Positions 1 through 39,657 of a stretch of 39,657 nt of DNA are shown here, one piece after another; position 1 is the stretch's first letter, and each line of letters begins with the position of its first letter. The stretch is taken from NCBI GenBank assembly GCA_023480825.1, contig JAMCWQ010000088.1, positions 1 to 39,657 of the forward strand. The letters run 5' to 3'. Both the position numbers and the translations under genes were made by a program. This DNA is from Chloroflexota bacterium. GTDB lineage: Bacteria > Chloroflexota > Chloroflexia > JAMCWQ01. The notes under the pieces are model-generated. The model was not told the DNA's origin and did no database searches. It saw nothing but the letters and a program-made list of their open reading frames with translations.

Positions 1-234
1 TCCTTCTGCGGAAGGACGAATAAATTCGCACCTACAAAATACTCAGCTAATTGCTGAAATTTCATCAGTCGCATCTGCCGTTCCTGTGTCCCCGCAGCGA
101 CTTGGTGAAATAAGGAACAATAATGAAAACGTTTACCAAATGTGATATACTCAGCGGCTGGATGTGGTACGGATGCCCCTCACTTGTGCATTCCTCACAC
201 CGGTCGTATGCGTATACTCGTGCAGGAGGACGTA

Positions 235-1188
235 ATGCAAGTGCGTCAGGATGGCCCTGAGCCTAGAATGGGCGCGGTGCTGGTCGTGGGAGGCGGAATA
301 GCCGGCCAGCGCGCTGCTCTAGATTTGGCCGAGGCCGGTATAAAGGTCTACCTGGTGGAGAGCTCCAGCTCTCTCGGCGGCAAAGTGGCGCAGATCGGAA
401 TGATGTTCCCTACTCATGACTGTGTTCTTTGCCGTGGCAGCTCAGACCATGGCCATGGATGCTCGAGGCCCACCATTTCCCCCGCGTTCCTGGATCATAG
501 CAAACATCCGAACATTGATATCATGACCATGACCGAGGTCAGCGGCGTCTCGGGGTCGGCCGGGAGCTTCACCGTCAGCCTTAGCCGGCAGCCTCGCTAT
601 GTCGACCCCACAAAATGTACGAGTTGCGGGGCATGCGAAAAGGTGTGCCCGGTAGAGCTTCCCAGCGAATTCCAGCTTGGGCTGGCTACGCAGAAGGCGA
701 TCCATAAGACCGCTCCCCGTTCCGCCCCGGATGCCTACATTGTGAACAAGGGCGACTATTGCCTGAACTGCAACAAGTGCGTCGAGGTTTGCGCTCCAGG
801 TGCGATTGATTTGCAGGAGCAGGAGCGAGTCCAAGAAGTAGAAGTTGGAGCCATTATCCTTGCTCCCGGATTCCAATTGTATGATCCGGCGCTCAGTGAG
901 GAGTTCGGTCATGGCCGGTATACGAACGTGCTAACCGGGCTCGAACTAGAAAGGCTTCTCAGCCGGACTGGGCCGACATTCGGATCGCCTAAGCGGCCAT
1001 CTGATGGAAGCGCACCGAAGCGGGTTGCCTGGTTGCAGTGCATCGGCTCCCGTGATCAGAACCACAACTACTGCTCATCCATTTGCTGCATGTTCGCCAC
1101 AAAAGAGGCCATCTTGATGAAGCAGCGTGAGCCTGATGTCCAGCGCCGCGTGTTCATGATGGACGACCGGGCATTCAACAAGGAATAG
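235..1188 (+). CDS. hdrA: HdrA-like FAD/4Fe-4S heterodisulfide reductase subunit A, N-terminal part (ends at in-frame TAG; continues in the same frame as 1270-3351)
   Basis: GGGIAGQRAALDLAEAGIKVYLVE FAD-binding motif; two ferredoxin-type clusters (CTSCGACEKVCP, CLNCNKCVEVCAP); HdrA-type CIGSRDQNHNYCSSICCMFATKEA. ATG at 235 preceded by AGGAGG (the ORF track extends to 142). Confidence 0.85.
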   Translation: MQVRQDGPEPRMGAVLVVGGGIAGQRAALDLAEAGIKVYLVESSSSLGGKVAQIGMMFPTHDCVLCRGSSDHGHGCSRPTISPAFLDHSKHPNIDIMTMTEVSGVSGSAGSFTVSLSRQPRYVDPTKCTSCGACEKVCPVELPSEFQLGLATQKAIHKTAPRSAPDAYIVNKGDYCLNCNKCVEVCAPGAIDLQEQERVQEVEVGAIILAPGFQLYDPALSEEFGHGRYTNVLTGLELERLLSRTGPTFGSPKRPSDGSAPKRVAWLQCIGSRDQNHNYCSSICCMFATKEAILMKQREPDVQRRVFMMDDRAFNKE

Positions 1189-1269
1189 CAGGCCTACCGC
1201 GACCAGGCCAAGGATGAGTATGGAATAGAGTACACTCGCTGCCGCATCTCCAGCCTCAAAGAGGACCCC

Positions 1270-3351
1270 TTGACAAAGGACGTCCTTGTGCGCTACCAGT
1301 CGGAAGACGGAGAGATAAAGACGGAGGCCTTCGATATCGTCGCACTCTCCACCGGCTCCGAGCCGGCTGCCAAGGCCGCGGACCTGGCCGGCCGGTTGGG
1401 TATCGAGCTCAACGAATGGGGTTTCTGCAAGACCGAAAAGTTCAACCCTCTGCAGACCACCATGCCGGGTATCTTCGTTTGCGGAACATTCGCCGGGCCG
1501 AAGGAAATCTCTGAGACCCTGGCGGAAGCGGCGGGAGCAGCGGCCGGGGCACTGCAGTTTTTGTCCCCGGTTGCCGGTTCCCTTTCTCCGGCTCCGGAGT
1601 ATCCCCCGGAGCGCTCTGTCTCCGGTGAGAAGCCGAAAGTCGGCGTGTTCGTCTGCTCTTGTGGTGAGGAAATCTCCAAGGTAGTCGACTTGGACCAAGT
1701 GGTGAGCCATGCGCAGAGATTGCCGGACGTGGCCTACGTGGAGAAGGTCGCCTACGCCTGCGATCCCGATACCCGCAAGCAGATTGCCGGAAAGATGAAT
1801 GAGCTGGGACTGAATCGCCTGGTGATGGCGGCCTGTAGCCCGAGAACTCATGAGTCAATGTTCCAGGAATTGCTCCGCCAGGCCGGCTTGAACTCCAATC
1901 TGGTGGATATTGCCAACCTGCGGGACCAGTGCGCCTGGGTGCACGTTGATGAGCCGGAAATGGCGACTCTCAAAGGCAAAGACCTCACGGCGATGGCTGT
2001 GGCCAGAGCCAGGCTGCTCGAACCAATCGAGACCTACGTCGTGGAGCCTAAGAAGAGTGTGCTTGTCATCGGTGGCGGCGCCACGGGCATGAGCAGCGCG
2101 CTGGCCATCGCTCAAGAAGGCTTCGGCGTGACCCTAATCGAGAGAGAAGCGGAGTTGGGCGGGAATTTGCGCCGCCTGTATTCCACCGCGGAAGGTGCTG
2201 ATCCACAGCAGTTCTTGAAGGAACTGATTAGGGAAGTAGAGTCAAACGACCGCATAACGGTAATGCTTAATACCGAGCTGGTGAAATCCACCGGTTCGGC
2301 CGGCGATTTTCGTTCGACCGTTGCCACCATGGTAGCGGGAAATGGCGGCAGTACTGAGACGGAAATCGAGCATGGCGCAACGGTGGTGGCCACCGGTGCG
2401 GTGGAGTCGCGGCCGGGCAAGTATGGGCTCGGGCAGGACGACAAGGTAATCACCCAGCAGGACCTGGAGGCTGTCATTGCCCAGCACTCCGAAAGAATAA
2501 AATCGGCCAACTCCATAGTGATGATCCAATGCGTGCAGCCGGAGGACCAGGCGGAAGCATATTGCAGCCGTGTCTGCTGCACCGCCGCCGTGAAGAATGC
2601 TATCCGGATCAAGGAGCTAAGCCCACGGACGGATGTGTATGTGCTGTACAAAGACATGATGACCTACGGTTTCCGTGAGCAATACTACACGGAAGCACGG
2701 CGCAGGGGCGTCGTCTTTGTACGGTATAGCGATGATAGACAGCCGGATGTGCGACTGGAAGCCGGGAAGTTGAGGGTAGTCGTCGAGGACCCTATCTTGG
2801 GCGAGCGGATGGCGTTACAGTCTGACCTGCTGGTTCTCAGCACCTCTATTCGCCCCGCTGAGACCAATACCGGGCTGGCGTCCGTCCTTAGTCTCCCGTT
2901 GTCGCGGGAGGGATTCTTCCTCGAGGCTCATCTCAAGATGCGGCCGACTGACTTCGTGGCGCCGGGCATCTTCTTGGCTGGAATGGCGCATTACCCCAAG
3001 TTTGTGGACGAGTGCCTGAGCCAGGCAGCGGGCGTTGCGGCTGGCGTCGCCGGACTGCTTTCCAAGGACCAGGCCAAGTTCCGGGGCGAGGTGGCCACGG
3101 TTGATGCCACCAAGTGCGCGGCCTGCCTCACCTGCGTACGCGTCTGCCCGTTCGATGTTCCCTTCATCAATGCCGAAGGTGTCGCCGAGGTAGACCCCAA
3201 GAAGTGCCAAGGCTGTGGGACGTGCTCCGGCGAGTGCCCGGCAAAGGCGATTCGCCTGTTCAACTACTACGATGCCCAAGTACTGGCCAAGACCAAGGCT
3301 CTGGCCGGCCAGTTTGTCAAAATCGGGGAGGTAGCAGCAATTGGAGAATGA
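1270..3351 (+). CDS. hdrA: HdrA-like protein, C-terminal part (second FAD module plus two C-terminal 4Fe-4S motifs); same frame as the upstream ORF
   Basis: GGGATGMSSALAIAQEGFGVTLIE, CVQPEDQAEAYCSRVCCTAAVKNA, CAACLTCVRVCP, CQGCGTCSGECP. Codons 1189-1269 between the ORFs read as HdrA-like sequence (QAYRDQAKDEYGIEYTRCRISSLKEDP). Confidence 0.85.
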   Translation: MTKDVLVRYQSEDGEIKTEAFDIVALSTGSEPAAKAADLAGRLGIELNEWGFCKTEKFNPLQTTMPGIFVCGTFAGPKEISETLAEAAGAAAGALQFLSPVAGSLSPAPEYPPERSVSGEKPKVGVFVCSCGEEISKVVDLDQVVSHAQRLPDVAYVEKVAYACDPDTRKQIAGKMNELGLNRLVMAACSPRTHESMFQELLRQAGLNSNLVDIANLRDQCAWVHVDEPEMATLKGKDLTAMAVARARLLEPIETYVVEPKKSVLVIGGGATGMSSALAIAQEGFGVTLIEREAELGGNLRRLYSTAEGADPQQFLKELIREVESNDRITVMLNTELVKSTGSAGDFRSTVATMVAGNGGSTETEIEHGATVVATGAVESRPGKYGLGQDDKVITQQDLEAVIAQHSERIKSANSIVMIQCVQPEDQAEAYCSRVCCTAAVKNAIRIKELSPRTDVYVLYKDMMTYGFREQYYTEARRRGVVFVRYSDDRQPDVRLEAGKLRVVVEDPILGERMALQSDLLVLSTSIRPAETNTGLASVLSLPLSREGFFLEAHLKMRPTDFVAPGIFLAGMAHYPKFVDECLSQAAGVAAGVAGLLSKDQAKFRGEVATVDATKCAACLTCVRVCPFDVPFINAEGVAEVDPKKCQGCGTCSGECPAKAIRLFNYYDAQVLAKTKALAGQFVKIGEVAAIGE

Positions 3352-3796
3352 AGCAGAAAAGAGCCCGAACGGGTATGAGCCGAAGGTGGTGGCCTTCGCC
3401 TGCCAATATTGTGCATATTCCGCGGCTGATCTGGCCGGACCAACCGGGTTGCAGTACCCGGCGAATGTGCGACTGGTGAAGCTACCCTGCACAGGCAAGC
3501 TGGATGTTCTCTACATTCTCGATGCTTTCGAGAACGGCGCCGATGCCGTGTTTATTGCCGGCTGTCTGGATGGAAACTGCCATCACGTCGAGGGGCCACT
3601 GAGAGCCAAACGACGACTTGTGCTGGCCAACAAGATCCTCAATGAACTAGGGATTGGCGCAGATCGCTTGGGCATGTACCAGATGTCCGGTGGTGAGAGT
3701 ATCCGCTTTGTCGAGGCGGCTCGCGAGATGACTGACCGGGCAAGGCAGTTGGGACCAAGCCCGCTGAACCAGCGGAAATCAGCGGCCAATGAGTAG
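3341..3796 (+). CDS. mvhD: MvhD-type [2Fe-2S] hydrogenase/heterodisulfide reductase delta subunit
   Basis: VVAFACQYCAYSAADLAG, LPCTGKLDVLYILDAFENGADAVFIAGCLDGNCHHVEG are diagnostic of MvhD; TTG start overlaps the hdrA stop. Confidence 0.92.
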   Translation: MENEAEKSPNGYEPKVVAFACQYCAYSAADLAGPTGLQYPANVRLVKLPCTGKLDVLYILDAFENGADAVFIAGCLDGNCHHVEGPLRAKRRLVLANKILNELGIGADRLGMYQMSGGESIRFVEAAREMTDRARQLGPSPLNQRKSAANE

Positions 3797-3844
3797 AAGC
3801 TGTGCAGTGATTTGCCGCGAAAGTAGTGATTGGAGATTCGATAA

Positions 3845-4513
3845 ATGATAATTGCGGAGCAGAAGACCCTCGAGGAAATCAAGCAGATCGTGGCCGGCTA
3901 CAATAAGCTCTTGGTGGTCGGCTGCGGAACCTGCGTGACGGTTTGTTTCGCCGGTGGTGAGAAGGAAGTCGGGATACTGGCCAGTGAGCTACGAATGGCG
4001 CGCCAGATGGATGGCCAACAATTGGAGACGGTTGAGCGGACGATTCAGCGCCAGTGCGAGTGGGAATTTGTCGACCAGCTCAAAGACGCCATCGAAGACT
4101 GTGACGCCATTCTGTCTATGGGGTGCGGTGTCGGCGTTCAAGGGCTGGCAGAGCGTTTCCCTACCAAGGTAGTGCTGCCGGCGCTAAACACTAAAGGCAT
4201 GGCCCTAACGGTTCAGGAAGGGCTGTGGGCTGAGAGGTGCGCCGGCTGCGGCAACTGCGTACTGGACAAATTTGGGGGTGTGTGTCCGATCGCCCGGTGC
4301 TCCAAGAGCTTGCAGAACGGGCCATGCGGAGGCTCGGTCAACGGGAAATGTGAAATCGATCCGGAGATCGATTGCGGATGGCAGCTAGTCTATGACCGCA
4401 TGAAAGCCATCAACATGCTGGACAAACTGTACGAGGTCCAGGAGATCAAGGACTGGTCGACCGCTCGCGATGGTGGGCCTAGAAGAATCAATAGGGAGGA
4501 TTTGCGACTGTGA
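3845..4513 (+). CDS. metV: MetV-like methylenetetrahydrofolate reductase C-terminal-domain zinc/iron protein
   Basis: VVGCGTCVTVCFAGGEKEVGILASELR, CAGCGNCVLDKFGGVCPIARCSKSLQNGPCGG; directly upstream of and overlapping metF. Confidence 0.9.
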   Translation: MIIAEQKTLEEIKQIVAGYNKLLVVGCGTCVTVCFAGGEKEVGILASELRMARQMDGQQLETVERTIQRQCEWEFVDQLKDAIEDCDAILSMGCGVGVQGLAERFPTKVVLPALNTKGMALTVQEGLWAERCAGCGNCVLDKFGGVCPIARCSKSLQNGPCGGSVNGKCEIDPEIDCGWQLVYDRMKAINMLDKLYEVQEIKDWSTARDGGPRRINREDLRL

Positions 4514-5472
4514 AAGCCGGGAGCAATTTGGAACGAGTTCTTGAGGCCGGTCACTTTGCGGTGACGGCGGAGCTGGGTCCTCCCAAGAGCGCCGACGCCA
4601 AAGTGATTCACGACAAGGCCGAGACCCTGAAAGGGAACTGCGACGCCGTCAACATTACCGATAACCAGACGGCGATGGTGCGCATGTCCAGCATCGCAGC
4701 AGGAACCATAGCCCTGCAGCATGGGCTGGATCCTGTGATCCAGATGACCTGCCGGGACAGAAATCGCATTTGTATGCAGAGTGACCTGCTGGGTGCGTAT
4801 GCCCTGGGCGTACGCAACGTGTTGTGTCTTAGTGGTGATCATCAGCGCTTCGGCAACCACCCCCAGGCCAAGAATGTCTATGATGTAGACAGCATGCAGC
4901 TTATCCGCATGGTAAAGAACATGCGTGATGAGAAGAAGTTCCAGTGTGGCGAGGCCATCAAGGTCGAACCCCGGTTCTTCATAGGCGCGGCAGCCAACCC
5001 GTTTGCCGACCCCTTCGAGTTCCGGCCCATCCGGCTCGGCAAGAAGGTCGCGGCGGGTGCCGATTTTGCGCAGACCCAGCTTGTTTACAATGTCGAGAAG
5101 TTCATCAACTTCATGGAAATCGTGCGGAAGATGGGCATTCATGAGAAGATATACATCCTTCCGGGAGTGGGGCCCATCAAGTCCGGCAAAGCGGCCGAGA
5201 TGATGGCGACCACGGTGCCTGGGTTGGAAGTCCCGGACGAGATCGTCCAGCGTATGAAGAAGGCCGAGGACCCTAAGGCTGAAGGGATCAGCATCTGCCT
5301 GGAGATCATCGATCGAGTTCGTCAGATTCCGGGTGTTGCCGGGATCCACATTATGGCAATCGAGTGGGAGAAGGCAGTGCCTGATATAGTGCAGCGGGCC
5401 GGACTGCTCCCCCGTCCGGTTATCGAAGTCGTGGAAGAGCCGCAGGAACCGCCTGCTCAAAAGCCGGCTTAG
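4510..5472 (+). CDS. metF: Methylenetetrahydrofolate reductase
   Basis: VTAELGPPKSADA, DAVNITDNQTAMVRMSS, GVRNVLCLSGDHQRFGNHP, GAAANPFADP, FAQTQLVYNVEKF; GTG start overlaps metV. Confidence 0.93.
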   Translation: MKAGSNLERVLEAGHFAVTAELGPPKSADAKVIHDKAETLKGNCDAVNITDNQTAMVRMSSIAAGTIALQHGLDPVIQMTCRDRNRICMQSDLLGAYALGVRNVLCLSGDHQRFGNHPQAKNVYDVDSMQLIRMVKNMRDEKKFQCGEAIKVEPRFFIGAAANPFADPFEFRPIRLGKKVAAGADFAQTQLVYNVEKFINFMEIVRKMGIHEKIYILPGVGPIKSGKAAEMMATTVPGLEVPDEIVQRMKKAEDPKAEGISICLEIIDRVRQIPGVAGIHIMAIEWEKAVPDIVQRAGLLPRPVIEVVEEPQEPPAQKPA

Positions 5473-5480
5473 GTGCGGAG

Positions 5481-6926
5481 ATGCCGATGATTGCTGAAAT
5501 TCCAGTAGCCGAAGGATTCGCGGGCGAGGTCGCTACACGCTCTGGGCAAAACGCCTTTCTGTGCTATCAATGTAAGAAGTGTACGAGCGGCTGCCCGGTT
5601 TCCGATCAGATGGATTTTACTCCGAACGAGATTCTGCGCATGGTCCAACTGGGCCAGCGTGACAAAGTGCTTCACAGCAAGACGATATGGTTGTGTGCGT
5701 CTTGCCAGACCTGCAGCACGCGTTGCCCTCAGGGTATCGACATCGCTCGCATCATGGACACCATGAAGTCGATATCTTACGCCGAGGGCGTTAAATCACC
5801 AATACCATCCGTGGAGATCTTCAACAAGGTCTTCCTGCGCTGGGTAAAGGTTACCGGCCGCTCCTACGAAGCGGCCCTGCTCGGTGAGCTGAAGATGCGC
5901 TTGATGGCCAAGGGTAAGCTGGATCCCGACCAGTTCATGAAGGATGCAGTACTGGGCCTCAAGCTGTTCACTGCCGGGAAGCTCCCGGTTCTGCCGCCTG
6001 TTCATCTGCCGGGGAGAAGAGGGCAGGATCGTACACCGAAGACCGGTAAGACGGTAGCCTACTATCCCGGCTGCTCGCTCCATTCCAGCGGGAAGGAGTT
6101 CGACATCTCGACACGCGCTGTCTGCGAGAGGCTTGGCCTCAACCTTGTGGAGCCGGAGGGCTGGGGTTGTTGCGGCGCGTCTTCGGCACATGCGGTTTCC
6201 CATGAACTGGCAACCACACTGCCGGTGAAGAACCTGTCTCTAGTGGAACAGGCCGGCTTCGATGAGGTTGCAGTGCCCTGCGCTGCGTGCTTCTCTCGCC
6301 TCAAGGCAGCGGAGTATGACATGGAGGAAGACCCGAAGCTGCGCAGTGAAGTGGGCAGAGAGGTGGGCTATGACTACCGGGGCAGCGTGAAGGTCCGCCA
6401 TCTTCTCGACACGATCATCGAGGATGTAGGGCTCGAGAAGGTCAGCGGCCGGGTCTCCCAACCGCTCAAGGGGCTGAAGGTCGTTTGCTACTATGGCTGT
6501 TTGTTGACGCGGCCACCCAAGACCACCGGGGCGCCTCACCCCGAGTACCCGGTGCACATGGACAAGCTAATGGAGGCTCTCGGGGCGGAGTCGCTGGATT
6601 GGTCGTACAAGACCGACTGCTGCGGCGCTTCCTTTGCCCTCACGGAGCCGGATGTCGTGATGCGGTTGACCCAGCGCATTCTGCAGAACGCCAAGGATGT
6701 TGGAGCGGACGCGGTGGTCGTCGCTTGCCCGCTGTGCCATGCCAATCTGGATACGAGGCAGGGACAGATTGCCGAGTTGTATGGCCGGCGTTATGATCTG
6801 CCGATCTTCTACTTCACGGAGTTGATGGGGCTCGCACTGGGTGTCGAGGCGAAGAGCCTGGGGGCTCAGAAGCACATGCAGGACCCCATGCCTCTGCTGT
6901 GGGCCAAGGGGCTAGCGGCTACTTAG
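5481..6926 (+). CDS. hdrCB: HdrC-HdrB fusion (heterodisulfide reductase-like, two 4Fe-4S motifs plus two CCG domains)
   Basis: CYQCKKCTSGCP and CASCQTCSTRCPQG (HdrC); YYPGCSLHSSGKEFD, GCCGASSAH, CAACFSRLK, CYYGCLLTRP, DCCGASFALT, CPLCHANLD (HdrB CCG). Confidence 0.92.
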   Translation: MPMIAEIPVAEGFAGEVATRSGQNAFLCYQCKKCTSGCPVSDQMDFTPNEILRMVQLGQRDKVLHSKTIWLCASCQTCSTRCPQGIDIARIMDTMKSISYAEGVKSPIPSVEIFNKVFLRWVKVTGRSYEAALLGELKMRLMAKGKLDPDQFMKDAVLGLKLFTAGKLPVLPPVHLPGRRGQDRTPKTGKTVAYYPGCSLHSSGKEFDISTRAVCERLGLNLVEPEGWGCCGASSAHAVSHELATTLPVKNLSLVEQAGFDEVAVPCAACFSRLKAAEYDMEEDPKLRSEVGREVGYDYRGSVKVRHLLDTIIEDVGLEKVSGRVSQPLKGLKVVCYYGCLLTRPPKTTGAPHPEYPVHMDKLMEALGAESLDWSYKTDCCGASFALTEPDVVMRLTQRILQNAKDVGADAVVVACPLCHANLDTRQGQIAELYGRRYDLPIFYFTELMGLALGVEAKSLGAQKHMQDPMPLLWAKGLAAT

Positions 6927-6950
6927 AGTCGCCGCCAAACGTAAGACCGC

Positions 6951-6983
6951 AAAGGGGCCGGCTCATTCGAGCCGGCCCCTTTT
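6951..6983 (+). terminator. Rho-independent-like terminator of the Met/Hdr operon
   Basis: Perfect 14-bp stem AAAGGGGCCGGCTC-ATTC-GAGCCGGCCCCTTT followed by T, 25 bp after the hdrCB stop. Confidence 0.85.
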
Positions 6984-7508
6984 GGGCGTCAAAAAAAGGC
7001 GTGGCAACCAAATGTACTTTGCGGCGTTCTTATAGAGCGGTTTTTGAAAACACACGTGTGGTAGGGGCACGTCGGCGTGTTAGGCGCATTAGGGTTGTAC
7101 CCCATGGCCTGCGACTAACTGTTATGCCAGGGGACGGGAAACGTAGCGCGGGTGGCTTGTCCCCCGCTTAGGCCTTAGGCTAGGCTAATGCTGAGGATCG
7201 CCTCACACTCGCTGGTTGAACCCGACCCACGACGGCAGAAGGGCGTGGTTGCGAATTGAGGGTACGATTTCTTGTCGCCCTCGCCAGGGTCTAACCCTAC
7301 GTCGTGTGACACGTCGACGTGCCCGGCCGGTGGCTCTTTGGGCATGTCAGCGCCATGCCCCTAAATTGGCCGTCCAAGCTGGTCGTGCAGACTTGTTGCC
7401 GTGCCCGCGGCACGTGGCGTGCTGAATACTCTCCAAACTCGAGCCCGGCGGCTTCGAAAGGAGCGGCCCCGGCGAGTTTTGGCTGGACGACTGGAAGGAG
7501 GCGCAGAA

Positions 7509-9059
7509 ATGTGGGTACTCCGTGATCCAAGGTTGTCCAGGCCGGTCCTAGTTTCTTTGCTGATCTCGGTCCTGGGCCTAAGTATGGTTCGGCCCCCTGC
7601 TGCTTCCGCGGCCGACCCAATCCTTGAGCTACACGTAGAGGGGAATCATCTTGTCGACAGTGGTGGGAAAACAGTCAGGCTGCGGGGGGTGAACGTGCCG
7701 TCGCTGGAGTGGTCGAAGTCCGGTGTACACCTCTCGCAAGAGCAGTTCGATTTTATTGCCCGCGACTGGCGGGCAAACGCCGTACGCGTTCCCATCAACC
7801 AGGACTGGGCGCTTAGCGACCAATCATACCTAGCAATGCTGGACCAGGTTGTCACTTGGACGAGGAACTCCGGTCTCTACTTGATAATAGACCTGCACTG
7901 GATATCGGGAAGACAGCAAGCCTTGCCGAATTCCGGTTCCGTAGCAATGTGGCAGTGGCTGGCCGCGCGGTGGAGCGGAGAGACCCATATACTGTACGAT
8001 GTCTTCAACGAGCCTCGAGACACCGATTGGGGTACCTGGAAAGGCTGGGCCGGGCAACTCGTCGATGCCGTGCGCCAGGGCAACCCGGATGCTGTATGCG
8101 TCGTAGGCGGCGTCGACTGGAGTTATGACCTTAGAAGTATGGCCAGCGATCCTGTCAACCGGCCTAACATAATGCTCTCGGCACACGATTACCCCTGGAA
8201 ACAGCTAGACCGCGAGCAGGCCTACGGTTTTCTCTCGGACAGGTATCCGATTCTGGTGGGAGAATGGGGCGGGCCGGACTCCAAAACGGAATGGGCGGCG
8301 GCACTCCTCGACTACATAAATGCCAAAGGACTAAGCTACACCGCGTGGGCCTTCTACCCCGGTGGCAATGGATTCCCCAGCCTTATCAAAGACTGGACCT
8401 ATGACACCACTGCCGTCGGGGCGGTGGTGAGCGCGGACCTGCGTGCCACAGCGGCCGCGGCGTCTCCCGCTTCGTCACCGGGAACTAATCCGGGAGCCAT
8501 GCCCGCAGGGGAGAATGGTCTTTCGGGGCTCTTCGCTTCGTTCTGGCAGACTAATGGGGGCTTGCCGGTATTCGGCTTGCCGGTGTCGGCGGAATTGGAG
8601 GAGAGGAATGGCAACACCGGAGACATGAGTTCAGTCCAGTATGTTGAACGGCAAAGGCTAGAGTATCATTCGGAAAATGCAGGAACACCGTATGAGGTGC
8701 AACTGGGTCGTCTTGGGGTGGAGGCTCTCCAAGCCCAGGGGCAGGATTGGAACAGCCTGCCGAAGGCTAGCCCCGATGCTCTCCACTATTTCCCACAGAC
8801 CGGACAGGCCATCGCAGACACGTTCTGGCAATACTGGAACAGCCATGGTCTGGAGCTGAGCGATCCCGGGGTGTCATATCGTGAGTCGGTCGCACTTTTC
8901 GGCTACCCTATTTCGGAGCCCAGGATGGAAACCAACAGCAGCGGAGACACGGTGCTGACTCAGTGGTTCGAGAGGGCCAGATTCGAGTGGCACCCCGATG
9001 CGCCCGGCGAATCCAAAGTAATGCTCGGGCGCTTGGGAGCAGAAAGGTTGGGGAAGTAA
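7509..9059 (+). CDS. Secreted GH5-family glycoside hydrolase (cellulase-like) with two C-terminal repeat modules
   Basis: Signal peptide (RPVLVSLLISVLGLSMVRPPAASAA); GH5 acid/base motif YDVFNEPRD and nucleophile motif ILVGEWGG; ATG with GGAAGGAGG SD. C-terminal repeats FWQTNGGLPVFGLPVS...QYVERQRLEYHSENAGTPYEVQLGRLG and FWQYWNSHGLELSDPG...FGYPISEP...QWFERARFEWHPDAPGESKVMLGRLG. Confidence 0.88.
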   Translation: MWVLRDPRLSRPVLVSLLISVLGLSMVRPPAASAADPILELHVEGNHLVDSGGKTVRLRGVNVPSLEWSKSGVHLSQEQFDFIARDWRANAVRVPINQDWALSDQSYLAMLDQVVTWTRNSGLYLIIDLHWISGRQQALPNSGSVAMWQWLAARWSGETHILYDVFNEPRDTDWGTWKGWAGQLVDAVRQGNPDAVCVVGGVDWSYDLRSMASDPVNRPNIMLSAHDYPWKQLDREQAYGFLSDRYPILVGEWGGPDSKTEWAAALLDYINAKGLSYTAWAFYPGGNGFPSLIKDWTYDTTAVGAVVSADLRATAAAASPASSPGTNPGAMPAGENGLSGLFASFWQTNGGLPVFGLPVSAELEERNGNTGDMSSVQYVERQRLEYHSENAGTPYEVQLGRLGVEALQAQGQDWNSLPKASPDALHYFPQTGQAIADTFWQYWNSHGLELSDPGVSYRESVALFGYPISEPRMETNSSGDTVLTQWFERARFEWHPDAPGESKVMLGRLGAERLGK

Positions 9060-9065
9060 GAGAGC

Positions 9066-10007
9066 TTATAGACCGGGCGGCTGTTCTCTGGTCTGCAGAG
9101 TATTGGCCGGCTTCCTGTCGCATTTGACGGAGCACTCGTTACATTCCAGGCCACACGGCTCGACATGCAGACTCATGGTGCAGGAGCCCAGCGCATCGCT
9201 CAGATCTTGCTCAAGGTGGTCACAGAGTCTGTGGGCTTCCGCGACAGACGAGTCTGCCTTGACCACCAAGTGCACATCGACATAGCGGTGCCCGGCGGCC
9301 TTTCTCGTCTTGATCTCATGGAAGTCGGCGAGCAGATTGGAGTGCTGGGCAAGGATTTCCGTTACCTTCTTCTGTTCTTCGTCCGGGAGGCTCCTATCCA
9401 GCAAATCGCCAGATGAGCGGCGCGTGATAGCCCAGGCAACCCTCATTATCAGCCCCGCGACTCCAATGGCCACTAACGGGTCGAGAATAGCCCAACCCGT
9501 GACGCGAACGATGACTAGGCCGGCGAAGACACCAGCGGAAGTCATGACGTCTGTGCTCAGGTGGTGACCGTCAGCCTCCAATGCTGGTGATTCTGTACGT
9601 TTCCCGACCTTGAACAACTGTCTGGATACGACGATGTTGACCACAACAGATACCGCCATGGCGACTAGTCCGAGGTCAACCTGAGGCAGCTCAAACCCAT
9701 TGATGAGCTTGTTCGCGGACTCATAGACTATGAGCAGAGCCGCAATGAAGATGAGAACCGCCTCGACAGTGCCGGAGATATTCTCGATCTTTCCGCGGCC
9801 GTACTGGTACTTTGCATCAGGCGGCTTTGCGGACGTACGAACTGCAAAGAACGCGATGGTGGCAGCCAGCAGGTCGATGCCGGAGTGGATAGCCTCGGCG
9901 ATGACACTAACCGAGCCAATGGATATGCCGATTATAAGCTTGAGCAAAGTAAGGGTGGTATTCGAGGCTACTGAGAGAGCAGCGACGCTGGTCTTACTAT
10001 TGAACAC
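9066..10007 (-). CDS. Cation diffusion facilitator (CDF) family heavy-metal transporter with Cys-rich C-terminal tail
   Basis: Multi-TM CDF core (AEAIHSGIDLLAATIAFFAVRTSAKPPDAKYQYGRGKIENISGTVEAVLIF, EADGHHLSTDVMTSAGV); GTG start at 10007 with AGGAGG SD; tail CGLECNECSVKC. Confidence 0.92.
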   Translation of the reverse strand: MFNSKTSVAALSVASNTTLTLLKLIIGISIGSVSVIAEAIHSGIDLLAATIAFFAVRTSAKPPDAKYQYGRGKIENISGTVEAVLIFIAALLIVYESANKLINGFELPQVDLGLVAMAVSVVVNIVVSRQLFKVGKRTESPALEADGHHLSTDVMTSAGVFAGLVIVRVTGWAILDPLVAIGVAGLIMRVAWAITRRSSGDLLDRSLPDEEQKKVTEILAQHSNLLADFHEIKTRKAAGHRYVDVHLVVKADSSVAEAHRLCDHLEQDLSDALGSCTMSLHVEPCGLECNECSVKCDRKPANTLQTREQPPGL

Positions 10008-10080
10008 TAGTCCTCCTGCGCACGGGCAAACCAAACCCGCCATGGTAGTCGTCGGCAAGGGAGCCTTCTCCCTGCCCGCG

Positions 10081-10175
10081 GCCGCCAAGTCCCGCGGGTC
10101 AATCCACCCGCTGCCCAGAAGGGCCCGGCCCCACCCACCGGGATTCCCGGTGGATCGCCTGCTCTGATTGGGCAA
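10081..10175 (-). ncRNA. Candidate NiCo (czcD-type) riboswitch in the 5' leader of the CDF transporter
   Basis: On the minus strand: AGCAGG - hairpin CCACCGGG-AAT-CCCGGTGG - GCCGGG - hairpin CCC-TTCT-GGG - CAGC - hairpin GGGT-GGATTG-ACCC - GCGGGAC. Order and conserved linkers resemble the NiCo four-way junction (AGCAGG...GCCGGGC...GGCAAC...GUGGGACAG) recalled from published structures; P1 is weak. No covariance search run. Confidence 0.55.
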
Positions 10176-10218
10176 CCACGACGCGCACCAGCAAAGGCGC
10201 ACGTTGATTGATATCCTG

Positions 10219-10247
10219 ATTATACGCCAGCAGAATCTGTACTGCAA
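10219..10247 (-). promoter_or_regulatory. Sigma70-type promoter for the CDF transporter leader
   Basis: Minus strand TTGCAG-17 bp-TATAAT, giving a ~200-nt leader before the GTG start. Confidence 0.75.
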
Positions 10248-10284
10248 CCAGCATGCCGTGTCCCTTTTTCCAGTTGGCGCATTA

Positions 10285-10293
10285 TGGTATAAT
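10285..10293 (+). promoter_or_regulatory. Extended -10 promoter for ruvB
   Basis: TGGTATAAT upstream of the ruvB ATG at 10335. Confidence 0.6.
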
Positions 10294-10334
10294 TTGTCAA
10301 TTAGGCGATTGGAAAGCGTTAAGGTTGGGAAGAG

Positions 10335-11366
10335 ATGAGAGAGCGAGTGGTTTCGGGAAAGCTGAAGGAAGAGGACATCGGCGCCGACGCCAGCCTGCGT
10401 CCCAGGCGTCTGGACGAGTATATCGGGCAACACCGGGTCAAAGAAAACCTGCGCATTTGCATCCAGGCCGCTAAAGCGCGGGGTGAGGCGCTTGACCATG
10501 TGCTTCTCTATGGTCCTCCTGGATTGGGAAAGACCACTCTCGCCAACATCATCGCGAACGAGATGGAGGTGCAGATCCGCACCACAACCGGTCCCACTAT
10601 CGAACGGGTGGGGGACCTTGGAGCCATTCTCTCCAACCTGCAATCCAAGCAGGTGCTATTCATCGACGAGATCCACCGGCTCAATCACCTCATCGAGGAA
10701 AAGCTCTACCCAGCCATGGAGGACTTCGTCCTCGATGTCTTGCTCGGCGAGGGGCCGTCGGCCAGGATCATACCGCTGCCACTGAAGAACTTCACCTTGG
10801 TCGGGGCTACTACGCGACTGGCCCTCCTGACTTCGCCCCTGCGAGATCGATTCGGAATCGTACACAGGCTCGAGTTCTACGACCAGCAGTCCATTGAGTC
10901 CATTATTCGCCGCTCGGCGAGGATTATGGGCGTGGAGATCGATGAGGAGAGTGTTCAGGAGTTGGGGAGCCGGGCGCGAGGCACGCCGCGGGTGGCGAAC
11001 CGGCTCTTGAGGCGAATGCGGGATTACGCGGAAGTGAAAGCTAACGGGCGCATTACCCGGCATGTAGCCGAGGATGCCCTGGAGTTGCTAGAGGTTGACC
11101 GTCTTGGTCTAGACGAGATGGACAGACGGGTGTTGCACACCGTCATCGACAAGTTCGACGGCGGGCCGGTGGGACTGGAGACTATTGCGGCCGCCAGCGG
11201 TGAAGAATCGGAGACCATAATGGACGTATACGAGCCGTACCTGCTGCAGCTCGGCTTTCTCCAGCGGACACCTCGAGGGCGTATCGCTACCCGCCTGGCC
11301 TATGAGCACCTCGGCATACCGGTGAACCGGGATAAGGAGCAGCCGCAGCAGTCGGCGCTTTTCTAG
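10335..11366 (+). CDS. ruvB: Holliday junction branch migration ATPase RuvB
   Basis: [84 protein letters not shown]. Confidence 0.98.
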
Positions 11367-11367
11367 G

Positions 11368-11952
11368 ATGAAAATTCTACTGCACACCTGTTGTGCTCCC
11401 TGCACTACCTATCCCCAACGCTGGCTGCGGGAGCAGGGACACGACGTAACGGGTTTCTGGTACAACCCAAACATCCATCCCTGGCTCGAACACGAGAGAC
11501 GGAGAGAGTGTCTTTCGTCGTACGCGGGAACCGTCGGACTGTCGATGATCTGGTGGCCGCAATACGAAATGCCGCTGTTCCTCCGAAGGGTAAGCGGCAG
11601 AGAGGATGACCGCTGTGCCGCCTGCTACGCCATGAGGTTGGGGGCGACGGCGGACGTTGCCAGCGACAAGGGTTTTGAGGCTATCAGCACTACACTGCTC
11701 ATTAGCCCCTACCAAAGGCATGAGTTGATCGCCGAGGCCGGGCGCCGGGTGGCCGAGGAACGAGGCCTGAAGTTCGTTTATGAGGATTTTCGCAGAGGCT
11801 GGCCGGAGCGCGGTAGAGTCACCAAAGAGTTGGGGTTGTACCGCCAGCAGTATTGTGGATGCGTATATAGTGAGTTTGATCGTTACACCGGCTCTCCCCT
11901 AGTCACCGAACCCCTGCCGGAGTCTAGGAGGCAGGAACTTGCCATTTCTTGA
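11368..11952 (+). CDS. queH: Epoxyqueuosine reductase QueH (DUF208 family)
   Basis: MKILLHTCCAPCTTYP, FWYNPNIHPWLEHERR, DDRCAACYAMRL, FRRGWPERGRVTKELGLYRQQYCGCVYSE. Confidence 0.93.
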   Translation: MKILLHTCCAPCTTYPQRWLREQGHDVTGFWYNPNIHPWLEHERRRECLSSYAGTVGLSMIWWPQYEMPLFLRRVSGREDDRCAACYAMRLGATADVASDKGFEAISTTLLISPYQRHELIAEAGRRVAEERGLKFVYEDFRRGWPERGRVTKELGLYRQQYCGCVYSEFDRYTGSPLVTEPLPESRRQELAIS

Positions 11953-12169
11953 TTGGATCGGGCGTCTGCTGATCATCGCCGGCGCGCTAACCGTTTTCGC
12001 GGGAGTTGCAGTGCTTCTCATCAGGCGGTTTCCCTTCATTGGCCACCTCCCAGGCGACTTCGTGATACACGCTGACACGGTGACCATCTTCGTCCCCATC
12101 GTCACCTTCTTGCTGATCAGCTTGTTCCTGACTCTGATACTGAACGTGGTGGCCCGAATTATTCCATGA
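11939..12169 (+). CDS. DUF2905 small membrane protein
   Basis: Short two-TM protein with RRFPFIGHLPGDFVI signature; overlaps the queH 3' end and the queA start. Confidence 0.85.
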   Translation: MPFLDWIGRLLIIAGALTVFAGVAVLLIRRFPFIGHLPGDFVIHADTVTIFVPIVTFLLISLFLTLILNVVARIIP

Positions 12170-13224
12170 AGGTCTCAGAGTTTGACTACGAACTGCCGCA
12201 AGAGCTTATCGCCCAGCACCCGTTGGAGCCGCGAGACTCCTCGCGGCTCATGGCCGTGGACCGGGATGCCGGAGCTATCGAGCACCGGCATTTCCGGGAT
12301 ATCCTCGGACTCTTGCATCCGAACGACTTGCTGGTCGCCAATGACAGCCGGGTGATGCCGGCGCGGTTGCGCGGGCGCAAGCCTACCGGCGCCAGAATCG
12401 AGGTGCTACTGTTGCGCCGGATTTCTCCAGAGCGGTGGGAGGCTCTCGTCAAGCCCAGCCGGCGCGTCCAACCGGGAAGCACGATTATGTTTGATGGCGG
12501 CGAGGACAGTAACCATGTCCAAGCACTGGTTGGTGAGCGAACCGCCATCGGCTCTCGGTTCTTGGATTTTGCCGCGCCGCTCGATCCACTGTTGCCCAGA
12601 CTTGGGGAGGTGCCGCTCCCTCCATACATCCACTCTGTTCTCGCCGATCCAGAGCGTTACCAGACGGTGTATGCCCGTGAACAGGGGTCGGCAGCGGCCC
12701 CCACAGCTGGCCTGCATTTCACTCCGGAGTTGTTGGAGGAAGTCCGATCTCGTGGCGTGAAGGTATCATTTGTCACACTGCACATTGGCATCGACACTTT
12801 TCGGCCGCTCATCACTGATAATGTGGAGGACCACGATATCCACACGGAATGGTATTACGTGCCGCCGGCTACTCTGGAGGAGATCCGCTTGGCGCGAGAG
12901 CGCAGGGGCCGGATAATTGCGGTGGGGACGACGGCGGTGCGAGTGCTGGAGACCGTCGCGGATGGCCGGGGACTTGTTCGAACCGAGATGCCGCCTGCGG
13001 ATTGCAGTAACGGCCTGAGCGGTTGGACCAAACTATACATCTACCCGGGGTACTCCTTCAGGATGGTCGATGCCATGATTACCAATTTTCACCTGCCTCG
13101 CTCGTCTCTGGTATTGTTGGTCAGCGCCTTCGCCGGTAGAGACCTCATCAGGAGAGCGTATGCCGAGGCCATCAGGGAGAAGTACCGCTTCTTCAGTTTC
13201 GGCGACGCCATGTTCATCGCTTAG
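12166..13224 (+). CDS. queA: S-adenosylmethionine:tRNA ribosyltransferase-isomerase QueA
   Basis: FDYELPQELIAQHPLEPRDSSRLM, GSAAAPTAGLHFTPELLEE, VTLHIGIDTFRP, AVGTTAVRVLE, TNFHLPRSSLVLLVSAFAG. Confidence 0.98.
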   Translation: MKVSEFDYELPQELIAQHPLEPRDSSRLMAVDRDAGAIEHRHFRDILGLLHPNDLLVANDSRVMPARLRGRKPTGARIEVLLLRRISPERWEALVKPSRRVQPGSTIMFDGGEDSNHVQALVGERTAIGSRFLDFAAPLDPLLPRLGEVPLPPYIHSVLADPERYQTVYAREQGSAAAPTAGLHFTPELLEEVRSRGVKVSFVTLHIGIDTFRPLITDNVEDHDIHTEWYYVPPATLEEIRLARERRGRIIAVGTTAVRVLETVADGRGLVRTEMPPADCSNGLSGWTKLYIYPGYSFRMVDAMITNFHLPRSSLVLLVSAFAGRDLIRRAYAEAIREKYRFFSFGDAMFIA

Positions 13225-13324
13225 CGAAGCCCCACTTTTCTCTTTTGGCCATCTATTGTAGTATATGGCCGGAGTAGGCCACAGATGGTTATCTACAAAT
13301 TGATGACGGTTGCGGCACCAACCA

Positions 13325-13474
13325 GGTAGGGTAGGCCTTCAGCCTACATTCCCCTTGAGGGGTTAGGGGTGATGGCAGTGGGTACTCACGATGACAAGGC
13401 TCACCCCTTGTCCTCATAATCGCCTTCCACCCTCGAAGGGGACAGGGGGGATTGCGGCTGAAGCCGCACCTACC
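13325..13474. repeat. MITE-like/REP-like 150-bp element with imperfect terminal inverted repeats
   Basis: Left end GGTAGGGTAGGCCTTCAGCCTACATTCCCCTTGAGGGG; right end (reverse complement) GGTAGGTGCGGCTTCAGCCGCAATCCCCCCTGTCCCCTTCGAGGG. Each arm contains its own hairpin. No ORF. Confidence 0.55.
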
Positions 13475-13513
13475 AGTACCGTGCTACCCATGGCATCTGA
13501 GCAGGAGAAGTAG

Positions 13514-14782
13514 ATGACTGCCACTTCCCAATCTCGCAGCGTGGGGTTTGTCTCCACCCGTTTCGCCGGGACCGATGGGGTATCGTTGGAAACCGAGAAA
13601 TGGGCGCACGTCTTCGAGCAGAATGGATTCGCTTGCCATTACCTCGCCGGAGAGCTGGACCTACCTCCCGAGAGAAGTCTAATGGTGGAGGAAGCCCATT
13701 TTCTTCACCCCGCCATTAGGGAGATCTATCGCGAATGCTTCGGATCGAGAGTCCGCAAGCCGGCGATCACCGCCAGCATCCAGCGGCTCAAGGGGCATCT
13801 AAAGTCGCATCTGCACGCCTTCAAGGAGCGCTTCAAGATCGATTTGCTGGTGGTAGAAAACGCTCTTAGCATACCTCTGAATATCCCCCTTGGCTTGGCG
13901 CTGGCGGAGTTCATATCCGAGACGGGTATCCCGACCATCGGCCACCACCACGACTTCTTCTGGGAGCGCAAGCAGTTTCTTGTGAACTGCGTCTGGGAGT
14001 ACCTCAACATGGCTTTCCCTCCGCATTTGCCCTTCATCCACCATGTTGTGATAAATTCCTCGGCCAGCAACCAGCTCAGCACGCGAACAGGAATTTCGGC
14101 GACCCTGATTCCCAATGTGATGGATTTCGAGAACCCGCCGGCCCCTCCCGATTCCTATGCCAGCGATGTCCGCCAGGCATTTGGCATTGCCGATGACCAG
14201 CTATTTATTCTCCAGCCGACCCGGATTGTCCAACGCAAGGGAATCGAGCACGCCATCGAGCTGGTGGGCCGTCTTGGCCTGAACGCGAAGTTGGTCATAT
14301 CTCACTCCTGCGGAGACGAGGGTTATGATTACTTGGAGCGCATCAAAGAGTACTCCCAACTGATGAAGGTGGATACTCTGATCGCCAGTGACATCGTTGG
14401 TGAGCAGAGGGGGAGGACCGCCGACGGCCGGAAGATCTATTCCTTGTATGATGTCTATCCCTACGCTGATTTGGTTACTTACCCATCGGACTTCGAGGGT
14501 TTCGGCAACGCCTTTCTGGAGTCCATATACTACCGGCGTCCGATCGTGGTGAACGCCTATTCCGTCTATTCGACGGATATCAAGCCCAAAGGATTTAGGG
14601 TTATCGAACTCGACGGTTACGTGACGCAGGAGTCCCTGCGCCAGACCAGGGAAGTGTTGCTGAATCCTGATTTGCGTGAACAAATGGTGAAGCACAACTA
14701 CCGTCTGGCACTCCAGTATTACTCCTATTCCGTGCTGCGCCGGAAGCTGGAGGACCTAATAGCCGATAGTTTTGGGGACTAG
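13514..14782 (+). CDS. GT4-family glycosyltransferase
   Basis: LQPTRIVQRKGIEHAIELVGRL, YPYADLVTYPSDFEGFGNAFLESIYYRRPIVVN (GT-B donor-site E-x7-E-like motif). Confidence 0.85.
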   Translation: MTATSQSRSVGFVSTRFAGTDGVSLETEKWAHVFEQNGFACHYLAGELDLPPERSLMVEEAHFLHPAIREIYRECFGSRVRKPAITASIQRLKGHLKSHLHAFKERFKIDLLVVENALSIPLNIPLGLALAEFISETGIPTIGHHHDFFWERKQFLVNCVWEYLNMAFPPHLPFIHHVVINSSASNQLSTRTGISATLIPNVMDFENPPAPPDSYASDVRQAFGIADDQLFILQPTRIVQRKGIEHAIELVGRLGLNAKLVISHSCGDEGYDYLERIKEYSQLMKVDTLIASDIVGEQRGRTADGRKIYSLYDVYPYADLVTYPSDFEGFGNAFLESIYYRRPIVVNAYSVYSTDIKPKGFRVIELDGYVTQESLRQTREVLLNPDLREQMVKHNYRLALQYYSYSVLRRKLEDLIADSFGD

Positions 14783-14788
14783 GGTAGT

Positions 14789-16339
14789 ATGGCAACTAAG
14801 AGACTCCCTGGAATATGGATAAACGCCGCCCTGGCCTTGGCCGGGGTGGGCTTGATCCTCTACATCACCAAAGATGGCGCCGGTGTGTCGCCGGATTCTG
14901 TATCCTATCTCGGTGGAGCCAGTGGCCTCTTGTCCGGCCACGGCTACAGTTCGCCATCTGTCGACGGCTGGCAGGCCATCACTCAATGGCCGCCGCTGTT
15001 CTCACTGAGCATCGCCGCAGCCAGCCTGGCCGGCCTGCCCCTTGACAACGCGGCCAGGTGGCTGAATGCTGTTCTCTTCGGTGGCAATATCTTCCTCGCT
15101 GGCTTTCTGGTGAGGCTCTATGCTCCTCGTCCCATTTGGCCTTCGGTGGTCGCTTCGTCGCTTGTTCTCGTATCCTGGAATCTGCTGGAAGTCCATTCCA
15201 TGGTCTGGTCGGAGCCGCTGTTCTTCGTCTTGGTGTTACTAACGCTCTTGGGTTTGGCTTATTACCTCCAACACCCTAACATGCCTCTTCTGCTGGGCTC
15301 TGCTTTCGCCTGTAGCCTGGCGTTTCTGGACCGCTACGCGGCAATTGCAGTGTTTGTCGCTGGAGCCGGCGGGATACTATACATAGGCGGGGTTTCATTG
15401 CGACGCAGACTCCGTGACGCGGCTGTCTTTGTCTCGGCCGGGTGTATTTTGCCGCTGGCTGTCGTAGTGCACAACGCCGGTTCCGGCGGCGCGTTCGGTG
15501 GCGGCCGGGGAATGGCCCTAAATTTTCCGACTTTGAATCACGTCGGTGGGGCTCTTGGGGCCGTGTCGCGGTGGGTCCTTCCTGGCTCTACTCCTCAGCC
15601 CTTGCGAATTGCCGGTCTCGCATTTGGGCTGACGGTCACAGCCCTCTTTGTTTCAATTGCCTGGCAGCATCGGAGTGCGGCGGCCTCTTCCGGCGAGCGA
15701 AAGTTAAAGGCCGTACCCTGGCTGGTGACTGCTTTTGGGATCGCCTACTGTGCTGTGGTGCTGCTGTCCTACATCGTGCTCGATGCCTCGATTATCCCCG
15801 ACGATCGCACGCTGGCCCCATTCTACTTGGCGATGATTGTGCTGGCCGGGTGCCTGGCTGTTGATATCCAGTGGTGGCCTGGCAGATTTGCCGGCCGCGT
15901 CCTGGCTCCTTCATTGGGAGCGCTGGTAGCTCTTGTGATCACCTCCGGTGTGTTGTGGGTGCTGGCTCCGAACCATGATTGGCTATTCTTCAACGGAGAG
16001 AAGTGGCGCGGTTCTCAGACGATCGCGCTGGTTAGGTCGCTGCCTCCAGGCACCAGGATTTACTCAAACGGACCGGATGCTATTTATTACCTGACCGGCC
16101 GCCTCGCGGTGAAGATCCCCAATCGGATCGATCAGTTCAGCGGCTTGACGAATACCGGCTACTCGTCAGCGATGGACGACATGGCCAAGGAAATGAGTGC
16201 AAAGGGAGTGGTGCTCGTGTACCTGCGCCTTGTCGATTGGCGCTGGCAGTTGCCATCGGAGGGAGACCTCAAAGTGAGCATGGCGCTTCGGGCCGTCGCC
16301 AGCACAGACGACGGGGCGATATACCAGCGGGGGCGGTGA
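14789..16339 (+). CDS. Polytopic membrane glycosyltransferase (ArnT/PMT-like)
   Basis: Many TM segments; N-terminal SPDSVSYLGGASGLLSGHGYSSP...WPPLFS resembles lipid-linked-sugar membrane glycosyltransferases. Confidence 0.7.
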   Translation: MATKRLPGIWINAALALAGVGLILYITKDGAGVSPDSVSYLGGASGLLSGHGYSSPSVDGWQAITQWPPLFSLSIAAASLAGLPLDNAARWLNAVLFGGNIFLAGFLVRLYAPRPIWPSVVASSLVLVSWNLLEVHSMVWSEPLFFVLVLLTLLGLAYYLQHPNMPLLLGSAFACSLAFLDRYAAIAVFVAGAGGILYIGGVSLRRRLRDAAVFVSAGCILPLAVVVHNAGSGGAFGGGRGMALNFPTLNHVGGALGAVSRWVLPGSTPQPLRIAGLAFGLTVTALFVSIAWQHRSAAASSGERKLKAVPWLVTAFGIAYCAVVLLSYIVLDASIIPDDRTLAPFYLAMIVLAGCLAVDIQWWPGRFAGRVLAPSLGALVALVITSGVLWVLAPNHDWLFFNGEKWRGSQTIALVRSLPPGTRIYSNGPDAIYYLTGRLAVKIPNRIDQFSGLTNTGYSSAMDDMAKEMSAKGVVLVYLRLVDWRWQLPSEGDLKVSMALRAVASTDDGAIYQRGR

Positions 16340-16352
16340 ACGTTACTCCATT

Positions 16353-16361
16353 TGGTATAAT
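16353..16361 (+). promoter_or_regulatory. Extended -10 promoter for tgt
   Basis: TGGTATAAT 31 bp upstream of the tgt GTG; same extended -10 as ruvB. Confidence 0.55.
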
Positions 16362-16391
16362 TGCCATTCAGTTCAGTGATTCCCAATCGGG

Positions 16392-17573
16392 GTGCACAAG
16401 GTGGAGCAACCGTTTTCTTTCACGCTCGAGGCCGCGGACGGCGGCGCGCGGGCCGGGCGAATTCAGACCGGGCATGGCGAAATCGCCACGCCGGCGTTCA
16501 TGCCGGTGGGGACCCAGGCCACCGTCAAGACCCTAAGCCCTCGCGACTTGCACGAGTTGGGAGCCCAAATTATCCTGGGTAACACGTATCACCTCTATCT
16601 CCGGCCAGGCGATGGGCTGATCGCGGAAATGGGCGGCTTGCACAAGTTCATGTCTTGGAACGGGCCGATTCTGACGGACAGCGGTGGTTACCAGGTCTTC
16701 AGCTTGAGCGAGCGGCGCCAGCTGAGCGATGGGGGGGTTATTTTCAAGTCCCACATCGACGGCAGCCAGCACCTTTTCACGCCGGATAAGGTGGTGGCCA
16801 TACAGGAGAACCTCGGCTCGGACATCATGATGCCGCTTGATCATTGCGCCCCCTACCCGAGCGATCATGGTTACAACGTACAGGCTCTCGAGCGCACCCA
16901 CCGCTGGGCCGTGGCCAGCAAATTGGCGCAAAGCAGGGCCGACCAAGCTCTCTTTGGTATTGTTCAAGGAGGAACGTTTGCAGACCTCCGCCGGGAGAGT
17001 GCCCTGTTTCTGCGAGAACTGGACCTGGCCGGCTACTCGATTGGCGGCCTGAGCGTTGGTGAGCCCAAAGAGGTCATGCACTCCATGCTGGAGGAATGCA
17101 CGCCGCTGCTACCTGAGGACCGGCCCCGCTACCTGATGGGGGTGGGATCGCCGGAGGACCTATTCGAATGCGTGGAGAGGGGCATAGACATGTTCGACTG
17201 TGTCCTACCGACACGCATCGCCCGGAATGGCGCCGCCTTCGTGTCGTCGGGCCGGCTGAACCTTAGAAACTCCGCCATGGCCCGGGATGAGCGCCCCATC
17301 CAAGAGGGCTGCGCGTGCTACACCTGCCGGAACTTTTCCCGGTCCTACCTGCGGCACCTGTTCAAGGCAGAAGAAATCCTCGGACTGCATCTCGCCACCA
17401 TTCACAACGTTCACTTCCTACTGCAACTGATGCGCGACATGCGGTCTGCCATCATCGATGGTACCTTCGCTACCTTCAAGCGGTCCTTTATCGACGGGTT
17501 CCGGCCGGTAGACTACGAAGTGCGCATGCGCAATCGCGAAGCGCGCGCCGCCTCCCTTCGAGCGACGAAGTAG
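16392..17573 (+). CDS. tgt: tRNA-guanine transglycosylase
   Basis: TGHGEIATPAFMPVGTQATVKTLSP, NTYHLYLRPGDGLI, LTDSGGYQVFSLSERR, FDCVLPTRIARNGAAF, CACYTCRNFSRSYLRHLF Zn site. Confidence 0.98.
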   Translation: MHKVEQPFSFTLEAADGGARAGRIQTGHGEIATPAFMPVGTQATVKTLSPRDLHELGAQIILGNTYHLYLRPGDGLIAEMGGLHKFMSWNGPILTDSGGYQVFSLSERRQLSDGGVIFKSHIDGSQHLFTPDKVVAIQENLGSDIMMPLDHCAPYPSDHGYNVQALERTHRWAVASKLAQSRADQALFGIVQGGTFADLRRESALFLRELDLAGYSIGGLSVGEPKEVMHSMLEECTPLLPEDRPRYLMGVGSPEDLFECVERGIDMFDCVLPTRIARNGAAFVSSGRLNLRNSAMARDERPIQEGCACYTCRNFSRSYLRHLFKAEEILGLHLATIHNVHFLLQLMRDMRSAIIDGTFATFKRSFIDGFRPVDYEVRMRNREARAASLRATK

Positions 17574-17730
17574 AGCGAAAGCGCCGCCTCCGGATGCAGT
17601 GGCGGCACCCCATGTTACCCAACCCCTGCCCAAGAGGGGCATTTCCTGATCACGAACTGGCCGGCGCGAGAGAGTAGAAGTGCGTGCCGCCTATCGGGCA
17701 TCTCGCTAGCTAGGCAAGAAGCCGGCAGAT

Positions 17731-17759
17731 TTGACGCTCACCAACTGGCACGATAGAAT
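17731..17759 (+). promoter_or_regulatory. Sigma70-type promoter for the FecR-like gene
   Basis: TTGACG-17 bp-TAGAAT. Confidence 0.7.
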
Positions 17760-17795
17760 GAGCCAGGTGACTTACGGCTCAGAACAAAGCTGGCA

Positions 17796-19070
17796 TTGGA
17801 TGAAGTGAGCGACAGAGACTCTGAGGAACAGGCTACTTCCCCTGTAACAAATGGACGACGGCGGCGGCGTCCAGAGAGAGTCGCCTGGTTTGTTCTCGCC
17901 CTTTCCTTCCTTCTGTTCCTCAGTCTGTGCGGGGCGACAGGGGCTGCGGCCTATTTCTACCGCAGCACGGCCACCGAGACCCGAAATGCTAAGTTGGAAT
18001 TGATCGATGGGGACAGTGTCTTCGTTCGGGAGCGCGGTTATAGCGACTGGCGCCAGGCTACGAACGGTATGACCTTGTCAGAGGGGGACGCTGTTCGCAC
18101 GGGCACGAGCAGCAGGGCCCTTGTGACGCTTTTTGATACCAGCACTATCTTGCTTTCCGGCGATACGGAGATCGTAATCGTGGACATGAAGACCAGCCGC
18201 TATATCTCTCGAACGAAGCAGGTCCGCTATACGCAGACGTCAGGCCGCACCAGAGTGGGCATGGCGGCTTTGGAAGACTATTCTCGCTATGATTTTGAAG
18301 TGACCACTAGTCAGGCCAACGTACTGTTTGATGTACCGGGTGGTAGTTACCTTGTTGAGGTTGGCAATACCAACGATGTTCCTTTCACCAGGGTCGAGGC
18401 CCGGCGTGGCACGGCCTCGGTGAGCGGCGCGGGTACCACTGTCAGCGTGGACGAGGAACAAAAGACAATTGTGAATCAGGGCGGAGTCCCTTCCTCGCCC
18501 AACTCGGCTCAGCGAGAGCTGCTGGCCAATGGCGACTTTGGCAAGCAAATGGAGCATTGGTCAGAGACCTACGACCAGGGGGGAGATGGGGGCGACGTCT
18601 TTGGCAAGGTCACGTTGACGAACCAGGCAATTGCGGGTAAACCGACAAACGTGGTTGAGTTTCGCCGGGTGGGTGGCAATACTGACTACGCAGAGACAGG
18701 CATACACCAGAACCTGAACGCCGAAGTGGTGGATTTCATCAACTTGCGACTGAAACTCGACGCCAGGATTGCGTACCAGAGCCTATCCGGCGGCGGGTCG
18801 CAATCCAGCGAATATCCCCTCATGGTCCGGATCAGGTACCTTGATGCGAACGGTAATCCGGCAGAGTGGTACCACGGCTTCTACTATCAGAATGACGACG
18901 GTAACCCGGTTAGGGACGGAGAGAAGGTGGAAGAGGATATGTGGCAAACCCTCCAGATAGACCTTCGTGATATGTATCCCCGCCCGGTGACCATCAAGTC
19001 TCTGGACATTTTCGCCGCAGGACATGACTACGACACTTTGGTGGCGAATATCTCTCTAGCCGGTGATTGA
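17796..19070 (+). CDS. Membrane-anchored FecR-domain-like protein with C-terminal beta-sandwich-like region
   Basis: N-terminal TM (VAWFVLALSFLLFLSLCGATGAAAYFY), FecR-like segment (GMTLSEGDAVRTGTSSRALVTLFDTSTILLSGDTEI), C-terminal region beginning ELLANGDFGKQMEHWSE. TTG start uncertain. Confidence 0.7.
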   Translation: MDEVSDRDSEEQATSPVTNGRRRRRPERVAWFVLALSFLLFLSLCGATGAAAYFYRSTATETRNAKLELIDGDSVFVRERGYSDWRQATNGMTLSEGDAVRTGTSSRALVTLFDTSTILLSGDTEIVIVDMKTSRYISRTKQVRYTQTSGRTRVGMAALEDYSRYDFEVTTSQANVLFDVPGGSYLVEVGNTNDVPFTRVEARRGTASVSGAGTTVSVDEEQKTIVNQGGVPSSPNSAQRELLANGDFGKQMEHWSETYDQGGDGGDVFGKVTLTNQAIAGKPTNVVEFRRVGGNTDYAETGIHQNLNAEVVDFINLRLKLDARIAYQSLSGGGSQSSEYPLMVRIRYLDANGNPAEWYHGFYYQNDDGNPVRDGEKVEEDMWQTLQIDLRDMYPRPVTIKSLDIFAAGHDYDTLVANISLAGD

Positions 19071-19080
19071 GGTCGAATGA

Positions 19081-19722
19081 ATGGCGAATAAGGAGCCGTT
19101 TGTGGAAGATGACTTGAGGGTAGAGACCGTGGTGGTTGGCATGTTACAGGCCAACTGCTACCTGGCCGGTTGCCCAAAGACCAATGAGTGCCTGGTGATC
19201 GACCCCGGCGATGATGTGGACCTTGTCTTGCAGAGAATGAAAGATCTTGGATGGCAAGCAAGGCTCATTGTCGCCACCCACGGGCACTTCGATCACGTCC
19301 TGGCGGCCAACGAGCTTAAGCGACTGACAGGGGCCCCGCTAGCAGCGCATAAATTGGACGTAGAGTTGCTGAGGCAGCCTGGCGCAGCTCTGGGAATGCC
19401 TGGCCTCAGCGGAGCGGAGGCGGGTGGAGAGCTAGACGATGGCGACGAGATTGAGCTTGGCGAGCACGCATTTCGCGTGCTGCATACCCCCGGCCACACA
19501 CCGGGCGGCATCTGTCTGTTATCGGGAGGCGTATTGTTCAGCGGCGACACCCTGTTCAATACCGGGGTCGGCCGGACTGATTTCCCGGGTGGTAGCTGGG
19601 ATGAGCTGATGGAGAGTATTCACGACAGGCTGTTCGAGCTGCCGCCGGAGACAAAAGTCTATCCGGGCCACGGTCCTGCTACTACTATTGGATACGAAAA
19701 GATGAACAACCCGTTCGTATGA
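19081..19722 (+). CDS. MBL-fold metallo-hydrolase (GloB-like)
   Basis: VIDPGDDV, ATHGHFDHV, VLHTPGHTPGGICL, FSGDTLF, VYPGHGPATTIGYEK. Confidence 0.93.
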   Translation: MANKEPFVEDDLRVETVVVGMLQANCYLAGCPKTNECLVIDPGDDVDLVLQRMKDLGWQARLIVATHGHFDHVLAANELKRLTGAPLAAHKLDVELLRQPGAALGMPGLSGAEAGGELDDGDEIELGEHAFRVLHTPGHTPGGICLLSGGVLFSGDTLFNTGVGRTDFPGGSWDELMESIHDRLFELPPETKVYPGHGPATTIGYEKMNNPFV

Positions 19723-19788
19723 TCGCTTGTACCTGAGCGATGGCCGGCCGGCTCGGCCACTTTCTGGAGCATTTTGGGAGGCATTCTA

Positions 19789-21147
19789 GTGAGCAACATT
19801 TGCGTGATTGGTACAGGGTACGTTGGATTAGTGACCGGCACATGCTTCGCCGACCTAGGCAATACCGTAGTCTGCGTGGACATCGACGCCGAGCGAATCA
19901 AAGGTCTGAATCAGGACCGCCTGCCGATATTCGAGCCCGGGCTCGAGGAGATGGTGGCCCGCAACCGGCGGAAGGGACGCTTGAAGTTCACCACAAGCTA
20001 CGACGAGGGTGTAGAGAACGCCGAGTTCGTTTTCCTTGCTGTCGGGACACCTTCGGACAGCGATGGGAGCGCAGACATGCGCCAGGTGGAAGCGGCGGCT
20101 CAGGGGGTGGGCAAGTGTCTTCGCCAGGACGCCGTTATCATCAACAAGAGCACGGTGCCGATTGGCACTGGAGACCAGGTGGCGAGAATTCTCCGCGAGC
20201 ATGCCCCATCCGGCTTGCGTTTCGAGGTAGTGTCTAACCCCGAGTTCCTGAGAGAGGGCTCAGCAGTCCTGGACTTCATGGAGCCGGACCGCATAATTAT
20301 CGGGTCGGATGACGGGGAATCAGCTCGCCGAGTAGCTGAACTTTACCACGCACTCGGCGCTCGCATCATGATCACGAGCCTTCGTACCGCGGAGATGATA
20401 AAGTACGCCTCCAACGCCATTCTAGCGTCTCGCATTTCCTTCATCAATGAGATTGCGCAGACGTGTGAGAAGCTTGGAGCTGATGTCAAGGTGGTGGCAG
20501 AGGGGATGGGGTTGGATAAGCGCATCGGCAATCTCTTCCTCAATGCAGGGATCGGTTTCGGTGGCTCTTGCTTCCCGAAAGACGTCAAGGCCCTGAAACG
20601 CATGGCTGAGCAGGTGGGGTGCGATCCCAAGTTGCTGACCGCAGTCATGCACATCAACGCCGAGCAACGGCTTCTCTTCGTGGAGAAGGTCGAGAGAGCT
20701 ATTGGTGGCCTCCGCAGCAAATCGTTGGGTGTGTGGGGGCTCTCTTTCAAGCCGAACACAGACGACCTGCGCGATGCTCCTTCTATTGACATAATCAGTC
20801 TGCTGCTGGAGAGAGGGGCGTCCGTAAAGGCCTATGATCCGGCGGCTATGGAGCGGTTCTCCGAGATAGTTCCCTCGGCTGTCCTCTGCAAGAACGCCTA
20901 CGAGGCGGCCAGTGGCTGTGATGCTCTCCTTCTGCTCACCGAGTGGAATGAGTTCAAACAGGTTGATCTGGCGGCAGTGAAGCATTCCATGGCGCGGCCC
21001 GTCTTCCTCGATGGCCGTAACCTGTCCGATCCCGAGGAGATGGTGAGGCTGGGATTTGAATATTGGGGAGTGGGAAGGGCATGTCCGGCGAAGCCATTGG
21101 ATGGAGACAGCAAAACCTCGAGTGTGGTGTCGACATCGTCGAAATAG
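19789..21147 (+). CDS. ugd: UDP-glucose/GDP-mannose dehydrogenase family protein
   Basis: NICVIGTGYVGLVTGTCFADLG, VGTPSDSDGSADM, NKSTVPIGTGD, NPEFLREGSAVLDFMEPDRIIIG, GIGFGGSCFPKDVKAL. GTG start with GGAGG SD. Confidence 0.95.
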   Translation: MSNICVIGTGYVGLVTGTCFADLGNTVVCVDIDAERIKGLNQDRLPIFEPGLEEMVARNRRKGRLKFTTSYDEGVENAEFVFLAVGTPSDSDGSADMRQVEAAAQGVGKCLRQDAVIINKSTVPIGTGDQVARILREHAPSGLRFEVVSNPEFLREGSAVLDFMEPDRIIIGSDDGESARRVAELYHALGARIMITSLRTAEMIKYASNAILASRISFINEIAQTCEKLGADVKVVAEGMGLDKRIGNLFLNAGIGFGGSCFPKDVKALKRMAEQVGCDPKLLTAVMHINAEQRLLFVEKVERAIGGLRSKSLGVWGLSFKPNTDDLRDAPSIDIISLLLERGASVKAYDPAAMERFSEIVPSAVLCKNAYEAASGCDALLLLTEWNEFKQVDLAAVKHSMARPVFLDGRNLSDPEEMVRLGFEYWGVGRACPAKPLDGDSKTSSVVSTSSK

Positions 21148-21479
21148 CACGAGTGGAAGACGCCCTGCAGCGCTGGGGAGAGCGCTTTCTGTGCCGGGTA
21201 TTCACCAGGCAGGAGAGGCTTCGCTACGGAGACCGAGCGCCAGAGCTGGCGGCGAGGTTCGCCGCCAAAGAGGCGGTATCCAAAGCGCTCGGAACCGGTC
21301 TCAGAGGCATTTCCTGGCGCGAAATAGAGACTCTGGGTGACGAGCGCGGTAAACCGGTGTTGACCCTACATGGCAAGGCAGCAAGGCGGGCTAGGGAGCT
21401 GGGCCTTTGCTGCTGGTCGGTAAGCCTGTCGCATTCGCGAGACAATGCGATAGCGTTCGTGGTGGCTTCAGGTGAGTAA
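21081..21479 (+). CDS. acpS: Holo-[acyl-carrier-protein] synthase
   Basis: CGVDIVEIARVEDAL, FTRQERLRYGDRAPELAARFAAKEAVSKALGTG, SLSHSRDNAIAFV. The start lies inside ugd. Confidence 0.9.
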   Translation: MSGEAIGWRQQNLECGVDIVEIARVEDALQRWGERFLCRVFTRQERLRYGDRAPELAARFAAKEAVSKALGTGLRGISWREIETLGDERGKPVLTLHGKAARRARELGLCCWSVSLSHSRDNAIAFVVASGE

Positions 21480-23103
21480 GATGAAGATCGTGACGTCTTC
21501 TGAGATGAGGGAACTGGACCGGCAAGCCGGCGAGGCTGGACTTCCGACTGAAGTACTGATGGAGAATGCCGGTCTGGCTTTCGCCAATGCTGTGGAGAGA
21601 GATGTCTGCCTCGTAGACGGCAAGTCTGTGGTGGTCCTTGTCGGGCCGGGGAACAATGGTGGGGATGGCTTGGTGGCAGCGCGCCATTTCCATGACCGTG
21701 GCGCTCAAGTCTCTGTCTGGACCTGGAAGCGGCAGATCACCGAGGCTGATGCCAACCTTCGCTTGGTCCGGCAGAGGGGAATTCCGGTTGAGACCCTTCC
21801 CGCAGATTCGCTGCTAGCCTCGCTCAGAACCGCTGACATCGTTGTGGATAGTCTCTTGGGGGTCGGCCTGGACCGGCCTGTATCGGGCGATTTGGCGGAT
21901 ATTATTGAATCGGTGAATAGCGCGCGCTCGGAACGCGGGCAGACTATGGCCGTCGTCGCTCTAGACATACCTACCGGCTTGAATGCCGATACAGGGCAGG
22001 TGATGGGCACTGCCATCCGAGCGGATTTGACCGTCACCCTGGGGTATCCCAAGGCCGGATTCTTCATCTTTCCCGGGCCCGATATCGCTGGAAAGTTGGC
22101 CACGGCCGGCATCGGGTTGCCTGAGGAACTGGGCGCTGGTCTACCCGTTTCGCTTACCAGCGCCGAGGCGGCGGCGGCCTTGCTTCCCGCACGTCCAGCC
22201 GGGGCTCACAAAGGTGTATTCGGCAAGGTCCTGGTAATCGGCGGCTCAATCAACTACATCGGTGCGCCAGTAATGGCCTCGATTTCCTGCCTTAGGGCTG
22301 GCGCAGGGCTCACAACCCTGGCTACCGCACGCGGCATCCATCCGATAGTGGCCTCGAAGCTAACCGAGGTCACATTCCTGCCGTTGCCGGAAACGGATCT
22401 CGGGGTGCTGGGCCCGGGAGCAGTCGATAGGGTGGCGGAGGCCGCCGACGATTTCGACACCATCCTCTTGGGTCCCGGTATCGGCCGCGATGAAGATACC
22501 GTTGCCTTTGTCCAGCAGCTATTGCAACTTCACGCAGCCGGTGAGGAGCACCCGCCGATCGGATTTGTCAGGAGCGAGGAGAAAGAACCGGAGCAAGCGA
22601 AGGGTGCTGCCGGCCGGAAGATGGTAATTGATGCCGATGGGCTCAACGCTCTCTCGGAGTCTGGCGAGTGGTGGAAGTACCTGCCAACAGGGAAGGTGCT
22701 GACCCCTCATGCCGGAGAACTGAGCCGGCTTACGGGGCAAGCGATCGACGAGATCGAGAAGGACCGTATCAACGTTGCCAGAGACTGTGCCCAGCGGTGG
22801 GGCCAGACTGTGGTTCTCAAGGGCCCCTACACAGTGGTCGCCTCTCCCGGCGGCGAGGCCAGGCTCAACCCCTTTGCCAGCTCTACTCTGGCTACCGGGG
22901 GTAGCGGTGATGTGCTGTCTGGAACAATTGCCGGGCTGATGGCTCAGGGACTGGACGGATTTCCCGCGGCAGTACTGGGGACCTATCTGCATGCAATGGC
23001 CGCCAAGATTGCGGCCGGCGGGATAGGTGACGTTGGTGTGCTGGCCAGTGAGATAAGCGAGCACCTGCCGCTCGCGATCCGTGAGCTTACATCGTTGAAG
23101 TAG
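21472..23103 (+). CDS. nnrDE: Bifunctional NAD(P)H-hydrate epimerase / ADP-dependent NAD(P)H-hydrate dehydratase
   Basis: MRELDRQAGEAGLPTEVLMENAG, GPGNNGGDGLVAARH, LDIPTGLNADTG; C-terminal dehydratase GAHKGVFGKVLVIGGS, IDADGLNAL, LTPHAGELSRLTG, ATGGSGDVLSGTIAGL. Confidence 0.95.
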   Translation: MSKMKIVTSSEMRELDRQAGEAGLPTEVLMENAGLAFANAVERDVCLVDGKSVVVLVGPGNNGGDGLVAARHFHDRGAQVSVWTWKRQITEADANLRLVRQRGIPVETLPADSLLASLRTADIVVDSLLGVGLDRPVSGDLADIIESVNSARSERGQTMAVVALDIPTGLNADTGQVMGTAIRADLTVTLGYPKAGFFIFPGPDIAGKLATAGIGLPEELGAGLPVSLTSAEAAAALLPARPAGAHKGVFGKVLVIGGSINYIGAPVMASISCLRAGAGLTTLATARGIHPIVASKLTEVTFLPLPETDLGVLGPGAVDRVAEAADDFDTILLGPGIGRDEDTVAFVQQLLQLHAAGEEHPPIGFVRSEEKEPEQAKGAAGRKMVIDADGLNALSESGEWWKYLPTGKVLTPHAGELSRLTGQAIDEIEKDRINVARDCAQRWGQTVVLKGPYTVVASPGGEARLNPFASSTLATGGSGDVLSGTIAGLMAQGLDGFPAAVLGTYLHAMAAKIAAGGIGDVGVLASEISEHLPLAIRELTSLK

Positions 23104-23158
23104 CCTTCAAGAGATTCTTCGCCAGTTGTAGTGAAGCCTGGCATTGAGGACCTGTGTA

Positions 23159-24385
23159 ATGAGCGATCCACGTAACGCTGCGCACCCCAACCCAGACAGC
23201 ATGATTCCCTGGCAGGGCCGGCCCACACATGCTGTGGTCGATCTCGACGCGGTCGCGGCTAACGTCCGCGCCATACTGGACCACGTGGGGCATGGGGTTC
23301 GCGTAGCTCCGGCTGTCAAAGCCAATGCCTACGGGCATGGAGCTGTACCGGTGGCTGCACAGGCGCTCGCCGCCGGTGCAAGTCTCCTTTGTGTGGCATG
23401 CGTTGATGAGGGAAGGCAGCTAAGGTCCGCTGGGATTGCTGCTCCAATCCTTGTTATGGGCTATTTGCAGCCATCCGAGATCGATAGCGCGGTGCAGTCC
23501 GGATTGACACTGACTATCAACGATGCCGAACAGGTAGAGGCAGCAGCCACCGCCTCCGAATCCAGAGGGGCCAAGACCAGGATCCATCTTAAAGTGGACA
23601 GCGGGATGAACCGGTATGGTTCTGATGTGGAAACACTCCTCCGTTTGGCTAAACTTGCCGGTAGCAAGGCCTCTCTGGAGATGGAAGGGCTGTATACACA
23701 CTTCGCTTGTGCCGATGAAGCAGACAAATCGAGTGCCTACCGGCAATTCGAGACCTATCAGGAAGCGCGAACCAAGCTGCGGAGCGCGGGGTTTGAGTTC
23801 GCACTTTACCATGTGGCCAACAGCGCCGCTATCCTGGATATGCCCGATACCCATTTGGATATGGTCCGCCCTGGTATTGCCACCTATGGGCTCTATCCAT
23901 CGGCTGAGGTGTCCCGGCTGCCGGGCCTCGCCCCTGCATTGGCGCTCAAGAGTCAGGTGGCTCGGGTACATGAGTTGCGGCCCGGGGACGGCGTCAGTTA
24001 TGGCTACACTTACATTGCGCGGAAGCCTACAAGAGTGGCGCTTGTGCCCATAGGCTACGCTGATGGCTACCATCGCAGCCTGTCGAACAAGGCCTTTGTC
24101 TTAATAAATGGGCGGAAGGCCAGAGTTGCGGGCCGTGTCTGCATGGACCAATTGGTGGTAGATATCGGGGACCTGGACGGCGTCGCCGTTGGCGATGAAG
24201 TGGTTCTGATCGGCCGCCAGGGGAGTGAGTGCATTAGCGCCGATGAAGTAGCGGGGCTGGCTGGGACCATCAACTATGAGGTTACAACATCATTATCAAC
24301 TCGTGTGCCTCGTCTATATTTGCGGGCAGGCAGACCAGTGGGGTACTCCGATCTCAACTCGGCGGCTGGCCTCTGTCTCCCTTGA
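23159..24385 (+). CDS. alr: Alanine racemase
   Basis: AVVDLDAVAANVRAI, APAVKANAYGHGAVPVA, HLKVDSGMNRYG, GVSYGYTYIARKPTRVALVPIGYADGYHRSLSN, GRVCMDQLVVDI. Likely ATG start at 23159. Confidence 0.96.
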   Translation: MSDPRNAAHPNPDSMIPWQGRPTHAVVDLDAVAANVRAILDHVGHGVRVAPAVKANAYGHGAVPVAAQALAAGASLLCVACVDEGRQLRSAGIAAPILVMGYLQPSEIDSAVQSGLTLTINDAEQVEAAATASESRGAKTRIHLKVDSGMNRYGSDVETLLRLAKLAGSKASLEMEGLYTHFACADEADKSSAYRQFETYQEARTKLRSAGFEFALYHVANSAAILDMPDTHLDMVRPGIATYGLYPSAEVSRLPGLAPALALKSQVARVHELRPGDGVSYGYTYIARKPTRVALVPIGYADGYHRSLSNKAFVLINGRKARVAGRVCMDQLVVDIGDLDGVAVGDEVVLIGRQGSECISADEVAGLAGTINYEVTTSLSTRVPRLYLRAGRPVGYSDLNSAAGLCLP

Positions 24386-24397
24386 AGTGCACTGCCT

Positions 24398-24853
24398 CTA
24401 GAACATGTCCTTCTCGTAGTCGCGAAGATGGGGAGCGCAGGCTTCGCAGAGCGCAATCTGGTCATTCATGCGTTTGATCCCATCGCGTCTGTGAAGCTGG
24501 TAGCGGTAGCTGTAGGTCGTGATGTGTTTAGGGCAATACCATGTCATGCACCGCTGGCAGAGTTCCAGATGGGTGCTAGCACCACAGTTCTTGTGGCCGC
24601 AGCGGCCGTGAGAGTTTAGCTTTTCGGCAATTCTTCTTCTGGTTTCCTCTGTTGCCAGTTCTCTTTGCTTCTCCATCTCTCTCAGGTAGATTGGCAGACA
24701 GTTCCGGCACACCTCCAACTCATGGTTACCATGAATAGCGCAGAAATCCTGGCCACATATCGAGCAGCGTGCAATCGCCGGGTGGCCGCATATGACGAAA
24801 CCTAGTTCGCAAGAGTCGCCCTTCATACCCCGTTCCACCTTCCTGTCTTCCAA
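24398..24853 (-). CDS. Small Cys/His-rich putative zinc-binding protein, function unknown
   Basis: CGHPAIARCSICGQDFCAIHGNHELEVCRNC ... CGHKNCGASTHLELCQRCMTWYCPKHI ... CEACAPHL: B-box-like/treble-clef-like pairs. Confidence 0.75.
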   Translation of the reverse strand: MEDRKVERGMKGDSCELGFVICGHPAIARCSICGQDFCAIHGNHELEVCRNCLPIYLREMEKQRELATEETRRRIAEKLNSHGRCGHKNCGASTHLELCQRCMTWYCPKHITTYSYRYQLHRRDGIKRMNDQIALCEACAPHLRDYEKDMF

Positions 24854-24886
24854 CCCGGCCTGCTTGAGGTCATCCTCCGCCGCGCC

Positions 24887-25732
24887 TTAGCGTTCCTGGT
24901 TGACGGCGATCTCATCGGCTGGCCACTGATAAGCTTCCGGCCGGCGGTTGGCCAGAGAGGGGAGTTGTCTTCGCACCTTTCCGCAGAATTCCAAGTCGAG
25001 ATCGGCTGCAACAAATGTCTCGGTATCCGGCGCTACTACCAGGGGGATTCCCCACGGGTCCACGATCATTGCTCTCCCATAACAGAGGTCATCTGGTAGA
25101 TGCTTCCCGACTTGAGCCGGCGCCACGATGAAGAGTTGATTCTCGATGGCCCGCGCCCGCAGCAGAACTTCCCAATGGTCCTTGCCGGTGTGCATAGTGA
25201 AGGCTGCTGGGACAAATATCAGATGAGCGCCCCGTAGGGCGAGAATGCGGTACAACTCGGGAAACCTGAGGTCATAGCAGATCGTGAGGCCCACGGTAAT
25301 CCCATCGATCTGGGCGGTCACAATATCGGCTCCGGGCTGGTTGGAGTCGGACTCGCGCACCGGTTTTGATCCGGAGAATTCGACATCGAACAGATGGATC
25401 TTGCGGTACTTTGCGATGATCTCGCCCTCGGGATTGAGGAGCACGGAAGTGTTGTAGCAGCGGTCCGATCGGCCTGAAGACTCCTGTATGCTACCACAAA
25501 GCAGATAGACGCGGTGCTGGCGGGCTTTCTCTGCCAGGCGGTCAGTTGTCGGCCCCGGTATCGGCTCCGCGCTCGCCAGGTACGTGCCATTTTGGCCGAG
25601 GTAAGGGAAGTTCTCCGGCAGAGCGATGACCCTAGAGCCGTCGGCAACCGCAAGATCAATCAACCTTTCAGCGGTATCGAGATTGGCTGCCTTGTCGCCT
25701 CTGGAGTTCATCTGAATGATCGCAGTCTTCAC
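24887..25732 (-). CDS. Carbon-nitrogen hydrolase (nitrilase superfamily, Nit-like)
   Basis: IALPENFPYLG (Glu), KYRKIHLFDVEF (Lys), VGLTICYDLRFPELYRILALRGAHLIFVPAAF (Cys). Confidence 0.94.
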   Translation of the reverse strand: MKTAIIQMNSRGDKAANLDTAERLIDLAVADGSRVIALPENFPYLGQNGTYLASAEPIPGPTTDRLAEKARQHRVYLLCGSIQESSGRSDRCYNTSVLLNPEGEIIAKYRKIHLFDVEFSGSKPVRESDSNQPGADIVTAQIDGITVGLTICYDLRFPELYRILALRGAHLIFVPAAFTMHTGKDHWEVLLRARAIENQLFIVAPAQVGKHLPDDLCYGRAMIVDPWGIPLVVAPDTETFVAADLDLEFCGKVRRQLPSLANRRPEAYQWPADEIAVNQER

Positions 25733-25799
25733 TGATTGCCCTCCTCGAATGCTGTGCCAACCGATGGTGGAGCGCGGTCTAGGCGAGCCCTGGTCTGTT

Positions 25800-26819
25800 C
25801 TAGAATATCTTAGCTATCTGATCCCGGTCAAAGCGAGGCAGGGGGATGGTCCCCGCCGGCGTGATCATCTTCACTCCCTCTTCTCGAGTGGTCACTCGCC
25901 CGATTACGGCCGCTCGTATCCCCCCGGAATCCAGTGCTTCGATCAATTTCGCGGATTCGCCTGCGGGCACAATAATTATCAAAGCTCCGGAGGCGATGAC
26001 GCCAAGCGGGGCCAGTCCAAAATCGGCGCACAGACGGGCGCTCTCTGGGAAAATGGGAATGCTCTCTTGATCGATGAGCATGCCAACATTGCTAGCCACC
26101 GCTACCTCGTGAAGCCCGGTCGCGAGCCCTCCCTCTGTGGGGTCGTGCATGGCATGGACCGGTGCGGTCTCGACGGCTATTCTCGCGTCCTTGAACACGC
26201 TTATGCCAGGATCACGGAGGAAGTTCCTGGCCCGATCCACAAACTCTGCGGGATAGCGACTGCGCAGTTCCTCCCGGTGCTCTCGGGCAATTATAGACGT
26301 AGCCTCTATGGCGATGCCCTTGGTGAGAATGATGTCATCGCCCACCTGCGCTCCAGCAGCCGTGACGAAGCCGTTCCGGCTGGTCTCTCCCAGCATTTGG
26401 CCGACGACAATCGGGCGGTCCAGGTCGTGAGTGATCTCCGTGTGGCCGCCACAAAAGGCAATTCCCAACGAAGCGCAGGCGCTGGAAATCTGGGCGAAGA
26501 TATCCTCGACCATCTGTATTGTTGTGTGGTCACCTGGCAGGAGAAGAACCGAGAGGAACCACTTAGGGACGCCGCCGACGGACGCGATGTCGTTCGCATT
26601 GACGTTGACCGCGTACCAGCCGATCTCGTCGATGGCAAAGGTGATGGGGTCGGTCTTGGCGATCAAGGCGGTGCTGCCAAAGTCGATAACGGTGGCATCG
26701 CCTCCGACCTTTGGACCTACGAGGACCCGGCCATTAGTGGACGTGTAGCGGTCCAGCAGCTCCGCCAAGCAGTCCATATCCAGCTTGCCAACCGGTAGAA
26801 AATCCGACATATCCCTCAA
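25800..26819 (-). CDS. AIR synthase-related (HypE-like) protein
   Basis: GPKVGGDATVIDFG, VNVNANDIASVGGVPKWFLSVLLLP, FCGGHTEITHDLDRPIVVGQMLG, AMHDPTEGGLATGLHEVA; C-terminus ends ...LPRFDRDQIAKIF without a terminal Cys. Confidence 0.88.
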   Translation of the reverse strand: MRDMSDFLPVGKLDMDCLAELLDRYTSTNGRVLVGPKVGGDATVIDFGSTALIAKTDPITFAIDEIGWYAVNVNANDIASVGGVPKWFLSVLLLPGDHTTIQMVEDIFAQISSACASLGIAFCGGHTEITHDLDRPIVVGQMLGETSRNGFVTAAGAQVGDDIILTKGIAIEATSIIAREHREELRSRYPAEFVDRARNFLRDPGISVFKDARIAVETAPVHAMHDPTEGGLATGLHEVAVASNVGMLIDQESIPIFPESARLCADFGLAPLGVIASGALIIIVPAGESAKLIEALDSGGIRAAVIGRVTTREEGVKMITPAGTIPLPRFDRDQIAKIF

Positions 26820-26844
26820 AACAAAGCGACTCGCCTACACCCCG

Positions 26845-26874
26845 ACTATAGCACTGGATTCCGGATCGTGTCAA
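26845..26874 (-). promoter_or_regulatory. Sigma70 promoter for the AIR-synthase-like gene
   Basis: Minus strand TTGACA-18 bp-TATAGT. Confidence 0.75.
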
Positions 26875-26983
26875 TTATCCAGGTACAACTGCCTGTGTCG
26901 ACATCTATGTGGACAGCCATTATTGGTTCTGTCTCTTTTCAACCAGCAATCTGGACCGTCGGTTGTCGAGTGCCTCTACGGCC

Positions 26984-28828
26984 CTATTGCCGTAGCTTAG
27001 CTGCCTCCGGTATGAGATCAGACAAGTCCAGCCTCATCAGCGTGTCATCGGAGGGTACGCCCTTGTTATCCCACCCGCTGATGGCGTAGAACTCCTCCAG
27101 CATGCTATCGAAGTCAGCAGGATTCACCAAAGAGCCCTTTTTCGGCCCATCGGGGACGGGCTCTGAGAAGATCCGCCTTGGTGCGCTGTCGTCTTTTCGA
27201 GTGAAACCGAAGCGGCCGTTGATAACCCGCGTCAGATTGAACACACGCTCCGTTACTAGCGCCAAATCGTCCCCCGTCCGTTTCTTGCCGGTCGCGGCGC
27301 TGACCAACGCAGCATAATCGTCGAGTTCCAGCGAGTAAGACACGAAGCGGCATTGGCCCAGGATATCGGGCGTGGAACGCCTGATCTGGCTCTGCTTGAC
27401 CAAAGCAGCTTTGCCCTGAGGGGTATCCCAGTCACCAACGAAAAAGTCCATCTGCCAGACCCTGTTGTGATCCGATCCCCTATCGACGATGGCGTAGCCA
27501 AGCACTTGACCCATGCCGCCCCGGGTCTCATAGCCGGATTGCTCCAGGCCTTTAGCGTGCATAGCGAAGCTTTCGCTGCCCTTGCCGATGACTGCCGCCG
27601 CAGAGCGCACACCTTGGGCCAAGGTATCGCCAATCCCCTCCCGGTGGGCGATTGCCTCAATAGCCCAAAGATAGGCCGGCTCGTTGCCGAATCGAAGTTG
27701 TTGGCCGCCGGTGGCGCTGTCATCGACGATGCCGCGTTCGTAACACTCCATGGCGAAGGCGACGATATTGCCCGTGGAGATGGCATCAAGCCCAAGGTCG
27801 TCACAGAGATAGTTCGCCCGAATAACAGCGTCCAGGTTGGATATCCCGCAGTTCGATCCAAGCAGGGCCAGAATCTCGTACTCGGGGCCGTCGACGCGGG
27901 TCCCAGCATACGGCCCGTCGTCTATCACGCAATAGGTGCCGCACACTACGCTACAGCCAAAGCACGCCTTGTTCTTGACAAATCGCGTCTGCCGCATAAG
28001 CTCGCCACTAATGGACTCCGCGTGCTCGAACCAGCCGCTCTGGAAGTTGCGCGTTGGCAAGCAGCCTACCTCATTGCTCATTATTACGTGCTCCGCGGTG
28101 CCTCCCTCTCTCCATTGCTTGGTGGAAGGTAATTCCTGAAGCCGCTTATACAGGGCCGATACCTGGCTGCGAAACTCCGCAGGATCCGCTAAGTGTATGG
28201 AGCCGGAGCCACGCACCGCTATGGCCTTTACTTTCTTCGAGCCCATAATTGCTCCCATGCCGGTCCGCCCCGCCTGGCGCCCAAAATCGTGCCCGATGCA
28301 GGCAACATTCACCAAGTTTTCGCCTGCCGGGCCGATGCACAGCACCTGCGTCTCCTCGCCGAGGTTGTCCTTGATCCGGCTCTCGGTCTCGAAGCACCCC
28401 AGCCCCCAAAGTGCGGAGGCATCCATGAACTGAACCTTGTTGTCTTCGATGGATAGTGTCACCGGAGTGGATGCTAGACCCCGTAGGATGATGACATCGT
28501 AACCGGCGAATTTGATCTCCGGGCCGATATGCCCTCCGATTGTGCTGTCACCATAGCCCCGCGTGGCGGGAGACCGGCTGATGATGCTCAGTTTTGACCC
28601 GGTAGGGGAGGCGGTGCCGGTCAAAGGCCCAGTTGCCAGAATGAGCAAGTTGTCCGCCGAGAGAGGATCGGTTTCCGGAGGTAGTAGGTCGTAGAGAAGC
28701 TTGGCGCCGAATCCTCTGGCGCCGAGAAAGCGCGAGGCAAGGTCCTCCGGAAGGTCTCGCACCTCGCTGCTTCGAGATGTGAGGTCGACAGTCAGGATGC
28801 GCCCTATATAACCGTTCTTAGTGGACAT
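26984..28828 (-). CDS. Tungsten-containing aldehyde ferredoxin oxidoreductase family protein (paralog 1)
   Basis: RFLGARGFGAKLLYDLL, FATGPLTGT-type motif, GYGDSTIGGHIGPEIKFAGYDVIILRG, GPAGENLV, CFGCSVVC cluster motif, distal GQCRFVSY Cys. Confidence 0.95.
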   Translation of the reverse strand: MSTKNGYIGRILTVDLTSRSSEVRDLPEDLASRFLGARGFGAKLLYDLLPPETDPLSADNLLILATGPLTGTASPTGSKLSIISRSPATRGYGDSTIGGHIGPEIKFAGYDVIILRGLASTPVTLSIEDNKVQFMDASALWGLGCFETESRIKDNLGEETQVLCIGPAGENLVNVACIGHDFGRQAGRTGMGAIMGSKKVKAIAVRGSGSIHLADPAEFRSQVSALYKRLQELPSTKQWREGGTAEHVIMSNEVGCLPTRNFQSGWFEHAESISGELMRQTRFVKNKACFGCSVVCGTYCVIDDGPYAGTRVDGPEYEILALLGSNCGISNLDAVIRANYLCDDLGLDAISTGNIVAFAMECYERGIVDDSATGGQQLRFGNEPAYLWAIEAIAHREGIGDTLAQGVRSAAAVIGKGSESFAMHAKGLEQSGYETRGGMGQVLGYAIVDRGSDHNRVWQMDFFVGDWDTPQGKAALVKQSQIRRSTPDILGQCRFVSYSLELDDYAALVSAATGKKRTGDDLALVTERVFNLTRVINGRFGFTRKDDSAPRRIFSEPVPDGPKKGSLVNPADFDSMLEEFYAISGWDNKGVPSDDTLMRLDLSDLIPEAAKLRQ

Positions 28829-28939
28829 ACTTGCCTCCTATCGGGTCACTGCCAAACGACGAACAACTTGATATGGGCGGGAGATTCAGTCCTGCGGGAG
28901 CCCCCGCGGCACTTGCTCGATAACCACCGGAGCGCGGCC

Positions 28940-28967
28940 AGTATAGCACAAACCAATAGGCACGCAA
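28940..28967 (-). promoter_or_regulatory. Promoter for AOR paralog 1
   Basis: Minus strand TTGCGT-16 bp-TATACT in the gap between the two AOR genes. Confidence 0.6.
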
Positions 28968-28971
28968 GCCA

Positions 28972-30828
28972 TCACCGGCCGCGTTCACGTAGCCTCAATG
29001 CTTCACCAGCCATGTCCTCGAGGTCAAGCGCTCGCAGGTGCTCTGGTGTCGGCAGGCCATTCGTATCCCAACCACTCACTCTGTAGAACTCATCCAGCAT
29101 GGCCTCAAATTCGGCTCGTTTCACGATACACCCCTGTCGCGGGCCATCCGGCACGGGCTCTTCAAAGACGCGATCGGGAGCCCTATCATCGGCGCGGGTG
29201 AACCCGAAGCGGTAGTTGATGAGTCGAGCCACGTTGTAGACACGTTCCGCGACTTCCTCGATCCTGGGGGCTTCCCACTGTTCTCCGGTGCCTGCCGTCA
29301 GTAGCTCTGCGTAGTCTTGCAGCTTGAAGGGGTAAGAAGCGTACCGGCACACATCCAGCAGATCAGGCGCCGAGCGTTCGATCTGGCTTTGCCTGGCCGC
29401 GGCTCCCTTGCCTTCCGGCACGCGCCATGGACCCATGTAGAAATCGGGGTGCCACATGCGATTATGGTCCGATCCCCGGTCGGCAATAGCGTGTCCGAGA
29501 GCCTGTCCCATGCCGGCGCGTGTCTCATAGCCAGCCTGCTCCAATCCCTTGCAGTGCAAAGCCAGCTTATCGGCTCCTCTGCCCAGAGTCGTGCTTGCCG
29601 ACCTCACACCCTCTGCGAGCACATCGCCAAGACCTTGCCGGAAGGCAATGGAACTGATCACCTGCAGAGCCGCCTCTTGTTGGCCAAAACGAAGAGGCTG
29701 ATTGCCCACTTCGCTGTCACTGATTATGCCTCGCTCGTAGCACTCCATGGCGAAGGCGACGATATTGCCTGTGGAGATGGCATCAAGCCCAAGGTCGTCG
29801 CAGAGTTGGTTTGCCCGGACAACGTATTTGAGATCAAGAATGCCGCAGTTGGAGCCGAGCATGGCAATTACTTCGTACTCGGGCCCATCTACTGCTGCCC
29901 CGGCGTAGGGTCCGTCTTTCACCTCGCACCACAGGCCGCAAATCTGGCTGCAGCCAAAGCAAGCCCGATTCCTGACGAAGATAGTATTGGCGAGGCAATC
30001 GGCGTTTATGGTGCTGGTGTCTTCCAACCATCCAGTCTGGAAATTGCGCACTGGTAAACAGGATGTCTCCTTGCTCAATTCCACAAATTGCGCGGTACCC
30101 TCTCGCCGCCATTGACGAGTGGTCGGCACGGACTGGAGATAGTCGTGCATGGAAAGGGCTTTCTGACGAAAGGCTCCGGGGTTCGCCAAGGTTACTCCCT
30201 TAGTGCCTTGGACGGCAATCGCTTTGACGTTTTTCGACCCCAGAATGGCGCCCATGCCGGTCCGCCCCGCCTGGCGGCCGAAATGGTGGCCGATGCACGC
30301 GAACTTCACCATGTTCTCGCCAGCCGGACCGATACAAAGCACCTTAGCATCTTCACCTAAAGAGTTGATAACACCGCTTTCCGTCTCGGTGCATCCCTTT
30401 CCCCAAAGCGAGGAGGCATCAAGGAAGCGGACGCGATCGTCTTGAATGTGCACGGTGACCGGCTGCTCGCTGCGGCCTTTCAAGATTAGAACATCGTACC
30501 CGGCGAACTTGATTTCCGCGCCGATTTGGCCGCCTACGTTGCTATCGGCATAGCCCCGTGTGAGTGGCGACCGGCTGGTAATGGTCAGCCTGGAGCCTGG
30601 CGCTAGGGTTCCAGTGAGGGGCCCGGTGGCGAATATCATGATATTGCCGGTGGATAGCGGGTCCACATCCGGCGCCAGCCGGTCGTACAGGAGTTTGGCT
30701 CCAAACCCTCTCCCGCCTAGGAAGCGTTTCGGCAAATCATCCGGAAGGTCTTCCACCCAGCTTGTCCTATCGGTGAGATCGATATTGAGGATTCTCCCCA
30801 CGTAGCCGTGTTTATTGGCCATTTTCAT
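28972..30828 (-). CDS. Tungsten-containing aldehyde ferredoxin oxidoreductase family protein (paralog 2)
   Basis: RFLGGRGFGAKLLYDRL, FATGPLTGTLAPGSRLTITSRSPLTRGYADSNVGGQIGAEIKFAGYDVLILKG, CFGCSQIC, DVCRYASY. Start trimmed from 30966: a TATACT -10 (~30890) lies inside the longer ORF and homology with paralog 1 begins at MANKHGYVGRIL. Confidence 0.95.
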   Translation of the reverse strand: MKMANKHGYVGRILNIDLTDRTSWVEDLPDDLPKRFLGGRGFGAKLLYDRLAPDVDPLSTGNIMIFATGPLTGTLAPGSRLTITSRSPLTRGYADSNVGGQIGAEIKFAGYDVLILKGRSEQPVTVHIQDDRVRFLDASSLWGKGCTETESGVINSLGEDAKVLCIGPAGENMVKFACIGHHFGRQAGRTGMGAILGSKNVKAIAVQGTKGVTLANPGAFRQKALSMHDYLQSVPTTRQWRREGTAQFVELSKETSCLPVRNFQTGWLEDTSTINADCLANTIFVRNRACFGCSQICGLWCEVKDGPYAGAAVDGPEYEVIAMLGSNCGILDLKYVVRANQLCDDLGLDAISTGNIVAFAMECYERGIISDSEVGNQPLRFGQQEAALQVISSIAFRQGLGDVLAEGVRSASTTLGRGADKLALHCKGLEQAGYETRAGMGQALGHAIADRGSDHNRMWHPDFYMGPWRVPEGKGAAARQSQIERSAPDLLDVCRYASYPFKLQDYAELLTAGTGEQWEAPRIEEVAERVYNVARLINYRFGFTRADDRAPDRVFEEPVPDGPRQGCIVKRAEFEAMLDEFYRVSGWDTNGLPTPEHLRALDLEDMAGEALRLRERGR

Positions 30829-31117
30829 TGCCTGCCATACGTCGTATTCGTCCCGGAGTTGTGCAAGTCTACTTCTGAACCGCATTGCTAGTATACCAGG
30901 ACGCGGGCATATGTTCTTCAGGAAGTGGGCGAAGGAGCGAGCAGGTAGCCCATTGCCAGTAGCCATTACTCTCCTCAGCCATCCCCACCCCGACCATCAC
31001 CGCACGCGGGGAGGGAGCTGCTCTCCAAGAATTGTATTCTCTGCCGTCAGCAGTGATATACTGGCTGCGTCTTTCTCGAATTCACAGGATTTCCTGTTCC
31101 GCTAAAGGAGGTAGTTG

Positions 31118-32476
31118 GTGGACGAACGCAGCCTAACCGAGCGTTTGGCTGATTTCCTGATCGACACCGTTTCGCGAGAAGTGACCGCCGAAGATCAGGC
31201 TCAAGCTGAGTTGTATTTCCTGGATTGGCTTGGGTCAGCGGCGGCGGGTACTGCTACAACTCAAGGGACGATCTTCCTTGGCTGGGCAGGGAGACAAGGG
31301 GGAAGCGGCGCTGAGGTTGTCGGGAGTGACGCAGAGCTGGCCCCGGCTTCCGCTGCCTTTGTGAATGGGGGTCTCTCGCATATCGTCGAGATGGATGATC
31401 TGGACCGGCGCTCGGTGGTTCATCCCGGATGCGTGGTGTTTCCTGCCGCTCTGGCGGTCGCACAGAATGTTCGAGCCAGTGGGCGCTCACTGCTAACAGC
31501 GGCTATCGGCGGCTACGAGGTGGCGGTGCGGGTTGGAGAGGCAATCGGGCGCTCCCACTACAACCGCTGGCACAACACCGCTACCTGCGGGGTCTTCGGC
31601 GCGGCGGCTGCCGCCGGCCTTCTGCTGGGCTTGCAGAGAGAGCAGTTGGTGTGGGCATTCGGCAATGCTGGGTCAGTGGCCGGGGGGCTATGGCAGTTCA
31701 TCCAGGAGGGGGCCATGAGCAAACACTGGCATGCCGCCACTGCTGCCAGGTGCGGCGTGACGGCCGCCGAGTTGGCGGAGAGCGGATTCACCGGGCCGAA
31801 GTTTATACTCGAAGGGACGCGAGGCATCTTTGCGTCCATGTCCACCGATTCCCAGCCCCAAGCCATCACCAAGGACATGGATTATCGGCCCTGGCGTCCG
31901 AAGATGGCAGGGGTGTCTTTGAAACCCTATTCGTCGTGCAGGCATACTCATTCTGCTGTGGACGCCGCTTTGCGGTTGCGGCCCAGGCTCGCCCTGCCGC
32001 ATGGCCAGATTGCGTCGATTCGTCTGGATATTTACTCGGAAGCGATCGCCATTGCCGGAAGCGCCGATCCGCAGTCCGGTTTCGAAGCCAAGTTCAGCCT
32101 CCCCTACTGTGTGGCCTGCGCTCTAGCGAAAGGCCGGCTTGGCCTGGCGGAATTCGAGCCGCCGGTCGTTTTCGATCCGGATATCAGGGCACTGATGAAG
32201 CGAATAGTCGTTTCCGAGGATCCGGAGCTGACGGCGCTATACCCGGCGCTCTGGGGGGCTCACTTACGGATAGACGAATGCGATGGTGGAAGCATCGAAG
32301 AAGAGGTGATGGCGCCGCGAGGCGATCCCGAGAACCCAATGCTACCGGAGGATGTCGAGGCAAAGTTCCTCTCCCTCTTGAAAGGGACGGCGCTGGAGGC
32401 CAAGGCCGGGCAGTTGATCGAGAAATGCAGGAGCGTTCATGAGGGCGGTGTAGACAGGGATTTCTTGCGGGGATAG
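31118..32476 (+). CDS. MmgE/PrpD family protein
   Basis: DWLGSAAAGTATTQG, FVNGGLSHIVEMDDLDRRSVVHPGCVVFPAALAVAQ, AIGGYEVAVRVGEAIGRSHYNRWHNTATCGVFGAAAAAG, SMSTDSQ, LKPYSSCRHTHSAVDAAL. GTG start with AAAGGAGG SD. Confidence 0.93.
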   Translation: MDERSLTERLADFLIDTVSREVTAEDQAQAELYFLDWLGSAAAGTATTQGTIFLGWAGRQGGSGAEVVGSDAELAPASAAFVNGGLSHIVEMDDLDRRSVVHPGCVVFPAALAVAQNVRASGRSLLTAAIGGYEVAVRVGEAIGRSHYNRWHNTATCGVFGAAAAAGLLLGLQREQLVWAFGNAGSVAGGLWQFIQEGAMSKHWHAATAARCGVTAAELAESGFTGPKFILEGTRGIFASMSTDSQPQAITKDMDYRPWRPKMAGVSLKPYSSCRHTHSAVDAALRLRPRLALPHGQIASIRLDIYSEAIAIAGSADPQSGFEAKFSLPYCVACALAKGRLGLAEFEPPVVFDPDIRALMKRIVVSEDPELTALYPALWGAHLRIDECDGGSIEEEVMAPRGDPENPMLPEDVEAKFLSLLKGTALEAKAGQLIEKCRSVHEGGVDRDFLRG

Positions 32477-32513
32477 ACCTTGGCGGGCCCGGTTCCACTC
32501 CGCTGCCCGGCAA

Positions 32514-32541
32514 TTGCATTGTGACGGCAATATGATATAGT
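32514..32541 (+). promoter_or_regulatory. Promoter for the SH3b protein gene
   Basis: TTGCAT-16 bp-TATAGT. Confidence 0.55.
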
Positions 32542-32629
32542 TCTCCTGTGGTTCTATCTTGTTCAATCACGGGCGGCAGAGCGGCGGAGCCGGTGGCTGC
32601 CTGTTCATCATAGGGGGAGCCAATCCACG

Positions 32630-33196
32630 ATGCCAGATCCCAGACGTGCTCGCAGAACTGACAACTTGGGCGAAGGGGTGGGCCGGCCAGTCGCTTACCA
32701 CCAGAAGGGTAGCAACCGCGCTGGTCGTAAGACCCCACCGAAGAGGCCGGGAGCCTTTCTCGTGGCCGCCGTCATGCTTTCCACAGCGGCCTTAGGTGTG
32801 CTTGCCTTTCTGTTTCTCAGCTCATCAGTCCCGGAGATAAGTCTTCCAGGTGCCGCCGCGGCTAACACAGCCACTGCCACGGTGACTGCGGCTGCCGCGT
32901 TGGAGACCGCGACGGCCTATCCAACGGCTTCTTCAGTCGGAACTGCCACTGCAACGCCAGCTGCCACTGCTGAGGCAGGACTGGAAGTTGGCGGCACCGG
33001 TGGCAGGGGCGTGTACATGCGGGCGAAACCTAGCTCCTCGGCCCAGCCCGTGGTATCGTTGGAGGAAGGAGCCAAGGTGAAGATTATTGGCGAGGACGTA
33101 GCCGCGGACGGGTACACATGGCGGAACGTCGAAGACAGTCAGGGCAACCGCGGCTGGATTGTGTCGAACTTCCTCGTCAAGGTGCCTACTCCTTAG
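32630..33196 (+). CDS. Membrane-anchored SH3b-domain protein with Thr/Ala-rich linker
   Basis: TM (GAFLVAAVMLSTAALGVLAFLFL), TA-rich linker, SH3b-like GVYMRAKPSSSAQPVVSLEEGAKVKIIGE...WRNVEDSQGNRGWIVSNFLV. Confidence 0.8.
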   Translation: MPDPRRARRTDNLGEGVGRPVAYHQKGSNRAGRKTPPKRPGAFLVAAVMLSTAALGVLAFLFLSSSVPEISLPGAAAANTATATVTAAAALETATAYPTASSVGTATATPAATAEAGLEVGGTGGRGVYMRAKPSSSAQPVVSLEEGAKVKIIGEDVAADGYTWRNVEDSQGNRGWIVSNFLVKVPTP

Positions 33197-34092
33197 AGCA
33201 GGCCGGCCTCTGCGAATATGCTTCGCAGCTTCTCGCGGTCGGCCTCGTCTAGCGGTAGTAGCGGCGACCGGACCGGGCCACCGTAGAATCCCTTTAGGTC
33301 CATTGCCACCTTCAGTCCGGGAACCCCGAATTTGCTCGTGACTGCGGCGTTGGGCCGGATTAGCCGTAGCTGCAATTCCTTGGCCTCGTTATGCCTGCCT
33401 TCCCGGAATGCCTGATGAAGCTCCGTGACAGCGTTCGGGACAACGTTAGCCAATGCCGCCACGACCCCGGTGGCACCAACGCAGAGTGCAGGATACAGGA
33501 AGGATGCCGACCCGGCAATGGACTTGAATGATGGCCGGGCAAAGCGGATTACCTCGCCCATTTTCACCACGTTGCCGGTGCTGTCCTTCATGCCGGCGAT
33601 GTTGGGGTGCTCGGAGAGCTTGATCAGGGTCTCAGCCCCGAGATCGATGCCTGTGAAGGCTGGCATATTGTAGATGAGGACCGGTATGGGAGATGCATCC
33701 GCTACGGAGAAGTAATGGTTTGCCAGCGCCTTTTCGTCCATGCGAGGGCGGTAGTAATGAGGAGTGATTACTAATGCAGCCTGGGCTCCGAGTTCCGCCA
33801 TCTTGCGAGTGAGAGCGATGGTGCCGCGAGTGGACTCGCTTCCTGTGCCGGCTATCAGCTCTTTGTCCGCCGGCAGGTGCTCGGCTACAGTGGCCACAAC
33901 ATCCAGTTTTTCCTTCTCAGTGAGGGTTACATACTCGCCATTGGAGCCTAGAGCCACTAGACCGGCCAGTGCTGTTGACGACCAGATGGCGACGTTCTTC
34001 TTGAGTGAGTTAAGGTCTAGCTCTCCATCAGAATTGAAAGGCGTGGCAATCGGTGGATACACGCCGTCGAGGGACAATGGTCTACGCGGCAT
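33193..34092 (-). CDS. DapA-family (dihydrodipicolinate synthase/N-acetylneuraminate lyase superfamily) aldolase
   Basis: GVYPPIATPFNSDGELDL, GLVALGSNGEYVTLTEKEKL, YNMPAFTGIDL, IAGMKDSTGNV (Schiff-base Lys). Confidence 0.92.
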   Translation of the reverse strand: MPRRPLSLDGVYPPIATPFNSDGELDLNSLKKNVAIWSSTALAGLVALGSNGEYVTLTEKEKLDVVATVAEHLPADKELIAGTGSESTRGTIALTRKMAELGAQAALVITPHYYRPRMDEKALANHYFSVADASPIPVLIYNMPAFTGIDLGAETLIKLSEHPNIAGMKDSTGNVVKMGEVIRFARPSFKSIAGSASFLYPALCVGATGVVAALANVVPNAVTELHQAFREGRHNEAKELQLRLIRPNAAVTSKFGVPGLKVAMDLKGFYGGPVRSPLLPLDEADREKLRSIFAEAGLL

Positions 34093-34156
34093 ACTGGGCG
34101 CCTCCTTGAGCTGTTATCAGTCGAAGTCTATCACCCGAGAAACCCGGTGGTCAACG

Positions 34157-35608
34157 CTAGCCGGTGGAGACAGGGAGGATGACGCTGAACGTACTGCCTA
34201 GTCCGGCCTGACTGGTTACTCTCGCCGCTCCGCCGTGTAGCTCGGCCAGTTGCTTCACGATTGCCAGCCCGATTCCTGATCCTCCTCGTGCCCGGGAGCG
34301 CGAGCGGTCGGTTCGGTAGAAGCGATCGAATACGTAAGGCAGGTCCTCGGCGTCTATTCCACAACCGTTGTCGGTGACTGCTATCTCGGCCATGGCCTTC
34401 GCCTCGCCAGTTACGAGCGGCCGTATACTTACGGCCACCTTTCCCCCGTCAGGTGTGTAACGAATGGCATTGGAGATCAGGTTACGTACAATCTGTGATA
34501 CGCGATCGGGATCGACATTCAGCAAGGGCAGCTTGTTGTCGGTCTGTAGCTCCACGGCAATTCGTTTTTCCTCTGCTTCTGAACGCTGGCCGGAAATCAC
34601 CTTCCCAACCAGGTCGCCTAGGTTAGTCGGTTGCCTATGTAGTTTCAACTGGCCGCTCTCGGCCAGCGACAGCTCCCGCAGGTCCCCGACGAGCCTGTTC
34701 AGAAGAAGGCTCTCGTCGTGTAGCGACTTGATATTGTCCCTTGTGGGCTGCACCACACCGTCCATCATCGCCTCCAGGTTGCCCTGAAGCACTGTCAGAG
34801 GGGTCCTCAGTTCGTGCGCTATGTCGGCGACCATCACTCGACGCGTCTTCTCGTTCTGGGATAGGTTTTCGGCCATCCGGTTGAAGGTCTCGGCTAGTTC
34901 CCCGATCTCATCCTTGGACTTCAAGTGCACGCGTTGGGACAGGTCGCCCGACGCTATTCGCTTTGCGGCATGCGTTAGTCTCCGGACCGGTGAAGTGATT
35001 TGGGTCATGAACACTATGCCGAGGATGAGCGCCAGCGCTCCGGATACTCCGCCTGCCAGCAGCAGGGAATGGTTGAACGAGTCCACGAAGTTCTGCTCTG
35101 CTGTCCCCAGCACTTGGATCCCTCCGCTAACCATTTGTTGGTGCATGGAGCCCATTCCGTTTCCCATGCCCATCATGCCGTTTCCTTGCCCGGCAGACAT
35201 GGGCACCGAGGAGACGTAGATGGCGCCTACGGTTTGGCCGTTAGATATCACGGGCGCGAAGGCTTCGTAATCTAGAGACTGCATGTCCACGTGCAGGAGT
35301 GCGGGTCTCGATGCCGCAACGTCATTCCCGCTGGCGTCTACCAAGACCCAGTCGCTCACTATGCCTGCCGGCTCGGAAGACATGAAGCTGGTAACGCCGT
35401 CCCAACTGCCATTCTTGGAGTAGAGATCGGCGAGCCCCGTCGCCAGATGGTCCGCCTGGGCCTGCGGATCAGATTGTAGATAAGTCGTGAATTCGGAGAC
35501 CATGCTTCGGTTGGCCACGAGCGCCACAGTCCCGATGGCCAATAGCACAACCAGGGCAAAAGCTAGAGTCAGTTTGAGGTTCAGGCTACGAAACATTGCA
35601 CCCTTCAA
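34157..35608 (-). CDS. Sensor histidine kinase (TM-sensor-TM-HAMP-HisKA-HATPase) with Met-rich extracytoplasmic loop
   Basis: HAMP (SPVRRLTHAAKRIASGDLSQRV), VADIAHELRTPLTVLQGNLEAMMDG, NLISNAIRYTPDGG, VTDNGCGIDAEDLPYVFDRFYR, GSGIGLAIVKQL. Confidence 0.96.
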   Translation of the reverse strand: MKGAMFRSLNLKLTLAFALVVLLAIGTVALVANRSMVSEFTTYLQSDPQAQADHLATGLADLYSKNGSWDGVTSFMSSEPAGIVSDWVLVDASGNDVAASRPALLHVDMQSLDYEAFAPVISNGQTVGAIYVSSVPMSAGQGNGMMGMGNGMGSMHQQMVSGGIQVLGTAEQNFVDSFNHSLLLAGGVSGALALILGIVFMTQITSPVRRLTHAAKRIASGDLSQRVHLKSKDEIGELAETFNRMAENLSQNEKTRRVMVADIAHELRTPLTVLQGNLEAMMDGVVQPTRDNIKSLHDESLLLNRLVGDLRELSLAESGQLKLHRQPTNLGDLVGKVISGQRSEAEEKRIAVELQTDNKLPLLNVDPDRVSQIVRNLISNAIRYTPDGGKVAVSIRPLVTGEAKAMAEIAVTDNGCGIDAEDLPYVFDRFYRTDRSRSRARGGSGIGLAIVKQLAELHGGAARVTSQAGLGSTFSVILPVSTG

Positions 35609-36278
35609 ATCGGTAACCTACGCCGTAGACTGTGACGATGCACTTGGGCCTCTGAGGATCATCTTCGATCTTCTGGCGAAGGTTCTTGACGTGAACGTCG
35701 ATAGTCCTCTCGAAAGATTCGAAGGACACTCCTTGTGTGAGGTCGAGGAGCTCGGAACGGGTGAAGACACGCCCCTGGTTCCTGGCGAAGATTCCTAGAA
35801 GGGCAAACTCCGTGGGGGTGAGGGCAAGCTCCTCCCCATTTCGCTTCACACTATGCGCCCGCAAATCGATAACGAGGCCGTTGGTCCGGATCTCCTCGCC
35901 TTCGGTGGCGCCGCCAGAGGTCCGCCGGAGCACGGCTTTCACCCGGGCCACCAGTTCCCGTGGGCTGAAGGGCTTGGTGACATAATCGTCGGCGCCCATC
36001 TCGAGGCCGAGCAACTTGTCGACATCCTCCGACCGGGCCGTAAGCATGATCACCGGTATGTTGGAAGTAGCTCGCAACTTGCGAAAGACATCAATGCCAT
36101 CCATCTCAGGGAGATTAAGATCCAGAATGACTAGACCCGGACGCTCGCGGGCCGCGGCCAGCAGAGCTTGCTTGCCATCCTGGGCGACAGCTACATCATA
36201 GCCTTGCTTTTCGAGGTAGGTACGCACCAGGTCCACTATCTTTGGCTCGTCGTCGACCACGAGTATCTTGTTGCTCAC
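35586..36278 (-). CDS. OmpR-family response regulator
   Basis: KILVVDDEPKIVDLVRTYLEKQG, LVILDLNLPEMDGIDVFRKLR, GADDYVTKPFSPRELVARVKAVLRR, winged-helix C-terminus. GTG start at 36278 likely; overlaps the kinase gene. Confidence 0.96.
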   Translation of the reverse strand: MSNKILVVDDEPKIVDLVRTYLEKQGYDVAVAQDGKQALLAAARERPGLVILDLNLPEMDGIDVFRKLRATSNIPVIMLTARSEDVDKLLGLEMGADDYVTKPFSPRELVARVKAVLRRTSGGATEGEEIRTNGLVIDLRAHSVKRNGEELALTPTEFALLGIFARNQGRVFTRSELLDLTQGVSFESFERTIDVHVKNLRQKIEDDPQRPKCIVTVYGVGYRFEGCNVS

Positions 36279-36676
36279 GCTTTCACCTGCATCGAACGGG
36301 ACCGGCACATGGCCGGTCTTTGGTCCCCGAACCTCGCAACCTAGGCGGGCACTCCTGCTGTCCCAGAATAATACAGATTACCGGATGATCCGGTTATTGT
36401 CAAGGTGATGCCACGCAAGGGGACCCTGTATCGCATTCGATTCCGGCAGTATTCCCATCCGATATAGCCCACGGAGATTCTTCGGGCCCGCCTATCATTG
36501 GGGGCTGTTCGTACGGCAGCATAGCGAGCCCTGTTCAGGAACTTCAAGTTTCTGTCCCTAAAACAGGGCTCCGGGAACCATAGGATACTTTCCATGACAT
36601 CGAGATGTCATTCCCGATGTCCGGCGGCCTCCCGCCGCCTAGGAAAGCTAAGAATGACACGCCTGCTGCAAAACAC

Positions 36677-36699
36677 AGGCCGGGTTTGATACCCGGCCT
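36677..36699 (-). terminator. Terminator of hsp20
   Basis: 9-bp stem AGGCCGGGT-atcaa-ACCCGGCCT on the minus strand followed by GTGTTTTGC, 21 bp past the hsp20 stop. Confidence 0.65.
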
Positions 36700-36719
36700 G
36701 CGGCCAGACTCCACTTCCT

Positions 36720-37163
36720 CTAGTTGCTAGTTGGCGTGATCTTGATCTGCTTGGGCTTGACTTCCTCCACTTTGGGCAGGGTCAGGGTCAGGACGCCATC
36801 CTTGAAGTCGGCGGTGGCCTTATCGGCAACCACCTCAACTGGGAGCGTGACCGTGCGGCTGAACGAGCCGTACCTTCGCTCATGCAGCAGGTAGTTCTTT
36901 TTCTCCTGTTCTTCCTCCTGCTTGAATTGCCCTTTGATGGTCAAAACGTTGCCGAGAACAGAAATGTCCAGGTCTTCCGGCTTCACTCCCGGCACTGAGC
37001 CTTTGACTACTATTTCGTTTTCATCTTCGGTGATGTCCAATGCCAAGCCCATCGGTGCCTGCGAAGGCGCTGAAGATCTCACGAAACTCTCCTCCAGAAG
37101 TCGGTCCATTGCATCTCGTAGGCTCACCATGTCACGGAAGGGGTCCCATCTCACGATACTCAT
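36720..37163 (-). CDS. hsp20: Hsp20/alpha-crystallin family small heat shock protein
   Basis: MSIVRWDPFRDMVSLRDAMDRLLEESF, VKGSVPGVKPEDLDISVLGNVLTIKGQ, RRYGSFSRTVTLPVEV, FKDGVLTLTLPK. Confidence 0.97.
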   Translation of the reverse strand: MSIVRWDPFRDMVSLRDAMDRLLEESFVRSSAPSQAPMGLALDITEDENEIVVKGSVPGVKPEDLDISVLGNVLTIKGQFKQEEEQEKKNYLLHERRYGSFSRTVTLPVEVVADKATADFKDGVLTLTLPKVEEVKPKQIKITPTSN

Positions 37164-37268
37164 CTCTCCATCCTCCTTGGTGTAGTAGTGACCTCGTTTG
37201 GCCTAATTCTAGTCGTGTTTATGTTAGAATAGCACCAGATTTCCGTTAGCGCTGCGTTAGAGTTTGAC

Positions 37269-38867
37269 ATGAGCGACGACCAATCCGAAGACTTCCAACC
37301 CACCATAGACCGTGGCCAACAGGAAGAAACGCCGCTTGGTTCCCTGATCGGTCATCTCGTAGAGGCGACAGGCGGAGAGGCCGCCGTTTTGTCGCTCTGG
37401 GAAGAGCAAGACAAGCAGCCGGTCCAGATCGCCGAGTTTGGCCTCGTCGAAGAAGATTCTTCGGCGGCAAGGGAGTTGGTAGGCTCTCTTGCCTCGCAGC
37501 TTGCCTCCATTGCCGCGGAAAAGGGCGTAAGCCCAGCAGCGGCAATGGAGATGGATAACTGGACAGGAAAATCGGGCTCGCCTCTACACCTGCTGTGTTT
37601 CCCCGTTAAGTCCGATGGTAAGACTGTGGGGATGCTCTGTCTATTCCACGAATCTGCTGCTCCAACCTTCTTCAGCGAGCACCCAGGTGCATATGAGGTG
37701 GTGGTTGATCAGCTCAAGATAGTTGTTGAAAACCGGGGGCTGATCCGGCGGTTGATGACGGAGAAACAGTGGCTGGAGGCCGCAATCCAATACAGCACAG
37801 ATGGCATCATGATTGTCGACTCCGCCGGCAGGGTGATTGCCATAAACAGCGCAGCTGAAAAGACGATTGGCGTCGGAATAGCCGATGCCGTTGGGCGCTC
37901 GTGCTCTGATGTCCTCGCCGGCCTTGAGGGCCAAAAGGCCAATTGTCATTGTGTCTTTGGCTCCCAGGACCGTAATTGTGGGATGGATGATATTCTGATG
38001 ACCAAGATTGGAGGCCAGTCAAGGTACGTACAGGTAATGTGCCGGTCCATAGAGCATCAAGAAGGACGGCCCTTGGGAGGAGTAGTGACACTGCGCGATG
38101 TCACTGCGCAGAAGATGGAAGAGCAATTGCAACGCACCTTTCTCTCCATCATTTCTCATGAGCTGCAGAGCCCCATATCAGTGATAAAGGGCTATACCGG
38201 CTTGTTGGAGGAATCCGGTTCCGGCCTGTCACCCGAACAGATGCAGAAGGCTCTTAACTCCATTTCTGAGGAGAGTGACCGGCTGAGCAAGTTGGTGGAG
38301 AAGCTGCTATATGCCTCGCGGATACAGGTGGGAGGTCTCTCCCTGGAAATCGAGACACTCGATTTGACGGCATTGGTGCGAAGAGTTGCCGATAGGATGA
38401 ACAGGGTCAGTCCGAGACACCGGGTCATGACACTCGTACCCGAGGTTCTGCCCCCGGTCCGCGGTGATTTCGAACGGATTCAGGAGGTGCTCACAAACCT
38501 CGTGGAGAATGCCATCAAGTATTCTCCTTCGGGTGGTGAGGTACACATTGAGGTGGAGGCATTCGCCAACGAGGTCACACTGAGTGTGGAGGATGAGGGA
38601 ATAGGCGTGAACGATGCTGAGAAAGAGAAGATCTTTCAGGCCTTCTCCAGATCAGACGGCAGCCTGGCCCGCTCCGTGAAGGGCACGGGTCTTGGCCTAT
38701 ATATCGCCAAGGCCATAGTTGAGGCGCATGGAGGAAGAATCTGGGTGGAACAGGCTCCTCATGGCGCCAGATTCCGTTTTACCATCCCCCGCACTGAGCG
38801 TGCCAACCTTCCTGTTGTCGCAGACCCCAATATGCAGCTTGTAGTGCGGAGGAATGGGGATGAATGA
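37269..38867 (+). CDS. PAS (and probable GAF)-containing sensor histidine kinase, apparently soluble
   Basis: PAS region (AIQYSTDGIMIVDSAGRVIAINSAAEKTIG), FLSIISHELQSPISVIKGYTGLLEESG, NLVENAIKYSPSGGEV, GTGLGLYIAKAIVEAHGGRI. Confidence 0.95.
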   Translation: MSDDQSEDFQPTIDRGQQEETPLGSLIGHLVEATGGEAAVLSLWEEQDKQPVQIAEFGLVEEDSSAARELVGSLASQLASIAAEKGVSPAAAMEMDNWTGKSGSPLHLLCFPVKSDGKTVGMLCLFHESAAPTFFSEHPGAYEVVVDQLKIVVENRGLIRRLMTEKQWLEAAIQYSTDGIMIVDSAGRVIAINSAAEKTIGVGIADAVGRSCSDVLAGLEGQKANCHCVFGSQDRNCGMDDILMTKIGGQSRYVQVMCRSIEHQEGRPLGGVVTLRDVTAQKMEEQLQRTFLSIISHELQSPISVIKGYTGLLEESGSGLSPEQMQKALNSISEESDRLSKLVEKLLYASRIQVGGLSLEIETLDLTALVRRVADRMNRVSPRHRVMTLVPEVLPPVRGDFERIQEVLTNLVENAIKYSPSGGEVHIEVEAFANEVTLSVEDEGIGVNDAEKEKIFQAFSRSDGSLARSVKGTGLGLYIAKAIVEAHGGRIWVEQAPHGARFRFTIPRTERANLPVVADPNMQLVVRRNGDE

Positions 38868-39585
38868 GAGGATACTCGTCGTCGATGACGAGGAGCATGT
38901 CGCCGAATTGCTTCGCATGATATTGGAGCGGGAGCAGTTCGAGGTCGTCGAAGCAAGTGACGGGCGCGAGGCATTAGAGAAGGTGCGGGATGAGTTGCCG
39001 GACATAGTGATTCTGGATGTCATGATGCCAGAAATGGACGGTTTCGAGACTTTGCGGGAGATACGACAGTCCTCCACTGTGCCCGTGATAATGCTGACCG
39101 TGCAGGCTGGCGATGCCGACCGGGTACGAGGCCTGGAGCTTGGCGCCGATGACTACGTCGCAAAGCCGTTCAATCATCGAGAGTTGGTCGGGAGGGTTAG
39201 AGCAGTGTTGCGGCGGACAAGAATGATCCCTTCGGTCGTCAGGGCTAGCGTGCGCATCGATGATGACCTTTCCATCGATTTCGATAGGCGGCAGGCTGTT
39301 GTCCGTGGGGTTCCTGTACGTCTCAGGCCCACGGAGTTCAAACTGCTCTATCACCTGGTCAATAACGCCGGGCGCCTGCTGAGCCACGAGAGTCTCTTGA
39401 CAAAGGTATGGGGACGCGAATACCGAGATGATACCCAGTTGCTGCGACTCTACATAACCTACCTTCGACAGAAGATTGAAGCAGACTCGGCAAATCCCAA
39501 GTATATCTTGAACGAGCGTGGCCTCGGGTACCGGTTTATAGAGCCCAACCCGGAATCTAATGAAAGTCTAACCAAAATGAAATGA
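38854..39585 (+). CDS. OmpR-family response regulator
   Basis: RILVVDDEEHVAELLRMILE, DIVILDVMMPEMDGFETLREIR, GADDYVAKPFNHRELVGRVRAVLRR, winged-helix DNA-binding C-terminus; overlaps the kinase gene by 14 bp. Confidence 0.96.
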   Translation: MGMNERILVVDDEEHVAELLRMILEREQFEVVEASDGREALEKVRDELPDIVILDVMMPEMDGFETLREIRQSSTVPVIMLTVQAGDADRVRGLELGADDYVAKPFNHRELVGRVRAVLRRTRMIPSVVRASVRIDDDLSIDFDRRQAVVRGVPVRLRPTEFKLLYHLVNNAGRLLSHESLLTKVWGREYRDDTQLLRLYITYLRQKIEADSANPKYILNERGLGYRFIEPNPESNESLTKMK

Positions 39586-39657
39586 TAGGTCTGCGTCATT
39601 AGTTGCAGACTGTGGGGACTGGAGAACTTCTGCAGATTCTCATGGGAGGAATTCTTT

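Follow-up and report, generated by a model that had tools for sequence, protein, structure and literature searches.

A single in-frame TAG in the hdrA gene of an HdrABC-MvhD-MetVF operon: probably a sequence error or a very recent mutation

Does the TAG that interrupts hdrA in a Chloroflexota-like draft genome end translation, or is it read as an amino acid? The window analysed here, 39,657 nucleotides long, belongs to contig C46 of a draft of 1.57 Mb in 111 contigs that is 51% complete. The hdrA frame (235-3351, plus strand) comprises 1,038 codons and has exactly one stop before its end, the TAG at 1186-1188, which is codon 318. Once this codon is bridged, the frame matches HdrA families and reads as a tandem-type HdrA with 59 full-length relatives. 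The bridged protein aligns without interruption to the solved HdrA chain 5odc_A over query residues 15-390, which places the TAG within a single conserved domain. The coding score, positive on either side of the TAG and high in the downstream part, indicates that the two ORFs are not juxtaposed by chance, and 720 codons follow without a frameshift. The earlier note had described a continuous HdrA split by one TAG, and we confirm this as a real feature of the sequence given.

Adjacent to hdrA on the same strand lie mvhD (3341-3796, FlpD/MvhD family), metV (3845-4513, methylene-THF reductase C-terminal family, PF12225), metF (4510-5472) and an hdrCB fusion (5481-6926), with mvhD, metF and hdrCB assigned by family matches. 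All four genes are open, in agreement with the earlier observation that the other subunits of the operon carry no lesion. The gene set is that of the HdrABC-MvhD-MetVF complex of Moorella thermoacetica and Chloroflexi DscP3, and a fusion of hdrC and hdrB like the one in the window has been described for DscP3 (PMC5736913). The window differs from these systems by the one in-frame TAG, owing to which the operon lacks an uninterrupted HdrA frame. The operon itself is a known bacterial energy-metabolism system.

The column aligned with the TAG is occupied by Tyr in 37 and Phe in 22 of the 59 full-length relatives of the same HdrA type, and by a stop in none of them. The closest relatives, about 53% identical, belong to drafts of Anaerolineae and other Chloroflexota, and the four best-scoring ones carry TAC, TAC, TAT and TAC at the column, each one base off TAG. 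One relative (L095) shares the order hdrA-mvhD-metV-metF-hdrCB with the window and has an intact hdrA with TAC at this column. These results agree with the expectation from the first reading of the sequence that an aromatic residue belongs at this position and that a change from TAC or TAT is the simplest origin. Sense codons in relatives, which the earlier note had named as pointing to a simple error or a recent mutation, were found in all relatives compared, which all come from outside the order of the window. As a side observation, five related Chloroflexota (L038, L040, L045, L101 and L103) carry a pair of large hdrA paralogues before metV-metF-hdrCB, with an mvhD after each, whereas the window and L095 have a single hdrA.

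Single internal stops are also found in HdrA frames of another type (L083, L087-L090, L094 and others), where the stop stands in place of a conserved Cys site (PTNDC-S-stop-I) and recurs in many relatives. We take these stops to be UGA codons for selenocysteine. In contrast, the TAG in the window occupies a Tyr/Phe column and is shared by no relative.

A one-base change that turned a Tyr codon of an otherwise normal hdrA into TAG, arising either as an error or as a very recent mutation, is very probably the explanation. Such a change would have altered a single base of TAC or TAT at codon 318, and we infer that the TAG terminates translation here. If the TAG is real, translation would end after 317 residues, within the FAD domain, and the complex would be left without a functional HdrA, its flavin subunit, in which electrons are taken up and split. 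In a draft metagenome bin, a lone in-frame stop should be viewed with caution and not be taken as recoding, nor should the presence of a working electron-bifurcating methylene-THF reductase in this organism be judged from annotation alone.

As for the source of the TAG, a consensus or strain-mixture error of this fragmentary draft seems slightly likelier than a real mutation. Isolated stops do occur in draft hdrA genes, because the hdrA-type genes of L054 and L065, both drafts, carry isolated TAA codons, at positions other than the column of the window. A same-frame scan combined with family searches, which was not exhaustive, revealed at least two further interrupted genes in the same draft. 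An MttB-family methyltransferase fragment at a contig start (L174, C60, 3-539) has an in-frame TGA at C60:243, and a histidine kinase gene on the minus strand (L163, C49, 8759-9583) has an in-frame TAG at C49:9179. The upstream part of the kinase gene is apparently out of frame as well, and it is likely a pseudogene or an error. Most same-frame neighbours in the scan were dismissed as ordinary adjacent genes or antisense artefacts. Each of the three stop lesions, including that of hdrA, lies no more than 1.4 kb from a contig end, a feature noticed after the fact and in three cases, and a zone of 1.5 kb around contig ends and joins takes in about a quarter of the assembly. This pattern of lesions favours, without proving, an assembly or strain-consensus error. 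A second hdrA on the minus strand (L209, C95, 11533-14034) is disrupted at 10-N scaffold joins, and at one of these the flanking sequence is duplicated. Lesions are not rampant in the draft, since 20 ABC-transporter matches contain no internal stop.

A real, very recent nonsense mutation is the other source to be considered, possible though somewhat less probable. The TAG, if real, is young, because the frame downstream shows so little further decay. Among the 37 conserved-cysteine columns, 35 are kept in the HdrA of the window, the exceptions being position 304 (Arg), before the TAG, and position 799 (Thr), and no CxxCxxCxxxC cluster is affected. The ratio of identity after the stop to identity before it is 0.81 for the window and 0.87 ± 0.02 among the relatives, and the blocks on either side of the TAG are more divergent in the window than in the relatives. 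When identity after the stop was fitted on identity before it, the mean residual of the window was -2.6, and the lowest value among the relatives, -2.8, came from an uninterrupted gene. We rejected relaxed selection after the TAG as an explanation of these values, which lie within the range of uninterrupted relatives and mostly reflect a long-branch effect rather than proving decay.

The earlier note had also offered readthrough, pyrrolysine and split translation as alternatives, and we found no positive support for any of them. It is very unlikely that a near-cognate tRNA reads through the UAG part of the time and so yields some full-length HdrA. A CAG codon directly after UAG is part of a known, mildly leaky context, and the TAG in hdrA is followed by CAG and by an unbroken frame. 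However, the RNA fold in the 122 bases after the TAG is no better than that of shuffled sequences (z-score -0.34), giving no sign of a stimulatory structure, and the stop is conserved in none of the 59 relatives. Hence, neither of the two features expected of programmed readthrough, a conserved stop or a downstream structure, was found.

A shade less likely still, the UAG could be translated into full-length HdrA via pyrrolysine or a tRNA that suppresses amber codons, encoded in the half of the genome that is missing; if true, UAG recoding would extend outside methylamine methyltransferases and reach a core electron-bifurcation subunit. We give even less credence to the narrower proposal that pyrrolysine itself is inserted, perhaps neutrally, at the Tyr position. 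The draft encodes several MttB-family methyltransferases, the pyrrolysine machinery could sit in the half of the genome that was not recovered, and the reference list of PMC9723677 records a neutral appearance of pyrrolysine in tRNAHis guanylyltransferase. The window hdrA resembles the pyrrolysine methyltransferases (MttB, MtbB and MtmB) in having UAG in frame, but it differs from them in that searches of the recovered half did not reveal the machinery and that the site lacks conservation, with an in-frame TAG in 0 of 59 relatives, none of the same order. Searches of the recovered half (the draft is 51% complete) found no PylS, PylB, PylD, MtmB or MtbB, and none of its 18 tRNAs has a CUA anticodon. 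Since half of the genome is absent, the missing pyl genes lower the odds of pyrrolysine without closing them. In addition, no internal stop interrupts any of the three full-length MttB homologues. The TAG near an MttB fragment on C43 was discarded as a candidate, as it lies upstream of the ATG of the fragment and interrupts nothing.

The use of TAG as a terminator also speaks against pyrrolysine. TAG ends 305 of 663 long ORFs in the whole draft (46%), ahead of TGA (239) and TAA (119), and this share exceeds the 21% of stops in Sifarchaeia, a value likened to that of pyrrolysine-encoding bacteria (PMC9723677). TAG as the commonest stop is unusual for a bacterium at 58% GC. In the window, TAG terminates metF, hdrCB and ruvB, as previously claimed, and likewise mvhD; elsewhere in the draft, full family matches to CoaD, ribosomal protein S7, EF-P and others end at TAG. 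With TAG not depleted as a terminator, genome-wide reassignment is excluded, and the earlier argument to this effect is borne out more strongly than it was first made. A prfA match on C82 was rejected as RF1 because its SPF motif is that of release factor 2, leaving RF1 unseen in the recovered half, which at 51% completeness is uninformative.

The least credible reading is a split HdrA, in which the protein from 235-1188 and a second one started at TTG 1270, a few bases downstream of AAAGAGGA, would assemble into a working subunit, but the cut falls within a domain that is continuous in the solved HdrA, and the 27 codons between TAG and TTG, untranslated in this model, still match HdrA. Moreover, AAAGAGGA encodes a conserved KEDP motif, and the Shine-Dalgarno-like stretch before the TTG, AAAGAGGACCCCTTG (1258-1272, plus strand), codes for the conserved KEDP-L. 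The same codons are Shine-Dalgarno-like in 35 of the 59 relatives, which have no need of a start there, and AAAGAGGA is simply conserved Lys-Glu-Asp coding sequence.
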